Assembly (NCBI GenBank): GCA_035529315.1
Contig: DATKWZ010000034.1
Location: 1 to 64,000, forward strand
DNA length: 64,000 nt
Source: Anaerolineae bacterium
Lineage (GTDB): Bacteria; Desulfobacterota; Desulfobacteria; Desulfobacterales; ETH-SRB1
Reading direction: 5' to 3'
In this document: in pieces, positions 1-64,000 of the stretch
How the letters are laid out: each line of letters begins with the position of its first letter
Numbering within the stretch: the stretch's first letter is position 1
Notes under the pieces: generated by a model
Told to the model about the DNA's origin: nothing
The model's input: the letters and a program-made list of their open reading frames with translations, nothing else
The model's database searches: none
Program-made: the position numbers and the translations under genes

Positions 1-58
1 TGCAGCGGTTCCACTCTGATATTAAATCTAGTGTTTGCACTCAGATCCTCTTTAAGGC

Positions 59-123
59 AGCTAACGGCGAAAATAACCGGCCGGCGAGCTTTTCCGCCGG
101 TCGGGTTGATTTTTTTGTTGGGC
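59..123 (-). other. attC: attC recombination site of cassette 2
   Basis: A 65-bp imperfect palindrome lies directly after the stop codon of the 125-634 gene. On the minus strand it starts with R'' box GCCCAAC (123-117) and ends with R' box GTTAGCT (65-59), a near match to GTTRRRY. The inner arms CCGGCCGGCG and CGCCGGTCGG pair with one G-T wobble around a short loop. GCCCAAC is complementary to GTTGGGC at the start of the same cassette (657-651). Confidence 0.85.
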
Positions 124-124
124 T

Positions 125-634
125 TTATCTCACGCCTATTGCACAGGAACCATCTTTACGCAGCCAAATGCCTATAGACAGATTTTGAAAAATATTCCCA
201 ATCATAGTAATACCACCAACTCTTATAGAATTACCCTTTACATCAAATAGTTCGGGTTTCGGAGACTCGGAACATTTTACAAAGTAACCATCAGGAGCAT
301 ATAATTCTGCATCTGCCTTGAATTCATCGCCAACACCGTGGGTTAGTTCGAACATTTCTTTCTTATCAAGGCTACAAATAAATTTGCCTGGCGTATCTCT
401 TATTTCGATGTTAGCTTTTTTTCCTGCTTCAGTGGGAAAAATACGATTACCCTTAACCTTTGCCAAATACGTTCCATCAGAATGATAGATAGGTATTTGT
501 GTTGTAAAGCCAATTCCTTGATCCTGAATTATTTCCATGAGCGGAGTATCTTCATATTTTAAAATAACTGGAACATTAAGGAATGTATTTGTCGCGACTA
601 CGACCTTTGGTGATGATTGAAAAATGAGTTCCAT
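125..634 (-). CDS. Integron cassette 2 protein, unknown function (169 aa)
   Basis: I do not recognise this family. The ATG at 634 is chosen because GGAGG precedes it by a few bases; the frame stays open 12 codons further upstream but has no ribosome site there. The product looks soluble, with no signal peptide or membrane segment. It is rich in short beta-type stretches and glycines, with segments such as YHSDGTYLAKVKG and LYAPDGYFVKC that resemble a repeated strand-turn-strand pattern (inference). The gene fills its cassette, ending two bases before its attC site. It has no visible promoter of its own, so expression would come from an upstream cassette or integron promoter. Unknown products are the norm for chromosomal integron cassettes. 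Confidence 0.75.
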   Translation of the reverse strand: MELIFQSSPKVVVATNTFLNVPVILKYEDTPLMEIIQDQGIGFTTQIPIYHSDGTYLAKVKGNRIFPTEAGKKANIEIRDTPGKFICSLDKKEMFELTHGVGDEFKADAELYAPDGYFVKCSESPKPELFDVKGNSIRVGGITMIGNIFQNLSIGIWLRKDGSCAIGVR

Positions 635-650
635 TTTTTCCTCCATTAAA

Positions 651-719
651 AGCCCAACGCTGGAGTTCACCGGGAGGCGGGCGCTCTTTTCCGCCGATCC
701 GGTGCACGACTTGTTGTGC
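651..719 (-). other. attC: attC recombination site of cassette 1
   Basis: A 69-bp imperfect palindrome follows the stop codon of the 735-1469 gene. On the minus strand it runs from R'' box GCACAAC (719-713) to R' box GTTGGGC (657-651). Arms containing CACCGG and CCGGTG, then GGCGG and CCGCC, fold into the expected stem with unpaired bases on one side. The R'' box is a perfect complement of the attI-side core GTTGTGC at 1496-1490. Confidence 0.88.
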
Positions 720-734
720 CCAGCACTTCATGAG

Positions 735-1469
735 TCACAGTTTATACAGCAAAATTGCAGCTATGACGATGAATGCGACAACCAAAATCCACCGCTGCCA
801 CCTCAGTTCCTTAAGTATAATGTTCATTCTTGCCATGATAGTACCAAGAGGAAATTCATCGACGCGGGGAGACATGGAACCGAAGAGCTCGATATCTCGT
901 TTGTTTCTGAGCCTGTTAAACAGAAGCTGTCCGTGTCGCGAGTTCTGAAGGAAGTCCTCAAAGTACAAGCGTGTCTCTGCCATTTGGTTTTCGCGGTCGG
1001 TAAAGAAGAAGAAATCTTCCTTTTCCTTAAGAAGGCCCTCAGGTATGTCGTGAAGGACCACCAGGTCTCTGAGAATCTTACCGCTCTGACATATGAAGAA
1101 GTGGATAAAGGCGGTTCCGGGGTCTTCTATGACGCGGTCATCCTCGATGTAGTACCAAGCCCATTCCGACACCCAGCCTTCCTTCCCGACTTCCAGGCAC
1201 AACTTGAGGAGATGAAGGAGATAGGTTTCGTCTCGGTTCTGTGTTTCGATCCGGATTTCCTCTCCCCGGCTTTTCACAACCAGTGCTGGTAAGGTAAAAG
1301 ATAGGTCTTCGACTTCGTAGTGATCGTCCTGTCCCAGAATGCCTCTTAGTACTTCAAGAAAGGGGTTTTCGGCAATGAGTCGCTTCTCTTGATTCATTAC
1401 GCGAAGCGACGATTTGCTAATCAGATCCAAATCAACCTGATACGGATGATATGTCTTGAATGTCGGCAT
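735..1469 (-). CDS. Integron cassette 1 protein with C-terminal membrane anchor, unknown function
   Basis: The 244-residue product is in first position in the array, normally the best expressed. Most of it is soluble and acidic. The last ~20 residues form one hydrophobic helix (WILVVAFIVIAAILLYKL) preceded by basic residues, so it looks like a tail-anchored protein with its bulk in the cytoplasm (inference). The ATG at 1469 is preferred over the in-frame GTG at 1475 because AGAGGTG lies at ribosome-binding distance from the ATG and the GTG is part of that site. The gene lies between attI and attC 651-719. I do not recognise the family. A 222-codon open frame on the opposite strand (624-1292) is an antisense shadow. 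Confidence 0.75.
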   Translation of the reverse strand: MPTFKTYHPYQVDLDLISKSSLRVMNQEKRLIAENPFLEVLRGILGQDDHYEVEDLSFTLPALVVKSRGEEIRIETQNRDETYLLHLLKLCLEVGKEGWVSEWAWYYIEDDRVIEDPGTAFIHFFICQSGKILRDLVVLHDIPEGLLKEKEDFFFFTDRENQMAETRLYFEDFLQNSRHGQLLFNRLRNKRDIELFGSMSPRVDEFPLGTIMARMNIILKELRWQRWILVVAFIVIAAILLYKL

Positions 1470-1489
1470 GGTCACCTCTCAAATCTATG

Positions 1490-1496
1490 GCACAAC
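1490..1496 (-). other. attI: attI / first-cassette junction core site
   Basis: Minus-strand GTTGTGC sits 20 bases upstream of the first cassette gene and matches the attC R'' box at 713-719 by perfect complementarity. It therefore marks where cassette 1 was joined. attI proper extends toward intI, into roughly 1497-1600. Confidence 0.75.
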
Positions 1497-1506
1497 ATTT
1501 ACATAT

Positions 1507-1562
1507 AAGGCAAATTTGCCTGATATCCTGATATTGAACAGACAAACAGGCAAATTTGCTTG
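1507..1562. promoter_or_regulatory. Paired 16-bp palindromes in attI/intI promoter region
   Basis: Two near-identical palindromes occur at 1507-1522 and 1547-1562. Both fit CAGGCAAATTTGCCTG with one mismatch each. Their centres are 40 bp apart, about four helical turns, so they would lie on the same DNA face. The second overlaps the proposed -35 of intI. They could be operators for a dimeric repressor (LexA controls intI in other bacteria, but I cannot match this to a known LexA box) or accessory integrase sites. Confidence 0.6.
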
Positions 1563-1589
1563 TTTTCAATATTCAATATAGTGTATTCT
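1560..1589 (+). promoter_or_regulatory. Possible intI promoter
   Basis: TTGTTT (1560-1565) and TATTCT (1584-1589) are spaced by 18 bp and would start a transcript about 30 bases before the intI ATG. GGAAG precedes the ATG at 1628. The match to consensus is moderate. I found no convincing Pc promoter on the minus strand. Confidence 0.35.
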
Positions 1590-1627
1590 CTCTAACCATG
1601 AAAAAACGATAAAACAGGAAGAAAGCT

Positions 1628-2599
1628 ATGTCAAGTAAAAGTAATATTCTGAATGATATGCGCGATGTAATGCGGCGCCGACACTATTCGATTCGCACGG
1701 AGCGAAGCTACTGCGATTGGGTAAAACGCTTTGTCCTTCATTTCAATATGAAGTCGCGCGATGACCTGAGTGATGGAGAAAAGAAGATCGAAACGTATCT
1801 GACGTTTTTAGCTCGCGATAGGAATGTGGCGCCATCGACACAGAATCAGGCGTTGAATGCGCTGGTCTTTTTCTACAAACATGTACTCAAACAACCACTG
1901 GACGAGAAAATCAACGCTGAAAGGGCGATCAGGAAGATCAGGATTCCTGTTGTCTTGACAAGGGATGAGACGAAGCGGATCATTGGTGCGATGACCGGAA
2001 TTCATCAGCTTGTTGTCAAACTGTTGTACGGTTCGGGGTTGCGCATCATCGAATGCCTGAGGCTGAGGGTGCATGATATTGACTTTGATATGAAGGCGCT
2101 GACAGTTCGTAGCGGTAAAGGGGACAAAGACAGAGTCACGACATTACCACCCAGTCTCCAAGCGGCGCTGGAGACGCATTTGATGCGTGTCAGAATCGTT
2201 CACGAAGGAGATATTGCCAACGGATACGGCGAAGTCTATCTGCCCCACGCTCTTGCCAGAAAATACACCAATGCCGCAAGACAGTGGCAATGGCAGTACG
2301 TTTTCCCCGCTCAAAAACTGTCAACTGACCCGCGCACGGGCATCGTCCGGCGCCATCATCTGGATCCCAGTCCCATCAACAAGGCAATCGCCAATGCTGT
2401 GCGGACCGCCGACGTCCAAAAGCGGGTTAGTGCGCACACGTTTCGCCATTCATTTGCGACGGATTTGCTCCGGCGAGGTACAGACATCCGTACGATCCAG
2501 AGTTTGCTGGGCCACAAAGATGTGCAGACGACAATGATCTACACACACGTTCTACAGCAAGGTGGCGAAGGCGTGATCAGCCCGCTTGAAGACCTTTGA
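1628..2599 (+). CDS. intI: Integron integrase (tyrosine recombinase)
   Basis: The 323-residue enzyme recombines attI with attC to insert or excise cassettes. An N-terminal SAM-like core-binding domain (about 5-95) contains the [17 protein letters not shown] segment. The catalytic domain has the Arg of GSGLRIIE (~140), HTFRH (~273-277), GHKD and the nucleophile Tyr in TTMIYTHV (~305). The stretch with WQWQYVFPA and VRRHHLDPS (~220-250) is the extra IntI-specific region absent from XerC/XerD, which identifies it as an integron integrase. The length is near IntI1 (337 aa). It is divergent from the cassette array and ends 75 bases before the purN stop. Paired palindromes upstream suggest regulated expression. 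Confidence 0.95.
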
Positions 2600-2674
2600 T
2601 CTTTGAAGGTCGCGCAAGGTTTCTTAAATGGTTGTTAAAAAACAGGGCAGGGGACGGCCCAGGATTGTCCCTTT

Positions 2675-3502
2675 TCATAACCGGGGTGATGCGTGTTGAA
2701 GGCTTGCCGGTTGTGCAATTTTTACCACGGTTCGTTGCAGTATTTTGCCGTTTTTAAGTTTATATGACATTTTTACGGTTTGCAGGCGGCCCTGTGCGAA
2801 TAGTTGAACGCATTCAGGGTAGAGTTCCCACTCCAATTTCAGGCCCTTTTCCTTGATTGAATCCAACGTATCGTCCTCCTTGATCTGAAATGCCTTCTGA
2901 CCTATTATGGGCCCGGAGTCTTCGCCATAATCGACAAAGTGTACTGTGCAGCCTCCGACTTTGCATCCATACCTGAATGTATCGCCATATCCATCGACTC
3001 CAGGAAAGGACGGAAGCAGGGCAGGGTGGATATTCATGATGCGCTGAACACCTGGATCAGTATTTACCCTGTTAATGAAATATGGGGTAAAATTTCTCAT
3101 AAAACCGGCTAAAACAAGAAGGTCAAATGGATAAGATTTCATTTCTTCAAGAAGCTTTGCCTCGGCAACAGCCCTTGTAATAATAAAGGATTTTACCTTT
3201 TCAACGGCTGCATTATCTGAAAACAGATGCTGTTTGGAAAGTATATCATCCAGATCAAAATCATCCGGCAGGATAACCTGCTCAGGCTCTTTCTTATAAT
3301 CTAGTATTATCGATTTGTAGTTAACAACAAATGTAGGAATTTTGTGTTTAAGACCCCTTTCAAGCCCTCGCGCTTCAGGGTTATCCGATCCCACAAACAC
3401 CATTTTTCCATCTATCCTGCCTGATTCGCATGCATCAATAATGGCCTGAAGGTTTGTGCCACCTCCTGAGATTAGAGCGCCGATACTTATTTTTTTGCCC
3501 AT
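2675..3502 (-). CDS. purN: Phosphoribosylglycinamide formyltransferase, with an insertion
   Basis: It transfers a formyl group from 10-formyl-THF to glycinamide ribonucleotide in purine synthesis (cytoplasm). Family marks are the N-terminal SGGGTNLQAI loop, the catalytic NIHPALLPSF (Asn, His), and HFVDYGEDSGPII with the conserved Asp. At 275 residues it is about 60 longer than E. coli PurN. Most of the excess lies at residues ~65-105, between the VVNYKS segment and the conserved LLVLAGFMR strand, plus a short C-terminal tail. GGAGG precedes the ATG. It is convergent with intI and unrelated to the integron. It may be single: trxA on the other side is divergent. Confidence 0.9.
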   Translation of the reverse strand: MGKKISIGALISGGGTNLQAIIDACESGRIDGKMVFVGSDNPEARGLERGLKHKIPTFVVNYKSIILDYKKEPEQVILPDDFDLDDILSKQHLFSDNAAVEKVKSFIITRAVAEAKLLEEMKSYPFDLLVLAGFMRNFTPYFINRVNTDPGVQRIMNIHPALLPSFPGVDGYGDTFRYGCKVGGCTVHFVDYGEDSGPIIGQKAFQIKEDDTLDSIKEKGLKLEWELYPECVQLFAQGRLQTVKMSYKLKNGKILQRTVVKIAQPASLQHASPRL

Positions 3503-3627
3503 TTATTATTTTCCTCCTTGAACCGCAATAGCGATTATGTAACAAAACCGATTTCATGTGTCAATTGTAAGGATTTTTCCGATTGGAAATCCATAAATAT
3601 TGACAATGATTATTTATATTACTATAT

Positions 3628-3656
3628 TTGACTTTATTGTTGAGATACCTTATTAT
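3628..3656 (+). promoter_or_regulatory. Sigma-70-type promoter of trxA-trxB
   Basis: TTGACT (3628-3633), a 17-bp AT-rich spacer and TATTAT (3651-3656) give a near-consensus promoter. The start point would be near 3663, about 34 bases before the trxA ATG. Confidence 0.7.
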
Positions 3657-3696
3657 ATTTTTTTTGTAACTACACAAATAAAAAGGATATGTTATT

Positions 3697-4023
3697 ATGG
3701 CAGCAAATATTGTAGAAGTTAACGATGACAGTTTTGATGCCGAGGTATTAGCGGCGGATAAACCCGTGCTGGTAGATTTCTGGGCTCCGTGGTGCGGGCC
3801 ATGCAGGGCGATCGGTCCGGTAATTAATGAGATATCAGGTTTTTTCGGCGAGCAGGTCAAATTTGTAAAATTCAATGTTGATGACAATCCTGCCACACCT
3901 GGAAAATACGGTATCAGATCAATACCAACATTAATGTTTTTCAAACAGGGTAATGTTGTTGATCAGGTAATAGGTATAGTTGCGAAAGCAAAACTTGAAG
4001 AAATTATAAATAAAATACTGTAG
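3697..4023 (+). CDS. trxA: Thioredoxin
   Basis: A 108-residue cytoplasmic disulfide reductant. The active site WCGPC is at residues 32-36, inside the usual FWAPWCGPC context. The cis-proline motif SIPTLMFF follows, and the length is normal. AAGGA lies ~10 bases before the ATG. A strong promoter precedes it and trxB follows after only 11 bases, so thioredoxin and its reductase are co-transcribed. Confidence 0.95.
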   Translation: MAANIVEVNDDSFDAEVLAADKPVLVDFWAPWCGPCRAIGPVINEISGFFGEQVKFVKFNVDDNPATPGKYGIRSIPTLMFFKQGNVVDQVIGIVAKAKLEEIINKIL

Positions 4024-4034
4024 GAAATTTTGTG

Positions 4035-4964
4035 ATGAAAAAGGCTGATTTCGACCTTGTAATAATCGGCGGTGGTCCCGCGGGGCTGACCGCCGGTCTT
4101 TATGCGGCACGAGCCAGGTTAAATGTTATCCTGGTTGAGAAGGCCATTCCGGGCGGACAGGTTATTACAACCGACTGGATCGAAAATTATCCGGGTTTTC
4201 CCAAAGGTCTTAGCGGAGCCGATCTGATCCAAAATATAACACAGCAAACAAAGCGGTTTGATCTTAATATTGAAAACAATGAAGTAATTTCAATCGATTG
4301 TTCTGGAAATATCAAGGAAGTCAGGCTTTCCGATAGAACCATTACCGCTTATACAATTATCATAGCCACAGGGGCTTCCCCAAGAAAACTGGGTGTTCCC
4401 GGTGAAGATAGATTTTATGGCAAAGGGGTATCATTTTGCGCTACTTGTGACGGGCCGTTCTATAAAGACCTTGTAGTCGCTGCAATTGGAGGAGGAAATA
4501 CCGCGGTGCAGGAAAGCTTATTTCTTACGAAATTTGCCAGCAAGGTATATCTTATTCATCGAAGGGACGAACTCAGGGCAACGAAGATTTTGCAGGAACG
4601 TGCTTTTGCCAACAACAAGATAGAAATTGTCTGGGATTCAATAATAACAAGCATTAACGGCGGCTTAACCAATGTCGAAAATATTACGGTAAAAAATGTT
4701 AAAACAAATGACTCAAAAAAGTTGCAGGTTGATGGATGCTTTGTCTGGACAGGCATACATCCAAACACCGGATTTTTAGGCGGCTGTGTCAGGTTGGATG
4801 AGTCCGGATTTGTTATAGCCGATTCAAACATGGAGACTTCGCTGCCTGGAGTATTTGTTGCAGGAGATGTACGCAACACTCCGCTGCGACAAATTGTAAC
4901 AGCAGCAGGTGATGCTGCAATTGCGGCATTTTCAGCCGAGCATTATATAGCAAATATAAAATGA
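4035..4964 (+). CDS. trxB: Thioredoxin reductase
   Basis: An NADPH-dependent flavoprotein that reduces the adjacent thioredoxin. The FAD-binding GGGPAG is at residues 12-17, the redox pair CATC at 135-138, and the NADPH motif GGGNTA at ~152-157. The C-terminal FVAGDVR motif contacts FAD. The 309-residue length is standard. ATG 4035 is chosen over the in-frame GTG at 4032 because of the spacing from TAGGA at 4021. It forms an operon with trxA. Confidence 0.95.
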   Translation: MKKADFDLVIIGGGPAGLTAGLYAARARLNVILVEKAIPGGQVITTDWIENYPGFPKGLSGADLIQNITQQTKRFDLNIENNEVISIDCSGNIKEVRLSDRTITAYTIIIATGASPRKLGVPGEDRFYGKGVSFCATCDGPFYKDLVVAAIGGGNTAVQESLFLTKFASKVYLIHRRDELRATKILQERAFANNKIEIVWDSIITSINGGLTNVENITVKNVKTNDSKKLQVDGCFVWTGIHPNTGFLGGCVRLDESGFVIADSNMETSLPGVFVAGDVRNTPLRQIVTAAGDAAIAAFSAEHYIANIK

Positions 4965-5061
4965 AACGTAATGCTTTAGCCATTTGAAAAAAATCAGACA
5001 GGATAACAGGACAAACAAGATTAAATCTCATTTTAGCAATCCAGTAAATCATAAAAAATCA

Positions 5062-5163
5062 TAGTCCGAGGAAGGTGTACAAACAAATAAAAGACAAAGA
5101 ATTGACCTAAAAATCATCGGTTATGCTTATAGAGTTTACAATCTGAATGAGTTGTGGTTTTAA
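5062..5163 (+). pseudogene. Possible remnant of a GxxExxY-family gene
   Basis: The gap 4965-5316 has no intact gene. The frame from 5065 to a TAA at 5161 encodes a stretch containing IDLKIIGYAYRVYN, which resembles the N-terminus of GxxExxY-family proteins (K-I-I-G-x-A-x-x-V-Y/H-N). It is followed by NELWF, then a stop and no recognisable continuation. This looks like a decayed copy. The rest of the gap carries AT-rich text with repeated ATCCTG-type segments (5225-5285). Confidence 0.35.
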
Positions 5164-5316
5164 GATTTAACTATTAATTTTGGTAAACGGAAAGTTGAAA
5201 TCAAACGTAAAGTAAAGGATTTTAACGGGGATTTACAGGATAAGTTTTGATGTTTTAATCCTGAACATTCTGTTAATCCTGTCAAAAAGTCTCTTTAAAA
5301 GGCCTAAATTATTATA

Positions 5317-5970
5317 ATGAAACGTATATTAATATTTTGTCTAATTTCTTTTTTTGTTTTTTCCAGTTGCGCGTGGTTTGAAAAAAAGGAAGAAAAACCG
5401 GCCCAGGAGCTTGCAAGCAATGGAATGGATGATTTCAAAAGTGGAAATTATAAAAAAGCGATTGAATCATTTGAAAAGTTAAAAGACTGGTATCCTTTCA
5501 GTAAATTTGCGATCCTTGCGGAACTGAAAATTGCCGACGCTTATTACTGTTTAAAGGAATATGAAGATGCTATTTTTGCTTATGAGGAGTTTGAAAATCT
5601 TCATCCCAATAACGAGGCCATACCTTATATAATATACCGGATCGGGCTGTGTTATTTTGAACAGGTGAGCACGCCGGACAGGGATCAGAGTTCGGCGGAA
5701 AAGGCAAAATCCACATTTATACGTCTGATAAAGCAGTTCCCGCGTGATAAATACGCTCATATGGGAAAAGCATATATTGAGAAATGCGATAAAAGCCTTG
5801 CCGAAGGTGTGTTCGGGGTAGGGTTGTATTATTATCAGAGCAAACACTACAAGGGGGCGCTGGCCAGATTCAAGTCGGTTATATCCGATTACCCTGATGT
5901 TGGGGTGCATTATAAGGCGCTTCAATATATCGCTCAATGTGAAGCATTGATAGAAGAAAATAACAAATAA
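5317..5970 (+). CDS. bamD: Outer membrane assembly lipoprotein BamD
   Basis: A periplasmic lipoprotein of the BAM complex that folds beta-barrel proteins into the outer membrane. A lipoprotein signal ends at FSSC (Cys18). Tetratricopeptide-like repeats fill residues ~33-210, with the typical DFKSGNYKKAIESFEKL and KYAHMGKAYIEKC segments. At 217 residues it is slightly shorter than E. coli BamD (245). It is followed after 11 bases by the DUF523 gene, so the two are probably co-transcribed. I see no strong promoter directly upstream. Confidence 0.9.
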   Translation: MKRILIFCLISFFVFSSCAWFEKKEEKPAQELASNGMDDFKSGNYKKAIESFEKLKDWYPFSKFAILAELKIADAYYCLKEYEDAIFAYEEFENLHPNNEAIPYIIYRIGLCYFEQVSTPDRDQSSAEKAKSTFIRLIKQFPRDKYAHMGKAYIEKCDKSLAEGVFGVGLYYYQSKHYKGALARFKSVISDYPDVGVHYKALQYIAQCEALIEENNK

Positions 5971-5981
5971 AGGACATGTTA

Positions 5982-6653
5982 ATGGTAGCTGCAAGCGCAT
6001 GTCTGCTTGGTTACAACTGCAGATATGATGGGAAAAGCAAAAAAAGTGCCATTGTCTTTAAGCATCTGGCAATGGAAAGTATTCTGCCAATCTGTCCTGA
6101 ACAGTTAGGAGGGCTTGCAACCCCGAGAGATCCGTCCAGACTTGTTGACGGAGATGGTTTTGATGTGTTGGATGGAAATGCAAGAGTCGTAAACATTCAT
6201 GGAATAGACAATACAAAGGCTTTTATTGATGGAGCCTATGCTGCTTTGAATCAGATAAAAGTGCATAATGTTAAATTTTGTTTTTTAAAAGATAAAAGCC
6301 CTTCGTGAGGGGTGGGTATGTGGGAGCGGTCGCGTCCTGAGATGTCGGGCAGCACGGAATCAAACAATATAACCGGAGTTGCGGCAGCTCTTTTAATTCG
6401 GCAAGGAATAAAGATTGAAGAAATAAGCTGTATTTTAAATCAAGAAAATGGAGAAACAATCATGTCTAAAATGTGTGAAATATGCGGGAAAAAACCTTTA
6501 GTAGGAAATAATGTAAGTCATGCCCATAATTTGACAAAGCGGTATTTTAACCCAAACCTTCAAAAGGTAAGAGCATTATATAACGGGAAGGTAAAAAAAA
6601 TGGTCGTGTGTACAAGCTGTATAAAGTCAGGTCTGGTTGTCAAGGCTCCTTAA
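5982..6653 (+). CDS. DUF523 protein with probable selenocysteine (UGA at 6306), open into L28
   Basis: DUF523 is a small conserved family of unknown function. The start [19 protein letters not shown], then CPEQLGG (~38), DVLDG and KDKSPS match it. The family's next residue is Cys (SPSCG). Here that codon is TGA (6306-6308), and the same frame continues with GVGM and the conserved [13 protein letters not shown]. The family is thus intact on both sides of the UGA. A hairpin with a GGUC apical loop starts 12-13 bases after it (6321-6339). I read residue 109 as selenocysteine. The frame has no stop before rpmB, so full read-through gives 223 residues ending in all of L28. DUF523 alone ends near residue 160. 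ATG 5982 is preferred over 5976, which is too close to AGGA. Termination at the UGA would yield a 108-residue product. Confidence 0.75.
6321..6339 (+). promoter_or_regulatory. Candidate bacterial SECIS hairpin
   Basis: Downstream of UGA 6306-6308, GGGAGC (6322-6327) pairs with GC...TCCT (6332-6338, one bulged G at 6334) around the loop GGTC (6328-6331). A further U-G pair closes the base. GGUC is the apical loop of the E. coli fdhF SECIS read by SelB, and the stem begins 12-13 bases after the UGA, close to fdhF. The bulge is on the 3' side, unlike fdhF. Confidence 0.6.
6462..6653 (+). CDS. rpmB: 50S ribosomal protein L28
   Basis: A 63-residue large-subunit protein of the zinc-binding type: CEICG near the N-terminus and CTSCIKSG near the C-terminus form a four-Cys site. 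[12 protein letters not shown] and NLQKVRA are family signatures. GGAG lies ~8 bases before the ATG, so it can be initiated independently. It lies in the same reading frame as the upstream DUF523 gene with no intervening stop. Its end overlaps the end of the convergent rsh gene by four bases. Confidence 0.92.
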
Positions 6654-8791
6654 CTTTCTCTGCCGGCATCATAAACAGACTTTACCTTTTTAATCTCTGA
6701 TAGAAGCGCATTTAAATGGTCGATGTCTTTAACATAAATTGTAAAAAAAGTTTCGACATCGCCGTTTTCCATGGTTTCTGTTTTGGCGCTGACAATATTC
6801 GAGCCATGTTTACTGATGCTGGTTGCAATGTCGGCCAGCAAGCCAATTCTGTCGCCGGAACGAACGATTATTTTTACAGGATAAATTTCTGAAATAGCCT
6901 TGTGCCACTCCACATCTATCTCCCGTTCCGGATTTATTTTTAAGGCATTTACACAACTGGACCTGTGAACTGTTACGCCGTAACCCTGTGTAATATAGCC
7001 GGTTATAGAATCTCCGGGGACAGGTTGGCAGCACCTTCCAAATTTTATAAGTATGTCATCAATACCATGTACTATTACACTTGCCTTTGGTTTTTTCTTT
7101 TTAACGTGGCCTATGATCTTGTTTAAAATAGATTTTTCTTCGTCTAATTCAGATTTTGGAATAACCTTCCTGATTACCTGCAACGGTGTTATTTTACCGT
7201 AACCAATAGCTACGATCATGTCCTCGATCGTCCTAAAACCAAAATCCTCTACTGCCTTTTGCATCTCTTTTGATTTCAATAGTTCATTAAAATTAAGGCT
7301 GTATTTACGAAAAGCCTTTTCACACATCTCCCTGCCAAGTGTAATGCTGCGTTCTCTTTCCTGATTTTTTATCCATTGCCTTATCCTTGAACGGGCTTTG
7401 ACGGTCTTGACAAACTTCAGCCAATCCTTACTTGGGTGATGGTTTTTTGAAGTAATAATTTCTAATATATTTCCGTTTTTTAATACATACCGCAGCGGAA
7501 CGATATGCCCGTTAACTTTAGCTCCAATACACCGATCACCTACCTCTGAGTGAATTAAATAAGCAAAATCAACCGGAGTGGCGCCCTTGGCGATCGTTTT
7601 AATCTCTCCCTTTGGCGTAAAAACATAGACTTCGTCAGGGAAAAGATCTATGCGGACACTTTCCATGAATTCATCCGGATCTCTTATGGCCTGCTGGTTT
7701 TCAACCAGATTCTGAATCCATGCAAAGGCATTGCTTATCTTCTCATCAATACGTTTCCCCTCTTTGTAACCCCAGTGAGCCGCTATACCTGATTTGGCGA
7801 CCCTATCCATTTCCCATGTTCTGATCTGTATTTCAATGCGTTCACCATAAGGCCCGATTACTGTTGTATGGAGAGACTGGTACATATTTGGCTTGGGAAC
7901 CCCGATATAATCCTTAAATTTCCTGGGAACAGGTTTCCATAATGAATGTATGAGTCCTAGCGCTTCGTAGCACCTGGGTATTGTATCGAGGATTATCCTG
8001 AATGCTATAATATCGTAGATTTCTTCAAATGGTAGATCCTGATCAACCATTTTCTTGTAAATGCTGTAAAAATATTTATATCTGCCTAAAACCTTGCATT
8101 CCAGACCATTTTCAGCCATCTTTTTTTTGATGTAATCTTTGACTGTTGCAATATATTGTTCCCGCCCCTCCTTATCTTTACTGACAAGGGCTTTTATTTT
8201 ATAATATTCTTCAGGCTGAAGATACATAAAGGCGGTATCTTCCAGCTCCTTTTTCATCCAGTAAATTCCAAGACGCGCGGCAAGCGGCGAGTAAATATCA
8301 TGGGTTTCCTGGGCAATTTTTATTTTTTTTTGCTCATTTGTGTGAAAATGCAGCGTTCTCATATTATGAAGGCGGTCAGCCAGCTTGATCAGTATAACTC
8401 TGATATCATCCGCCATGGCAAGAATCATCCTTCTGATACTTTCAGCCTGACGGGCCTGTGAAGTGTCAAAGGCAAGTGAGCTCAGTTTGGTTACACCGGA
8501 TACAATATGCGAGACATCGGGGCCGAATATATCTTTTATCTCTTCTGAAGTCGCGTGGGTATCCTCGATTACATCATGTAAAAGAGCGGCTGCAATGCTG
8601 ACTGAATCGAGTTTCATATCTGCCAGAATATAGGCTACTTCAATTGGGTGAGCAAGGTAGGGTTCGCCTGACAGCCGCATCTGTCCTTCATGTACCTTGG
8701 CAGAGTAAATATATGCCCGGTCTATAATATCCAGATCTGCATCAGGGTTGTTGTCGGCAACCTTGTCAAGTATATCGGTGATTCGGATCAA
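6650..8791 (-). CDS. Bifunctional (p)ppGpp synthetase/hydrolase (RSH)
   Basis: A 713-residue stringent-response enzyme that makes and degrades (p)ppGpp. Domains in order: HD hydrolase (~25-180, with HDVIEDT at 72-78), synthetase (~230-350, YQSLHTTV and [10 protein letters not shown]), TGS (~390-450, [10 protein letters not shown]), a helical/Cys region ([11 protein letters not shown]) and C-terminal ACT (~640-710). Intact HD residues suggest both activities. The start is TTG at 8791, three bases after the proS stop, giving the usual RSH N-terminus ([10 protein letters not shown]). It is the last gene of ispG-proS-rsh. No second RSH is in the window. Confidence 0.93.
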
Positions 8792-8794
8792 GGG

Positions 8795-10315
8795 TTAATA
8801 TGCCTTTGCAAATATTGCACGGCCGGCTGCCGGCTGTTCGCAGTAAATACACCTGCCTTTTTCCTTTATGCTGAAAAGCGGAACACATCGTATCGAAACG
8901 CCAAGATCCTGCTTGATTTTTGATTCACACTCTTTTGATCCGCACCAGCATGATGATGCAAATCCACCGTGAATTTCGGGTTTTTCTTTATTTTCGGGTG
9001 TAAAAAAATCAACAAATGTTTTTTTGTCTTCGATTGTCACACTATGCTCTTTCCTGAACAACAGAGCGCGTTCAAAAAGAGATACCTGTATTTCATCAAG
9101 TATATCTGTTGCTTGATTGATAAAATCATCTCTTTTAAATGATTGTTTATCTTTATGAGACCTGTCACGCCTTGCCACAAATACGGAATTATTATCAATA
9201 TCTCTGGGCCCTATTTCAACCCGGAGAGGGATACCTTTTTTAATCCAGTCCCATCCTCTTGCGCCGCCGATTTCACGATCGTCGATTTCAACTTCCAGAC
9301 TGCGGCCGCAGAAGAATTTATCCTTAAGCTCCCTTGCAAGGTTTTCAGTAAACTCCATTACCCTTTGTCTGTCATCAGCTTTTCTTATAATCGGCAGCAG
9401 AACAACGTGTGAAGATGCGATTTTGGGAGGAAGCACAAGGCCGTCATCATCGCTGTGCGTCATTATAAGACCCCCTATAAGACGCGTAGATGTTCCCCAT
9501 GAGGTTGTCCATGCATATTCCTCTTTTTCTTCGGCAGACTGAAATTTGATGTTGGATGCTCTGGCAAAATTCTGCCCTAAAAAATGTGATGTGCCGGCCT
9601 GCAAAGCCTTTCTATCCTGCATCATGGCTTCGATGCAAAAAGTATCAACAGCCCCTGGAAATCTTTCCGCCTCGGACTTTTTCCCCCTCATTACAGGCAT
9701 GGCTAAGTATTGTTCAACAAACTGTGAATAAACATCAAGCATCAGGTGAGCCCGTTCAATCGCCTCTTCTTTTGCAGCATGGGCTGTATGCCCTTCCTGC
9801 CACAGGAATTCACTGGTTCTTAGAAATATCCTGGGCCTCATTTCCCACCTGACGACGTTTGCCCACTGGTTGATGAGTATCGGAAGATCACGATAACTGG
9901 CAATCCACTTTGAAAATGCATCTCCGATAATTGTTTCGGAAGTCGGCCTCACTATCAAAGGTTCATTGAGCGGACCTGCAGGCACCAGGCCGCCGTTTGG
10001 GCCTTTTTCAAGTCTGTGATGCGATACAACTGCGCATTCCTTTGCAAACCCCTCAACATGCTCGGCCTCTTTTTCAAGAAAAGAAAGGGGAATAAATAAT
10101 GGGAAATATGCATTTTTCACCCCTGTTGCCTTAAACATTTCATTAAGGATGCGCATGATATTTTCCCAAACAGCATATCCCCACGGCTTTATTACCATGC
10201 AGCCTCTTACAGGTGAATTCTCAGCCATATCCGAGGCCTTGACCACCTGCTGGTACCATTCCGGATAATCTTCAGCTCTTGTCGGACTTATTGCGGTTTT
10301 AACCTGTTTTGCCAT
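8795..10315 (-). CDS. proS: Proline--tRNA ligase (archaeal/eukaryotic-type, ProS type 3)
   Basis: A cytoplasmic class II aminoacyl-tRNA synthetase that charges tRNA-Pro. The catalytic core carries motif 2 around RWEMRPRIFLRTSEFLWQEG and motif 3 later in the same domain. An anticodon-binding domain follows (~290-390), then a C-terminal Cys-containing domain (CWCGSKECE, RCIYCEQPA) typical of the short form. The 506-residue length without an editing insertion excludes the long bacterial ProS. It overlaps the ispG end by 17 bases, with AGGAT before its ATG, so translation is probably coupled. Confidence 0.93.
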   Translation of the reverse strand: MAKQVKTAISPTRAEDYPEWYQQVVKASDMAENSPVRGCMVIKPWGYAVWENIMRILNEMFKATGVKNAYFPLFIPLSFLEKEAEHVEGFAKECAVVSHHRLEKGPNGGLVPAGPLNEPLIVRPTSETIIGDAFSKWIASYRDLPILINQWANVVRWEMRPRIFLRTSEFLWQEGHTAHAAKEEAIERAHLMLDVYSQFVEQYLAMPVMRGKKSEAERFPGAVDTFCIEAMMQDRKALQAGTSHFLGQNFARASNIKFQSAEEKEEYAWTTSWGTSTRLIGGLIMTHSDDDGLVLPPKIASSHVVLLPIIRKADDRQRVMEFTENLARELKDKFFCGRSLEVEIDDREIGGARGWDWIKKGIPLRVEIGPRDIDNNSVFVARRDRSHKDKQSFKRDDFINQATDILDEIQVSLFERALLFRKEHSVTIEDKKTFVDFFTPENKEKPEIHGGFASSCWCGSKECESKIKQDLGVSIRCVPLFSIKEKGRCIYCEQPAAGRAIFAKAY

Positions 10316-11384
10316 ATTGATCCTTTCTATCCATCAGCTCAATTTCTTTCAGTAAAACATCAACGAGTTTTTCCTGAGAAAACTTTTTTATCACCTTCCC
10401 CTTTTTGAACAGTATCCCGGCGCCGTCAGCGCCTGCGATTCCGATATCCGCTTCCCTTGCTTCTCCCGGGCCGTTTACAATGCAGCCCATTATGGCTATC
10501 TTAATTGGCAGAGAATTTGATATAAGGGCTTTTTCAACCTGCTTGACAATATTAAACAGATCGATGTTGCAACGGCCGCAGGTCGGACATGATATTATAT
10601 CAGGACCATGCCGGCGAATATCAAGAGCCTTCAGAATTTCATAGCCCACACGAACCTCTTCGACAGGATCTCTGGTCAAGGAAACACGGATCGTATCACC
10701 TATCCCTTCTGCGAGAAGCATCCCTATGCCGAGTGATGATTTAACTATCCCAGGATAAAGAGGGCCAGCCTCTGTTATACCCACATGAAGAGGAAAATCG
10801 GTTTTTGATGAAAGCAGCCTGTAAGCCTCAACACTGCGGAGCACATCCGATGCTTTTATAGATAATTTTATATCATAAAAGCCATATGATGTTAATAATT
10901 CTATATTACGGGTGGCGCTTTCAACCATACCCTCAGCAGTAACGCCTTTATGTTTTTTCAAAATATCTTTTTCAATAGAGCCGGAATTAACTCCTATCCT
11001 GATTGGGATATTAAATTCTTTTGCGCATTCAACAACCGCCTTTATTTTTTTGGCTCCTCCTATATTACCTGGATTTAATCTCAAGCCATCAGCTCCGGCC
11101 ACAGCCGAAGCAATTGCCAGGCGGTAGTCAAAATGGATATCTGCTATAAGAGGGATCGATATTTTGTCCTTTATTGCAGAAATTGCCTCGGCAGCCTCCA
11201 TATCCGGCACAGCCACCCGGACAATCTCACACCCGGCTTCTTCCAAACGTTTTATTTGTAAAACCGTGGCCGCGACATCCTGAGTAAAAGTATTAGTCAT
11301 GGACTGAACAGCAATCGGAGCCATTCCACCGACTTTTACTTTCCCGACCATGATCCGACGTGTTTTTTTACGTTTTATTTTCAT
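10299..11384 (-). CDS. ispG: 4-hydroxy-3-methylbut-2-enyl diphosphate synthase
   Basis: A [4Fe-4S] enzyme of the MEP pathway that converts MEcPP to HMBPP. The N-terminal TIM barrel starts near VQSMTNTFTQDV. The cluster cysteines lie in CPTCGRC and MGCIVNGPGE in the C-terminal part. ATG 11384 gives 361 residues and a normal N-terminus. The frame also opens at TTG 11402, but neither start has a good ribosome site. First gene of ispG-proS-rsh. Confidence 0.92.
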   Translation of the reverse strand: MKIKRKKTRRIMVGKVKVGGMAPIAVQSMTNTFTQDVAATVLQIKRLEEAGCEIVRVAVPDMEAAEAISAIKDKISIPLIADIHFDYRLAIASAVAGADGLRLNPGNIGGAKKIKAVVECAKEFNIPIRIGVNSGSIEKDILKKHKGVTAEGMVESATRNIELLTSYGFYDIKLSIKASDVLRSVEAYRLLSSKTDFPLHVGITEAGPLYPGIVKSSLGIGMLLAEGIGDTIRVSLTRDPVEEVRVGYEILKALDIRRHGPDIISCPTCGRCNIDLFNIVKQVEKALISNSLPIKIAIMGCIVNGPGEAREADIGIAGADGAGILFKKGKVIKKFSQEKLVDVLLKEIELMDRKDQYGKTG

Positions 11385-11495
11385 AATTAAAAATACTAAC
11401 AAAGGCTTTAATTTTGTTCAAGCAAATAGAAGCTCTATGCTTTATAATTGTGTTTTTAATTGAATTGCTGTATAAAACTGCCCAACATCAACTTA

Positions 11496-11710
11496 GCGCA
11501 CTTTCGGTGCGAACATAAGTGCCTAAAGTTAAGGAATGCACCTTCGGTGCAACGGATTTTAAAGTTATGAGTGTCTAAAGTAGTGGAGTGACAACATCCT
11601 GTAGCTCCTGCCGGATAGTCGGCCGGCAAGTGGGTTATCAATTAGCACGCCGAAGGCGTACCACAACTTTAGGCATTTTAGGCACTTTAGCTCATTTTAG
11701 GCACTTTCCT
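11496..11710. repeat. Palindromic repeat cluster in a gene-free gap
   Basis: The gap 11385-11805 has no gene. It holds three short hairpins: CGCAC/GTGCG at 11497-11511, TGCACC/GGTGCA at 11537-11551, and ACGCC/GGCGT near 11650. The DNA segment AAGTGCCTAAAGTT (from 11517) recurs inverted as AACTTTAGGCA near 11664, with further TTTAGGCAC copies to about 11706. The whole looks like a degenerate inverted-repeat element. Confidence 0.6.
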
Positions 11711-11805
11711 GCTCAGCGATGCATTTGTCTTATCGCGCTGAATTCATTAGGCAAAAAATGGGATTTCCTATACTATCAAGTTGTATTAACAAAAGGAATA
11801 AAATA

Positions 11806-12240
11806 ATGATTGATCAGAAAAACAATCAATTTGCAGCAAAACATCAAAACAAAGCGCAAATAAGTACTATTATTAAAAATGAAATTTTAAAACAGAATAA
11901 GGACGGCGAGCTCCCATGTCTTGTCGCATTTCAGATCGCAGACAGTCTGCGGGTTGCAGCCGCTGAAGTGGGAAGGACTGTTGATCTTATAAATTTCAGG
12001 CTGACTAAATGCCAGCTGGGCCTGTTTGGTTATAAACCTCAAAAAAAAATCATTAAAGCTAAAGAGCCTGAAGACCGGAACTTAAAAAAAGCAATCCATG
12101 ACAGGCTGATTGAAGGAAGACTGCCTTGCATAAGTGCATGGGAGATCGCATCTGAATTTAACGTCCACAAGATGATGGTAAGCTCTGCCTGTGAGGCCCT
12201 GAATATCAAAATAATCAAGTGTCAATTAGGAGCTTTTTAA
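11806..12240 (+). CDS. Protein with two tandem helix-turn-helix-like repeats
   Basis: The product has 144 residues from ATG 11806, which has AAGGA at good spacing. Two copies of a ~50-residue unit are visible, at about 20-75 and 88-144. Each contains G(E/R)LPC, then a helical AxxIA segment, and ends with KCQLG. The spacing of helices resembles winged-helix DNA-binding units (inference). I do not know a named family. It sits six bases before mltF and is probably co-transcribed with it. The repeat cluster precedes it. Confidence 0.75.
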   Translation: MIDQKNNQFAAKHQNKAQISTIIKNEILKQNKDGELPCLVAFQIADSLRVAAAEVGRTVDLINFRLTKCQLGLFGYKPQKKIIKAKEPEDRNLKKAIHDRLIEGRLPCISAWEIASEFNVHKMMVSSACEALNIKIIKCQLGAF

Positions 12241-12246
12241 TCATAA

Positions 12247-13662
12247 ATGGCCGGCAATAGCTTCAATAACATTCTGAAATCTCTGCTCAATAAAGCAATT
12301 ATTCTTTTGTTTATTTCCTGCAATCTGCTTTTTGTCTATATAAATTCATCTGGATTTCGTGAACTGGACAAGATCCTTGATGCAGGCAAAATTACTGTAA
12401 TAACTCGTAACAATTCACATTGTTATTATTTATACAGAGACCAGACTATGGGCTTTGAATATGAGCTCGCAAAGCTTTTTGCGGATTATCTTGGAGTTGC
12501 TTTAGAGGTAAATATAGCTGAAAAATGGGACTCGATGATTTCGGCTTTAAAAGATGGAACAGGTTCATTTATAGCCGCCAACATGGCTGTCACACCTAAA
12601 AGGCAAAAAGAGGCTGCTTTTTCCGATGGTTACATGTCAACTCAACAATATGTTATTGTCCGTCGCGACAATACGAGCATTAAAAGAGTCGCGGATCTTG
12701 CAGGTAAGACTGTTCATGTCAGAAGGGGAACATTCTATCAGGAAAGGCTTAAAGCTCTTAGAAGAGATGGAATAGATATTAAAATTAAACTGTATGACAA
12801 TATTCCAACCGATGAGTTGATACAACAGGTGGCGGAAGGAACTATTGACATTACTATTGCTGATAGAAACATTGCCTTGCTTAACCGAAGATACTATCCT
12901 CAGATAGCGCTTGCATTAGCAATAAGTAACGAGAAGGATTTGGGCTGGGCGGTAAACCCCGATGAAACCAGACTTCTGAATAAAATCGATCTCTTTTTTA
13001 ACAAAATTAAAAAAAACGGCAAGCTCAATGAAATATACAATAAATATTATGCAGATATAGATAATTTTGATTATGTTGATCTTAGAAAATATCACATAAG
13101 GCTTAAAACCAGATTGCCCCAATACAGCCAACTTATTAAGGATGTAGCAAATAGATATGGATTTGACTGGAGGCTGATAGCTGCTCAAATATATCAGGAG
13201 TCTCATTTCGACCCTGAGGCAACAAGTCATTCAGGAGCCTTTGGCCTTATGCAACTGACAGTTCCGACTGCCGATAGTCTTGGGGTAAATGACGTGTTTG
13301 ATCCGGTCCAGAATATTAATGCAGGAATTCGCCATTTAAAGAATCTATACGAACATTTTGACGGAGCAGATTCTTCAGACAGGTTGTTTATCGCTCTTGC
13401 CGCATATAATATAGGGCAGGGGCATATACTGGATGCAAGAAATCTTGCAAGACAAATGAACTTTGATCCGGACAAATGGTCTTCTCTGGGGAAAACTCTA
13501 CCTCTTTTACGATATCGAAAGTATTATGAAAAGGCTAAATACGGATACTGCAGAGGAAAAGAACCAATAAAATATGTTAAGCAGATAATGATTTATTATG
13601 ATATTCTAAAACGGATGAGCCTGGTATTTAATACAGATAACGGGTCAAAACAAAACCTTTAA
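12247..13662 (+). CDS. mltF: Membrane-bound lytic murein transglycosylase F-like
   Basis: A periplasmic enzyme that cleaves peptidoglycan glycan strands. An N-terminal hydrophobic segment (~12-32) exports or anchors it. A solute-binding-protein-3-type domain follows (~38-275), then an SLT domain (~290-465) with the catalytic Glu in YQESHFDPEA, the GAFGLMQL motif and AAYNIGQGH. The two-domain order and 471-residue length match MltF. It follows the HTH-repeat gene by six bases without its own clear ribosome site, so translation is probably coupled. Its 3' end overlaps the convergent GGDEF gene by 18 bases. Confidence 0.9.
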   Translation: MAGNSFNNILKSLLNKAIILLFISCNLLFVYINSSGFRELDKILDAGKITVITRNNSHCYYLYRDQTMGFEYELAKLFADYLGVALEVNIAEKWDSMISALKDGTGSFIAANMAVTPKRQKEAAFSDGYMSTQQYVIVRRDNTSIKRVADLAGKTVHVRRGTFYQERLKALRRDGIDIKIKLYDNIPTDELIQQVAEGTIDITIADRNIALLNRRYYPQIALALAISNEKDLGWAVNPDETRLLNKIDLFFNKIKKNGKLNEIYNKYYADIDNFDYVDLRKYHIRLKTRLPQYSQLIKDVANRYGFDWRLIAAQIYQESHFDPEATSHSGAFGLMQLTVPTADSLGVNDVFDPVQNINAGIRHLKNLYEHFDGADSSDRLFIALAAYNIGQGHILDARNLARQMNFDPDKWSSLGKTLPLLRYRKYYEKAKYGYCRGKEPIKYVKQIMIYYDILKRMSLVFNTDNGSKQNL

Positions 13663-14679
13663 CCCCACCCTGTTTCTTCCGGCGGATTTGGCTTGATAAA
13701 GCATCACATCCGCTGCATTAACAAGGCTTTTCTGGTCATCGTTCTCACTAAGCGTTGCAACGCCAAAGCTAGCCGTCTTTCGGATGCTTTGCTCACGGGT
13801 AATCGCAATATCGAGGTTTTCAATAACGGTTCTAAGCCGTTGCGCCAATTCCATCGCTTTTGGCGTTTTCGTATCCGGCAGCACCACGACAAATTCTTCT
13901 CCACCGTACCGGGCCAAATAATCCTCTTTGCGAATGGCATTTAAAACTGCTTTTGAAATTGCTTTCAGCGCCGCATCACCGGCAGGATGGCCGTAGGTAT
14001 CGTTTACCTGTTTAAAATGATCGATATCAAACATGATGATCGAAAGGTCTCGATCGTAGCGCTTGGAACCGGCTATATGGTGACCCAAAAGGCGATCAAA
14101 CTCCTTTCGGTTATAACATCCGGTGAGGGAATCCAACGCCACATCATATTTCAGCCGTTTAATGCTCAAGTAATTTTTCAGCGCCACCCCGAGTGTCTTC
14201 ACGATAATTTCTAAAATTTCATCATGGTATGGCAGCATATGCCTTTCAGGCAAAATGTACATTCGTGCCAAGCACTTATCATCCATCAGTGGATAGGAGA
14301 GAAGATTTTTATCGTGAAACGTCAGCAATTCGCTGGTCGTATTCGCCTGTTCATTGATGGAATGGATCTCTAAATCCCCAATCGTTTTAAAATCTTTATA
14401 AATCAATTGCTTTAATGGTGCCTGATAAATGCGTGGATCAATCCAGACATCCAACCGGTCTTGATCCTGGTCTTGTACGGCAAAGGCAAACAGGTGGTAG
14501 TCCAAAATTTCTTTTAAGCATCGAGAAGCCTCTTGCAAAATATTGTCCAGAGACGAGCATTGGTTCATGGAAATGATATAATGGTTAAGTGCCTTGTAAT
14601 CAATGCGCCGTGCTATTCCAAGGAAAACATGTGCCGCTGTGCTTGCATTTCTGAAAAATCTTTTAATGGGTAGTATCAT
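13645..14679 (-). CDS. Diguanylate cyclase (GGDEF) with sensory N-terminus
   Basis: It makes c-di-GMP from two GTP. The C-terminal domain (~185-344) has DSLTGCYNRKEF, FDIDHFKQVNDTYGH and the active-site RYGGEEF. RKED lies five residues before GGEEF and forms the RxxD inhibitory site, so product feedback is expected. The N-terminal ~165 residues resemble a GAF-like sensor, signal unknown. ATG 14679 (344 aa) is chosen because AAGGA precedes it; the frame opens 28 codons further upstream. It appears monocistronic. Confidence 0.88.
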   Translation of the reverse strand: MILPIKRFFRNASTAAHVFLGIARRIDYKALNHYIISMNQCSSLDNILQEASRCLKEILDYHLFAFAVQDQDQDRLDVWIDPRIYQAPLKQLIYKDFKTIGDLEIHSINEQANTTSELLTFHDKNLLSYPLMDDKCLARMYILPERHMLPYHDEILEIIVKTLGVALKNYLSIKRLKYDVALDSLTGCYNRKEFDRLLGHHIAGSKRYDRDLSIIMFDIDHFKQVNDTYGHPAGDAALKAISKAVLNAIRKEDYLARYGGEEFVVVLPDTKTPKAMELAQRLRTVIENLDIAITREQSIRKTASFGVATLSENDDQKSLVNAADVMLYQAKSAGRNRVGLKVLF

Positions 14680-14763
14680 GGGGCCATCCTTTGTAAAAGC
14701 AATCCTTAAAATTATTTGTAAAAGCAAGTCCCATGCCAATGTAAAGAAAATCCGGTTTTTCAA

Positions 14764-15320
14764 GGGTAATGCTGTAGGAATCGTGCAGGGATTGGCAAAA
14801 TTTTCCCGCCGGGGGATGAAATATTTTCATACTTTTCCTGAAAATTATAAAAATCCCATGCTCACCCAGGGTTAATTTGCATTTGTACCCGCCATATAGC
14901 CTCGAGGGAAAATATGCTCCCCATTAAGTCAAAGTTTTGACACAATATTTTAAACAACCCTCTTTTTTTACCCGGCATCGTCAAACCATTGACACATGTT
15001 TCCAGCCAACCAATCCCTATGCCCAGAGGCGCGAACTACTTTCAGATACCCCTTAATTGTTTTGCTACCGAGCGCCAATGGCGTTGTACGCCTAAACCCC
15101 ATTCGGCTATAGTTATCTTGAAAGAGGTGGACTTTTGGGGCTTTGGTGGGAATTTGGCGTCAAAGTTGAATAGCGAATAGCAATATCATCGGCCCAAGAG
15201 TTTCAAGGAATTGATTGAAGGATTCAGGGGGTACAAGGGGATATGGTGAAGCATGGACTGACTTTTTCAAAACCTACCATTGACAGTGTTATAAAACTGT
15301 TACATATATAATTGATTAAG
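14764..15320. other. Gene-free stretch, no recognised feature
   Basis: Between the GGDEF gene and the tRNA terminator I see no gene I can support. A 63-codon frame (14989-15180) has no ribosome site and no family resemblance. The GC-richer block 14990-15180 differs from the AT-rich text on both sides and may be a fragment of something larger. Confidence 0.4.
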
Positions 15321-15328
15321 TATAAAAA

Positions 15329-15355
15329 AAGCGCTTAGTTTATTTCTAAGCGCTT
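15329..15355 (-). terminator. Rho-independent terminator downstream of tRNA-Ala
   Basis: A perfect 10-bp inverted repeat, AAGCGCTTAG and CTAAGCGCTT, with a 7-base loop. An A-run on its left side becomes a U-run on the minus strand. It ends transcription leftward from the tRNA. Confidence 0.8.
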
Positions 15356-15436
15356 GAACCGCAATAGCGAGCGAATCTAAAAATTGCCAACTTCCTTACG
15401 GTCGAAGATTCCCTGTAGTTTGCGACATGGTTCTTT
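15353..15436. repeat. Dispersed repeat, copy A
   Basis: It begins GAACCGCAATAGCGAGCGAA and ends near CCTTACGGTCGAAGATTCCC plus a degenerate hairpin. It is closely related to copy B (23718-23836) and shares its first part with copy C (62503-62600). It lies directly between tRNA and terminator. Confidence 0.75.
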
Positions 15437-15446
15437 AATTTATTTA

Positions 15447-15522
15447 TGGTGGAGCTGAGGGGGATCGAACCCCTGACCTCATGACTGCCAGTCATGCGCT
15501 CTCCCAGCTGAGCTACAGCCCC
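15447..15522 (-). tRNA. tRNA-Ala (anticodon GGC)
   Basis: A 76-nt cloverleaf on the minus strand. The acceptor GGGGCTG pairs with CAGCTCC, the D arm is GCTC/GAGC, the anticodon stem CATGA/TCATG encloses loop CTGGCAG (anticodon GGC), and the T arm is AGGGG TTCGATC CCCCT. CCA is encoded. It reads GCC/GCU alanine codons. Confidence 0.95.
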
Positions 15523-15548
15523 ATGTTATACAGGCAGGCAAGACGCAA

Positions 15549-15577
15549 CCAGTAACAAAAAGTATTTAAGGTGTCAA
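15549..15577 (-). promoter_or_regulatory. Possible tRNA-Ala promoter
   Basis: Minus-strand TTGACA (15577-15572), a 17-bp spacer and TACTGG (15554-15549) lie 27 bases before the tRNA. The -35 is perfect and the -10 poor. Confidence 0.35.
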
Positions 15578-15697
15578 TATTTATTTAAATGGGCACATGA
15601 CAAACAGATTCGGAAATTTTATATGGTAAAAACATATTTTATCATTTTCATTGTGGTATTGAAGCATATCTTAAAAGGCCGGAGTTAAGAATAGAGA

Positions 15698-15946
15698 ATG
15701 GATCGCCAAAATTCTAACAAAGCATATGGAGGATATACTCAACCGGAAAATACGGTTGATATGTTCAAGGAGTTTGATGCAACACAGCTTTATTGCCCTT
15801 GTTGCAAACAGGCTGTTCCTGTCCGGAAACGCCTTCTTCTCGTTCTTCCCGAAGGGGATAAGTATGAATATTTATGCGTATTTTGTTCAGAGACCGTTGG
15901 AACAAAGATGGATAGAAATGGAACGCAAGACAGTATAATTATTTAA
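15698..15946 (+). CDS. Small zinc-ribbon protein
   Basis: An 82-residue cytoplasmic protein with two Cys pairs, CPCC (~33-36) and CVFC (~61-64), about 25 residues apart: a single four-Cys zinc ribbon. The rest is short and polar. It lies 55 bases before the PpiD-like gene on the same strand and may share its transcript. Function unknown. Confidence 0.75.
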   Translation: MDRQNSNKAYGGYTQPENTVDMFKEFDATQLYCPCCKQAVPVRKRLLLVLPEGDKYEYLCVFCSETVGTKMDRNGTQDSIII

Positions 15947-16001
15947 AACATGATGGATTTGACTTTTACGGATTTATCAATTTTGATAAAGGTGGATTGC
16001 A

Positions 16002-17900
16002 ATGCTTAGATTAATGCGGGACCATGCCAGCAGCTGGCTGATCAAGGTTATATTAGGAGCGATCGTTATTGTTTTTGTGTTCTGGGGTGTTGGAAGCTTT
16101 CGCGCTCAAAAGGGAGGCAGGGTCGCCATAGTTAACGGAGATTCTATCACCACGGGAGAATACAAAGAGGAGTACAACAACCTTATTGATCAGCTCCGTC
16201 AAAGATTTGGCAACAGATTAGATGATAAAACGATACAGATGCTTCAGATAAAAAACCAGGCTTTAAATCAGCTTATAGAGCAGAAACTTTTGCTTCAGGA
16301 AGCCGCAAAACTCAATTTTCGTGTTTCAGATGACGAGCTTGCCGCAGCTATCAGGGGAATAAAAGCATTTCAAACATCCGGAGTATTTGACAAGAGCCTT
16401 TATAGAAGTACTTTAAATCGCTACGGGTTGACCCCTGAGCAGTTTGAGGTTAACCATAAAGGCTTTATGCTTATAGAAAAGTTGAGATCATTTTTGCTTG
16501 GCAATCTCAAGGTCTCAGACGGGGAGGCCATGGAATGGTTCAAATGGATCAATGCATCGGTAAATATAGATTATATTCTGTTCGAGCCCGGCACATATAA
16601 AGATATCAATCCTTCTGCGGAAGACATTAACACTTTTTTTGTTGATCATAAAGAGTCATATAAAACAGAACCGATGATAAAAGTTCGATTTTTATGTTTT
16701 GCCCCTGACAATTACAGGCCAAAGGTCAATATTTCGGATAAGCAAATCCAGTATTATTATGAAGCACACCAGGAAGAATTTAAAACAGATAAAACTGTTG
16801 AGGCTCGGCATATACTCATAAAGGTTGACAAGGATGCCGGCCCGGAAGCTGTTGAAAAGGCAAAAAATAAAGCCCTTGATATTCTGCAGATGACTAAGGA
16901 GGATAAGGATTTTGCCGAGCTTGCCAGACAGTATTCCGAATGCCCGAGCAAAGACCAGGGTGGACACCTTGGCGTATTTAGAAAGGAGGCTATGGTTAAG
17001 CCATTTGCCGATAAAGCTTTTTCCATGAAAGCCGGAGATATCAGCCGGCCGGTTCGCACAAGGTTTGGGTGGCACATTATAAAGGTTGAAAAAATCAATG
17101 AGGGATCGATTGTTTCCATTGATGAAGCAAAAAAAAGGATACGCAAAAAACTTATCGATGAAGAGGCAAAAACTCTTGCTTATGAAGATGCGGGATCTGT
17201 TTTGGATACTATTTTTGAAGGAGATGATCTGATAAAGGCCTCCAATGAAAGAAAATTCAAGTTGCAGACAACAGATTTTTTTACTGTAAAAGGTCCGGAT
17301 AAGGGTATTAAAAACCGCGAAAAGTTTGCTTCCGCTGCTTTTAATCTTTCGGCCATGGAGATTAGCGATATACACGACCTTGGAGATGGATATTACATCC
17401 TTCAGGTGATTGAAGAAAAAACCGGGGAAATACCCGAATTAAAAGATGTGCAGGAAAAGGTCATTGCAGCCTTGATAAAGGAAAAACAGGATGAAAAGGC
17501 GAGCAGTGATGCAAATGAGTTTTTGTCTGGTTTAAAAAAAGGCAAATTAATGAGCGCGCAGTGTGTAAAATATGGTTTGCAATTAAGCAGCACCGGTTTT
17601 TTCAAGCGGGATGAGTCTGTTTCTGATATTGGATTGGAGAAAGGAATTATTGAAGCTGCTTTTAAACTTTCAAATAAAATAAAATTGCCGGAAAAGGTAA
17701 TTAAAGGAGAAAAAGGTTATTACGTAATCAGCTTCAAGGAGAGGAAAGAGGCAGACCCAGAAGGGTTTGTCAAAGAAAAAGCAAACATAAAAGAAGGATT
17801 GCTGCGCCAAAAAAGAATCAAAACATTTGATGAATGGTTGACGCAAATAAGAAACAAAAGTAATATTTCCATTGAAAAGGACTTTTTAAAACAATCATAA
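16002..17900 (+). CDS. ppiD: PpiD/SurA-type periplasmic chaperone and peptidyl-prolyl isomerase
   Basis: A membrane-anchored folding factor for secreted proteins. An N-terminal anchor (~13-31) is followed by a SurA-N-like domain (~40-160). A parvulin domain follows (~262-360), with ARHILIK, FAELARQYSECPSKDQGG and FGWHIIKVE. A long C-terminal half resembles a second, degenerate parvulin region. The 632-residue length is close to E. coli PpiD (623). The start has the usual MLRLMRDHASSW sequence. It is convergent with the DUF47 gene, 11 bases away. Confidence 0.9.
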   Translation: MLRLMRDHASSWLIKVILGAIVIVFVFWGVGSFRAQKGGRVAIVNGDSITTGEYKEEYNNLIDQLRQRFGNRLDDKTIQMLQIKNQALNQLIEQKLLLQEAAKLNFRVSDDELAAAIRGIKAFQTSGVFDKSLYRSTLNRYGLTPEQFEVNHKGFMLIEKLRSFLLGNLKVSDGEAMEWFKWINASVNIDYILFEPGTYKDINPSAEDINTFFVDHKESYKTEPMIKVRFLCFAPDNYRPKVNISDKQIQYYYEAHQEEFKTDKTVEARHILIKVDKDAGPEAVEKAKNKALDILQMTKEDKDFAELARQYSECPSKDQGGHLGVFRKEAMVKPFADKAFSMKAGDISRPVRTRFGWHIIKVEKINEGSIVSIDEAKKRIRKKLIDEEAKTLAYEDAGSVLDTIFEGDDLIKASNERKFKLQTTDFFTVKGPDKGIKNREKFASAAFNLSAMEISDIHDLGDGYYILQVIEEKTGEIPELKDVQEKVIAALIKEKQDEKASSDANEFLSGLKKGKLMSAQCVKYGLQLSSTGFFKRDESVSDIGLEKGIIEAAFKLSNKIKLPEKVIKGEKGYYVISFKERKEADPEGFVKEKANIKEGLLRQKRIKTFDEWLTQIRNKSNISIEKDFLKQS

Positions 17901-17911
17901 AAAGAGACTTT

Positions 17912-18580
17912 TTATTTTGCAATCATTGCTCTCATCATATCGCCGGAGTTTTCAGCATGATCTGCTATGGAGCCGATTATTTCAATCAATCTGATTAGAT
18001 GAAATACTGAAACCGGGTCTAAATTAATCTCAAAGATCCTTCGTTTAAGCCTGTCTTCCACCACATCTGCTTCATGTTCCTTGTGACGTAAACTACGGAT
18101 GATTTCCTTGACTAAATTCCGCTGGGTTTCATTAAAGGTTTCAAAATACTTTTTTGCTTCTGATACCATCCTGCCCATTTCCTCGATGGGGTCAATGCTT
18201 GAGTCAACCAGAAGCAGGAAGTCCTTTGTAAGCACTTCCGGAATTACAGGTTCAGGTCTATAGGAAATCCAGTCAAGAGCATCTTCCACTGTGTCAAGAA
18301 CACTGTCCTGTTCTTTTAAATATCGGAACAACTGGAATTTGTCTAAAGGCATCAAGGTTCCTTTTGGCAGGTGCCCGCGTATGCGGCGCTTTATGGCATC
18401 TGCTTCTCTTTCCAGTTTAATAACTTCCTGTCTGAAGTCTTCAAAATTTACGCATTTCCTCGACAAATAACACTCTATGGCCTGTTGAAAAGCCCACGCA
18501 CATTCTTTCACCTTTTCCGCATGTTCCATGAGGGCGTCAAAAGGTGATGTGATAAACAGCGATAAAAATGGTATACGCAT
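17912..18580 (-). CDS. DUF47 (PhoU-like) phosphate transport accessory protein
   Basis: A 222-residue all-helical cytoplasmic protein of the TIGR00153/DUF47 family, related to PhoU. Acidic/His helices that may bind metal include KLEREADAIKRRI and LRHKEHEADVVEDRL. It follows the Pit gene by 11 bases, the common pit-DUF47 pair, and presumably controls the transporter (family knowledge). A possible GGAG site precedes the ATG. Confidence 0.88.
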   Translation of the reverse strand: MRIPFLSLFITSPFDALMEHAEKVKECAWAFQQAIECYLSRKCVNFEDFRQEVIKLEREADAIKRRIRGHLPKGTLMPLDKFQLFRYLKEQDSVLDTVEDALDWISYRPEPVIPEVLTKDFLLLVDSSIDPIEEMGRMVSEAKKYFETFNETQRNLVKEIIRSLRHKEHEADVVEDRLKRRIFEINLDPVSVFHLIRLIEIIGSIADHAENSGDMMRAMIAK

Positions 18581-18591
18581 AATTATCTCCT

Positions 18592-19815
18592 TTATAGAAT
18601 TAAGTGAAGTATTTTAAAAATTATCATGCTGGTTACGGCGGAAATGGGTACGGTCAAAACCCAGTAAATCATAATTTTTATGATTATTCTGAAATTGACC
18701 GCTTCTAACCCTCGTGCAAGCCCCACACCCATCACGCCGCCAATTGCCGCATGTGTTGTGGAAACAGGAAGCCCCATTTTTGAGGCGATAAGAACGGTTG
18801 TCGCAGCGGCAAATTCAACGGAGAAACCACGTGTATTAGTAAGGGTTGTAATTTTTTTGCCGACAGTCTCCATGACCCGTGCGCCGGCCATACCAATTCC
18901 ACATGCAATCCCTATGCCTCCAAAAAGAAGTAGAAAAACAGGGACAGGCATCTCAGCGCCAACACCGCCTGTTTTAAACAGAAAATAGATTACTGCAAGG
19001 GGGCCGATTGCGTTGGCCACATCATTTGCGCCTTGAGCCAGTGCAACATAGCAGGATGTTCCTATTTGAATGCTCCTGAAGATTTCTTCCGCCCCGTTTT
19101 TTTTATTTTTAACAAATCGTTTTAAAGCCAGCATCCCAGTATATCCGAGAGCCACGGCCAGAACAAGCGCTATGAGTAATGCCGACGTAGTCCCAATCGC
19201 AAGTTTTTTACCAAGAGGTGTTTTAAAAAGAAATGATAAAACAACAACAAAAAAGGTGATACCGATAAAAAAAGGGGATAATTTAAGCGCTCTGACAAAT
19301 GAATCCTGTTTTGAAATAATCAATTTTACAATAAATTTGAACGTTACAAAGGCAATGACAAGGCTGAAAACCGGAGATATGACCCAGCTTGATGCAACAG
19401 CAGCGAGTTGATTCCATTTGATAACCTCGACACCTCCTGCCATTATTCCAAAACCGATCATGGAGCCTACAATAGAATGGGTTGTAGATACGGGCAGAGA
19501 TTTCCAGGTGGCAAAACTCACCCACAACGCGGCAGACAGTAACGCGGAAAGAGCGCCAATAATCGCCATGTGTGGATCCGTGAGGATTTCAGTCGAAACA
19601 ATGCCATTACGGATTGTGTTCGTAACATGCGATCCGATAAATACGGCGCCAACTATATTCAGTATCCCAGCAATAAAGATTGCCTGGCGGACTGTAATAG
19701 CCTTGGCTCCGACAGCAGAAGCCATGGAATTGGCGACATCATTGGCGCCAATATTCCAGGCCATATAAAAACCAAAGATGTAACCGGTAATCAGGATATA
19801 ATATTCCGTCGGCAT
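18592..19815 (-). CDS. pit: Inorganic phosphate transporter, PiT family
   Basis: A 407-residue inner-membrane carrier for phosphate (or metal phosphate), driven by cation symport. About 10 hydrophobic segments are visible. The duplicated PiT signature appears twice: GANDVANSM near residue 24 with SLPVSTTHSIVG (~108), and GANDVANAIG (~260) with GLPVSTTHAAIGG (~355). It is transcribed with the DUF47 gene. Confidence 0.93.
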   Translation of the reverse strand: MPTEYYILITGYIFGFYMAWNIGANDVANSMASAVGAKAITVRQAIFIAGILNIVGAVFIGSHVTNTIRNGIVSTEILTDPHMAIIGALSALLSAALWVSFATWKSLPVSTTHSIVGSMIGFGIMAGGVEVIKWNQLAAVASSWVISPVFSLVIAFVTFKFIVKLIISKQDSFVRALKLSPFFIGITFFVVVLSFLFKTPLGKKLAIGTTSALLIALVLAVALGYTGMLALKRFVKNKKNGAEEIFRSIQIGTSCYVALAQGANDVANAIGPLAVIYFLFKTGGVGAEMPVPVFLLLFGGIGIACGIGMAGARVMETVGKKITTLTNTRGFSVEFAAATTVLIASKMGLPVSTTHAAIGGVMGVGLARGLEAVNFRIIIKIMIYWVLTVPISAVTSMIIFKILHLIL

Positions 19816-20027
19816 TATTAATTAATTGGTGTTCCTTTTAAGTAATAAAAAAATTAATTTTGCATAAGTTTTATTCATTGTCAATTATTAGTTCTCCTTT
19901 TTGTTGACTTGTAATAATGTGTATGTTACGGATTTTTGAGAAGAAAAATTTTTGAACATATCGCCACGTGTCTTTTTTCGACCATAAAGAACTTTTCAAT
20001 TACTTAATTTTAAGGAGGGGTATTTAG

Positions 20028-20420
20028 ATGAAGAAATTACAGGCTCAATTAAAAACCATATCTAAGTCTCTTATGGCGCTTTTCAAGCAGGTTGATAACA
20101 TTTTAAAGCAGACAAACAAACTACAGACACCTGAGGCAACTACTGCTTCTAAAAAAGTAAAAACTACTGCCGCAAAGGCAAAAAAGACCAGTGTAAAGAA
20201 AAAACCTGTAAAGAAAAAAACCGCCCTTGCTGCTGAAAAAAATGAGACTGCTCTTGAAGCAGTATTAAACATAATTAAAAGAAGCAGAAAAGGGGCAACA
20301 ATTGTCGAATTGAAAGAAAAAACCGGCCTTGTTTCCAGGCAGCTCAGCAATGCTCTTTATAAGCTTGCAAAGAAAGGGCAGATTATCGCAAAGGAGCGCG
20401 GCATTTATATTAAAAAATAA
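20028..20420 (+). CDS. Lys-rich histone-like protein with C-terminal winged helix
   Basis: 130 residues in three parts. Residues 1-35 form an amphipathic helix or coiled coil. Residues ~38-70 are a low-complexity Lys/Ala/Thr tract with repeats of the KKKPVKKK type. Residues ~75-130 form a winged-helix domain (GATIVELKEKTGLVSRQLSNAL, then a basic wing). This pattern suggests a nucleoid or DNA-binding protein, the tract resembling H1-like tails (inference). GGAGGGG precedes the ATG. It is monocistronic and closed by a strong terminator. Confidence 0.8.
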   Translation: MKKLQAQLKTISKSLMALFKQVDNILKQTNKLQTPEATTASKKVKTTAAKAKKTSVKKKPVKKKTALAAEKNETALEAVLNIIKRSRKGATIVELKEKTGLVSRQLSNALYKLAKKGQIIAKERGIYIKK

Positions 20421-20487
20421 TAGTTGAGCGGTTTTTCGAAGTTTTATGTTTATTTTTTTATAAGCTAAGCCGGCTTAACGTAAAGAT

Positions 20488-20540
20488 AAAAAGCCTTTAG
20501 CTTGCCAGGCATATCATGGCAGGTTTGCTAAAGGCTTTTT
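20488..20540 (+). terminator. Strong bidirectional terminator with inner stem
   Basis: AAAAAGCCTTTAGC (20488-20501) pairs perfectly with GCTAAAGGCTTTTT (20527-20540). A second stem, TGCCA/TGGCA, sits inside the loop. A- and T-runs on opposite sides allow use in both directions. Confidence 0.85.
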
Positions 20541-20562
20541 GGCTTTTACAAGGGGTTTTACA

Positions 20563-23472
20563 ATGCTGAAAAAGCTTTTCAGACAGTTTGTCTTTAAATA
20601 TTTACTCTATAGTCTTGTTTTTTTAGTTGTATTATCTTTTTCAATTACTGCGCGTCAAACAGATGCGACAGGTAAGTATTTAACAGTTGCGAATGCCAAT
20701 GTTGGCAACCCCTGTTTTCAGGCAAAGTGGCCACATGAAAAAAGCGAACTTCTTCCAGACCCATCCCTTGTGTTTGGAAGGTTGCCGAACGGCTTCAGGT
20801 ATCTATTGATGGAAAACCGAAAACCAAAGGGCAGGGTGAGCATGCATCTGAATGTTCAGGCGGGATCGATGCATGAGTCTGATCAGCAGCAGGGAATGGC
20901 CCACTTTCTTGAACATATGCTTTTTTGTGGTTCAACCCATTTCAAGCCCGGAGAACTCGTAAAATACTTCCAAAGCACAGGGATGAAGTTCGGCCCTGAT
21001 GCAAATGCGCGTACAGGATATTATGAAACGGTTTATGATATACTTTTACCAAAGGGAGACAGGCAAGGTCTAGAGAAGGGACTCGCTGTGCTCAAAGACT
21101 TTGCAGACGGCGCCATTTTCCCTGAGGCCGAAATAGACAGGGAACGCCGGATTGTTTTGGCTGAAAAGCGTACACGTGATTCTGCGTCCTATCGCAGGTT
21201 TGTTTCAATTATGAAGTTTGAGTTTTCTGAAGCAAAAATATCAAAAAGATTTCCCATAGGCCTGGAAAATTTTATTAAAAATGCAGACCGCAAAATGTTT
21301 AAAAATTTTTATGATACATGGTATAGACCGGAAAAAATTATACTTGTAATGACCGGAGACTTTGATGCATCCTCGGCTGCTTTACTTATAGCTGAAAAAT
21401 TTTCTACGTTATCTGTAAAGGCTTTCCCTTTGCCGGAACCGGATCTGGGCAAAATAAATCATAAAGGGATCAAAACATTTTATCATTTTGAAAAGGAAAT
21501 CGGAAATACCACGACCAGCATAGAGATAATAAGAAAAATTGTGCAGCAGCCGGATTCCTTTAATTTTCAGAAAAGATTACTTATTAAGGATATTGCAGAT
21601 CAAATTGTCCAGAACCGACTGGATGTACTGGCAAGCAAGTCTGATACCCCTTTTACCTTGGCTTCCATTAGCAGCGGCATTTCCAATAATCAGATAGAAT
21701 CCGCCGAGATTACAGCAGAAAGCAGCCCTGAGAACTGGGAGAAATCACTTGCGCTTCTTGAGCAAACCCTTAGAAGGTCATTGAAATACGGATTTACTAA
21801 GTCAGAGCTTGAGAGGGTAAAAAAGGATTTCAGGTCAAGGTTGGATAATGCTGTAAATAAAGCGTCAACTCGAGAAAGTCGGTTGCTGGCGGGCGAAATA
21901 ATAATGCATCTTAATACAGATATGGTTTTTCTTTCCCCAAAGCAAAGAAGAGATCTTCTGCTTCCGGTTATTGACCGACTGACATTAAAGCAGGCGCACG
22001 ATTCATTCAAGGAGACTTGGGCGCCTAAACACAGGCTTGTGCTTGTTACAGGAAATGCTGAGCTGAAAAGTATTGATGAAAAACCGGAAGATCTGATACT
22101 TGCCGCATATAATAGAAGCAGCATGATTGGCGTGTCAAGACCGGCTGAAATAAAGACGCGGGCTTTTCCTTATCTGCCGGAACCTGAAAAAAAGGGGAAA
22201 ATCAGCGATAGAACCGAAATCCCGGAACTTGGCATTATCCAGGTTGATTTTGAGAACGGCGTCAGCCTGACCCTGAAAAAGACAGCTTTTAAGGCTGATG
22301 AGGTGCTTGTTAATCTGTCATTTGGATTGGGCAGATCTGTCGAACCCGCTGATAAGCCCGGACTTGCTGCTTTAAGCGCTGAAGTAATTAATGAAAGCGG
22401 ACTTGGCAAATTCGAAAGGGATGAAATTGAACGCGCCCTGGCAGGAAGAAGCACAGATGTTAATTTTTCTGTGGCCGAAGATTGTTTTTCCTTTAAAGGC
22501 GAAACAGTATCAAAAGAGGTGCTGTTGCTGTTTCAGCTCCTTTATGCTCATTTGACGGATCCGGCATATAGTGCAGATGCCTATAGACTTTCCATGGACC
22601 GGTTTAGGCAAAAATACCTTAAACTTTCCAGTTCCATTGACGGCGCCATGAGCCTTACCGGGAAGCGCTTTCTTGCCGGAGGCGACAGCCGTTTCGGGCT
22701 TCCATCTTATAATATGTTCAAACATTTGGCTCTTAATGATGTTGAATCATGGCTTGACCCATCATTAAGATATGATAAAATTGATGTTTCAGTGGTTGGT
22801 GATTTTGATGTTGATGCAGTAGTTGATATAGCTTCTAAATATCTTGGTAGCCTTCCTAAGCGAAGGGATGTAGATAAACAGGAGATGTTAAAATCACCCC
22901 GATTCCCTGTTGCTCAAGCACTTGAAATAAATGTTTCAACTAAAATTTCAAAAGGTCTTGTAGCTGTTGCATATCCAACTGAAGATTTATGGAATATCCA
23001 TAGAACACGCCTTTTTTCTGTACTGGCGGATATTGTTTCAGAAAGGTTGCGGGAAAGGATTCGGGAAAAACTAGGGGCTGCCTATTCTTTTGTCGCATAC
23101 AACAGTGCAAGCCGGGCATATCCCGGATATGGGGTGTTTCAAGCCTTTATTCATGTTGATCCAAAAGAAAGCAATATGGTGGTTGGGGAAGTAAAGAAAG
23201 TCATATCGGATCTTGTCGTTAGCGGAGTAAGCAAGGAGGAGTTAAAGCGTGCCATCAGGCCGACACTTACAGGCATAAAGGATATGCTGCAAAATAATTA
23301 TTACTGGCTAAATACTGTTCTTTCGGGATCAAAAAAGCATCCTCAGCAGCTTGACTGGAGCAGGACAATAATGGATGATTATGCTTCCATTACAAAAGGT
23401 GAGCTGTCTGTTCTGGCAAAACAACATCTAAACAACGATAAAGCAGCAGTAATTATTGTTAAACCGGAATAA
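20563..23472 (+). CDS. Secreted M16-family zinc metallopeptidase
   Basis: A 969-residue pitrilysin-type peptidase. The N-terminal hydrophobic segment (~12-28) suggests export or anchoring in the periplasm. The zinc motif HFLEH is at 114-118, with the third ligand in the downstream ERRIVLAEKRTR helix. Four M16 modules follow, the second half lacking the zinc motif, as is normal. The C-terminal LRERIREKLGAAYSFVAY carries the substrate-side R/Y motif. ATG 20563 has AAGGGG upstream; the frame opens at 20539 inside the terminator, which is not credible. Single gene. Confidence 0.9.
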   Translation: MLKKLFRQFVFKYLLYSLVFLVVLSFSITARQTDATGKYLTVANANVGNPCFQAKWPHEKSELLPDPSLVFGRLPNGFRYLLMENRKPKGRVSMHLNVQAGSMHESDQQQGMAHFLEHMLFCGSTHFKPGELVKYFQSTGMKFGPDANARTGYYETVYDILLPKGDRQGLEKGLAVLKDFADGAIFPEAEIDRERRIVLAEKRTRDSASYRRFVSIMKFEFSEAKISKRFPIGLENFIKNADRKMFKNFYDTWYRPEKIILVMTGDFDASSAALLIAEKFSTLSVKAFPLPEPDLGKINHKGIKTFYHFEKEIGNTTTSIEIIRKIVQQPDSFNFQKRLLIKDIADQIVQNRLDVLASKSDTPFTLASISSGISNNQIESAEITAESSPENWEKSLALLEQTLRRSLKYGFTKSELERVKKDFRSRLDNAVNKASTRESRLLAGEIIMHLNTDMVFLSPKQRRDLLLPVIDRLTLKQAHDSFKETWAPKHRLVLVTGNAELKSIDEKPEDLILAAYNRSSMIGVSRPAEIKTRAFPYLPEPEKKGKISDRTEIPELGIIQVDFENGVSLTLKKTAFKADEVLVNLSFGLGRSVEPADKPGLAALSAEVINESGLGKFERDEIERALAGRSTDVNFSVAEDCFSFKGETVSKEVLLLFQLLYAHLTDPAYSADAYRLSMDRFRQKYLKLSSSIDGAMSLTGKRFLAGGDSRFGLPSYNMFKHLALNDVESWLDPSLRYDKIDVSVVGDFDVDAVVDIASKYLGSLPKRRDVDKQEMLKSPRFPVAQALEINVSTKISKGLVAVAYPTEDLWNIHRTRLFSVLADIVSERLRERIREKLGAAYSFVAYNSASRAYPGYGVFQAFIHVDPKESNMVVGEVKKVISDLVVSGVSKEELKRAIRPTLTGIKDMLQNNYYWLNTVLSGSKKHPQQLDWSRTIMDDYASITKGELSVLAKQHLNNDKAAVIIVKPE

Positions 23473-23594
23473 AGGGATTAAAAACATAAAATACTCAATG
23501 TATTTCTGCGGTTACACGAAGTGAAGGATCAGCGCTCATATTTTTGCCTTCCTTGAACTTAAACAAAATTGAGCATTTTTCAAAGGCCTCTATA

Positions 23595-23641
23595 TGGACT
23601 CCGGTTTTCACCGAAGTGACGACTTTTTACGAGTTCATCAG
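23595..23641. repeat. Half copy of the GACTTTTTACGAG palindromic element
   Basis: TGGACTCCGGTTTTCACCG, then GTGACGACTTTTTACGAG and TTCATCAG, repeats the right half of the element at 50364-50514 almost exactly. The gap 23473-23859 holds this half copy and repeat copy B, and no gene. Confidence 0.8.
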
Positions 23642-23717
23642 CATTAACACTATATCTATTGTTTTTATGTTTATATCCTGATAATTTATAAAATTAGGAT
23701 TTAAATTTTTAAGGTTG

Positions 23718-23836
23718 TTGAACCGCAAAAGCGAGCGCATTTCCCGTAGCTTGCCGCGGGGTTAGCGAGCGAATATAAAAATGGCTAACTTCCTTACGGT
23801 CGAAGATTTCCTGTAGCTTGCTACAGGGTTCTTCAA
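23718..23836. repeat. Dispersed repeat, copy B (longest)
   Basis: It begins GAACCGCAAAAGCGAGCGCA and includes a CCCGTAGCTTGCCGCGGG hairpin and TTAGCGAGCGAA. The segment CTAACTTCCTTACGGTCGAA follows, and the perfect hairpin CCTGTAGC/GCTACAGG (23810-23827) ends it. It ends 24 bases before the resB ATG, so it may shape the leader of that mRNA. Confidence 0.8.
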
Positions 23837-23859
23837 TATATATATTATGGAAAGGACAA

Positions 23860-25230
23860 ATGATGAACAAAAATACAGGATCTGCTGATTTTTCCGGCAG
23901 ATTATGGAAATTATTTGCATCGATCAAACTAACCGTTACGCTTCTTCTGTCACTTGCTGCTACTTCTATTCTCGGGACGATTATTCCTCAGAATAAAAGC
24001 GCTGATGCATACCTGAGTGAATACGGTGAATTTTTTTATAAAATATTATCAGCCTTTAACATTTTTGATATGTATCATTCATGGTGGTTTCAGGCCCTGC
24101 TTCTTATACTGACAATTAATGTCGTTGTTTGCTCAATAAACAGATTTTCTGCTTTATGGAAGATTATATTTGTTAAAACCCCCCTTTTTGATGTTTCAAA
24201 ATTCAGAAATCTTTCTGACAAGGAAGAATTTACCGACAGCCGTTCACCTGAAGATTTGAAAAGGATATATGTTCCGATTGTTTCCAGAAGCTTCGGATAC
24301 AGAAGGATTGAAGAAACAGATAATGGATTCTGTATTTTTGCTGAAAAAGGGCGTTGGACCCGTATCGGGGTTTATACTGTTCATCTTAGTGTTATACTAT
24401 TGCTGATCGGCAGTCTGATAGGTTCGATTTTCGGTTTTGCAGGATTTGCCAATATCCCTGAAGGTGAAACAGTTAATAATATCAGACTGAATAATACCGG
24501 CAAAACACAGAGATTAGATTTTAAAATCAGATGTGATGATTTTAATATAAAGTTTTACGATTCCGGTACTCCAAGCGAATATCGTTCAAAACTGACAATC
24601 CTTGAACAAGGGAAATCTATTTTGACAAGGGATATTATCGTGAATGCTCCTCTCCGTTACAAGGGAATAAATATCTTTCAGGCCAGTTATGGCGAGCTTC
24701 CTCCCAGAGAGATTGCTTTGAATTTTAAAAACCGTGTAACCGGCATAAGTTATAAGAAAAAGTTGTCTGTGGGGCAGCAGTTTGATATCCCCGGAGATAT
24801 GGGCCAGTTTGTTATAAAGGGCCACAGAGATTCATATGGTTTCAGAGGCCATGATCTTGGAAAAACATTTATGGGTATTCTTACCCCTAAAAATGGGAGT
24901 CCGGTCCATGTCATACTTCCTGTGCGTTTTCCGTTTTTTGATGACAGGATTAGAAATGACGATCTGATCGTTTCTGTGGAAGATTATGATCATAGATATT
25001 ATACAGGGCTGCAGGTGACAAGCGACCCCGGGGTTTTAGTCGTTTATTCAGGGTTTGTAATAATGATTATCGGATGTTTTATAACCTTTTTTATGTCCCA
25101 TCAAAGGCTTTGTGTTGAAATAAGTAAGAGTGGAAAGAAAAGCAGGATTATGGTAGCAGGGACAGCAAGCAAAAATAGACTTGGAATGCAAAGCAGGATA
25201 AAGAAGATAGCGAAAAGCATGGGTAAGTGA
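23860..25230 (+). CDS. resB: Cytochrome c biogenesis protein ResB
   Basis: Part of the system II (Ccs) haem ligation machinery, acting at the outer face of the inner membrane. Three N-terminal membrane segments (~18-40, ~70-92, ~165-190) are followed by a large periplasmic domain and a final segment (~392-415). FRFKIRCDDF-like and NAPLRYKGINIFQASYG segments are typical. ATG 23860 follows AAAGGA; a second ATG at 23863 is equally possible. It precedes ccsA by 74 bases, forming the ResB/CcsA pair that would mature QrcA and other cytochromes. Confidence 0.88.
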   Translation: MMNKNTGSADFSGRLWKLFASIKLTVTLLLSLAATSILGTIIPQNKSADAYLSEYGEFFYKILSAFNIFDMYHSWWFQALLLILTINVVVCSINRFSALWKIIFVKTPLFDVSKFRNLSDKEEFTDSRSPEDLKRIYVPIVSRSFGYRRIEETDNGFCIFAEKGRWTRIGVYTVHLSVILLLIGSLIGSIFGFAGFANIPEGETVNNIRLNNTGKTQRLDFKIRCDDFNIKFYDSGTPSEYRSKLTILEQGKSILTRDIIVNAPLRYKGINIFQASYGELPPREIALNFKNRVTGISYKKKLSVGQQFDIPGDMGQFVIKGHRDSYGFRGHDLGKTFMGILTPKNGSPVHVILPVRFPFFDDRIRNDDLIVSVEDYDHRYYTGLQVTSDPGVLVVYSGFVIMIIGCFITFFMSHQRLCVEISKSGKKSRIMVAGTASKNRLGMQSRIKKIAKSMGK

Positions 25231-25304
25231 TCAAGAGTTATTAAGACCTGACAAATTCGGCCTTTTATGTATTCATCAATATTATCAAGATTAAGGATAG
25301 ATTA

Positions 25305-26144
25305 ATGGACAGTTCAAATTTGTTATCAATTGTAACATTTATTTATGGCATGGCAGCATTTTTATATATTGTTTCCTGTGTTTTTAAGAAAGAGATGCCC
25401 GGCAGGATTGCTACATGGATAGCTATAATTGCCGTTGTCGGCAATACCGGTGGTATTGCTTTGCGATGGATAGAATCTTACAGGCTTGGAATAGGCCATG
25501 CCCCGCTTTCAAATATGTATGAATCCCTTGTTTTTTTTGCGTGGATTATCGGAGTCATATATCTTGTAGTTGAGCAGACTTATAAAAACCGGGCAATTGG
25601 AGCCTTTGCAACCCCTTTGGCCTTTATGGCCATAGCTTATGCCTCGCTTTCTCCAAACATTAATGATCGTATACAGCCCCTGTTCCCGGCATTAAAAAGC
25701 AACTGGCTTATTGCCCATGTAATGACCTGTTTTATTGGATATGCTGCTTTTGCAATCGCTTTTGGTGTAAGCATCATATATCTTTTTAGTCAAAGAAAAA
25801 CAGAGGGCAAAACCGGTTTGTTTAGTCGTTTCCCGAATGCCGGCATTCTGGATGAATTGACGCATCAAATGGTAACCCTTGGTTTTTTATTTCTGACAAT
25901 CGGCATAATAACAGGGGCTGTATGGGCAAATTCCGCCTGGGGGACCTACTGGTCATGGGATCCTAAAGAGACATGGTCTCTGATAACCTGGTTTATTTAT
26001 GCAACACTATTACATGCAAGGATGATGAGAGGCTGGGAAGGAAGGAAAATCGCCTATCTTTCCATAATAGGATTTATGGCCGTTATTTTTACATATTTTG
26101 GCGTGAATCTCCTTCCGGGTTTGCATAGTTATGGACAAGGATAA
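25305..26144 (+). CDS. ccsA: Cytochrome c biogenesis protein CcsA/CcsB (haem handling)
   Basis: A 279-residue polytopic membrane protein with about 8 segments. The haem-handling WWD signature is present as WGTYWSWDPKETWSLITW (~220-237), flanked by conserved His residues. It works with ResB to export haem and attach it to CXXCH cysteines. It lies just before qrcA, a functionally sensible neighbour. Confidence 0.9.
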   Translation: MDSSNLLSIVTFIYGMAAFLYIVSCVFKKEMPGRIATWIAIIAVVGNTGGIALRWIESYRLGIGHAPLSNMYESLVFFAWIIGVIYLVVEQTYKNRAIGAFATPLAFMAIAYASLSPNINDRIQPLFPALKSNWLIAHVMTCFIGYAAFAIAFGVSIIYLFSQRKTEGKTGLFSRFPNAGILDELTHQMVTLGFLFLTIGIITGAVWANSAWGTYWSWDPKETWSLITWFIYATLLHARMMRGWEGRKIAYLSIIGFMAVIFTYFGVNLLPGLHSYGQG

Positions 26145-26156
26145 TAATAATTTTTC

Positions 26157-26185
26157 TTGACAAAAATGATATTTATAGGTAAACG
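26157..26185 (+). promoter_or_regulatory. Possible qrc promoter
   Basis: TTGACA (26157-26162), a 17-bp spacer and TAAACG (26180-26185). The -35 is perfect and the -10 weak. It lies in the 127-base gap between ccsA and qrcA. Confidence 0.35.
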
Positions 26186-26271
26186 TCCCCCAATTATTTT
26201 TATATCATCACATACCATAATAAAAAATTGTTCAACTTTGTTTATTTCACCTAAAAGTTAACGGAGTTTCT

Positions 26272-27036
26272 ATGAGTACATTAGATGATAAATCTGAAGA
26301 GGCTGTCCAGCAGGTAGAAACAACGAAATGCCCTGAAAAAGAGCGGAAGAATGGAGGGTGGGGCGTCGTTCTCATATTTTTCATTATTGGATTAATAGCA
26401 AGTCTTGCAGTGGGCTGGATAATATTTCCCAAGCTTCTCTATTCCAAGAAAAAACAGCCTGTTGATTTTAATCATGTTTTTCATGTTGCGGCTGTTGAGA
26501 ATGGATGTGAAAGTTGTCATTATTTTCGTGAAGATGGAAGCTTTTCCGGTGTGCCGAAACTTGCCCAGTGCGTTGAATGTCACGAAGAGGTGCAGGGGGA
26601 AAATCCTGAGGAGTTCAAGTTTGTCAAGGAATATGTGACAAAAGGGAATGAGGTGCCGTGGCTGGTCTATTCAAGGCAGCCTGATTGTGTATTCTTTTCC
26701 CATGCAGCCCATGTCAAAATGGGAGAACTGGATTGTGTCACATGTCACGGGCATATCGGCGAATCAAAGCATTCAAGAGTTTACGAAGAAAACAGGCTTA
26801 CAGGATACAGCCGTGATATCTGGGGAAAAAACATCGCCGGCCTCAAGAAGAATACCTGGGATCGGATGAAGATGGATGATTGTGCTGAATGTCACGCAAC
26901 ATTTAAGGCTGAGGTAAAAACCGTTCAAACTCTTCCGTGGCCTATTAGCTGGATGCCTCGACCTTATGAAAAACCGGCGAGCAGTCAGGTGAGAGTTCAG
27001 ATACAGAAAGATGCATGTTTTGTATGCCATAAATAG
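26272..27036 (+). CDS. qrcA: Menaquinone reductase multihaem cytochrome c subunit QrcA
   Basis: A periplasmic multihaem cytochrome that accepts electrons from cytochrome c3. One uncleaved N-terminal membrane anchor is at ~31-51. Five CXXCH motifs are visible: CESCH, CVECH, CVTCH, CAECH, CFVCH. QrcA of Desulfovibrio is described as hexahaem. The segment DCVFFSH between motifs 2 and 3 has a Cys and a His at the wrong spacing and might replace the missing site. 254 residues. First gene of qrcABCD. Confidence 0.9.
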   Translation: MSTLDDKSEEAVQQVETTKCPEKERKNGGWGVVLIFFIIGLIASLAVGWIIFPKLLYSKKKQPVDFNHVFHVAAVENGCESCHYFREDGSFSGVPKLAQCVECHEEVQGENPEEFKFVKEYVTKGNEVPWLVYSRQPDCVFFSHAAHVKMGELDCVTCHGHIGESKHSRVYEENRLTGYSRDIWGKNIAGLKKNTWDRMKMDDCAECHATFKAEVKTVQTLPWPISWMPRPYEKPASSQVRVQIQKDACFVCHK

Positions 27037-27085
27037 GCTGATAACCTCATTAGTTTATTAGCAAGATTTTAAGGGGTAGAATCTT

Positions 27086-29287
27086 ATGAAGGTATGTAGA
27101 AGAAGTTTTTTATCATTGATAATCGGTGGTGCAGCCGGCACAGCCCTTTCACCATTGCCGTTAAAGCTGATGGATGACAGTTCCATATGGTCACAGATGT
27201 GGCCATGGACTCCCGTGCCCGAGGATGGAGAGGTCAGCCATGTAGATTCTATATGCACACTCTGCCCTGGTGGTTGTGGTATTACTGTTCGCAAGGTTAA
27301 TAACCGGGCAATTAAGATAGAGGGTATGAAAGGGCACCCTGTAAATGATGGCGGCATATGTGTTCTGGGCTTATCCGGACTTCAACTGCTTTACGGCCCG
27401 ACACGTGTTAAATCACCATTAAAGAGGGTGGGAGCGCGAGGTGAAGGAAGATGGGAAAAAATCTCCTGGGATGAAGCCATTGCAGAGGTTGTAAAAAAAC
27501 TTGGAGAGTTAAGAGAAAAAGGCAATTCCCATACAGTTGCCTGTATTTCCGGTACTGATCGCGGAACAGTAGCTCAGCTTTTAGGGAGATTTTTGACGGC
27601 ATATGGTTCTCCAAACTTTATACGCATTCCATCAATTCAGGATTCATACGAGCTGACAATGCACCTGATGCAGGGTGTCCAGGGTTCAGTTGGATTTGAT
27701 GCTGAAAACTCCGATTTTGTTTTGAGCTTTGGAAGTGGACTGATAGAGGGATGGGGTTCGCCGGTGCGTATGATCAAGGCCAATAGTAAATGGAAAGAGC
27801 GAGGTAAGGTTGTTCAGATCGAATCCCGTCTGTCCAACACGGCTGCTAAAGCAGATAAATGGATTGCCATAAATCCTGGAACAGAAGCTGCTCTGGCTTT
27901 GGCTATTGCCAATGTGATTATTCAAAAATCGTTGTATAACGCCGATTTCGTCAATAATTATTCTTCCGACTTTAAACAATTCAAGCAGATTGTACTCGAT
28001 AAATTCAGCCTTGATGATGTTGCGGAGATTACCGGCGTATCTGTTTCCACAATAGAATCATTAGCTAAGAGCTTTGCGGGCGCATCAAAACCTCTGGCGG
28101 TTTGCGGGCAAGGTCAGGGGAAAACACCTGGCAGTCTGAATGAATTTATGGCAGTGCACGCATTAAATGCACTTGTCGGCAATATCAATAAAAAGGGGGG
28201 TGTCTGGACGGTTCCGGATCCTGATTATATAAAATGGCCTGAAGTAGAAATGGATCGCGTTGCTGTAAATGGTCTGCATAAGAAGCGTATTGACGGCGCA
28301 GGGAGCAACAGATATCCGGACACAAGATATCTGTTAGACAGGTTGCCCGATGTTATTAATTCCGGAAAAGAATATCCTATAGAGGCTCTTTTTGTTGCAG
28401 GCGCTAATCCGGTTTATACAATACCTGACAGCAAAGCGGTGAAAGAGGCATTTAACAAAATACCCTTTGTTGTGAGTTTTTCTTCATATATGGATGAAAC
28501 AGCTGTAAATTCCGATCTTATCCTTCCAAACCATGTTTTTCTTGAACGCTATGAAGATGTGCCGACACCGGTTGGACTGCAAAAACCTATTATAAGCCTT
28601 TCAAAGCCGGTAGTAAAACCAGAATTTAATACAAAACATCTGGGCGATGTGATACTTCTTATGGCAAAATCATTTGGGGGAAGGATAGCAGAGGCTTTTC
28701 CATGGGACAGTTATGAAGTTTGCCTAAAGGAAACATTGGGAAATAAGTGGGATAAATTAATTAATGATGGATTCTGGGTTGATTCTGATTTCAGGCCCTC
28801 GGGCTGGGGTAGCGCATTTAATACATCTTCCGGAAAATTTGAGTTTGTTAATAAGGGCAGGGCAGAATCAATAAAGATTGAAGGAGATGAACAAGCTTAT
28901 CCTCTTATACTCATGCCGTACGATTCCATGAGACTTGCAAACGGTTTTATCGGAGATCCGCCATTTGTCATAAAAACCGTAGAGGATACAGTTCTTAAAG
29001 GCAAAGAGATCGTCGTTGAAGTTAATCCAAGGTCGGCAAGAGGATTTAGAGAGGGCGATCATGCAATTCTTAGTACTCCAAAAGGTAGTGTAAAGGTTAG
29101 GATTCATCATTTTAATGGAATTATGCCCGGATTGGTAGCCTTGCCCAGAGGGCTGGGCCATACAGCCTATGACGAGTACCTGGCTGACAAGGGTGTTAAT
29201 TTTAACGAACTCATCGGTCCGGTCGAAGATCCTGTTTCCGGCCTGAATGCAGCCTGGGGAATAAGGGCCAAGCTGACAAGAGCATAA
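27086..29287 (+). CDS. qrcB: Menaquinone reductase molybdopterin-oxidoreductase-like subunit QrcB
   Basis: A 733-residue periplasmic subunit of the molybdopterin oxidoreductase superfamily. The N-terminus CRRSFLSLIIGGAAG is Tat-like. Cys57, Cys60, Cys64 and Cys92 form the N-terminal [4Fe-4S] site (CTLCPGGC ... GGICVLG). The domains follow the DMSO reductase order. In characterised Qrc this subunit is reported not to bind molybdenum (family knowledge); the sequence alone does not decide. Gene order and neighbours identify it as QrcB rather than a stand-alone reductase. Confidence 0.9.
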   Translation: MKVCRRSFLSLIIGGAAGTALSPLPLKLMDDSSIWSQMWPWTPVPEDGEVSHVDSICTLCPGGCGITVRKVNNRAIKIEGMKGHPVNDGGICVLGLSGLQLLYGPTRVKSPLKRVGARGEGRWEKISWDEAIAEVVKKLGELREKGNSHTVACISGTDRGTVAQLLGRFLTAYGSPNFIRIPSIQDSYELTMHLMQGVQGSVGFDAENSDFVLSFGSGLIEGWGSPVRMIKANSKWKERGKVVQIESRLSNTAAKADKWIAINPGTEAALALAIANVIIQKSLYNADFVNNYSSDFKQFKQIVLDKFSLDDVAEITGVSVSTIESLAKSFAGASKPLAVCGQGQGKTPGSLNEFMAVHALNALVGNINKKGGVWTVPDPDYIKWPEVEMDRVAVNGLHKKRIDGAGSNRYPDTRYLLDRLPDVINSGKEYPIEALFVAGANPVYTIPDSKAVKEAFNKIPFVVSFSSYMDETAVNSDLILPNHVFLERYEDVPTPVGLQKPIISLSKPVVKPEFNTKHLGDVILLMAKSFGGRIAEAFPWDSYEVCLKETLGNKWDKLINDGFWVDSDFRPSGWGSAFNTSSGKFEFVNKGRAESIKIEGDEQAYPLILMPYDSMRLANGFIGDPPFVIKTVEDTVLKGKEIVVEVNPRSARGFREGDHAILSTPKGSVKVRIHHFNGIMPGLVALPRGLGHTAYDEYLADKGVNFNELIGPVEDPVSGLNAAWGIRAKLTRA

Positions 29288-29306
29288 ATCAAAGGATGGG
29301 GTTTTG

Positions 29307-30122
29307 ATGAAAGAACAGCGCAAACACACAAAAGCCAAAAAGTATGGAATGGTCGTAGATTTAGATAAATGTACCGGATGCGGAGCCTGTATGGCGGCCT
29401 GTATGGCTGAAAATAACATTCCGTTTAAAAAGGACGAATCAAACAAGCTCGACAGCATCACATGGATGCGTGTTTACAGGATGACAAACAGCAAAAAATT
29501 TCCTGAAGCCGACATATGCTATATCCCCAGACCATGTATGCATTGCGAGGGACATAATGGCCATGCACCATGCGTATCTGTTTGCCCGGCTACTGCTACC
29601 GACTATAATCATGAAACAGGGATAGTCAGCCAGATTTATACTCGCTGTTTTGGATGCAGATACTGTATGGCTGCCTGCCCGTATCATGCACGTTATTTTA
29701 ACTGGTGGGATCCTATCTGGCCTGATGGTATGGAAAAATATTTAAGCCCGAATGTTTCTCCACGCATGAGAGGTGTGGTGGAAAAATGCAGCTTTTGCTT
29801 TCACAGACATCAATTAGCAATGAACAAGGCTTATGTTGAAGGCCGTCGCGAACTGGAGGAGGATGAATATCAAACTTCATGTACGCAGGCGTGCCCTGCC
29901 GGCGCTATTACATTTGGCGATCTGAACAATCCAGGTCATGCTGTGAATCAAATAGTAAAGCCTGACCATAAACACGGGGGGCGGCCTATGAATCCTAATG
30001 CATTCAGGCTGCTTGAAAGACTGGGCACAAATCCCAAGGTTTACTATCTTTCAAGCCGTGAGTGGGTGAGGCGAGCCGGAGATAATTATGTTAAGGACGA
30101 GGGTAAGCAAGGAAACCATTAA
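29307..30122 (+). CDS. qrcC: Menaquinone reductase iron-sulfur subunit QrcC
   Basis: A 271-residue ferredoxin-like subunit carrying electrons between QrcB/QrcA and the membrane subunit. Four Cys groups: CTGCGACMAAC, CMHCEGHNGHAPCVSVC, CFGCRYCMAAC, and CSFC with CTQAC downstream. It has no signal peptide, so export with the Tat-dependent QrcB is likely, as for other such modules. ATG 29307 is preferred over TTG 29304; a GGATGGGG site precedes it. Confidence 0.92.
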   Translation: MKEQRKHTKAKKYGMVVDLDKCTGCGACMAACMAENNIPFKKDESNKLDSITWMRVYRMTNSKKFPEADICYIPRPCMHCEGHNGHAPCVSVCPATATDYNHETGIVSQIYTRCFGCRYCMAACPYHARYFNWWDPIWPDGMEKYLSPNVSPRMRGVVEKCSFCFHRHQLAMNKAYVEGRRELEEDEYQTSCTQACPAGAITFGDLNNPGHAVNQIVKPDHKHGGRPMNPNAFRLLERLGTNPKVYYLSSREWVRRAGDNYVKDEGKQGNH

Positions 30123-30160
30123 AAAATTATAACCGCATATATTTTAGGAGCACATAACTT

Positions 30161-31399
30161 ATGGATTCTGCATTAATACCCGAGGGGGTTAAACGCTGTT
30201 CATTTGGAAAATTTATTTTGGGGATCATCGTGGTCGGTGCTGTGTTATTATGGGGTGTTTTTGCCATGCTGCTATGCTGGTTCAAGGGCCTTAACCAGAC
30301 CAACATGAATGATTCCTATGGGTTTGCCATGTGGATCTGGGCTGATCTGGCGGTGATTGCCCTTGGTGGCGGAGCCTTTTTTACAGGTTTATTAAGATAT
30401 GTCTTTGGAAAGGATGAACTGAAAAATATTATAAACTATGCTGTTTTAATAGGGTTTATCTGTTACAGCTCTGCGCTTCTTATCCTTGCTATTGATATCG
30501 GACAACCGCTGAGAGGGTGGTTTATTTTCTGGCATGCAAATGTCCATTCCATGCTGACCGAAGTGGCATTTTGTCTTTCATGCTATTTTGCGGTTCTTAC
30601 AATAGAATATATCCCGCTTATTCTTGAAAACAGGCAGGTTGACAGGGTACCATTTTTTCATAATCTGAGCCATAATATGCATGGAATAATGGCAATATTT
30701 GCGGCAACAGGCGCTTTTCTTTCCTTTTTCCATCAGGGATCTCTTGGCGGAGTTTCGGGCGTGCTTTTTGGACGTCCCTTTTCTTACAGGGAAGGGGTTT
30801 TTATCTGGCCATGGACATTTTTTCTCTTTACCTGGTCGGCTGCAGCATGCGGGCCGTGCTTTACAATACTTATTACGTGGATTACCGAAAAGATAACAAG
30901 GAAAAAGCTTGTTAAACAAAATGTTATCAGGCTGTTGGCCAAGATCGCCGGCTGGATGCTTGCAACATATACTGTTGCGAAGATAATTGATACCTGGTAC
31001 TGGGCTACAGTTACAGCGCCGTCTAAAGGATTTACTTTAATGGATTTTTATTCCAACAATCCTTTATATGGACCATGGATACTTGTGCTTGAAATTGTGA
31101 TATGCGGAGTTGTTCCATCTATAATACTTATTACCAAAACAGGGCGCAAGTCTTCATTTTTGCTTATTAGCGCCGTGTTCCTTGGTGCGCTTGGGGCATG
31201 CGTGAATCGATGGGTGTTGGTGCTTCAGGTTATGGCTGTGCCGGTGCTTACATTTGAAAGCTGGTTTATGTACTTTCCAAGCTGGCAGGAGATAGCTACA
31301 ACTATCCTTCCGGTAGCATACGGCATTATTCTAGTAATGATTTCATACCGTTATTTGCCGATATTCCCGCAGGAGCGGCAGTTGCAGGGGCAGATATAG
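30161..31399 (+). CDS. qrcD: Menaquinone reductase NrfD-like membrane subunit QrcD
   Basis: A 412-residue integral membrane protein with about 10 hydrophobic segments, related to NrfD/PsrC/ActC. It provides the menaquinone-binding site of Qrc. Conserved features include FWHANVHSMLTEVAF and HNLSHNMHGIMAIF. TTTAGGAG precedes the ATG. It is followed after 12 bases by a 50-codon membrane ORF. Confidence 0.92.
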   Translation: MDSALIPEGVKRCSFGKFILGIIVVGAVLLWGVFAMLLCWFKGLNQTNMNDSYGFAMWIWADLAVIALGGGAFFTGLLRYVFGKDELKNIINYAVLIGFICYSSALLILAIDIGQPLRGWFIFWHANVHSMLTEVAFCLSCYFAVLTIEYIPLILENRQVDRVPFFHNLSHNMHGIMAIFAATGAFLSFFHQGSLGGVSGVLFGRPFSYREGVFIWPWTFFLFTWSAAACGPCFTILITWITEKITRKKLVKQNVIRLLAKIAGWMLATYTVAKIIDTWYWATVTAPSKGFTLMDFYSNNPLYGPWILVLEIVICGVVPSIILITKTGRKSSFLLISAVFLGALGACVNRWVLVLQVMAVPVLTFESWFMYFPSWQEIATTILPVAYGIILVMISYRYLPIFPQERQLQGQI

Positions 31400-31411
31400 A
31401 GGAGGACAAAT

Positions 31412-31564
31412 ATGCTTCCGTTTTCGTTTGAATGGGTGTGGGACTTAACTCACATGGTATTTATGGGCGGTCTGTGGTATGCGCTCACTATTATAGGCCT
31501 CGGCATGACCTATTGTATTATCAAGGCCGCTGTTGATACTGCCAAGGGCAAAGGTGGTCATTAA
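31412..31564 (+). CDS. Small membrane protein encoded after qrcD (50 aa)
   Basis: The start is an ATG with a perfect GAGGAGG site, 12 bases after qrcD. The product MLPFSFEWVWDLTHMVFMGG, then an LWYALTIIGLGMTYCIIKAA helix and a basic GKGGH tail, is a one-helix membrane protein. The operon terminator follows 21 bases later, so it belongs to the qrc transcript. It may be an accessory subunit of Qrc (inference from position). Confidence 0.8.
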   Translation: MLPFSFEWVWDLTHMVFMGGLWYALTIIGLGMTYCIIKAAVDTAKGKGGH

Positions 31565-31585
31565 AAATTAAAAACTCAAAACCAT

Positions 31586-31629
31586 AAAAGCGCTTACCTC
31601 ATTGTTAAATGTTGGTAGGCGCTTTTTTT
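31586..31629 (+). terminator. Terminator of the qrc operon
   Basis: AGCGCTTACC (31589-31598) pairs with GGTAGGCGC (31614-31622), with one bulged or mismatched position, and seven T's follow. It lies just before murA. Confidence 0.8.
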
Positions 31630-31649
31630 ATGCGTAAAAGTGAGCATGT

Positions 31650-32903
31650 ATGGATAAAATTATCATAGAGGGGGGGTGCTCCCTTAAGGGCGAAGTAAAG
31701 ATAAGCGGATCTAAAAATGCCGCTCTTCCGATATTGGTTTCTTCGCTGCTTGTTGATGGATGGAATACTTATAATAATATTCCGGACCTGAAAGACATAC
31801 AGAGCATAAAACTTTTGCTTGCAAGCCTTGGGGCAAGAATAGAGGAGGATGGAAGCACTGTTCGGATAGATGCGGGAGGGCTTTGTAATACCGAGGCGCC
31901 ATACGAACTGGTCAGGAAGATGAGGGCCTCTATACTGGTTTTAGGCCCTCTTGTGGCCAGGCTTAAAAAGGCCAGAGTGTCTTTGCCGGGTGGATGTTCT
32001 ATCGGCGCAAGGCCGATTAATTTGCATCTAAAGGGGCTTGCACGTCTTGGAGCCTCGATTGAGTTAAAACACGGTTATGTCGAAGCTTTTGCTGATCGTC
32101 TTACAGGAAATGAAATTTATTTTGATATTGCAACAGTAACTGGAACAGAAAACCTGATGATGGCCGCTGTTTTGGCTGATGGTGTTACTGTTCTTCGTAA
32201 TGCTGCTTGCGAGCCGGAGGTAGTGGCGCTTGCCGATGTATTAATCAAAATGGGCGCGGATATTCAGGGGGCGGGAACATCTGTAATTACAATAAAAGGG
32301 GTTCCTTCCCTTCATCCAGTGTCGGTTTCCATAATACCCGACCGGATAGAAGCGGGTACCTTTATGGTTGCAGCAGCCCTGACAGGCGGCGATATAAAGC
32401 TTTTGAATTGTGAACCCGATCATATGCGAACTATCATTCACAAGCTAAGGCTGACAAATGCCGATATTAAGGTAAATAATAAAAATATTCATATTATCGG
32501 ATCAGATGAAATCAGCAGTATTGATATTAAAACCATGCCGTATCCTGGTTTTCCTACTGATATGCAGGCTCAGTTTATGGTCTTGATGTCGATTGCCGGA
32601 GGGCTGAGCATTATTTCAGAAACCATCTTTGAAAACCGTTTTATTCATGTAAGCGAACTCAAGCGTATGGGGGCGGATATTAAGATATCAGGTAATACTG
32701 CAATAGTTAAAGGCGTTTCCATGCTGTCTGGAGCGCCGGTTATTGCATCAGATCTTCGCGCCAGCGCATCTCTTATATTAGCCGGTCTTGTGGCCAGGGG
32801 CAAAACAGAGGTAAATCGCGTGTATCACTTAGATCGCGGATATGAAGCAATTGAAAAAAAGTTTGTTAAGATCGGAGCTGCAATAAAACGGGTCAGAGAA
32901 TGA
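31650..32903 (+). CDS. murA: UDP-N-acetylglucosamine 1-carboxyvinyltransferase
   Basis: The first committed step of peptidoglycan synthesis: enolpyruvyl transfer from PEP to UDP-GlcNAc. The N-terminal [11 protein letters not shown] motif and the catalytic Cys116 in [16 protein letters not shown] are present. A Cys rather than Asp here means expected fosfomycin sensitivity. RAGYDLRA-type residues appear as [12 protein letters not shown] near the C-terminus. Length 417, normal. comEC follows after 3 bases. Confidence 0.95.
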
Positions 32904-32906
32904 GAA

Positions 32907-35375
32907 ATGGCCTACAGAATCTGTTCACGTCCAATTATCCCCCTTCTAATATCAATGATATTCGGGATTGTCTCCGGGTTCTGGTTCCCGGGCAATGCTA
33001 TCTGGGCATATTCTATCATTTTTTTATGCGCAGGCTTAATAGTTTTTCGAGCAGTATATAAAAAACCCCTGTCTGTTTTGCCCTTAGTCATTTTTTGTGC
33101 ATTTGGATACCTTCTTATACAACCATGGGTTGCTCCCAGGTTTCCTTACAATCACATCACACATTTTACAGATAACCATCAATGGGAAATTGTCGGAGTT
33201 GTCGATAAGAATCCGGAAGCCTGTAATAATCGATTAACAATAATTTTACGTGTTGAAACCCTTGGCAGGGATAACAGCCCCTTTCCTGTCACAGGAAAGA
33301 TCCGCGTTACAGCAACAAAGCCTTTTCCGGATATCTTTGTCGGAGACAGGCTCTCCTTAATTAGCAAGATCAGATCGATCAGAAATTTCAACAATCCCGG
33401 CGGCTTTGATTATAGAAGATATATGGCTTTTAAAAAAATATGGGGAAGCGCCTATGTGCCAGGGAAAAGGGTTGTTATATTAACCAGAAATTCAGTTTCT
33501 GGGATTAATACCATTATAGAAAAAGCCCGCAACAAAATTTCCGGTTTAATTGACAAGACAGGTGATGGCAACCAGCAGGGGGTATTAAAAGCCCTTATCG
33601 TGGGTGATAGAACCGGAGTTGAAAAAAATATAAGGGAAGCATTTAACCGGGCTGGGATCGGGCATCTCCTCGCTATATCAGGGCTTCACATCGGGATTAT
33701 TGCAACCGCGTCCTTTATATTTTTCAGAAAGCTTCTTTCTTACATTAAATTTTTTCTATGGAATGCGTGGACTAAAAAAGGGGCTGCGATTTTATCCCTG
33801 TTTCCTGTAATTTTATACGGTCTGATTTCCGGGATGTCACCGTCCACCCAGAGGGCGGTAATTATGGTTACCGTTTTTTTGATGACATTTCTGTTTGAAA
33901 GGGAACAGGACCCCATAAATACCCTGGCAATGGCTGCAATGATTATTCTTATCGCTCATCCCGTATCACTTTTTTCGATTTCATTCCAGCTTTCCTTTAT
34001 GGCTGTTCTTTCAATAATATATGGTTGGTCTCTAAGACATATTAAATCTGCAGGCAATAAGGGAATGATTAAGAAAGGATGGGGCATCAGGATATTGGAA
34101 CGGCTGCTTTCCTTTTCATTAATTTCTTTCTTTGCAATATTAGGCACACTGCCGCTTGTCATGTTTTATTTTAATCAGATTTCTCTGGTTGGTATTGCTG
34201 CAAACTTATTGATAGTACCAATAATAGGCTTTGTTGTTGTCCCCTTGGGATTGTTTTCCGTGTTGTTATATCCGCTGAGCATTTCCGGAGCTTCAATCTG
34301 TATAAAGGGGAGCGCCGGTGTGCTGGCACATACACTGGGCATTGTGCATTATATTGCCGGATTTGATTTTGCGGCAATTAAAACCATAACCCCCAATTTT
34401 TTTGAAATATGTTGCTATTATATTTTGGCCTGGGCGATTTTGAACCTGAAAGGGATTGGTCTCAGACGGAAAACAGCAATTGTTGCCGCAGCATTTGTCA
34501 TTTTTGCCGGCAGTGTTGATGCCTTTTACTGGGCATATAACAGGTTCTGGCGCAATGATCTCAGGGTTACTATTATTGATGTTGGTCAGGGTAGTTCCGC
34601 TCTTGTAGAACTACCAGGGGGCCGTTGCTTTCTTATTGATGGAGGGGGGTTTTCAGACAATTCGATTTTTGATGTGGGAGAAAGAATTGTTGCCCCTTTT
34701 TTGTGGCGCAAAAAGATCAAAACAATCGATACAATTGTTCTTTCCCATCCAAATACCGATCACCTGAATGGATTATTATATATAGCCAGGCATTTTAATG
34801 TAAAAAGATTGTGGTGTAACAGCGATTCCGCAGATATAAATAATTATACCGAGTTCATGGAAATTATAAAGAAAAACAGGATAGAAACGGTTGCATTTAA
34901 AGACATGCCGCGCAGTTATGAAATAAACGGAGCAAGCTTTAAGATTCTTTATCCCCCAAAAGATTACATTGAAAAAAGAAAAAATGAAAAACAACAAAAT
35001 GTTAACAATAATTCCCTTGTAATAAAGGTAAGCTTTGGATCAAAATCGATTCTATTTCCCGGCGATATTATGGCTTGCGCAGAGGGGGACATTATTGCAA
35101 CTCATGGAGATGAATTAAAAAGCACGGTCCTTATTGCGCCGCACCATGGCAGCAGGATGTCCAGCACAGCCATGTTTTTGAAAAAGATCAAGCCGGAAAT
35201 TGTAATAATATCGGCGGGCTGGAAAAATAGTTTTAGATTTCCGGATCAAAAAGTTTTGAAAAGATATAATGAGATTGGTTCCCGTATATTTCGTACCGAC
35301 AAAAATGGAGCATTGGTTATATCGATTGATGGCAGAGCTCTTAAAATTAAACCTTTATTTCCAGGCCTTTTTTAA
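32907..35375 (+). CDS. comEC: ComEC/Rec2-type DNA uptake channel protein
   Basis: An 822-residue inner-membrane protein that carries single-stranded DNA into the cytoplasm in competent bacteria. It has an N-terminal DUF4131-like part and a Competence domain with many membrane segments (~225-520, starting LLAISGLHIG). The C-terminal metallo-beta-lactamase-like domain (~555-810) has VIDVGQGSS, IDGGG, SHPNTDHLNGL and APHHGS. All three regions are present, so it looks full length. No other competence genes are in the window. Confidence 0.92.
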   Translation: MAYRICSRPIIPLLISMIFGIVSGFWFPGNAIWAYSIIFLCAGLIVFRAVYKKPLSVLPLVIFCAFGYLLIQPWVAPRFPYNHITHFTDNHQWEIVGVVDKNPEACNNRLTIILRVETLGRDNSPFPVTGKIRVTATKPFPDIFVGDRLSLISKIRSIRNFNNPGGFDYRRYMAFKKIWGSAYVPGKRVVILTRNSVSGINTIIEKARNKISGLIDKTGDGNQQGVLKALIVGDRTGVEKNIREAFNRAGIGHLLAISGLHIGIIATASFIFFRKLLSYIKFFLWNAWTKKGAAILSLFPVILYGLISGMSPSTQRAVIMVTVFLMTFLFEREQDPINTLAMAAMIILIAHPVSLFSISFQLSFMAVLSIIYGWSLRHIKSAGNKGMIKKGWGIRILERLLSFSLISFFAILGTLPLVMFYFNQISLVGIAANLLIVPIIGFVVVPLGLFSVLLYPLSISGASICIKGSAGVLAHTLGIVHYIAGFDFAAIKTITPNFFEICCYYILAWAILNLKGIGLRRKTAIVAAAFVIFAGSVDAFYWAYNRFWRNDLRVTIIDVGQGSSALVELPGGRCFLIDGGGFSDNSIFDVGERIVAPFLWRKKIKTIDTIVLSHPNTDHLNGLLYIARHFNVKRLWCNSDSADINNYTEFMEIIKKNRIETVAFKDMPRSYEINGASFKILYPPKDYIEKRKNEKQQNVNNNSLVIKVSFGSKSILFPGDIMACAEGDIIATHGDELKSTVLIAPHHGSRMSSTAMFLKKIKPEIVIISAGWKNSFRFPDQKVLKRYNEIGSRIFRTDKNGALVISIDGRALKIKPLFPGLF

Positions 35376-35873
35376 CTCTTCCATCTTGGATAGAAAGTTG
35401 AGTTTCATCTCTTTTGGGACAACTTTAGCCATCTTTTCAGAAACCATTCTCACATGGGGTGCGAGCAAGGAGTTTTTGATTGCAGGCGCCCCTTTTGGAA
35501 GGAATGTAGTAAAGGCAATAAGCAGAACAGATACAATAAGCACCCCTTTGATTAAGCCGAATCCAATGCCGCAAATGCGATCTACCCAGCCTAAAAAGGT
35601 AATATTGAGAAGATATTTGATTATTATGCCTAAAATGCTGATTATTATAAAAACTGTGCAAAAAATGATCAAAAAACTTAGTATATTGCGATATGAATCG
35701 TTTTGTATCCAGCTGGATAAAGGAATTGCAACCCGCATGTAATATGTATATGCAGCATAAAAACCGCCTAATACCCCTATAATTGAAGACAGTTCCTTGA
35801 TAAGCCCCCTAAAAGACCCTCTTATCATGCAAAAACCGAAAATAATTATTATCGCAATATCAAAAGTATTCAT
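35355..35873 (-). CDS. cvpA: CvpA family membrane protein
   Basis: A 172-residue inner-membrane protein with four hydrophobic segments (~3-20, ~26-45, ~65-88, ~103-122). The N-terminal FDIAIIIIFGFCMIRGSFRG stretch and the WVDRICG(I/F)GFG segment are family marks. The family is linked to colicin V production in E. coli; its general role is unclear. Its 3' end overlaps the convergent comEC by 21 bases. Confidence 0.85.
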   Translation of the reverse strand: MNTFDIAIIIIFGFCMIRGSFRGLIKELSSIIGVLGGFYAAYTYYMRVAIPLSSWIQNDSYRNILSFLIIFCTVFIIISILGIIIKYLLNITFLGWVDRICGIGFGLIKGVLIVSVLLIAFTTFLPKGAPAIKNSLLAPHVRMVSEKMAKVVPKEMKLNFLSKMEELKKAWK

Positions 35874-36121
35874 AGCATTATCCTATCAGCCACCGATCTG
35901 CACCGATCATCACTGATATTTTTTTCTTTTATTGTAATAGGTTAGCTACAAGGTCTTCAACTCACCTGCGGCAGGCAGGGATTATAATATTATTAAAAAT
36001 AACAAAGCAAATTTTATCAGTCAAGGTGTTTTTCTTTTTTACTTTATTACCTTAAAATTGTAGTTTGCATTAAATTAAAGGATTGTGATACATAAAAAAT
36101 CAAAGTAGATTTTATGCCAAC

Positions 36122-37114
36122 ATGAAAGATAAATCAGACAGTAAAAAAATCGAATATACCTTTTCAGATATAAATGCGGCAAGGCAGCTTTTCGGCGAGC
36201 ATAACAGCAACCTTCAAAGAATTGCCAGTGCATTAAGTGTTACAATCAATGCAAGAGGCAGTACTGTATTTATTCAGGGCGACAGTATTGGCGTGAGGTT
36301 GTCGCAAAATATACTTGAGCAGCTCTACGGCCTGTTAAAGGACAATTATCCGATTTATCCAAATGATGTTGATTATGCGATCAGGGTTCTGAGTGAAGAT
36401 GACGGCATTAATTTAAAGGAGATTTTTCTGGATACTGTTTACGTTACTTCTAAAAAACATTCGATAACCCCAAAAAGCCGGGCTCAAAAAGACTATATAG
36501 ATGCTATTCGAAAATATGATATGGTTTTTGGAATCGGGCCCGCGGGAACGGGTAAAACCTATCTGGCGATGGCAATGGCGGTTGCCTCACTTTCAGAAGG
36601 GCGGGTTAGTCGTATAATTTTAACCAGACCCGCGGTTGAAGCCGGAGAAGCGCTTGGATTTTTGCCCGGTGATTTAACCGAAAAAGTCAATCCGTATTTA
36701 AGACCTCTCTACGATGCGCTTCATGATATGATGCGTTTTGAGAAGGTGTCGAGCCTGATGAACAAGGGGATTATTGAAGTGGCTCCCCTCGCTTTCATGC
36801 GAGGCAGAACATTAAACGATTCTTTTGTTATTTTAGATGAAGCGCAAAACACCACTTCAGAACAGATGAAGATGTTTCTCACCCGAATAGGTTTTAGCTC
36901 CAAGGCCGTTATTACAGGTGATATCACACAGACCGATCTTCCGGTCGGGAAACCTTCCGGGCTTATAGAAACAAAGAATATCCTTCAGGACATAGACGGC
37001 ATAGAGTTCGTGTTTTTTTCAAAAACCGATGTTGTGCGCCATAGATTGGTCCAGGAGATTATTGAGGCATATGAAAAACTGGATGCAAAAAAAAAGAATA
37101 ATGAAATCTATTAA
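36122..37114 (+). CDS. ybeZ: PhoH-like ATPase (YbeZ)
   Basis: A 330-residue cytoplasmic ATPase linked to RNA metabolism. The N-terminal KH-like region is followed by Walker A GPAGTGKT (~139-147), VILDEAQN (Walker B, ~235) and TGDITQTDLP. It starts the conserved ybeZ / HD-phosphohydrolase / ybeY set; YbeZ and YbeY are known partners in rRNA maturation. The next gene starts within its last codons. Confidence 0.92.
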   Translation: MKDKSDSKKIEYTFSDINAARQLFGEHNSNLQRIASALSVTINARGSTVFIQGDSIGVRLSQNILEQLYGLLKDNYPIYPNDVDYAIRVLSEDDGINLKEIFLDTVYVTSKKHSITPKSRAQKDYIDAIRKYDMVFGIGPAGTGKTYLAMAMAVASLSEGRVSRIILTRPAVEAGEALGFLPGDLTEKVNPYLRPLYDALHDMMRFEKVSSLMNKGIIEVAPLAFMRGRTLNDSFVILDEAQNTTSEQMKMFLTRIGFSSKAVITGDITQTDLPVGKPSGLIETKNILQDIDGIEFVFFSKTDVVRHRLVQEIIEAYEKLDAKKKNNEIY

Positions 37115-39497
37115 AATAAATATAGAGAAAAGCAAAGAATCGATTAATCGACTTTTAGGTTCCAGCAATTATGTTCGGTGGAGCATACTTGTTGGGGTCG
37201 CCGTAATATTTAGCATCATTCTTTACCCGGGTCTTGTTATTACAGGGCGTTCTTATAAAACAGGCGATGTTGCTGACAGGGATATTAAGTCTCCGAGAGA
37301 TTTTTTTATTGAGGATGAGTCTGCTACAGAAGCAAACCGCAAGCTTGCTGTTGAGAAAATTTTAACAGTTTATGATTATGATAAACTATTATCGTCAAAA
37401 TTAACCAATCGTGTGAATCAGGCCTTTGCCGATCTTAGAGCGGTTTTTGAAGATGAAACGCAAAGCCAGAGTAAAGAGGCTCCCAAGGATAAAGCCTCCG
37501 TCCATGAACAGATATGGAAGATGAAGCATGGTTTTGAGAAAATAATCGGCATTTCCGTCAGTAAAGGGGCATATCAGATTCTTGAAAAAGAAGAGTTTTT
37601 GAAAGATATTGCTTATTTTATTTCCAGAATATTAACACAGATTTTGGAAAACGGTGTTGTGGCAAATAAGGAAATACTTCTTAAAGATGCAGACAAGGGA
37701 ATATTTATAAGGGATGTCGGAACCGAAACAAACATATTGGTCAATAACTTAAAGCAATATTACGGTCTTGACCAGGCAAAAACCATGGTCAGAATTATTG
37801 GTCAACCCCTCATTAAGGACTTAGACTATACACTGATAAACCTGATAGTAGATTTTGCTCAAAGGCTTCTGCAACCTAATATAACATTAAACAGGAGCGC
37901 GACCGAAGAACTGAAAAAGAGCGCGGCGGCAGAAACCAAGCCTGTTCTTTACAGAATAAAGGCAGGTGAGATGCTCTTGCGTGAAGGGGAAAGGGTTACC
38001 GAAGTTCAGCTTTTAAAACTGAAAACCCTGCAGACCCATATAAAAGATAAGCAAATACTTGCAAGCAGCATTGGAGCCTCAATGCTGCTTTTATGCCTTT
38101 TGATAATAACATATATTATTAATATAAATCCTCAAGGCCGAAATGTTCTTAACAACAACAAAAACCTGCTCTTTATCGCAAGTATGCTTATAACCTTTAT
38201 TTTCATCGCCAGGATTTCGTCATCACTTTCTGGTGTACTGACCCAAAGCACCCCTTTTTCAGTATCCTCTTCACCAATTCTTTATGGTGTTCCCCTTGCC
38301 GCAGGCGCTATGACGGTATGTTTATTTATGGGTTTTGATATCGCTATCTCCTTTGCCATGTTGACCGCGCTCTGCACGGCAATCATATTCCAAAATAGAT
38401 TTGAAGTTTTTATTTACTTTCTGCTTAACGGCACAATGGCTGCCTATTGGATCAGGAATTGCCGAGAGCGCAAAGTATTTATAAAGGCTGGAGTAAAACT
38501 TGGATTGCTGAATTTGATACTTGTAACAGCTATAAATATTTATATAACTGAGTTTTCAGGCTCCAACCTCTTATATGGCTGGGCTTTTGCGTTTATAGCA
38601 GGGGGGGTCGGTTCCGGGGTTGTTGCGGCAGGTATTGTGCCTCTTGTAGAAATAGCCTTTGATTACACGACAGATATAAAGCTGCTGGAACTTGCAAATC
38701 TTGATCGCCCTATTTTACGTAAACTTATGATAGAGGCTCCTGGAACTTATCATCATTCTGTAATTGTAGGCTCTATGGTTGAAGCGGCAGCATCTTCAAT
38801 AGGGGCTAACTCTTTGCAGGCAAAAGTATGCGGGTATTATCACGATATCGGCAAGATTAAGAAACCGCTGTATTTTATTGAAAACCAGAAAAACGGCAGG
38901 AACAAGCATGATAAGCTTGCTCCATCCATGTCAAGTCTGATCTTGATGTCTCACGTAAAGGAAGGGGTCGAGATAGCCAAAGAGAATAAATTGGGTCAGG
39001 CCATAATCGACACCATCGGGCAGCACCACGGCACAAGCCTTATCCGTTACTTTTATGAAAAGGCAAAAAAAAATAAAGGAGGAGACGCGGTAAATATCGA
39101 TAATTTCCTTTATCCCGGCCCTAAACCCCAAACCAGGGAGGCGGCTCTTGTCATGCTGGCAGATGTTGTTGAGGCGGCGTCGAGAGTGCTTGATAATCCT
39201 ACTCAGCCCAGGATACAGCGCCTTGTGCAGGATCTCATAAACAAGATTTTTTCCAACGGCCAGCTTGAAAACTGTGATCTGACCTTAAAAGATTTGCACA
39301 GCATAGCAAAAAGCTTTAACAAAATATTAAACGGGATGTACCATAATCGAATCGAATATCCCGAGCAACTCGCTACAAACAATGGGAAAAACGGCGATGA
39401 AAATTCTGATGGACAACAGGCAAAACAAGCGCAGGATATTACAAGAGAAAATACAGCAAAAAGCACAGGTCATATTAAACGCCTTGGACTGTCCTGA
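37101..39497 (+). CDS. 7TM-HD family phosphohydrolase (PgpH-like)
   Basis: 798 residues from ATG 37101. One N-terminal membrane segment, a large 7TMR-HDED extracytoplasmic domain (~60-315), seven membrane segments (~320-530), then a cytoplasmic HD domain with HHSVIVGSM, YYHDIGK and GQHHGTSLI. Related proteins (PgpH) hydrolyse c-di-AMP; substrate here is inferred. It overlaps phoH by 14 bases and ybeY by ~100. The frame opens further upstream at 37029 and ATG 37071 is a possible alternative start. Confidence 0.88.
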   Translation: MKSIKINIEKSKESINRLLGSSNYVRWSILVGVAVIFSIILYPGLVITGRSYKTGDVADRDIKSPRDFFIEDESATEANRKLAVEKILTVYDYDKLLSSKLTNRVNQAFADLRAVFEDETQSQSKEAPKDKASVHEQIWKMKHGFEKIIGISVSKGAYQILEKEEFLKDIAYFISRILTQILENGVVANKEILLKDADKGIFIRDVGTETNILVNNLKQYYGLDQAKTMVRIIGQPLIKDLDYTLINLIVDFAQRLLQPNITLNRSATEELKKSAAAETKPVLYRIKAGEMLLREGERVTEVQLLKLKTLQTHIKDKQILASSIGASMLLLCLLIITYIININPQGRNVLNNNKNLLFIASMLITFIFIARISSSLSGVLTQSTPFSVSSSPILYGVPLAAGAMTVCLFMGFDIAISFAMLTALCTAIIFQNRFEVFIYFLLNGTMAAYWIRNCRERKVFIKAGVKLGLLNLILVTAINIYITEFSGSNLLYGWAFAFIAGGVGSGVVAAGIVPLVEIAFDYTTDIKLLELANLDRPILRKLMIEAPGTYHHSVIVGSMVEAAASSIGANSLQAKVCGYYHDIGKIKKPLYFIENQKNGRNKHDKLAPSMSSLILMSHVKEGVEIAKENKLGQAIIDTIGQHHGTSLIRYFYEKAKKNKGGDAVNIDNFLYPGPKPQTREAALVMLADVVEAASRVLDNPTQPRIQRLVQDLINKIFSNGQLENCDLTLKDLHSIAKSFNKILNGMYHNRIEYPEQLATNNGKNGDENSDGQQAKQAQDITRENTAKSTGHIKRLGLS

Positions 39498-39840
39498 TGG
39501 AGAACTTTCGATCCTTATCGTTGATGATCTTCAGATAGAGGCGCTGAATAAAAGGTATCTTGATCGCTCAGGTCCCACAAATGTTATTGCTTTCCCAATG
39601 CGCGAAGGGAGATTTTCAAATATAACTCCGCAGCTTCTTGGAGATGTGGTTATTTCGGTTGAAGCTGCCATGCGAGAGGGAGAACTCGCTAAAATAAGCA
39701 TGGAAGATCGTTTTGATCAGCTTCTAATACATGGGGTTTTGCATCTGTTTGGTTATGATCATGAAAAATCTAAGGAAGAAGCGGATAAAATGGAAAACAA
39801 GAGTAATGAATTGTTATGCCTGTTAGGTGTTAAGTGTTAG
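39397..39840 (+). CDS. ybeY: Endoribonuclease YbeY
   Basis: A zinc-dependent RNase for 16S rRNA 3' maturation and ribosome quality control. The metal motif HGVLHLFGYDH (three His) is at ~107-117. The start MKILMDNRQNK fits the family, giving 147 residues; an ATG-like start 15 bases earlier also exists. Its first ~100 bases lie inside the end of the HD gene in another frame, an unusually long overlap. The last codons run into a GTGTTAAG-type tandem repeat. Confidence 0.9.
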   Translation: MKILMDNRQNKRRILQEKIQQKAQVILNALDCPDGELSILIVDDLQIEALNKRYLDRSGPTNVIAFPMREGRFSNITPQLLGDVVISVEAAMREGELAKISMEDRFDQLLIHGVLHLFGYDHEKSKEEADKMENKSNELLCLLGVKC

Positions 39841-39893
39841 GTGTTAAGTGTTAAGGAGACCTTTAATCCTTAACCCCTAATCCTTAATCCCTG
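39822..39893. repeat. Degenerate tandem repeat (GTGTTAAG/GGTGTTA units)
   Basis: Several GTGTTAAG or GTGTTAGG units cover the ybeY stop codon. Inverted TTAATCC-type units (CCTTAACC, CTAATCC, TTAATCC) follow. Similar GGATTAAG units recur at 44050-44090. Not CRISPR-like: units are too short and unspaced. Confidence 0.6.
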
Positions 39894-39953
39894 TTTTACG
39901 AATTCATCAAAAGGTATCGTTACCAAATCTTTTTATATGCAGGAGGCTTGTTA

Positions 39954-40673
39954 ATGGCTGGATTAGCTGTAAATGTTGATCATATTGCAACATTAAGGGA
40001 GGCCAGGGGAGTTTGTTGCCCTGAGCCTGTGGCGGCAGCGGTGCTGGCCGAATTGGCCGGGGCAGATGGCATTGTTGTTCACCTTCGTGAGGATAGACGT
40101 CACATTCAGGATCGGGATGTCAGAATTCTGCGACAGGTTGTGCATACAAAGCTTATCCTGGAAATGGCTCCGACTTCTGAAATGGTTGGGATTGCTCTTG
40201 ATATAAAACCTGATCTTGTGACACTGGTGCCTGAAAAAAGGGAGGAGTTGACAACCGAAGGGGGGCTGGATTTGATTGTTCACGAAAGTGTTGTTTCTGA
40301 AACGGTTGCCTTACTTCAAAACAGCAGCATTCCCGTCAGTATATTTATCGATCCGGATCCTGATCAGATAAAGTTGGCTTATAAGATAAATGCCGATATG
40401 GTTGAAATTCATACAGGATCATTTTGTGATGCGACAACAGCCGCTAAAAAAGAAAAGGCCTTTTCTAAAATAGTTGATGCGGTCAAGCTGTCCAGCAAAC
40501 TTAAACTTGGCGTTAATGCCGGTCATGGAATTTGCTATAAAACCATAAAAGCTTTTAAGGGCCTTAAAGAAATTGACGAGTTCAGCATCGGCCACAGTAT
40601 TGTTTCAAGAGCGGTTCTTGTTGGAATGGAACAAGCGGTCAGGGAAATGGCGATGTTGATAAAAGAATTATAG
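39954..40673 (+). CDS. pdxJ: Pyridoxine 5'-phosphate synthase
   Basis: It condenses 1-deoxyxylulose 5-phosphate with 3-amino-2-oxopropyl phosphate to give PNP in DXP-dependent vitamin B6 synthesis. The N-terminal LAVNVDHIATLREARG and HLREDRRHIQDRD segments, EMAPTSEM, VTLVPEKREELTTEGGLD and GVNAGHG are all family motifs. ATG 39954 follows a perfect AGGAGG, giving 239 residues. nnr follows 11 bases later. Confidence 0.95.
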   Translation: MAGLAVNVDHIATLREARGVCCPEPVAAAVLAELAGADGIVVHLREDRRHIQDRDVRILRQVVHTKLILEMAPTSEMVGIALDIKPDLVTLVPEKREELTTEGGLDLIVHESVVSETVALLQNSSIPVSIFIDPDPDQIKLAYKINADMVEIHTGSFCDATTAAKKEKAFSKIVDAVKLSSKLKLGVNAGHGICYKTIKAFKGLKEIDEFSIGHSIVSRAVLVGMEQAVREMAMLIKEL

Positions 40674-40684
40674 GCAGGTTGACT

Positions 40685-42244
40685 ATGTATCTTGTAACAG
40701 CCGGCGAAATGCAGAAAATGGATCGGCTTACCATTGAATCGTTCGGTCTTCCCGGCAGGGTTCTAATGGAGAATGCCGGCAGGGGCGCGACACAAATTCT
40801 TTTTGAAAAGTTCGGCGGACTTAAAAATAAAAAGGTCGGTATTGCGGCGGGGCGAGGCAACAACGGTGGAGACGGTTTTGTTATAGCCCGTTATCTTGCC
40901 CAAAAAGGCATTAGAGCGACCGTATATCTTCTATCAAAAAGGGATGCGATTAAAGGTGATGCTGCCGCAAACCTGAAGCTGCTGGCTCCTTTAAGTGTAC
41001 CTGTTATTGAAATTCCTGACAAAAAGGCTTTTTCAACACATAGAACTTCTATGGTTCATCAGGAGATATGGGTTGATGCCATACTTGGAACAGGGCTGAA
41101 ATCGCAAATAAAAGGGTATTTCAGAGAAATTATCGAGTTTATCAACAGCTTAAACAAACCGGTTTTTGCGGTTGACATACCATCCGGTCTGGATTCGGAT
41201 ACGGGTCAGCCTTGTGGCGCATGTATCCGTGCGCAAGCCACGGCCACATTTGGATTTGCAAAAACAGGACACATTCTTTCCCCGGGTGCAAGTTATACCG
41301 GAAGCCTTGAAATAGTGGATATAGGGATACCGCATCATATTGCTGAAGATGTGGGTCCAAAACAACATCTTCTTACAACCGATCTGATCAATAATTATTT
41401 TCAACCAAGGCCGCCTGATGCACACAAGGGGAGTACAGGTCATCTCTTGTTGCTTGCCGGATCTCCCGGGAAAACAGGCGCAGCAGCCATGACAGCCATG
41501 TCTGCCATGCGTGTTGGCGCGGGTCTTGTTACTCTTGGGCTGCCAAACAGCATAAATGATATTCTGGAGACCCGGATTCTCGAGGCAATGACCTTTCCTC
41601 TTCCTGAGACCGATGACGGTGTGCTGGGTGAATCATCATTTAATGCCATTATGGAGCTGCTTTCAGGCAAAAGGTGTCTTGCCATAGGGCCCGGTCTTGG
41701 AAGCGCTGTTGAAACAAAGAGCCTTGTTCGCAGGGTTATTCAGGAAAGCACGGTGCCTATCGTTATTGATGCCGATGGGATAAACAGCCTTGCAGGCCAT
41801 ACTAAGATTTTACAAAACCTGAAACTCCCGGTTATATTGACGCCCCATCCCGGAGAAATGGCAAGGCTTGTTGATTCAACCCCCCAAAACATACAGAAAG
41901 ATCGTGTAGGTTGCGCAAGGGATTTTGCAAAAAGGTTCAATGTTCATGTAGTGCTTAAAGGTGCAAAGACAGTAATTGCCCATCCGGATGGCAGGGCGTT
42001 TATCAATCCTACCGGCAATTCCGGTATGGCGTCCGGAGGAATGGGTGATGTGCTGACAGGAATGATAGCAGGTCTTGTGACCCAGGGTTATTCTCCTGAA
42101 ACAGCCGCACATGCCGGTGTATTCCTGCATGGAACAGCCGCTGATGCCGTAGCGGATAAGACCGGCCCTTTTGGTTTTCTGGCAACCGATGTTATAATGG
42201 CCATACCTGAGCAGATCGGCAGACTAATGAAGTCTGAGCTTTAA
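40685..42244 (+). CDS. nnr: Bifunctional NAD(P)H-hydrate epimerase / ADP-dependent dehydratase
   Basis: A metabolite repair enzyme that restores damaged NAD(P)H. The N-terminal YjeF epimerase domain (~1-215) has GRGNNGGDGFVIAR. The C-terminal NnrD dehydratase domain (~225-515) has HKGSTGHLLLLAGSPGKTGA, TPHPGEMARL and GSGGMGDVLTG-like GNSGMASGGMGDVLTGM. The 519-residue fusion is the common bacterial form. tsaE starts 3 bases after its stop. Confidence 0.93.
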   Translation: MYLVTAGEMQKMDRLTIESFGLPGRVLMENAGRGATQILFEKFGGLKNKKVGIAAGRGNNGGDGFVIARYLAQKGIRATVYLLSKRDAIKGDAAANLKLLAPLSVPVIEIPDKKAFSTHRTSMVHQEIWVDAILGTGLKSQIKGYFREIIEFINSLNKPVFAVDIPSGLDSDTGQPCGACIRAQATATFGFAKTGHILSPGASYTGSLEIVDIGIPHHIAEDVGPKQHLLTTDLINNYFQPRPPDAHKGSTGHLLLLAGSPGKTGAAAMTAMSAMRVGAGLVTLGLPNSINDILETRILEAMTFPLPETDDGVLGESSFNAIMELLSGKRCLAIGPGLGSAVETKSLVRRVIQESTVPIVIDADGINSLAGHTKILQNLKLPVILTPHPGEMARLVDSTPQNIQKDRVGCARDFAKRFNVHVVLKGAKTVIAHPDGRAFINPTGNSGMASGGMGDVLTGMIAGLVTQGYSPETAAHAGVFLHGTAADAVADKTGPFGFLATDVIMAIPEQIGRLMKSEL

Positions 42245-42247
42245 AAA

Positions 42248-42745
42248 ATGTCACCTTTTGCCGGGATTCAAATAATAACTCGCTGTCTTGAAGAAACTCA
42301 GTTGCTGGGACGAAACATAGGCACATCGATTTCAGCCGGAACAGTTATATGCTTAACCGGTGATCTCGGAAGCGGGAAGACTTCATTTGTCCAGGGTCTG
42401 GCCACTGGTCTTGGAGTACCGGACGATTACTATATAACAAGCCCTACATATGTTTTGATAAATGAATATTCCGGCCGATATCCTCTGTTCCATATCGATT
42501 TGTATCGAATAGAAGACCCTGTTGATTTCGAAGATATCGGGCTGTATGAAATACTTCATGGTAAAGGCGTAGTAGCTGTTGAATGGGCTGATAAACTAAG
42601 TAAAGATTTTTTATCAGAATATGTGACCATACATTTTGAGATATTAAATGACAAGTCACGCAAGATTACCATAACTGTAGATGGACATGATAAATGTAAT
42701 TTGATAGAGGAAATTAAAAAATTATATAAAGAGATCGTTAAATAG
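42248..42745 (+). CDS. tsaE: tRNA threonylcarbamoyladenosine biosynthesis ATPase TsaE
   Basis: The 165-residue ATPase subunit of the t6A37 complex (with TsaB/TsaD). Walker A GDLGSGKTSF is at ~36-45, followed by SPTYVLINEY and FHIDLYR. VVAVEWADKL near the C-terminus is also conserved. TsaB and TsaD are not in the window. It overlaps functionally with mtaB (45505-46839), which modifies the same t6A base further. Confidence 0.92.
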   Translation: MSPFAGIQIITRCLEETQLLGRNIGTSISAGTVICLTGDLGSGKTSFVQGLATGLGVPDDYYITSPTYVLINEYSGRYPLFHIDLYRIEDPVDFEDIGLYEILHGKGVVAVEWADKLSKDFLSEYVTIHFEILNDKSRKITITVDGHDKCNLIEEIKKLYKEIVK

Positions 42746-42833
42746 TTTAGTTGTCGAGTGGTTGAGTCGGAGAACAACTAATTAACCGGTCAACTGCTTG
42801 GCTGCTTGACGAAGCCAGGAATGAGGAGAAAAA

Positions 42834-44051
42834 ATGAGTTTGATTGTTCAAAAATTCGGCGGTACTTCAGTGGCCGATCTTGAGCGGATCCGTAATGTAG
42901 CAAAGCGGGTAGCAAAAATCTTTGACCAGGGCAATAATGTAGTTGTTGTGCTTTCAGCCATGGCAGGTATTACAGACAGCCTTATTGATATGGCAAATCA
43001 GGTTGCTGTTTCGCCTGATAAGCGCGAGCTGGATGTTTTGCTTGCCACAGGTGAGCAGACAACAGCAGCTCTTCTGGCCATGACTTTGCAATCAATGAAC
43101 TATCCGGCGAAATCCATGCTTGGGTATCAGGCGGAAATTATTACCAATCGAAATCATGGTAGTGCTCGTATCGTTGGAATAGGAGCCGATCGTATAAAGA
43201 AGCTTATTGAGGAACGTAATATAGTAGTGATGGCAGGATTTCAGGGATGTGATCCTGACGGTAACATAACGACTCTTGGACGTGGCGGCTCAGACACATC
43301 TGCTGTAGCAATAGCTGCGGCGCTTAATGCGGACAAATGTGAAATATTTACAGATGTTGACGGCATATATACTGCGGACCCCAATGTCTGCGAGAAGGCA
43401 AGAAAATTAACCGCAATCTCTTATGATGAAATGCTTGAAATGTCGGGCCTTGGCGCCAAGGTGTTGCAGATTCGATCTGTTGAATTTGCCAAAAAATATA
43501 ATGTTCCTGTGCATGTAAGATCATCATTCAGTGAGGAGGAAGGCACAATGGTTGTTAATGAAGATTCTAATATGGAACGTCTGGTTGTATCAGGTATAAC
43601 TCACAACAAAGATGCCGCCCGTATAACCCTGAAAAAGGTTCCGGATCAACCCGGGGTGGCTGCAAAGATTTTTTCACCCATTGCCGACGAAAAAATACTG
43701 GTGGATATGATTATCCAGAACACCCGCGCCCAAGGGCAGACCGATCTTACATTTACTGTTTCAAAAAAGAATTTTAAGAAGGCGCTTGAGATAGAAAGAA
43801 AGGTGGCGGAAGAGATCGGTGCAGAAAAGGTGTTTGGCGACGAAAATATCGCGAAGGTATCTGTTACCGGAGTTGGGATGAGAAGCCATTCAGGAGTAGC
43901 GTCAAAGATGTTTTCAACTCTGGCCGGTGAAAATATTAATATTCTTATGATAAGCACATCAGAGATCAGAATTTCCTGTATAATAGAAGAAAAGTATGCG
44001 GAGCGGGCGGTGCGTGTTCTTCACAGCGCATTTGGGCTGGATAAAGATTAA
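42834..44051 (+). CDS. lysC: Aspartate kinase
   Basis: The first enzyme of the Asp-derived amino acid pathway (Lys, Met, Thr). KFGGTSVAD at the N-terminus, GRGGSDTSAVAIAAAL and the FTDVDGIYTADP motif mark the kinase domain. Two C-terminal ACT domains (~265-405) indicate feedback control by end products. Length 405, typical. GAGGAG precedes the ATG. Confidence 0.95.
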   Translation: MSLIVQKFGGTSVADLERIRNVAKRVAKIFDQGNNVVVVLSAMAGITDSLIDMANQVAVSPDKRELDVLLATGEQTTAALLAMTLQSMNYPAKSMLGYQAEIITNRNHGSARIVGIGADRIKKLIEERNIVVMAGFQGCDPDGNITTLGRGGSDTSAVAIAAALNADKCEIFTDVDGIYTADPNVCEKARKLTAISYDEMLEMSGLGAKVLQIRSVEFAKKYNVPVHVRSSFSEEEGTMVVNEDSNMERLVVSGITHNKDAARITLKKVPDQPGVAAKIFSPIADEKILVDMIIQNTRAQGQTDLTFTVSKKNFKKALEIERKVAEEIGAEKVFGDENIAKVSVTGVGMRSHSGVASKMFSTLAGENINILMISTSEIRISCIIEEKYAERAVRVLHSAFGLDKD

Positions 44052-44104
44052 GGATAGGATTAAGGATTAGAGGATTAAGGATTAAGAGGGCAGAATTTCT
44101 CCTT

Positions 44105-44132
44105 CGTCATTCCGGCGAAAGCCGGAATCCAG
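44105..44132. repeat. Palindromic unit (CGTCATTCCGG...), half copy
   Basis: CGTCATTCC plus the perfect TTCCGGC-GAAA-GCCGGAA hairpin and CCAG. It is identical to the left-arm segment of the element at 50324-50532. The lysC to dehydrogenase gap also has GGATTAAG tandem units (44050-44090). Confidence 0.8.
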
Positions 44133-44163
44133 AAACCATAGGGAAGAGATTGGAGAATAAAAA

Positions 44164-45474
44164 ATGGTAACATTTAAGTCTCTTTGTTCGAAAAAGGATA
44201 AGATTGCCATAGTAGGTTTAGGATATGTAGGACTTCCTTTGGCTGTCAGCATGTCGAAACATTTTGAAGTGATCGGCTATGATCTTAAATCCGATAGAAT
44301 TAAGGAGCTTGAGTCCGGTTTTGACCGGACAATGGAGGTTTCAACGGAGGCTTTGCGTGATGCAAAGATACTGTTTACAAGCAAGCCTGAAAATCTTTCT
44401 TTAAGCAGGCTTATTATTGTTGCCGTGCCCACACCGATCGACGAATGCCGCATTCCTAATTTAAAACCGCTTAGCGGGGCTTCGGCAACTGTAGGCAGAT
44501 ATATGTCAAAAGGCTCATGCATAGTTTTTGAATCCACAGTATATCCAGGGGCCACGGAAGAGGTATGCATTCCCATTATGGAGAGGGAGTCAGGGTTTAA
44601 ATATGGCGCTGATTTTACGGTCGGCTATTCGCCTGAGCGTATAAATCCCGGGGATAAGGCACATTCATTAGAAAACATAGTAAAGATTGTTTCCGGGTCT
44701 GATCAGGATACTGCCAGGTTTTTATCCGATGTTTACGGAAGGGTGATAAAGGCCGGGATACACCGGGTTTCATCTATCAAGGTGGCTGAAGCGGCAAAGG
44801 TTATTGAAAATACACAAAGGGATATAAATATAGCTCTTATCAATGAGCTTGCGATGATTTTCCACAAAATGGGTATAGATACTGATGAGGTTCTTGAGGC
44901 CGCGGGAACCAAATGGAACTTTCTTCCATTTAAGCCGGGCCTTGTTGGCGGACACTGCATAGGGGTTGATCCATATTATTTGACCTTTAAGGCCGAGTCG
45001 CTTGGATACCATCCTGAAATGATACTGGCAGGACGCCGTATAAACGACTGCATGGGCAAATATGTGGCGGAACAGACCGTAAGGCTGCTTGTATTGGCGG
45101 GAAAGCGGGTTAAAGGCTTAAAGGTTGCTGTTTTAGGGGTTACTTTCAAGGAGGATATACCAGATATCAGAAACAGCAAGGTGGTTGATATAATACATGA
45201 GCTTAAAACTTACGGGATTAAAGTTCTGGTGCATGATCCTCTTGCAGATGCCGAAGAGACTGTAAATCATTATGGGATTGAGCTGGCAGGCATGGAAAAC
45301 CTTGAAGGGGTTGATGCGGTTATAGTAACGGTTGGGCACAGATTTTATAAGGAGTTTGGTCTTTCAAAAATTGCCGGTTTATGCCAGGGCAAAGCGCCTG
45401 TTGTTATAGATGTTAAAGGGGCTTTTAGTCGGAATGAAGCAGAAAAAACAGATATAACATACTGGAGGCTTTAG
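44164..45474 (+). CDS. Nucleotide sugar dehydrogenase (VipA/TviB/WbpO-like)
   Basis: An NAD-dependent enzyme oxidising a UDP-hexose(NAc) at C6 for surface polysaccharide synthesis. The NAD-binding GLGYVGLPLA is at ~18-27, and the catalytic Cys lies in GGHCIGVDPYYL (~260). The C-terminal UDP-binding domain has GVTFKEDIPDIRNSK. The sequence is closest in pattern to the UDP-GlcNAc/GalNAc 6-dehydrogenase group rather than UDP-glucose dehydrogenase, but the exact substrate is uncertain. No other polysaccharide genes lie nearby. GAGAATAAAA precedes the ATG. Confidence 0.85.
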   Translation: MVTFKSLCSKKDKIAIVGLGYVGLPLAVSMSKHFEVIGYDLKSDRIKELESGFDRTMEVSTEALRDAKILFTSKPENLSLSRLIIVAVPTPIDECRIPNLKPLSGASATVGRYMSKGSCIVFESTVYPGATEEVCIPIMERESGFKYGADFTVGYSPERINPGDKAHSLENIVKIVSGSDQDTARFLSDVYGRVIKAGIHRVSSIKVAEAAKVIENTQRDINIALINELAMIFHKMGIDTDEVLEAAGTKWNFLPFKPGLVGGHCIGVDPYYLTFKAESLGYHPEMILAGRRINDCMGKYVAEQTVRLLVLAGKRVKGLKVAVLGVTFKEDIPDIRNSKVVDIIHELKTYGIKVLVHDPLADAEETVNHYGIELAGMENLEGVDAVIVTVGHRFYKEFGLSKIAGLCQGKAPVVIDVKGAFSRNEAEKTDITYWRL

Positions 45475-45504
45475 ATGGATTCCACCTTTTTACGGATTCA
45501 TCAA

Positions 45505-46839
45505 CTATAAGATGGTGCCGACGGTGCTGCTGCCGCACAATTCATCAATTCTGGCCTGAACAATACAATTTTTCAGGTTATCATTACCGCTTACAAGAAC
45601 AGGAACATAATTTGAAGTTGTTCCTTTTAAATGGCCTGTAGATTTTGATCGCGTGCCTTCTATTAAGAGTTCCATCTTTTTCCCGATTAATTTTTTGTAA
45701 AACTCCATCTTCTTGTTATTTCCAAGCTCTCGCATCTTCAGGCACCTGTCCTTGATCACCTGCGCCGGAACCTTGTCAGGATAAGTGTTTGCAGGCGTGC
45801 CCTTGCGGCCGGAAAAAGGAAAAACATGCAGATAGGTAACAGGTAATTCCTCTATTAATGAATATGTATTTTCAAAAGCCTGGTTTGTTTCGCCTGGAAA
45901 TCCTATTAAAACATCAACACCTATTGCAGCATCCGGAATCATTTCATGAATTTTAATTACCATGTCTCTGAAAAAAGACCGCGAATAATGCCTGTGCATT
46001 CTTTTTAAGATAAGATCATCTCCACTTTGCAGAGGAATATGGAAATGATTACAAAATATGTCTGAATCAGCCACTATTTTTATTATATCGTCATTAAGCT
46101 CGTCAGGCTCTATTGAACTTAGGCGCACACGATCAATCGGGCGTGAAAAATTTATTTGCTTTAAAAGGTCGGACAGGGTTGTAGGCAAAACAAGATCAAG
46201 TCCATAGCGGCTCAGATGTATTCCTGAAAGAACTACCTCTCGACACCCGGACCTCTTTAGAAGTTTAATGCTGTCCAATACCATTTCCAGGGGCAGGCTC
46301 CGGCTTTGCCCACGCGCATAAGGGACGATGCAATATGTGCAGAAATTATCGCATCCATCCTGAATCTTTAGAAGCGGCCTTGTTCTGTTGCCGGAAGCGC
46401 CCATTACAGGCATTGGCTGGAACTTATTTTCATGTTTAATATCATGCCGGATGGTTAACGGATAGAATTCAAGGGGTGGCGAATCCTTTTCTTTCCCGTC
46501 AATAATTATTTCAGGAATTCTATGCTTGTCGGCATTACCTATAATATAATGCACACCGTTTATTTTTTTAATTTCATCAGGTTCTACCTGGGCATAACAA
46601 CCTGTAACAACAATGCATGCATTTGGATTGGATCTAATTGCCTTGCGGACGGCCTGTCTTGACTGCATGGATGCTTTTTGGGTTACGGCGCATGTGTTAA
46701 CTATGAACAGATCCGCGTTTTCTCTGCCGCGCGCAGCGGTCCATCCATGCTCTGCCAAAGATTGAGCTATGGCTTCAGATTCGTACTGGTTTACTTTGCA
46801 GCCTAAAGTTGTGTAGTTAAATATCAACCTGCGATCCAT
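45505..46839 (-). CDS. mtaB: tRNA t6A37 methylthiotransferase
   Basis: A radical SAM enzyme converting t6A to ms2t6A at position 37 of ANN-decoding tRNAs. The N-terminal UPF0004 domain has three Cys (TTLGCKVNQYESE, NTCAVT, VTGCYAQ). The radical SAM domain carries GCDNFCTYCIVPYARG (CxxxCxxC, ~150-160), and a C-terminal TRAM domain ends it (~375-440). The 444-residue length fits MtaB rather than MiaB or RimO. It overlaps mnmA by 16 bases. Confidence 0.92.
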   Translation of the reverse strand: MDRRLIFNYTTLGCKVNQYESEAIAQSLAEHGWTAARGRENADLFIVNTCAVTQKASMQSRQAVRKAIRSNPNACIVVTGCYAQVEPDEIKKINGVHYIIGNADKHRIPEIIIDGKEKDSPPLEFYPLTIRHDIKHENKFQPMPVMGASGNRTRPLLKIQDGCDNFCTYCIVPYARGQSRSLPLEMVLDSIKLLKRSGCREVVLSGIHLSRYGLDLVLPTTLSDLLKQINFSRPIDRVRLSSIEPDELNDDIIKIVADSDIFCNHFHIPLQSGDDLILKRMHRHYSRSFFRDMVIKIHEMIPDAAIGVDVLIGFPGETNQAFENTYSLIEELPVTYLHVFPFSGRKGTPANTYPDKVPAQVIKDRCLKMRELGNNKKMEFYKKLIGKKMELLIEGTRSKSTGHLKGTTSNYVPVLVSGNDNLKNCIVQARIDELCGSSTVGTIL

Positions 46840-47855
46840 CCTCCGCCAAGAACTTCATTGTTGTTATAAAATACCGCTCCCTGACCAGGAGTTATCGCGG
46901 ATTGATGGGTTTCAAATCTGACAATTGCCTTGTTGCCTTCGTCCGGAAACAGGGTGGATAAAACAGATTTATGGCGGTACCTTAAACGTGTATAAAGCTT
47001 AACAGGGGATGTCGGCTCTTTGCCTATCCAGTTTATGCCGGTCACCTTGCATTCCAATGCCATTAAACTATCCTTAAATCCAACAACAATCCGGTTTTGT
47101 TTCCTGTCTATTTTAACAACATAATAAGGCTCGGAAGCCGGGAGGTTTATGCCGCGTCTCTGGCCTATGGTAAAGAGGTGCAGCCCTTTGTGTTTTCCTA
47201 TTATGTTGCCGTCAATATCTTCAATAAGACCTGGCTGCGGTGTTAAGCCTTTTTGCAGCGCAATGAATTCCCCATAGGTTTTCTCCTTGATAAAGCATAT
47301 ATCCTGGCTTTCCTGCCTTATAAAATGATCCAGGTCATACTCCCCTGCCAGTTTAATTACTTCCGCCTTTGTCATCATGCCGAGAGGGAAACAGGCATGG
47401 GCAAGCTGTTCCTGTGACATAAAGGCAAGAAAATAAGACTGATCCTTTTTGGGATCAACCCCTTTTAAAAGATGAAATCCGCCGTCTTTATCCTTTGTTA
47501 TTCCGGCATAATGTCCTGTGGCAAGGCAGGACGCGCCAAGCCGGCGGGCAAATTCAAGTACTACCCCAAATTTTATTAACGGATTGCATGCCAGGCATGG
47601 ATTGGGTGTTTGACCGGTCAGATAGGATTGAATAAAATAATCCACAACCTTTTGCTTGAATTCTTTACGGCAGTCTAAAACCTTAATCTTTATATTCAGC
47701 TTATCTGCGATATGAGAAATTATATTTAAAGGTTCTGGTTCATATCCGGTGGTAAAGTGAATTCCAAGGATTTTGCGGCCCTGCTTCTTTAACAGATAGG
47801 CGGCTACGAGAGAATCTATGCCACCGCTTATGGCGATTGCTGTTAATTGCTTCAT
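46824..47855 (-). CDS. mnmA: tRNA-specific 2-thiouridylase, three-Cys type
   Basis: It adds sulfur to U34 of Lys/Glu/Gln tRNAs. PP-loop SGGIDS is at 10-15. The catalytic region reads NPCLACN (Cys87, Cys90) and QDICFI (Cys187). E. coli MnmA has Asp at the position of Cys87. Three Cys here fit [4Fe-4S]-cluster forms. ATG 47855 (343 aa) overlaps the stop of the upstream NIL-ferredoxin gene as ATGA, so the two are translationally coupled; the longer open frame has no ribosome site. mtaB overlaps its end by 16 bases. Confidence 0.92.
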   Translation of the reverse strand: MKQLTAIAISGGIDSLVAAYLLKKQGRKILGIHFTTGYEPEPLNIISHIADKLNIKIKVLDCRKEFKQKVVDYFIQSYLTGQTPNPCLACNPLIKFGVVLEFARRLGASCLATGHYAGITKDKDGGFHLLKGVDPKKDQSYFLAFMSQEQLAHACFPLGMMTKAEVIKLAGEYDLDHFIRQESQDICFIKEKTYGEFIALQKGLTPQPGLIEDIDGNIIGKHKGLHLFTIGQRRGINLPASEPYYVVKIDRKQNRIVVGFKDSLMALECKVTGINWIGKEPTSPVKLYTRLRYRHKSVLSTLFPDEGNKAIVRFETHQSAITPGQGAVFYNNNEVLGGGWIAG

Positions 47856-48280
47856 GTAAAAAATGTGTTGGTAGTCGGGCGAACCTCCATTGCCCCTGTG
47901 AGACATGCGGGTATGCAAAGCTCACATACGCTGCATTTTTGCTGATCAAATATGACCGACATCTCAGGCCGTTGAATGGAAAGAGCGCCGGTCGGGCAAA
48001 CAGCGGTGCATGCTCCGCAGTGGATACATTTTTTATTGTCGCGTTTCATATCCTGAGACGCACTTTTAACATGAACTCCCTGGGACCTGAGATATTTAAC
48101 ACCGTCCTTGAAATTTTTTCTTGATCCAGACAGTTCAAGCACCATAATACCCTCTTTTCTGGGCAATATCGTAGCATTAAGAATGTTAAAGGTAAGGCTA
48201 TAATCTTTCACAAGGTTGCATACTACCGGCTGATGAACCACGGTTTTTGGAAAGCGAAGAATAAGTATTTTGGAATACAC
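47852..48280 (-). CDS. NIL-domain ferredoxin (2 x [4Fe-4S])
   Basis: 142 residues. An N-terminal NIL domain (~1-75, ligand-binding fold also found in MetN) is followed by a bacterial-type ferredoxin: CIHCGACTAVCP (~86-97) and CSVCELCIPAC (~117-127). Related proteins take part in sulfide assimilation to homocysteine in methanogens and other anaerobes. The GTG at 48280 has GGAGG upstream. Its stop overlaps the mnmA start, pointing to a role in sulfur or electron supply for tRNA thiolation (inference). Confidence 0.88.
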   Translation of the reverse strand: MYSKILILRFPKTVVHQPVVCNLVKDYSLTFNILNATILPRKEGIMVLELSGSRKNFKDGVKYLRSQGVHVKSASQDMKRDNKKCIHCGACTAVCPTGALSIQRPEMSVIFDQQKCSVCELCIPACLTGAMEVRPTTNTFFT

Positions 48281-48360
48281 AATAAGCCTCCACAGGTCTT
48301 TATTTTTACTTTGCCGTTAATATCTAATTGATATTCATGGCAATAGCAACCTAATACCCC

Positions 48361-48591
48361 TCACTGATTGCCAAGTTCATTCTGTTTCCCGCAGTCAGGG
48401 CATTGCCAGGTTATTCCATTGCATGACAGGCTCCATGCGTTTTCCTGCATGCAGTCCTGACATATACTGAAACCGCATTTGCATTTCCAGCAAAAAGGCG
48501 GCTTCTTGCCGCAACAGTGGCAGCAGATTTCTTTTGCCTTAAGTCGTTTCTCTCTGTATGATGATTTATTTGCAGAGCCTGTCATGTTCAA
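48361..48591 (-). CDS. Small Cys-rich zinc-binding protein
   Basis: 76 residues with about eleven Cys in CxxC-type pairs (CCHCCG, CWKCKCG, CQDC, CPDCGK), probably two zinc fingers. No family recognised. Its start overlaps the last 26 bases of the CoA-binding gene, so it is probably in the same leftward operon, with the NIL-ferredoxin gene following 80 bases later. Confidence 0.7.
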   Translation of the reverse strand: MNMTGSANKSSYREKRLKAKEICCHCCGKKPPFCWKCKCGFSICQDCMQENAWSLSCNGITWQCPDCGKQNELGNQ

Positions 48592-48988
48592 CCATTATAC
48601 ATCGATTCATGACAACATCAATACCGGCCCTGGCTAAAAGCTCCGCAGCCTCCTGATTCTCAATACCAAGTTGCATCCAGAAAAGCCTGGGCTTAATGCG
48701 AAGCGCCTCGTGGGCATGGGGCATAACCTGAGCAGGATTTCTGAATACATTAATAATATCTATTGATTCGTCTATATCGTCAAGGGATGAATATGCCTTT
48801 TCTTCGAGCATCTTCGTTTGAGCAGGCCGAACAGGAATAATTCTGTACCCATGATCTTTAAGATATAATGCAACAATATTTGAGTCTCTTTCCGGTTTTG
48901 GGCTTAACCCCACAACAGCAATAGTTCGGGCATTTATAAGCATATGCCTGACAATATTGTCATCATTAATTATCCTTCCCGGTTTCAT
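48566..48988 (-). CDS. CoA-binding domain protein (YccU-like)
   Basis: A 140-residue single Rossmann-fold protein of the succinyl-CoA-synthetase-alpha-like CoA_binding_2 family. ARTIAVVGLSPKPERDSN (~15-32) is the nucleotide loop, with VRPAQ, DIINVFRNP and LFWMQLGI following as in the family. ATG 48988 is chosen because homologues begin near here; the frame is open for 47 more codons with unrelated sequence. Function unknown. Confidence 0.82.
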   Translation of the reverse strand: MKPGRIINDDNIVRHMLINARTIAVVGLSPKPERDSNIVALYLKDHGYRIIPVRPAQTKMLEEKAYSSLDDIDESIDIINVFRNPAQVMPHAHEALRIKPRLFWMQLGIENQEAAELLARAGIDVVMNRCIMVEHDRLCK

Positions 48989-49250
48989 TTTAATATTCCC
49001 AGAACCATCTTGACTCAAGCCCCTGCGATCGGTTGCTATCCGGTGATCAACACTATTTTCAAGGCTAAAATAGTATGGCACAGCCGCATACGTCAAGAGA
49101 TTTATAAAATTACATCCGGTTGATATCAAGGGGGCAGGAAGGATATAGTTCCAATACCTTGAAAAGATATCGGTTATAATGTATGGAGTATCAGGATCAT
49201 AGGCTAAAAAGGTGACAGCTTTTTGTCAGCCGGCATAAGGATATTAGATT

Positions 49251-50294
49251 ATGGAACGGATTCACTATTTTATCAGGCGGTTTATTCTTGTGATTCCAAC
49301 ATTTATTGGAATTACGATTTTGTGTTTTGGTCTTATCCAGTTTGTGCCTGGCGGGCCTGTGGAACAGGTTATAATGCAAATGAAAGGTATGGCTCTCGGA
49401 GAATCAGGCAGGGGGGTCGAAGCCGGAGCATCCATTTCCGAAGAGCAGAGAAAAGCCATAGAAGCACATTTCGGCTTTGATAAACCTTTTTATAAGCGAT
49501 ACTGGAAATGGCTCGTGACCGACAGGTTCGGCATGAAAATGGAATCATACAAATTTCCCAACAAAACCGCCTGGCAGCTAATCAGTGAGCGATTTAAGGT
49601 TTCACTTGTCTTTGGGGTAACCGGTTTTGTTTTATCCTATCTTATATGCATCCCGCTCGGCATAATAAAGGCTCTCAAACACAACAGGATGTTTGATCTT
49701 GGATCGAGTGTCATTGTTTTTGTCGGATATGCTGTTCCGGCATTTGCGTTTGGAATGGTTCTGAAGATGTTTTTTTGTGGGACCGTGGATGGTTTATGGG
49801 ATTTTTTCCCTGTATCCGGGTTTTATTCGGACAACTTTGCAGGCATGACATCCTGGGAACAAACAAAGGATATCTTCGGGCATATGTTTCTTCCGGTTCT
49901 GTGTTATGTTATAGGAAACTTTGCTGTTTTAACCCTTTTGATGAAAAATTCTCTTCTTGAGCAGATAAGCAAAGACTATGTAAGAACCGTTCTTGCAAAG
50001 GGTGGAAGTTTTAACAGGGCTATCTGGGGACATGCGTTGCGTAATTCTTTAATACCGATTGCAACCGGATTAGGCTCTATTTTAACCGTTATGTTCGCCG
50101 GATCGGTGATTATCGAACAGGTTTTTGAAATACCAGGGATGGGCAGATTAAGCCTTGAGGCAATAGTGGGTCGTGATTATCCTGTTTTCATGGGCATCCT
50201 TTCACTTACATCTGTTCTTGGCCTTGTTGGAAATATCCTTTCAGACTTTTTATATGTTCTTATAGATCCGCGAATAACATTTCAGAAAAGCTGA
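49251..50294 (+). CDS. yejB: Peptide ABC transporter permease, YejB-like
   Basis: A 347-residue inner-membrane permease of the DppB/OppB group. The N-terminal YFIRRFILVIPTFIGITILCF is typical, as is the long loop (~55-105) of the YejB (microcin C/oligopeptide) subgroup. Six membrane segments are visible. The EAA motif appears as DYVRTVLAKGGSFNRAIWGHALRNSL. Partner permease, two ATPases follow; no binding protein gene is in the window. The start follows GGCATAAGGATATT. Confidence 0.9.
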   Translation: MERIHYFIRRFILVIPTFIGITILCFGLIQFVPGGPVEQVIMQMKGMALGESGRGVEAGASISEEQRKAIEAHFGFDKPFYKRYWKWLVTDRFGMKMESYKFPNKTAWQLISERFKVSLVFGVTGFVLSYLICIPLGIIKALKHNRMFDLGSSVIVFVGYAVPAFAFGMVLKMFFCGTVDGLWDFFPVSGFYSDNFAGMTSWEQTKDIFGHMFLPVLCYVIGNFAVLTLLMKNSLLEQISKDYVRTVLAKGGSFNRAIWGHALRNSLIPIATGLGSILTVMFAGSVIIEQVFEIPGMGRLSLEAIVGRDYPVFMGILSLTSVLGLVGNILSDFLYVLIDPRITFQKS

Positions 50295-50323
50295 TTTAAG
50301 TAAATTAACAATGATTTATTTTT

Positions 50324-50532
50324 ACCACGAAGAGCACGAAGAATACGAAGAAATTATAAAAGCATTAATTCTGATGGTCTCGTAAAAAGTCCATCATATC
50401 CCTTAACCGTCATTCCGGCGAAAGCCGGAATCCAGTCTTTTCAAGTAGTTGCAGATCATCTGGACTCCGGTTTTCACCGGAGTGACGACTTTTTACGAGT
50501 TCATCAGTTTTAATCTTCGTGTTCTTCGTGGT
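50324..50532. repeat. Nested palindromic element between yejB and yejE
   Basis: Outer arms ACCACGAAGAGCACGAAG (50324-50341) and CTTCGTGTTCTTCGTGGT (50515-50532) are inverted with one mismatch. Inside, ATTAA-TT-CTGATG and CTCGTAAAAAGTC (50364-50391) mirror GACTTTTTACGAG, CATCAG-TT-TTAAT (50488-50514). Further in, CGTCATTCCGGC...GGAATCCAG mirrors CTGGACTCCGG...GGAGTGACG. It fills the 343-base gap 50295-50637. A non-autonomous (MITE-like) origin is likely. Half copies lie at 23595 and 44105. Confidence 0.85.
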
Positions 50533-50637
50533 TTAATTTTATTTTTTATAATCCTGACCGTTTCAAAAACCGCACTTTATAGCCGTGCAAAGTATAGAAT
50601 GCTAAATTACAAAATATTTAAAAACCCGATAACGAGA

Positions 50638-52215
50638 ATGAGAATATCGCGTTTTAAGGAGATAAAGCGCGCTTATATCTCATTGGGGATATTGATTATT
50701 CTTTATATGGTCAGTCTTTGTTCCGAACTTATATGCAATGATATCCCTTTGTATGTCAGATTTAATGGAAAATCATATTTTCCGGCTGTTAAGTTTTATC
50801 CTGAAGACCTGTTTGCCGGAAATAATAAAAAAACAAGGCCGGATTACAAAGGTATAAATAACAGCCCTTTATTTAGAAAAGATGTGGGCAATTTTATGAT
50901 CTTTCCCCTGGTTCCATTTAGCCCCTTTGAAAGCATTGATCCAAAATCGATTGCTGTTTCAGACAATGTTACACTTATCTTTACCGCAACGCCCAGGATC
51001 GGGACAGTTAATATTAGAAGGGATTATTCAATTGCCGGATCTGTTTTATTCGGCTTTTTTATCAATATGAAAGACAGGCAGGCAAAAGGGGTTTTTCTGC
51101 CCGAATATTACAGCATCCCGGAAAACATAAGGCAGGGAATTGAAAAGCGATTTGCAAACGAAAATGCGCCGCGATTAATTTCTTCAAAAATAATGGGCAA
51201 TAAAGGGATGGAAGTTGTAATTTCTCTGTCCACATACTTTTCGCGTAAAAGAGCGCCGGAAAGCGTCAGGCTTACATTCAGAGAGGCCGGGGCAAAATGT
51301 CAAAATATAGAAAAAATAGTTTTCAACAAAAGCCTGAAACCTGTTCAAAAGAAAATCAAACAAAACAGCATCAATATATGGGACTCTCTTGCAGCTCAAG
51401 ATAGAAAAACCCTTCTAAGTATGGTGAACCAGCGATTTTTGCATGAGATTGATCCTTTTATTTTAAAGATTAAAAACCGGCTTTACAGTATTAGCTTTGA
51501 AAAAGATGATATCAGCTTTCCATTTGCGCCGGTTAAGGAGCATTTGATGGGGATTGACGGGGCCGGCAGGGATGTTTTAGCCAGAGTCCTTTATGGATTG
51601 AGGACTTCGCTTACTTTCGGCCTGCTGCTTGTTGCATGTTCAATGATCCTTGGGATTATTGCAGGGGCTGTTCAGGGATATTATGGCGGGGCAATTGACA
51701 TGACAGGCCAGCGTCTTATTGAAATCTGGAGCGCACTGCCGTTTCTTTATATTATGATTCTTATGGGGTCGGTCTATGGGCGGAGTTTTTCCTTACTTCT
51801 GTTTTGTTACGGGCTTTTCAACTGGATAGGGATTTCCTATTATATCCGCGCTGAATTTCTCAGCTTGCGCAAAAAAGAATTTGTTGAGGCCGCCAAATGC
51901 ATGGGAGTATCATCATATAAGATAATATTTAAACATATTCTTCCCAATGCCATGGTTCCTGTAATAACTTTTTTCCCTTTTTCTCTTGTCGGAGCAATAG
52001 GAGCGCTTGCTGCCCTTGACTATCTGGGATTCGGGCTTCCCCCGCCCACTCCAAGCTGGGGAGAGCTTCTCTTCCAGTCTCAGCAGTATAGATGGGCATG
52101 GTGGCTTATTCTCTATCCATCTTTGGCATTATTTATCGTAATGCTTCTTGGCGTATTTGTCGGTGATGGAATAAGAAACGCTTATGATCCGAAGAGAAGC
52201 AGCAGGTTTGAATAA
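50638..52215 (+). CDS. yejE: Peptide ABC transporter permease, YejE-like, with large periplasmic insertion
   Basis: The partner permease of YejB. The start RISRFKEIKRAYISLG and SLCSELICNDIPLYVRFNGKSYFP match YejE. The second half (~305-520) holds five membrane segments and the EAA motif (EFVEAAKCMGVSSYKIIFKHILPNA). E. coli YejE has 341 residues; this has 525. The extra ~180 residues lie in the periplasmic loop after the first membrane segment. ATG 50638 is my choice; ATG 50599 is possible, while the open frame before that is repeat DNA. Confidence 0.87.
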   Translation: MRISRFKEIKRAYISLGILIILYMVSLCSELICNDIPLYVRFNGKSYFPAVKFYPEDLFAGNNKKTRPDYKGINNSPLFRKDVGNFMIFPLVPFSPFESIDPKSIAVSDNVTLIFTATPRIGTVNIRRDYSIAGSVLFGFFINMKDRQAKGVFLPEYYSIPENIRQGIEKRFANENAPRLISSKIMGNKGMEVVISLSTYFSRKRAPESVRLTFREAGAKCQNIEKIVFNKSLKPVQKKIKQNSINIWDSLAAQDRKTLLSMVNQRFLHEIDPFILKIKNRLYSISFEKDDISFPFAPVKEHLMGIDGAGRDVLARVLYGLRTSLTFGLLLVACSMILGIIAGAVQGYYGGAIDMTGQRLIEIWSALPFLYIMILMGSVYGRSFSLLLFCYGLFNWIGISYYIRAEFLSLRKKEFVEAAKCMGVSSYKIIFKHILPNAMVPVITFFPFSLVGAIGALAALDYLGFGLPPPTPSWGELLFQSQQYRWAWWLILYPSLALFIVMLLGVFVGDGIRNAYDPKRSSRFE

Positions 52216-52236
52216 TAGGGATTGAGGTATTTAAAA

Positions 52237-53199
52237 TTGCTGGAAGTAAAAAACATAACAGTTACCTTTGAAACAGATGAAGGTATTCTCAAGGCGGTTG
52301 ATGATGTTTCGTTTCATGTCGACAAAAACGAAATCGTCGGATTGGTAGGCGAATCAGGATGCGGAAAATCGGTCACAGCCTTGAGCATACTCCGTCTTAT
52401 TCCCTTGCCTTATGGAAGGATTGAAACAGGCGAAATTTTATTTTACGGCAAAAATCTTCTTGAATTAGATCATAAGGAGATGAGAAAAATACGTGGCAAG
52501 GCAATAGGCATGATATTTCAGGAACCCGGGTCCGCCCTTTCACCCTTGCACACAATCGGCAGTCAGATGGTTGAAACTATTTTACTGCATAAGAATATAA
52601 CCGGGAAAGATGCCTGGAATATTGCCGAAACCTGGCTTGAGAAGGTTCAAATCTCTGATCCAGGAGAAAGGATGTTTGATTATCCTTATCAGCTTTCCGG
52701 AGGCATGCAGCAAAGGGTTATGATTGCTATGGCCTTGATGCTGGAACCGGACCTTATCATAGCGGATGAACCGACAACAGCGCTTGATGTAACAATACAG
52801 GCTCAGGTTTTCGAGCTGGTCAGGGAGATGAGGCGATCTAATGCCTCTATACTGCTTATTACGCACAATATGGGAGTGATATGGGAAATGTGCGACAGGG
52901 TGCTGGTTATGTACGCCTCAAGGATAGTTGAGGAAGGAAACAAGGACGATATTTTTTCAAAGCCCACGCATCCTTATACCATAGCTCTTCTTGAGGCCAT
53001 ACCGAAACTTTCAGCTGATAAAGGTAGATTAAAAGCAATCCCGGGCCAGGTGCCTTCAGCTTTTAATTATCCATCAGGGTGTCATTTTTTTGATCGATGC
53101 CCTGATGCATTTGACAGGTGCAGGGATGAAAAACCAAAACTCATAGATTTTGGCAATGGACACAGGGCAGCATGTTTTCTTGCGAAAAATGAACTGTAA
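52237..53199 (+). CDS. oppD: Peptide ABC transporter ATPase, OppD/DppD type
   Basis: A 320-residue cytoplasmic ATPase. Walker A GESGCGKS (~39-46), signature LSGGMQQRVMIAMAL, Walker B LIIADEPTTALD and the H-loop LLITHNMG are intact. The C-terminal oligopeptide-transporter domain has CHFFDRCPDAFDRC, a four-Cys motif seen in [4Fe-4S]-binding OppD proteins. The start is a TTG at 52237 with GAGG upstream. Confidence 0.9.
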   Translation: MLEVKNITVTFETDEGILKAVDDVSFHVDKNEIVGLVGESGCGKSVTALSILRLIPLPYGRIETGEILFYGKNLLELDHKEMRKIRGKAIGMIFQEPGSALSPLHTIGSQMVETILLHKNITGKDAWNIAETWLEKVQISDPGERMFDYPYQLSGGMQQRVMIAMALMLEPDLIIADEPTTALDVTIQAQVFELVREMRRSNASILLITHNMGVIWEMCDRVLVMYASRIVEEGNKDDIFSKPTHPYTIALLEAIPKLSADKGRLKAIPGQVPSAFNYPSGCHFFDRCPDAFDRCRDEKPKLIDFGNGHRAACFLAKNEL

Positions 53200-54178
53200 A
53201 CAAACAAACAAATCGCCGATACTCGAGGCATACAACCTTCAAACATGGTTTCCGATAAAACGCGGTATTCTGGCAAGAACGGTCGGGTATGTCAGGGCGG
53301 TTGATATAGCCTCGTTGTATATAAACAGAGGTGAAACACTTGGTCTTGTCGGCGAATCCGGATGCGGGAAGACTACTCTGGGAAGAACTTTGATGGGACT
53401 GGAAAAGGTTCGAAGAGGCAAGATCCTTTTTTGCGGCAAAAATCTTCTTGAGCTTAATCGCAGGGAGCTAAGGGAGACAAGAAGAAGCATGCAGATAATT
53501 TTTCAGGATCCTCTGACAGCGCTTAATCCAAGAATGAATATTATTGATATTATTACTGAAGGGCTTGTTGAATTTCGCCTGATACAAGGAACCAGGGAGG
53601 ATCATGCAAAAAGACTTATGAATGAAGTCGGGCTTGATGAAGGGGCCATATATCGTTATCCACATGAATTTTCAGGCGGGCAGCGCCAGCGAATCAATAT
53701 AGCGAGAGCTTTATCTTTAAGGCCTGATTTAATTGTTTGTGACGAACCTGTCAGCGCCCTTGATGTATCGGTGCAGGCGCAGGTTGTAAATCTGCTTATG
53801 GATTTGCGGGACAGATACAATCTGTCTTATCTTTTTATATCGCACGACCTAAGCGTGGTAAGCAACATAGCGCACCGCACCGCTGTTATGTACCTTGGCA
53901 AAATAGTGGAATACGGACCCACCGGCGATATAATTAACAACCCTGTGCATCCTTATACTAAGGCTTTAATTAGTGCGGTACCAAGGCTGGATTTCGAGGA
54001 GATCGAACATAAAAGAAAGCGCATTATTCTGAAAGGAGAAATACCTTCTCCTTCAGATCCTCCTCCCGGATGTATGTTCCATACACGTTGCATGGAGGCT
54101 ATGGATATATGCAGAAAAATAGCGCCGCTGGAGACAAAATCAGGCATGCATGGGGTGTGGTGCCATTTGTATCGTTAA
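53189..54178 (+). CDS. oppF: Peptide ABC transporter ATPase, OppF/DppF type
   Basis: 329 residues from ATG 53189, which overlaps the end of oppD by 11 bases. Walker A GESGCGKT, FSGGQRQRINIARAL, LIVCDEPVSALD and FISHDLSV are intact. The C-terminal CMFHTRCMEAMDIC Cys motif parallels that of OppD. E. coli YejF is one fused protein; here its two halves are separate genes as in Opp/Dpp systems. Confidence 0.9.
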   Translation: MNCKQTNKSPILEAYNLQTWFPIKRGILARTVGYVRAVDIASLYINRGETLGLVGESGCGKTTLGRTLMGLEKVRRGKILFCGKNLLELNRRELRETRRSMQIIFQDPLTALNPRMNIIDIITEGLVEFRLIQGTREDHAKRLMNEVGLDEGAIYRYPHEFSGGQRQRINIARALSLRPDLIVCDEPVSALDVSVQAQVVNLLMDLRDRYNLSYLFISHDLSVVSNIAHRTAVMYLGKIVEYGPTGDIINNPVHPYTKALISAVPRLDFEEIEHKRKRIILKGEIPSPSDPPPGCMFHTRCMEAMDICRKIAPLETKSGMHGVWCHLYR

Positions 54179-54206
54179 GTAGTCGAGTAGTTGAGTGGGT
54201 GGCGGA

Positions 54207-54818
54207 CTATTTGGCGGGAGATATATCAGCTGCCGGAGTTTTAGGGCGATTGGCTATAGATTCTGCGATTTTAGCCATAAGGGATTCGATTTTCTGGTTT
54301 ATAAGTTTGCTCTGGTCGGCATTAAGATCAAGCAAAGCAGCCTTGTTGAGATACTCCAGAGCGGTTTTAAAGCCGTTAATAGTTTCTTTGCTTGCGGCAA
54401 CATCGGCCTTGTACTGTAGAATCATCATATCGATGCTGTTTAAACGTGTATAGGCTTTCTTGCGGAGATCATCGGTAAGCCCAAAGGAAATAGCTTTGTT
54501 CAGATAGAATTTAATTCCATCAAAATCAGGCATTTCAGGTATATCCAGAATGGCGTCGGCTTTGTTGATGTAATAATTAAAGATAAGCGGGAAAACCTCC
54601 TCTTTTGAATAAACATCTTTAATTGATTGAGGAGCTTGTGCTCCGGGCAAAATAATAAACAGCTCCTGGCTCATCGGAGCGAATTTTCCTTTCCAGATTT
54701 CAACGGCTCCGCCTGTGGCCTTAATATAATAATTATTCATGTTTAAAAAACTTGAATAAATAACAAGCGCTGCTGGAATAACAAGGAAGGCTGCAAGATA
54801 TTTTATTAACTTTTGCAT
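54207..54818 (-). CDS. Membrane-anchored protein of unknown function
   Basis: 203 residues with one N-terminal hydrophobic segment (~7-25) and a periplasmic (inferred) remainder. The second half is helical with TPR-like spacing (DFDGIKFYLNKAISFG, FKTALEYLNKAALLDL). No family recognised. It is convergent with oppF, 28 bases away. Its end is Ala/Pro-rich (NRPKTPAADISPAK). Confidence 0.7.
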   Translation of the reverse strand: MQKLIKYLAAFLVIPAALVIYSSFLNMNNYYIKATGGAVEIWKGKFAPMSQELFIILPGAQAPQSIKDVYSKEEVFPLIFNYYINKADAILDIPEMPDFDGIKFYLNKAISFGLTDDLRKKAYTRLNSIDMMILQYKADVAASKETINGFKTALEYLNKAALLDLNADQSKLINQKIESLMAKIAESIANRPKTPAADISPAK

Positions 54819-54968
54819 TGATCAATCAGGCCTTGGTTAAAGATTTCTGCCTGCGGTTGAAATGACAAAAAAAATAGATTTTCATTTAATTGTTATTTAT
54901 AGATGATTAATCTGTTTTTGTAAATATATTTTCTGTAGCAAGAGGCTAATACATTTGGAAATTTTATA

Positions 54969-55760
54969 ATGAACCGGTTAAGTTTAAATAATAAAAAAAA
55001 GAAATTGGTTTTAATTCTCAAAGGGCTTGATCCCTTGATGGTTGCATTTTCAGGAGGTGTTGACAGCGCTTTTCTTCTTGCCGTAGCCAATGAAGTATTA
55101 AAAAAGAATGTAGTGGCCGTGACAGCGGTGTCACAGATACATCCGGAGCGTGAAAAGAATAAAGCAATGGAATTTGTAAAAAATTACGGCATTAAACATA
55201 TTATGTTGCAATCAAAGGAAATGAGCATGCCCGCTTTTGTGGCTAACAGGAAGGACAGATGTTATGTATGCAAAAAAAATCTTTTTGAAAAGCTTATAAA
55301 AATTGCGTCAAACACAGACATTAAATACATAGCTCATGGAGCCAACACAGATGACCTTGAAGATTTTCGTCCAGGGCATACTGCGGCACAGGAAATGGGG
55401 GTTCATGCCCCCATGATTGATGCCGGGCTTACCAAGAATGACATCAGGCTGCTCTCAAAAGAGATGAATCTTGAGACCTGGAACAAACCGGCACTGGCAT
55501 GTCTTGCAACAAGGATTCCATATGGGACCCCTATAACCGTGAAGGCCATTGAAATGGTTGATCAGGCGGAAGATGTTTTGCTAAGCCTTGGATTTAATGC
55601 TTGCCGAGTAAGAAAATATGAAAACACAGCAAGGATAGAGGTAAGTCCAGAGGAAATTGAAAGCATTTCAGATAAAAAAAACAGGGGAACTATTGTCGGA
55701 AAATTCAGAAAAATCGGATTTTCCCATGTGGCAGTTGATCTTGAAGGATACCCTGGTTGA
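54969..55760 (+). CDS. larE: LarE-type sulfur transferase, three-Cys form
   Basis: A PP-loop ATP pyrophosphatase for the nickel-pincer nucleotide cofactor. SGGVDS is at 28-33. Cys98 and Cys101 (RCYVCKKN) plus Cys178 (ALACLATRIPYG) form the three-Cys set of [4Fe-4S]-dependent LarE, as opposed to the single-Cys sacrificial type. Length 263, normal. No larA, larB or larC lies in the window, so the cofactor target is unknown here. Confidence 0.9.
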   Translation: MNRLSLNNKKKKLVLILKGLDPLMVAFSGGVDSAFLLAVANEVLKKNVVAVTAVSQIHPEREKNKAMEFVKNYGIKHIMLQSKEMSMPAFVANRKDRCYVCKKNLFEKLIKIASNTDIKYIAHGANTDDLEDFRPGHTAAQEMGVHAPMIDAGLTKNDIRLLSKEMNLETWNKPALACLATRIPYGTPITVKAIEMVDQAEDVLLSLGFNACRVRKYENTARIEVSPEEIESISDKKNRGTIVGKFRKIGFSHVAVDLEGYPG

Positions 55761-55906
55761 GCCGTGATGTATATTATAAAAATATTTGTGCAAGTTTCAG
55801 CTGTTTCAGTTGTTTAACAGTTTAAAGAGCAGAAATAGTGTTTGCTTATTTGCATGAATCATAAAAAATTGGAATTTCTCCAATCCTAACACAGGAGGGT
55901 CAGGCT

Positions 55907-56860
55907 ATGTATTTTGAAGTTTCAGGAGTCCATGTATCCCCAATAATACCTTTTGTTGTCGCATTTGTTGTTTCCACATTTACCTCAATGGGGGGTGTGT
56001 CCGGAGCCTTTCTTCTTTTGCCCTTTCAGGTTAGCGTGCTTGGTTTTATCAGCCCTGCCGTAAGCCCAACAAATCTTGTCTACAATATTGTCGCAATCCC
56101 CAGCGGTGTATACAGATACATCAAGGAAGGAAGGATGGCTTGGCCTCTTGTATGGGTAATTATTGCGGGCACGCTTCCAGGTGTATTTATCGGGGCTATT
56201 TTCCGGATAAAATATCTTCCTGATCCAAAAAATTTTAAATTTTTCGTCGGCTGCGTTCTACTTTATATCGGGCTAAGGCTCTTTTATGCAATTGTAAAAA
56301 AAGGTGGCAAAACACAAAAAGCCAAAGAGCTTGAAGAAAGATTCAAGCAAAGATTCGATAAAATCAGGAAGGGTGGTGCGTCCGGGCATGATCATGAGAT
56401 CAGGATTAAAACAATCAAGTTTTCATTGACTCATTATACCTATAGTTTCTATGGCGAAACCTTTACCTTTAATACCGTTGCATTGTTTAGTCTTACGTTT
56501 GTTGTGGGAATAATCGGCGGAACTTATGGGATAGGGGGGGGTGCAATTATCGCCCCGTTTCTTGTGGCGATTTTCGGCCTTCCGGTATATACGATAGCAG
56601 GGGCCGCTCTTTTAGGCACATTATTAACCTCTGTTGTAGGGGTAATTTTTTACACAATAATAGCGCCGTATTATGCGCACACAGGCCTGGCGATCAGTCC
56701 TGACTGGGCGCTGGGCGCTCTGTTCGGAGCAGGCGGTTTTGCGGGCATGTACTGCGGGGCAAGATTGCAGAAGTTTATGTCCGCAAAGATAATTAAAACC
56801 ATTCTTGCAATTATAATAACGCTGCTTGCCGCAAAATATATTATTAATTTCTTGTTGTAA
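55907..56860 (+). CDS. TauE/SafE (TSUP) family anion exporter
   Basis: A 317-residue inner-membrane protein with about 8 segments in two homologous halves. The repeated GGVSGAFLLLPFQVSVLG (~30) and GGTYGIGGGAIIAPFLVAI (~205) motifs mark the family, which moves sulfite, sulfoacetate or related anions. A charged cytoplasmic loop (~140-175) separates the halves. AGGAGGG precedes the ATG. Substrate cannot be read from sequence; an organosulfur or sulfite role is plausible in a sulfate reducer. Confidence 0.88.
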   Translation: MYFEVSGVHVSPIIPFVVAFVVSTFTSMGGVSGAFLLLPFQVSVLGFISPAVSPTNLVYNIVAIPSGVYRYIKEGRMAWPLVWVIIAGTLPGVFIGAIFRIKYLPDPKNFKFFVGCVLLYIGLRLFYAIVKKGGKTQKAKELEERFKQRFDKIRKGGASGHDHEIRIKTIKFSLTHYTYSFYGETFTFNTVALFSLTFVVGIIGGTYGIGGGAIIAPFLVAIFGLPVYTIAGAALLGTLLTSVVGVIFYTIIAPYYAHTGLAISPDWALGALFGAGGFAGMYCGARLQKFMSAKIIKTILAIIITLLAAKYIINFLL

Positions 56861-56962
56861 CATTGATGCGTCCGACACCTGATCGCCGGCCCCTGACAGC
56901 TATCAATCGAGCTTTTCGCTCAATTGAGGTGATAGATTGAAAATTAAAAAAGATGTGGGCCC

Positions 56963-57535
56963 ATGAAAAATATTTTCGGGGATAATTCAGATCAGGATTT
57001 GATCAAAGCTGTCGGCAACGGAGATCATCAGGCATTTGAGCACATAGTAGATCGATATAAGAATGCTCTATATAATTTCGTCTATAGATACCTTCAGGAC
57101 CGTTCCCTAGCGGAAGAGGTGGTTCAGGAGGTTTTTCTGAGAATTTATAAGGCAGCCCCGAAATATAAACCCGCAAACAATGCAAAAGCATCAACCTGGA
57201 TATTTAAAATAGCTTTTAACCTTTCCATGAACGAGTTAAAAGCTCGCAGGCGTTACTCGCGTTTGACAGTGGATCGTGCCGGTGAAAGAGAAATACCTGC
57301 CGGGATGCAGGTTCCCGTGTTTGCGGAAACACGGGAAATGATGGAAGGCATTATGTCAGGCCTGCGTCTGCTTCCAGAGAATCAGAGATCTGCTTTGCTT
57401 TTACGAGTGCAGCAAGGATTTTCTTACCGGGAAATCAGCGAAATTTTAAACGCCACTGTCTCAAGCGTTGAATCTTTGATTTACAGGGCGCGTCAGCATC
57501 TGAAACAGCATGTCTGCATGGAACATAAGGAGTAA
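56963..57535 (+). CDS. ECF (RpoE-like) RNA polymerase sigma factor
   Basis: A 190-residue group IV sigma factor. Region 2 (~20-90) has YNFVYRYLQDRSLAEEVVQEVFLRI and STWIFKIAFNL; region 4 (~125-185) has LLPENQRSALLLRVQQGFSYREI and SSVESLIYRARQHL. It is followed by an anti-sigma factor and a membrane-anchored sensor, so it probably responds to an envelope signal. A near-palindromic hairpin (56902-56924) precedes it. Confidence 0.92.
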   Translation: MKNIFGDNSDQDLIKAVGNGDHQAFEHIVDRYKNALYNFVYRYLQDRSLAEEVVQEVFLRIYKAAPKYKPANNAKASTWIFKIAFNLSMNELKARRRYSRLTVDRAGEREIPAGMQVPVFAETREMMEGIMSGLRLLPENQRSALLLRVQQGFSYREISEILNATVSSVESLIYRARQHLKQHVCMEHKE

Positions 57536-57539
57536 TATT

Positions 57540-57947
57540 TTGAATTGCCAAGAAATCAGAGAAAAAATTTCCTCTTATATGGATAATGAGCTTGATTCAG
57601 AGCAATCCAGATGCGTGGACCAAGAGCTTTTACGCTGCCCTGTGTGCAGAGAAGAATTAAAGCTCTTGCAGCAGGTGGATGCAGCTGTCAAAGAGATGCC
57701 GTCTTGCAGCCCGTCAGCCCAATTTCCCGCACGACTTATGCAGCAGATTGCAAAACAAGCAGCTTTGCCTGAAAGATATGGTTTTACATATAATATATTT
57801 GTACATCCTGTTAAGTTCTTTGAAAAATTTTATAACCTTTTTAATTCACAAAGGGTTTCAACAACTGCCACGCTTGATGAGCTTGGTGATTTTCCGCCTT
57901 GCTCTATTAGTTATATTTATTTCAAACTCCTTGCCACAAAACCATGA
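57540..57947 (+). CDS. Anti-sigma factor with degenerate zinc-finger (zf-HC2-like)
   Basis: 135 residues from a TTG start at 57540 preceded by AAGGAG, four bases after the sigma stop. The N-terminal LNCQEIREKISSYMDNELD matches zinc-binding anti-sigma domains, with RCPVCREEL further on. The His of the usual HxxxCxxC motif is replaced (QELLRCPVC). No clear membrane helix is visible, so it may act in the cytoplasm. It presumably binds the adjacent ECF sigma. Confidence 0.8.
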   Translation: MNCQEIREKISSYMDNELDSEQSRCVDQELLRCPVCREELKLLQQVDAAVKEMPSCSPSAQFPARLMQQIAKQAALPERYGFTYNIFVHPVKFFEKFYNLFNSQRVSTTATLDELGDFPPCSISYIYFKLLATKP

Positions 57948-57956
57948 GGTTAAACC

Positions 57957-58424
57957 ATGCCTATTTTATATTTTGTCTTTGGATCTTTTACCGCAATTAT
58001 TATAATGACTACTATTTTGGCTGTTATCTATTTTGGTTTGAAGAAGAAAGAAGCAGCACAGATGAATATAAGGGGATATCTGGACTTGATCCCTGACCTT
58101 ACAGAAACGCAACGCAGCCGGGTTGAATTAATTCGCAGCAGTTTTTTGCCCAGTGTGGAAGAACTTAGAAAGGGTCTTTGTATTAAAAGGACAAAGCTGG
58201 CAGATCTTCTGTTTGCCGAATCAATTGACAGATCAAAAATAAATAATATTGCCGAAGAGATACTGCGGCACCAGTCAGAATTGGAAAAAGAGGTTATTGA
58301 TCATATTTTAGAGGAAAAGGAGCTCCTTTCGCCATTGCAACAGAGAAGGTTTTACAAAATAATTGTTGATCAGTTTTCATCCGGCAGCCTGGGAGTTCAT
58401 GATGTAAAGGGCAGGAAAGCTTAA
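57957..58424 (+). CDS. Membrane-anchored periplasmic sensor, CnrX/ZraP/Spy-like
   Basis: 155 residues: one N-terminal membrane helix (~4-28), then a helical periplasmic hairpin (~45-145) with LTETQRSRVELIRSSF and LEEKELLSPLQQRRFYKII, the pattern of heavy-metal sensor/chaperone proteins. It has no His-rich or Met-rich metal cluster. The order sigma, anti-sigma, sensor resembles cnr-type modules. GAGG precedes the ATG. Confidence 0.78.
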   Translation: MPILYFVFGSFTAIIIMTTILAVIYFGLKKKEAAQMNIRGYLDLIPDLTETQRSRVELIRSSFLPSVEELRKGLCIKRTKLADLLFAESIDRSKINNIAEEILRHQSELEKEVIDHILEEKELLSPLQQRRFYKIIVDQFSSGSLGVHDVKGRKA

Positions 58425-58486
58425 ATCCGCTTCTCCCCATCTTTTGTGACTTGGTGCCTTGGCGGCTGACCCGTCACCTTATTTTT

Positions 58487-59551
58487 TTATTTTCTCAACC
58501 GTTTTGAAACCTCTTTTGTCAAATAAAGCACCTTTATTGCCTGTTCTATGTTCAGTGAACCTGTTCCGCAACTCGGAGTTATAAGGGACTGGGCCAGTAT
58601 TTGCGACCTGTCAATGCCGAGCAGCTCTATTTGAGCGGCTTTATCCTCCCATTTTGATACCAGTGAATCGGTTGTTTCTCTGTCAATATCTTCAGAATTT
58701 GAGGTCGGCACAATCCCCCATGCCAGGATCCGGCCTGAATCCATAAACCTCTTAATCTGCTCAGAGTAAAGGATGAACCTGTCAAAAAAGGAATAAGCAT
58801 CAAAACTGACAATATCTGCGGAAGATTCCAGAACCAGCGACCAGTCGGAGTTTGCGCAGACATGTATTCCAACAAGGCCGCCTTCGGAGTGTACTGCTTC
58901 AAAGGTTTCTTCAAAGCATTTTAAAACCTCATCACGTGATATGCTGATAAATGCAGATGAGCCGAATCCGGCAATGCCGGGCTCATCGAAAAAAATCATC
59001 ACCGGACATTTGAATTGAGAAAGCTGTCTGACCTGCCATTTGCTTTTCATGGCCAATAGTTTTACGGCAGCATCCCTTATCTGGTGGTCATAAAAAACAG
59101 CTCTTCCATTTTGGTCGTTTACACCTGTGCAAAATGTTATTGGGCCTGTGATTTGCCCTTTGACTGCAATCAAAGGCTTGGAAAGCGTTCTGGTTTGTTT
59201 TATTAATTCAAAAAAACCTGCGGCTGCATCGGTTGTAAGGGCGAATCGTGACGATGAAAGATCGGCCAGGCCTTCACTTACAGCCATATAATCTTCGTAG
59301 AATGAAACAATTTCATCGTCAAAACTATTGCCGGCAGTGTCTATAAATGATTTGTCATTTTCAATGGTTAGACCGGGCATTCCAGGCAGAAATTGAGCCA
59401 GCATGCCTTCCTTTTTAAAAACAGGTAGTTGAACCCATAATGGTATTTCAGGTGTATATTTATAAACAAGTTTTATAGCTTCAGCGTGGTTGTCTATCGG
59501 AAGGCTTCCTATTAAAACCGGAAGACAGTTTGCCTGAAAGTTTTTGGTCAT
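58487..59551 (-). CDS. MetE-core / UroD-fold methyltransferase-like protein
   Basis: 354 residues resembling only the C-terminal catalytic half of cobalamin-independent methionine synthase. The zinc motif appears as IHVC (His230, Cys232) and TPSCGTGSL (Cys328); IGSLP, GPITF and FFDEPGI are also shared. The Glu ligand of MetE is not evident; Asp251 is near its expected place. Folate-independent core-MetE enzymes are known in anaerobes, so methyl transfer to homocysteine from a corrinoid protein is possible (inference). Its ATG overlaps the radical SAM stop by four bases. Confidence 0.75.
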   Translation of the reverse strand: MTKNFQANCLPVLIGSLPIDNHAEAIKLVYKYTPEIPLWVQLPVFKKEGMLAQFLPGMPGLTIENDKSFIDTAGNSFDDEIVSFYEDYMAVSEGLADLSSSRFALTTDAAAGFFELIKQTRTLSKPLIAVKGQITGPITFCTGVNDQNGRAVFYDHQIRDAAVKLLAMKSKWQVRQLSQFKCPVMIFFDEPGIAGFGSSAFISISRDEVLKCFEETFEAVHSEGGLVGIHVCANSDWSLVLESSADIVSFDAYSFFDRFILYSEQIKRFMDSGRILAWGIVPTSNSEDIDRETTDSLVSKWEDKAAQIELLGIDRSQILAQSLITPSCGTGSLNIEQAIKVLYLTKEVSKRLRK

Positions 59552-61446
59552 TGTCTTTGTTCCTTTATTACTCTGATGGCAAGGCTTAAGTATCTATTAT
59601 TTTCTTCGTATATCAACCTTTTACTTCTCATCATCTTTAAAAATTTTATAATCCTGTCTTCATCTATCTGCGGGAAACAGGCTATAATACGCCTTAGCGA
59701 ACGGTTGGTCCGGCAAAAAAGGTAGATATCTCTGTAGATTCCGTTTACACGATGCGTCAGCGGATCCGCTCCCGGGCGTTTTTGACGGATGATCAAAAAA
59801 TCGCCTCCATCACGAAAGCTGAGAATCGGTGAACATGAAAGACCGCTGTGAAGCAGGGCATATGATTTTTTCCAGGCTTTTACCTTTTGCTTAACAGGTT
59901 CCCACAATTTTTTCTGATATACACGGTCCATCCTGAAAGACTGTATCATAAAACTAATTGATTGAAAAACATCCGGTGGAAATAATGCGGCATAGTTGGG
60001 GTGGTTAAAAACCGTTGTAAGGCCGGAGGCGTGCCGATTTTCCCAGACAGGGCTTCCAAGGCCGAGCCAGAAGTTAACGGCCCTTAATGGGTGAAAAGGA
60101 AATGCAAAATCAAGGGCGTGCAAGGTTTCCTTTACATCGGTTATATCGCTTCCGGGAAAGCAAAGAATCAGGTTTGATATGTCGTCAATGCCTAATTCCT
60201 CGCAATGTTTCATTACTTCCAGATTCTGGATGCAGGTAGTCCCTTTATTAAGCTTTTTGAGAAGCCGGGTGCTTAATGCCTCTATCCCTATCTGTACCTC
60301 TTCAACACCTGCCAGGCGCATGGCTTTTAACACCTCACATGACGTGTTCGCCCGTATCTCTGCAAACAGGCGCAAATCTTTGCCCAGTTTATGAAGTCGT
60401 AAAAATATCTCCTTGCTTTCCCTAAGCGGAATCAGATTATCCATGAAGGCGACAGACAGGGTTTTATATTTTTTTGTCAAAGAATCAATTTCAGAGACAA
60501 CCTGCTCAGGGCTCTTTTTTCTGTAGCTGTTCCACTGAAGGTTAAGATTGCAAAAAGCACAGCCTTTTTGTTTACCCGATTTTCTTATGGATTTCCACCA
60601 GCAGCCTCTGGAAATTTCGGCACACAGAGTCGGAAAAAAGGTTTTATCCGGCCTAAATGTTTTAAGCAAATCAAAGTAATCATCATAATCAGGCAGGGGC
60701 AATGAGGTTAGATCCTTTATTTGATTAAATGAAACATCACCGATTATATCGGAGCCGTTTCTTGATACAAGTCCGGGAATAGAAGGTCTTTTACTTTTGA
60801 CGTCAGATTTCATTAAATAACGGATTAATCCGGCCACAGGCAGTTCCCCTTCGCCGCTAACCGCATAGTCTATCTCGCTGAATGCCTCAAGCAGCTGATA
60901 GATAGTATCTCCGGCAAATACCGAGCCGCCCGTTACTATAGGAAGATTCGGAAAGCTTTTTTTTATTTTTCTGATAAAATAAAGGGAGGAGGTGAGTTGA
61001 CAAAAACAGATTGAAAAACCAGCTAAGCCGAATTTGCCCCAGTCTATAGCCTTTATCATATTGTCGGATGCTTCTTTGACCCCGGCTGTGAGCGCATCAA
61101 AGTCGGTTTTTTGAAGCACTTTATTGTTTTTTGCCTCGCGATAAAAAACCTTTTTAATTTCATTAATCCGTTCGGGAAATAACAGTGCCGCATATATTGA
61201 TTCCGCAGGCCATGTCCTTTCCGAAATTTCATGATAAAGTTTATAGCCGATTCTTTCCGCTACCTTTAAATACAGGTGAAGCGCCTTTATTTGCAATTTC
61301 GGAAACGTGGATTTCAAATAGGCTTTTAATGCTCCAAGCTGAATCGATGGCCGGCTATAAAGTGGCCATGGAGTAGAGACTAAAACAACAGGTTTCAAGC
61401 AGTCGGCCATAGATGATTTTGTCCCGCAGGGCATTATTTTTTTCAT
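59548..61446 (-). CDS. B12-binding-type radical SAM protein (RiPP-maturase-like)
   Basis: 632 residues. An N-terminal Rossmann-type B12-binding-like domain (~18-240, without DxHxxG) is followed by a radical SAM domain (~270-480). The cluster motif is atypical: RGCWW, 13 residues, then CAFCNLNLQW (C-x13-C-x2-C). GGSVFAGD and YAVSGEGELPVAGL fit the family. The RGCWW...CxFCxLN pattern resembles RiPP-maturation radical SAM proteins, but no precursor gene is visible. It overlaps both neighbours by four bases. Confidence 0.8.
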   Translation of the reverse strand: MKKIMPCGTKSSMADCLKPVVLVSTPWPLYSRPSIQLGALKAYLKSTFPKLQIKALHLYLKVAERIGYKLYHEISERTWPAESIYAALLFPERINEIKKVFYREAKNNKVLQKTDFDALTAGVKEASDNMIKAIDWGKFGLAGFSICFCQLTSSLYFIRKIKKSFPNLPIVTGGSVFAGDTIYQLLEAFSEIDYAVSGEGELPVAGLIRYLMKSDVKSKRPSIPGLVSRNGSDIIGDVSFNQIKDLTSLPLPDYDDYFDLLKTFRPDKTFFPTLCAEISRGCWWKSIRKSGKQKGCAFCNLNLQWNSYRKKSPEQVVSEIDSLTKKYKTLSVAFMDNLIPLRESKEIFLRLHKLGKDLRLFAEIRANTSCEVLKAMRLAGVEEVQIGIEALSTRLLKKLNKGTTCIQNLEVMKHCEELGIDDISNLILCFPGSDITDVKETLHALDFAFPFHPLRAVNFWLGLGSPVWENRHASGLTTVFNHPNYAALFPPDVFQSISFMIQSFRMDRVYQKKLWEPVKQKVKAWKKSYALLHSGLSCSPILSFRDGGDFLIIRQKRPGADPLTHRVNGIYRDIYLFCRTNRSLRRIIACFPQIDEDRIIKFLKMMRSKRLIYEENNRYLSLAIRVIKEQRQ

Positions 61447-62360
61447 TTATCCTGGCATGGTTCTATGTGGATGGTAACATCCTTAATGCCATGGATATTT
61501 TCCTTGATTTTATCTTCGACTAAATGAGCTATCTTATGCGCCTTGTCTAAAGATATATGGCGCTTGATATGGCAATGCATATCAACGTGGATATATCCCT
61601 GCCAACCCCGGCTTCTTATTTTATGGCAATATTCAATGCCGTTTATAGCCATGGCTATGGACCTTATCTGTTCTTTATCCACAGCCGCTGCATCGACTAA
61701 TATTTTAAAGCTTGTCTTAAGGATACTAATCCCTGCGCAGGCGATAAATATACTGATTAAACATGCTATTGCAGGATCGACGATAGGATATCCCGCCCGA
61801 ATGACTAAAAGGCCGATTATTACGGAAGAGGTCGTAAAAATATCTGCCGTGGTGTGGAGTGAGTCGGATATCAATATTTGACTTTGGAGCAAGCGGCCTT
61901 GATTGCGCTCATATAGCATAACCACAATATTAATCAGCAGGGTAATCCCCATGACCAAGAAGCTTGTAGTGTCAATTTCAGGCTGAACAGGATGCAGGAA
62001 GCGTTTTATCGATTGGTTCAGAACATTGAAACAGACCAGAAAAAGGAGCAGAGCAATGCCTGTTGAGCTCAGGCTCTCATACTTGGCATGACCGTAAGGA
62101 TGGCGTTCGTCTCTGGGTCTGGAGGCCATCCATATGCCGAACAAGCCGATAATGTTGGATGAACCGTCAGAGAATGAATGATAGCCATCTGCCATGATGC
62201 TGGCGCTATTCGTCAGCCAACCATAAAAAAGCTTGGCAGCTGCAACGCCAAAGTTCAGGATCAAGACAATCCATAAGACCCTGCTGATCCGGCGAAACCT
62301 GTCTTGTTCTGTAATATGTTCCATTCTTATGGTTGAATACTCCCGGCCCTGCTGTGGCAT
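61443..62360 (-). CDS. Cation diffusion facilitator (CDF) family transporter
   Basis: A 305-residue inner-membrane antiporter exporting divalent metal (Zn, Fe or Mn). Six membrane segments; metal sites in ADGYHSFSDGSSN (TM2) and SDSLHTTADIFTT (TM5). The C-terminal cytoplasmic domain (~215-300) has His-rich MHCHIKRHISLDKAH. An ATG 12 codons downstream (62324) is an alternative start. First gene of the leftward operon with the radical SAM and MetE-core genes. Confidence 0.88.
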   Translation of the reverse strand: MPQQGREYSTIRMEHITEQDRFRRISRVLWIVLILNFGVAAAKLFYGWLTNSASIMADGYHSFSDGSSNIIGLFGIWMASRPRDERHPYGHAKYESLSSTGIALLLFLVCFNVLNQSIKRFLHPVQPEIDTTSFLVMGITLLINIVVMLYERNQGRLLQSQILISDSLHTTADIFTTSSVIIGLLVIRAGYPIVDPAIACLISIFIACAGISILKTSFKILVDAAAVDKEQIRSIAMAINGIEYCHKIRSRGWQGYIHVDMHCHIKRHISLDKAHKIAHLVEDKIKENIHGIKDVTIHIEPCQDK

Positions 62361-62502
62361 AGTTCAGCCACAAAGATTATAATATAATTTTGTAAACGGT
62401 TACTTATATTTAAACCTATCTGCGTTCATCTGTGTAAATCTGTGGCTAAACAATTACAAACAATATTTAAAGTTTATTAATTTTACAATAAAAATAACAG
62501 GA

Positions 62503-62600
62503 TTAAACCGCAAAAGCGAGCGCATTTTCCGTAGCTTGTCGGAGCAAAGCGGAGATTTCGTTTTAGTGGGGCTGAGGGGTTAGCGAGCGCATACAACCGA
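62503..62600. repeat. Dispersed repeat, copy C
   Basis: It contains AACCGCAAAAGCGAGCGCAT, CCGTAGCTTG and GGGGTTAGCGAGCGCAT as in copy B, with a different central segment (about 62540-62572). The gap 62361-62781 holds this copy and no gene that I can support. Confidence 0.75.
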
Positions 62601-62781
62601 ATATTTTGGTCATGGCTGTGAGCAATCTTAATTTTGTCATTGTTATTGACCTGTTTGATCAAAGGGGGTATTATATAAAATGTTGGGATTGGAGGTAATA
62701 TATTGATTGCAGTGAGTTTGTTAGATCCCATCAGGAAAATAAAATAAAGATTAATCTGGATTCAAATTTAGAGGAAAATCA

Positions 62782-63459
62782 ATGAATTTTGAAACAAAGG
62801 AACAAGTTTTAGAAAAGGTACTATCTCAGGAAAAACCAAAATGCCCTCATTGCGGTAAAGAGATGAGCTTATGGGAGGTGCCTTCTATTCCTATGGGCGA
62901 CGGCCTTGGATGGGGTGAACCTTACCTGTTTGTATGTTTTAATGATGAATGTTCATTGTATGCCAAGGGGTGGGATAAAGTGCAGGAGGATTATGGCCAC
63001 AATGCTTCTTACAGGTGCATGTGCTATCCCCGTTCAGGGAAGTTCGAATGTATGCCTGTGTTCAGCCAATCCGGAGCAACAGGGCAGGTTGTTGATGAAC
63101 AGATCCTTGTGCAGGAGGAGATGTTGAAAGAGGCTACAAAGAAAGGGTTTTCAATTCTTGCCGGCTGTTATGTGGAAAAGGATGACGTCACAATATTAAG
63201 GTTGCTTTTAGATGCAACAGAGCCGGCAAAGGTCCGGCTTAAAGCAGCTGAAATGATTGGTGATATTGGGGTGCTGGAGGCAATCGATCCAATCAGAAAT
63301 GTAAAATTCGGCAATGAGATTATTCAAAAACAGGTCGATGAATCTATAAAAAAGATACATGAAAGACATTATACGCGGGAATGTCCGTTCTGCGCTGAAA
63401 TAATCAAAAAGATAGCCAAAATCTGCAAGCATTGCGGCAAAGAGGTTGCGGGGCTGTGA
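62782..63459 (+). CDS. Double zinc-ribbon protein with HEAT-like middle
   Basis: 225 residues. An N-terminal zinc ribbon has CPHCGKE (~21) and CFNDEC (~52). The middle (~115-190) is helical, with a HEAT-like segment RLKAAEMIGDIGVLEAIDPI. A C-terminal ribbon reads CPFCAEIIKKIAKICKHCGK. GAGG precedes the ATG. The N-terminal part recalls Ogr/Delta-like zinc fingers but I cannot name the family. Role unknown. Confidence 0.75.
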   Translation: MNFETKEQVLEKVLSQEKPKCPHCGKEMSLWEVPSIPMGDGLGWGEPYLFVCFNDECSLYAKGWDKVQEDYGHNASYRCMCYPRSGKFECMPVFSQSGATGQVVDEQILVQEEMLKEATKKGFSILAGCYVEKDDVTILRLLLDATEPAKVRLKAAEMIGDIGVLEAIDPIRNVKFGNEIIQKQVDESIKKIHERHYTRECPFCAEIIKKIAKICKHCGKEVAGL

Positions 63460-63552
63460 TTATTTTTTCTTTGTTTCCCCCAAAAGAGGTTTTTGAAACC
63501 TTCCAGAGAGCGCATTCCCACCGGCCGGCTTTTTAATAACATAGAAGTAGTT

Positions 63553-64000
63553 ATGGCAAAATCTATATCTCAAGAGACCGTTAATCAAATGGTTGCGCAA
63601 TGGACATCTCCTCGTCCTGAAGGTTATCGGTTTAAAATTTATAAAGATACCTCGGATTTTTTCCGTGTCAAATATGGGGATGTAGTCGTTCTTAATGAAA
63701 AGCCATTTCTAATTTTGCATAATACAAAGGAAGGACGTTTCGGGCTTGATGATGAGGAAAAATTCTGGGTGAAGAGATCTATTGACCTGACTGATGGGTG
63801 CAGGAAGATCATAAAGCTTGTTTTTCATGAAAAGTTTACGGCTAATATAGCAGGCATTCCGTTCGAGTGCTTTAGAAGCCCCAAAAAAGAGGCGCGCATA
63901 TTGAAGCTGGTAGCCGGTCATAAAAATTTCATGCATGGATATGCGGTAGAGGATGAAAAGGGGAATATTGTTAGAGTATTAGACATAGTTAATGGGAAAA
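63553..64000 (+). CDS. Protein of unknown function, cut by the right edge
   Basis: The frame is open from ATG 63553 to the window end (149 codons seen, no stop). The product starts MAKSISQETVNQMVAQWTS and is soluble and mixed charge, with segments such as KVFHEK-like KLVFHEKFTANIAGIPFECF. No family recognised and no signal peptide. It follows the zinc-ribbon gene by 93 bases on the same strand. Confidence 0.7.
   Translation, partial: MAKSISQETVNQMVAQWTSPRPEGYRFKIYKDTSDFFRVKYGDVVVLNEKPFLILHNTKEGRFGLDDEEKFWVKRSIDLTDGCRKIIKLVFHEKFTANIAGIPFECFRSPKKEARILKLVAGHKNFMHGYAVEDEKGNIVRVLDIVNGK

Follow-up and report, generated by a model that had tools for sequence, protein, structure and literature searches.

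A predicted selenocysteine form of the TudS (DUF523) desulfidase family in Desulfobacterales, with a covarying SECIS hairpin and cysteine orthologs at the same locus

In 2025, deep-Sep predicted that a DUF523 protein of Desulfosarcina sp. BuS5 is a selenoprotein, with no UGA homologs elsewhere and no function given (PMC12013277), and a 2026 review lists the DUF523 selenoprotein under the motif SxSUG (PMC13188914). TudS (PDB 6z92-6z96, 6zw9), a thiouracil desulfidase dependent on a [4Fe-4S] cluster, holds this cluster by the ligands Cys10, Cys43 and Cys104, and Glu45, Ser101 and Ser103 assist catalysis (PMC10611767). In RudS (TudS-DUF1722), substitution of the equivalent cysteines essentially abolished activity (PMC11417400).

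The locus studied here lies in a stretch of 64,000 nucleotides from a sulfate reducer (contig DATKWZ010000034.1, positions 1 to 64,000), hereafter the window. Its predicted tudS product has the Pfam family and the Sec motif in common with the BuS5 protein, and in comparison with that report the present analysis adds at least 21 further UGA genomes, SECIS covariation, Sec/Cys orthologs and the link to TudS. With TudS it shares the fold, the three ligand positions, the catalytic Glu and the two Ser, but it carries a predicted Sec in place of one Cys ligand, followed by a 14-residue loop. RudS shares the TudS domain with it and has the equivalent essential cysteine at the position of the predicted Sec; the DUF1722 domain of RudS is missing from the window protein. 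The first-pass annotation, made from the sequence alone, did not count DUF523 among well-known selenoprotein families; this has to be amended, as the family has been a predicted selenoprotein since 2025 (PMC12013277, PMC13188914) and membership in it is therefore not new. A literature search naming TudS and selenocysteine together returned a sole match that concerns another enzyme, and since a search on Sec-ligated Fe-S clusters, with subscription literature outside its reach, gave nothing usable, no priority is claimed for a Sec-ligated cluster. What is new here is the spread, the TudS identity with the proposed ligand role, the SECIS evidence and the record of reversion.

The gene and its upstream surroundings are laid out as follows.

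5317..5970, forward strand: bamD, the conserved neighbour upstream (TIGR03302 1.5e-60; synteny).
5982..6428, forward strand: tudS (DUF523, 2-thiouracil desulfurase family), with predicted Sec codon 109 and 149 codons to the place of the relatives' stop (PF04463, TudS 6z92, fold match).
6306..6308, forward strand: in-frame TGA, predicted to encode selenocysteine at the position of TudS Cys104 (alignments with TudS and orthologs).

The open frame 5982-6653 on the forward strand contains a single in-frame TGA, at codon 109 (6306-6308), which falls on the Cys position of the SPSCG motif of a DUF523/PF04463 (TudS) gene with homology on both sides, as the first-pass annotation had claimed. The start at 5982 is favoured over 5976 because AAGGA is better spaced from 5982. 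With the TGA read as Sec, PF04463 (2-thiouracil desulfurase) matches residues 3-145 at 1.4e-32 with no frame shift, the first domain finds its best match among solved structures in TudS (6z92, 8.6e-14), and the AlphaFold model (mean pLDDT 83) has TudS as its best fold match (E 6.5e-15), so that sequence family and fold both place the protein in TudS. It is the sole PF04463 gene in the whole window genome.

The downstream part of the frame belongs to another gene.

6429..6431, forward strand: TGT at the place of the close relatives' terminal tudS stop TGA, joining the tudS frame to rpmB (comparison with relatives).
6450..6453, forward strand: GGAG, Shine-Dalgarno-like, 8 nt before the rpmB start (sequence).
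6462..6653, forward strand: rpmB, ribosomal protein bL28, the conserved neighbour downstream (TIGR00009 1.5e-23; synteny).

The earlier statement that family homology continues past the TGA stands as far as residue 145 of the PF04463 match; the last 63 residues of the long frame (161-223) are not DUF523 and correspond to bL28 with its own ATG at 6462 (TIGR00009 1.5e-23), and Pfam places its ribosomal L28 match at residues 164-216. In five species of the same genus (G001, G002, G004, G005 and G006) the tudS stop TGA follows directly after EEIS, with the tudS-rpmB spacing of G004 otherwise equal to that of the window, and the end deviates in G003, where a TGA closes the frame a few codons further on. 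The two genes of the window share one frame because the terminal tudS stop reads TGT, which is either a stop loss or a sequence error. If the TGT is real, Sec readthrough would additionally give a TudS-bL28 fusion; an adaptive fusion is not favoured, as the relatives carry a stop at that place.

Conservation of the UGA was established computationally across the order. The compared genomes are all assemblies, the named ones mostly MAGs, and sampling covered relatives of the window and 390 genomes drawn across the order. Three families, f1 (the window genus together with that of Eth-SRB1), f49 and f41, account for the 22 Desulfobacterales genomes in which TGA was confirmed at the tudS codon. The UGA form was absent outside the order among the matches listed for a 395-genome draw of the phylum, and a search for a further UGA form in family f35 (86 genomes) gave three stop-bearing matches, none with TGA at the motif. 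When 84,980 species genomes were scanned for the pattern, 44 loci came up, 19 being clear TudS genes by profile, and 18 of these 19 came from records of Desulfobacterales, "Desulfobacteria" or "Deltaproteobacteria". The remaining one, in Jeotgalibacillus soli (L164:4386-4408), is a genuine TudS/DUF523 gene with TGA at the SPSCG codon; its genome has no selA match and the TGA is therefore probably a mutation or an error. The other 25 loci were discarded as chance, 21 having no TudS match and four negligible scores. Within the window, a scan of TGA read-through candidates by length only gave nothing resembling a second selenoprotein.

The machinery for Sec insertion, for which selA, selB, selC and selD had been proposed as the check, was found complete in the window genome (2.23 Mb, 97.8% complete), with tRNA-Sec at 72.5 bits, selB at 378.5, selA at 616.9 and selD at 383.7, all above cut-offs. 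SelD is known as a selenoprotein, and the selD of this genome (G000:C49:17941-18867, L049) contains one in-frame TGA and probably encodes a selenoprotein itself. Among 44 relatives, selA was present in 40 and selB above cut-off in 40, including same-genus species with a Cys tudS; the Cys forms of the genus are thus not due to loss of the pathway. As a side observation, a selA match with one internal TGA was seen in a genome with no PF04463 match (G011:C472:4-870).

Two further elements follow the UGA codon.

6321..6338, forward strand: predicted bacterial SECIS hairpin, loop GGUC at 6328-6331, 19 nt after the UGA (comparative hairpin tests; criteria in PMC13188914).
6318..6359, forward strand: 42-nt (14-codon) SECIS-bearing insert, missing from most Cys orthologs of the family, a low-confidence and probably disordered loop (gap columns 113-126 in alignment A2, pLDDT, relaxed pN/pS).

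Set against published criteria (PMC13188914), the window element has the loop GGUC, a spacing of 19, about 5 bp and one mismatch, namely A.G, with energies of -10.3 kcal/mol for the 48-nt fold and -5.5 for the 18-nt hairpin alone. Taken singly, the window hairpin has only a marginal advantage in strength over synonymous recodings (p 0.055), plain single-sequence folding of 6300-6370 does not outperform shuffles (z +1.0), and Rfam at the gathering threshold gives a tRNA as the only match in the whole window. By comparison, the predicted hairpin becomes convincing. Each of the 22 UGA orthologs has a hairpin whose loop is 4 nt long (GGUC, AGUU, AGGN or GGGU), placed 17 nt after the UGA in f41 and 19 nt in f1 and f49, and its energy in these genes averages -7.4 kcal/mol, where synonymous recodings give -2.0 +/- 0.5; at the same site the Cys orthologs (n=19) average -1.0 against -0.6. 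In 18 distinct sequences pairing is kept in 87.3% of cells with double-sided changes in six of the seven pairs, and covariation reaches 0.569 against 0.228 +/- 0.039 in shuffles, none of 500 reaching it; slid pairings do not exceed 0.351. As the sequences are related, independence is overstated in the covariation and energy tests, and there are only three UGA families; the stronger point is that the stem sequences differ among these three families. The hairpin with a GGUC loop shortly 3' of the TGA, noticed in the first-pass annotation, was thereby borne out. The AlphaFold pLDDT falls below 50 at residues 113-127, exactly the insert, and since pN/pS is about 1 inside it in the window genus, the insert seems to be constrained as RNA and not as protein.

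On either side of the insert the protein itself is conserved. Upstream of the UGA, pN/pS lies at 0.16-0.37. Past the insert it is 0.14 in the window genus; in f41 the stretch beyond the hairpin gives 0.31, and the other two frames there about 1 and 2. These ratios indicate that purifying selection at the protein level persists past the UGA in relatives, in place of the missing downstream conservation that would have spoken for an ordinary stop.

UGA/Cys pairs among DUF523 homologues, which the earlier annotation had proposed to look for, were found at the same syntenic place: trxB and bamD lie upstream, and often rpmB and relA/spoT downstream, of the Sec and Cys tudS of f1 and several other families, and on several f41 contigs the neighbours of the window were not found in the stretch examined. 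A tudS tree, with the insert columns not deliberately excluded, needs five changes of state. Three Cys species of the window genus (G002, G005 and G006) branch from within UGA species, which makes a change from Sec to Cys the likely direction in this genus. TGC stands in G005 and G006, where the 42 nt holding the hairpin are absent; G002, also TGC, has a different 42 nt absent. In all four UGA species examined, a 42-nt deletion beginning one or two bases inside the UGA codon would itself make TGC. Should G002, G005 and G006 constitute a single clade (92/80), the codon change may have preceded the deletions; the alternatives are one codon change followed by two different deletions, or a TGC in G002 made by the deletion itself. 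Most Cys orthologs have no hairpin, a near-intact one stands behind the TGC of G274, and G014, G015 and G051 retain sequence of insert length. In other families, relics of SECIS elements have been described behind Cys codons (PMC1794560), and Sec-to-Cys changes in bacteria have been called rare (PMC13188914).

Orthology and the alignment of ligands, likewise established computationally, bear on function. Cys10, Cys43 and Cys104 of TudS align with Cys7, Cys38 and the predicted Sec109, the third agreeing in position only, and Glu45, Ser101 and Ser103 align with Glu40, Ser106 and Ser108. The proposal that Sec replaces a catalytic or cluster-ligating thiol is thus supported and sharpened to the position of TudS Cys104, a [4Fe-4S] ligand; of the three cysteines named along with it, Cys7 and Cys38 occupy ligand positions and Cys13 corresponds to no TudS ligand. 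Cys13 (6018-6020) and Cys100 (6279-6281), neither a TudS cluster ligand, are invariant among the UGA forms, and Cys13 is missing in one Cys ortholog (G061).

Sec insertion, binding of Sec to the cluster and a thiouracil substrate are inferred. In view of the residue alignment, the RudS substitutions and the TudS fold match, the gene product is likely a 4-thio-UMP/thiouracil desulfidase with a predicted Sec cluster ligand. In the proposed mechanism, the hairpin 6321-6338 within the extra 14-codon loop would direct SelB and Sec-tRNA-Sec to decode UGA 6306-6308. Cys7, Cys38 and Sec109 would then bind three irons of the cluster, and the fourth would take up the sulfur from 4-thio-UMP or from a related thiouracil with the assistance of Glu40, Ser106 and Ser108, as in TudS, leaving sulfide bound at the open iron once the sulfur has been removed.

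Three other explanations were weighed against this mechanism. A decaying pseudogene, with the UGA as a genuine stop or as a sequencing error, is very improbable: the terminal tudS stop is lost in the window too, as a decaying gene might show, and an isolated TGA occurs at the same motif in Jeotgalibacillus soli, yet the same codon recurs in 22 genomes of three families, together with selection past the UGA, a covarying hairpin and conserved synteny. Least credible is a UGA read as another amino acid through an altered code or a suppressor, for although the frame is open whatever residue the TGA encodes, UGA is the ordinary terminal stop of the same gene in close relatives, the full Sec pathway is present and other orthologs have Cys.

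A selenoprotein whose Sec109 takes part in another reaction, as a redox or metal-binding selenol and not as a [4Fe-4S] ligand, is unlikely, though it deserves more weight than the former two. Thiol oxidoreductases are numerous among known selenoproteins (PMC13188914), and the clade-conserved Cys13 and Cys100 may leave room for another ligand set; against this, all three TudS ligand positions, the catalytic Glu and the two Ser are retained, and RudS becomes essentially inactive when the equivalent cysteine is replaced (PMC11417400). The earlier reading of selenocysteine at the SPSCG Cys is supported by the sel genes, the UGA/Cys orthologs, the covarying SECIS and the purifying selection, and the gene very probably encodes a TudS-family [4Fe-4S] desulfidase with selenocysteine replacing one of the three catalytic-cluster cysteines.

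Overall, a predicted and hitherto unexplained selenoprotein family gains a likely enzyme and a likely role for selenium as a ligand of a catalytic Fe-S cluster. We consider it somewhat probable that this is a natural enzyme with a Sec-held, substrate-binding catalytic [4Fe-4S] cluster and a SECIS in a removable 14-codon insert, by virtue of which Sec could revert to Cys through codon change and excision, or possibly through one 42-nt deletion. The relatives record Sec-to-Cys changes with the SECIS either kept as a relic or excised, and Sec and Cys orthologs are naturally available at one syntenic locus in one genus; with a likely enzyme at hand, the old question of the advantage of Sec over Cys would therefore become directly testable.

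Follow-up and report, generated by a model that had tools for sequence, protein, structure and literature searches.

The window, the whole 64,000-nucleotide stretch that was analysed, is part of contig C34 in a genome of 2.2 Mb; among named organisms, Candidatus Desulfaltia and other Desulfobacterales are closest to it. As first described, it carries three minus-strand open reading frames encoding a CDF transporter, a B12-type radical SAM protein and a MetE-core protein. The genes and their features are as follows:

61443..62360, minus strand: CDF-family cation efflux transporter, 305 aa (PF01545, PF16916, TIGR01297)
59548..61446, minus strand: B12-binding radical SAM protein of a TIGR03975-like orphan clade, 632 aa with the listed start (TIGR03975 score, start-site comparison, model)
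60826..61116, minus strand: B12-binding-like domain of the radical SAM protein, residues 111-207 (PF02310 with E=2.3e-4, below the Pfam gathering score; Foldseek matches to cobalamin radical SAM enzymes)
60550..60603, minus strand: cluster motif C282-x13-C296-x2-C299, a loop of variable length flanked by constant GCWW and GC[AST]FC (sequence, alignment, loop lengths)
59563..59841, minus strand: C-terminal PqqD/RRE-like domain of the radical SAM protein, residues 536-628 (hhalign to the PqqD profile; model)
58487..59551, minus strand: putative core methionine synthase of the MesB type, 354 aa (zinc ligands and spacings, Foldseek, phyletic profile)
58856..58864, minus strand: predicted MesB zinc ligands H230 and C232 (HVC), invariant in 23 aligned sequences
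58799..58801, minus strand: predicted MesB zinc ligand D251, invariant, an Asp replacing MetE Glu665 as in characterised MesB
58568..58570, minus strand: predicted MesB zinc ligand C328, invariant

The initial annotation held that all three genes overlap by four bases, and ATGA is indeed found at both the CDF/radical SAM and the radical SAM/MetE-core junctions of the window genome. The second overlap is genuine and partly conserved: of the five congeners possessing both genes, three show the same 4 nt as the window, and the remaining two have small, different spacings. The first is probably not genuine, and the true start of the radical SAM gene would lie 12 codons later, because this is where congeners begin it. 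Indeed, a comparison of start regions within the genus showed that the upstream ATG is absent from several congeners and that every congener compared retains the ATG at residue 13 (codon 61408-61410); in the predicted model, moreover, confidence is lowest over residues 1-15. A start at residue 13 puts about 32 nt between the CDF stop and the radical SAM gene, and three relatives have a called gap of 30-34 nt, a fourth one of 6 nt. Overlaps of 4 nt are common in bacterial operons and are weak evidence of a common function. Co-transcription of the trio is plausible, and we infer a single transcript.

The radical SAM protein scores 366.6 bits against TIGR03975 (cut-off 281.85) over the full-length profile, positions 1-606. 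An order-wide search with this profile gave two score groups, of approximately 487-637 and 283-385 bits, with the window protein in the lower one. Alignment and tree split the two groups with a support of 99/97, long branches being present. Judged on sequence, the window protein thus belongs to a separate clade that sits beside TIGR03975 and is not a canonical member. This orphan clade was found in 36 of the 297 sampled Desulfobacterota genomes, where it is scattered and nearly always single-copy. A 3107-aa radical SAM fusion in another genome (G010) was discarded, as it resulted from masked sequence read as X.

The cysteine motif had been noted as C-x13-C-x2-C rather than CxxxCxxC. While the spacing is unusual, CxxxCxxC was the wrong yardstick, since the nearest characterised relatives have C-x7-C-x2-C, as reported for the enzymes of polytheonamide and bottromycin biosynthesis (PMC5682303). 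This latter motif is absent from the window protein. The orphan clade shares with PoyC and the TIGR03975 peptide C-methyltransferases (PMC5682303) the B12-binding and radical SAM domains, a motif of the CWW...C-x2-C type, one full-length profile and a similar C-terminal domain. It differs from them by its lower score group, by an identity of 26-30% with canonical members, by the lack of any RiPP context found, and by the loop between the first two cysteines, which spans 4 to 25 residues (mode 13) with the GCWW and GC[AST]FC flanks kept, compared with 7 residues in the four canonical members measured.

The predicted model of the radical SAM protein has a pLDDT of 89.6, and Foldseek matched it to OxsB, TokK, TsrM, MgmA and CysS. 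A Pfam scan of the C-terminal domain alone returned no family, and profile-profile comparison was needed. With hhalign, the C-terminal 93 residues matched PqqD at 82% with the clade and at 93% with canonical members added, the profile being shallow; none of the 27 control slices taken from elsewhere exceeded 1.7%. In the model this domain consists of three strands, three helices and two strands. PqqD-like domains bind peptides in RiPP systems. Because the C-terminus resembles PqqD, a peptide-recognition fold, we propose that the substrate is a peptide or a protein. If the enzyme follows the methylase chemistry of its family, one SAM would methylate cob(I)alamin, a second SAM would give the 5'-deoxyadenosyl radical, and the methyl acceptor would be an unactivated carbon in the peptide or protein that the PqqD-like domain holds.

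One alternative is that the protein is a normal RiPP C-methyltransferase whose nearby precursor peptide was missed. Its score above the TIGR03975 cut-off and its PqqD/RRE-like C-terminal domain are what such an enzyme would show. The initial annotation had also suggested looking for small precursor ORFs in relatives. The search was negative: neither a conserved small ORF of at least 30 aa nor a recurrent partner was detected near the 64 loci inspected in 48 genera. In this sample, every neighbour family is limited to eight genera at most, the most frequent neighbours are generic signalling genes or reflect shared synteny in a few deep lineages, and the genes beside the radical SAM gene change from genus to genus. 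Thus, we regard a missed nearby precursor as unlikely. This test separates the two clades poorly, because canonical-motif members in the same order are also without an evident RiPP precursor or partner.

At eight loci (L226, L231, L238, L239, L242, L243, L244 and L248), a protein with C-terminal TPRs is encoded directly downstream of the radical SAM gene; these belong to five deep-branching Desulfobacterota genera, and the protein carries an invariant FHE-x-MKLKEN motif. It was rejected as a partner of the radical SAM protein: the window genome and nearly all relatives are without a clear match to it, and it is frequent in genomes that lack the radical SAM gene.

For the orphan clade, the substrate would rather be encoded elsewhere, away from the locus. 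MgmA and Mmp10 C-methylate methyl-coenzyme M reductase. Like the orphan clade, they are stand-alone B12 radical SAM enzymes, they act on a conserved cellular protein, and MgmA is among the fold matches; they are only distantly related to the Desulfobacterota clade. By comparison, it is possible, and we propose it tentatively, that the target of C-methylation by the orphan clade is a conserved protein of the cell or an unlinked peptide, a modification that would be new to sulfate reducers. If so, it would be a post-translational modification not yet known in these organisms, as that of methyl-coenzyme M reductase is for MgmA and Mmp10. The clade owes its RiPP family name to its score and looks functionally different, and the TIGR03975 database name may mislead RiPP genome mining. 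Its substrate is a testable question and, the clade being widespread, the one part of this locus worth following.

The MetE-core protein had been described as lacking the folate-binding half of MetE. The predicted model (pLDDT 91.9) bears this out: the 354 residues form the catalytic barrel only, without the N-terminal half, and match the MetE barrel. Foldseek placed MetE structures with zinc and homocysteine on top, followed by UroD-type and methanogen methyltransferases. Among NCBIfam profiles it weakly matches PRK00957, and no strong match emerged when the protein and its alignment were compared with Pfam and with PDB sequences. In the alignment of 23 sequences, H230, C232, D251 and C328 are invariant, and S16 and D189 fit the homocysteine-binding Ser and Asp positions. 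The spacing of the zinc ligands is 2/19/77, compared with 2/19/76 for Dehalococcoides mccartyi MesB, 2/22/61 for MetE and MesA, and 2/19/89 for MesC, as calculated from published positions; characterised MesB likewise has Asp where MetE has Glu665.

MesB is a folate-independent methionine synthase whose presumed methyl donor is CoFeSP, the corrinoid protein of the Wood-Ljungdahl pathway (PMC7857596, PMC7005905). The window protein has in common with the MesB/core-MetE of D. mccartyi (PMC7005905, PMC7857596) a length of about 350 aa, a catalytic barrel only and the HxC...D...C zinc set at near-identical spacing; its gene differs in adjoining radical SAM and CDF genes and not acs or SAM-cycle genes. 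Comparing residues with published positions, rather than by direct alignment, we find its assignment to MesB well supported and its activity predictable from it. As several sulfate-reducing genera had already been assigned MesB as their only methionine synthase by Price et al. (2021; PMC7857596), the window MesB is a further member of a described type. It would hold zinc via H230, C232, D251 and C328, activate homocysteine and take a methyl group from the CoFeSP corrinoid to form methionine. The initial annotation had suggested complementation of methionine auxotrophs; core-MetE is reported not to complement metE-minus E. coli (PMC7005905), and the window protein would be expected to behave likewise.

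The genomic context is consistent with this assignment. Like other MesB proteins, the window protein is found with CoFeSP: AcsC and AcsD are encoded on another contig of the window genome (G000:C16), and MTHFR, AcsD, ACS/CODH, AcsC and an AcsE-like methyltransferase lie in one Wood-Ljungdahl run. A search of the window genome found no MetH activation domain, MetE catalytic domain or homocysteine S-methyltransferase domain (PF02965, PF01717, PF02574), and MesB is probably the only methionine synthase of this organism. In relatives with a completeness of at least 90%, MesB and CoFeSP co-occur (37 with both, 2 with MesB only, 3 with CoFeSP only, 6 with neither; p=1.7e-4, and p=2.9e-5 at a completeness of at least 95%) and genomes without MesB tend to carry MetE or MetH-like genes (p=1.2e-3), p-values that treat genomes as independent and ignore shared ancestry. 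The exceptions are two genomes with mesB and no strong CoFeSP match (G011 and G042) and three with CoFeSP and no mesB; assembly gaps may explain some of them. The assignment accounts for methionine synthesis in a lineage without MetE or MetH.

Could the protein instead be a MesB paralogue working with another corrinoid protein or thiol acceptor, and not a methionine synthase? Some genomes do carry two or three homologues, and Price et al. noted that the function may not be the same in distant homologues of MesB (PMC7857596). We consider this improbable for the window protein, which is encoded in single copy in a genome where no other methionine synthase was found and has a complete zinc residue set, in a group of genomes where MetE and MetH-like genes tend to occur where MesB is absent.

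Other MesB-like genes and mesB neighbours were also observed. In G007 (C40:13477-18387, L293:1478-6388), a full-length MetE, a protein with a homocysteine S-methyltransferase domain and a second MesB-like paralogue, whose set is HCC...D...C, lie in a run; the same run is present on G001:C94, where the paralogue looks truncated. A conserved 78 aa protein without Pfam match is encoded downstream of mesB in two genera (L008:9268-9504 and relatives). In many relatives, mesB is followed by genes for a MoxR ATPase and a VWA protein, which were set aside as they have no evident link to methionine.

The third protein matches both CDF domains above cut-off (Cation_efflux PF01545, 5.8e-49; ZT_dimer PF16916, 9.5e-20) as well as TIGR01297 (241.7 bits, also above cut-off), and would be an ordinary cation exporter. 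It had been proposed to handle zinc or another metal for a pathway formed with the two enzymes, and this is not supported: adjacency is its sole evident tie to either of them.

The initial annotation also proposed that the genes form an undescribed methyl-transfer or corrinoid-dependent pathway. That both enzymes are corrinoid-dependent methyl-transfer enzymes agrees with our predictions. Gene-neighbourhood conservation is restricted: among the genomes of relatives compared, the three genes are adjacent in one genus only, Candidatus Desulfaltia, in six of its seven genomes (one on a cut contig). MetE-core homologues are present in 48 of the 58 relatives and close radical SAM orthologues in 24, and neither predicts the other (22 with both, 2 with radical SAM only, 26 with MetE-core only, 8 with neither; Fisher p=0.17). 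In 16 Desulfobacterales genomes of other genera with both enzymes, these lie on separate contigs among different neighbours, and mesB and the radical SAM gene were never side by side in the flanks inspected outside the genus. Unlinked genes in relatives are an outcome that the initial annotation had itself named as refuting its pathway. The congener G006 has no mesB, and its radical SAM gene lies beside a gene resembling those of cation:proton antiporters; it has MetE and a MetH-like gene, and no strong CoFeSP match. This is an apparent exchange of methionine synthase type in which the radical SAM gene stays, and the MesB assignment thereby adds a natural case of replacement within one genus. 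A single undescribed corrinoid pathway, in which the radical SAM and MetE-core proteins feed one into the other, in either direction, and the CDF protein supplies or removes metal, is therefore very improbable despite the gene order held in most genomes of the genus, the tight spacing and the corrinoid link of both enzymes, given the unlinked genes elsewhere, the non-significant co-occurrence, G006, and a MesB that is already described (PMC7857596, PMC7005905) and has a likely partner in CoFeSP.

Altogether, we consider it highly probable that the three genes form a run at the level of one genus and do separable jobs, as a MesB of known type, an orphan peptide or protein methylase and an exporter, which need not share a pathway. 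Two corrinoid enzymes independent of each other would have become neighbours, together with an exporter, in one genus. Their adjacency in six of seven genomes could point to a function specific to Candidatus Desulfaltia and, as a suggestion only, the arrangement may let a SAM consumer and a methionine producer be co-expressed.

Beyond the trio, genes for an ECF sigma factor, a zinc-finger anti-sigma factor and a ZraP-like metal-resistance protein lie in a row at positions 56963-58424 of the window. This row is convergent with mesB and is retained in several congeners.
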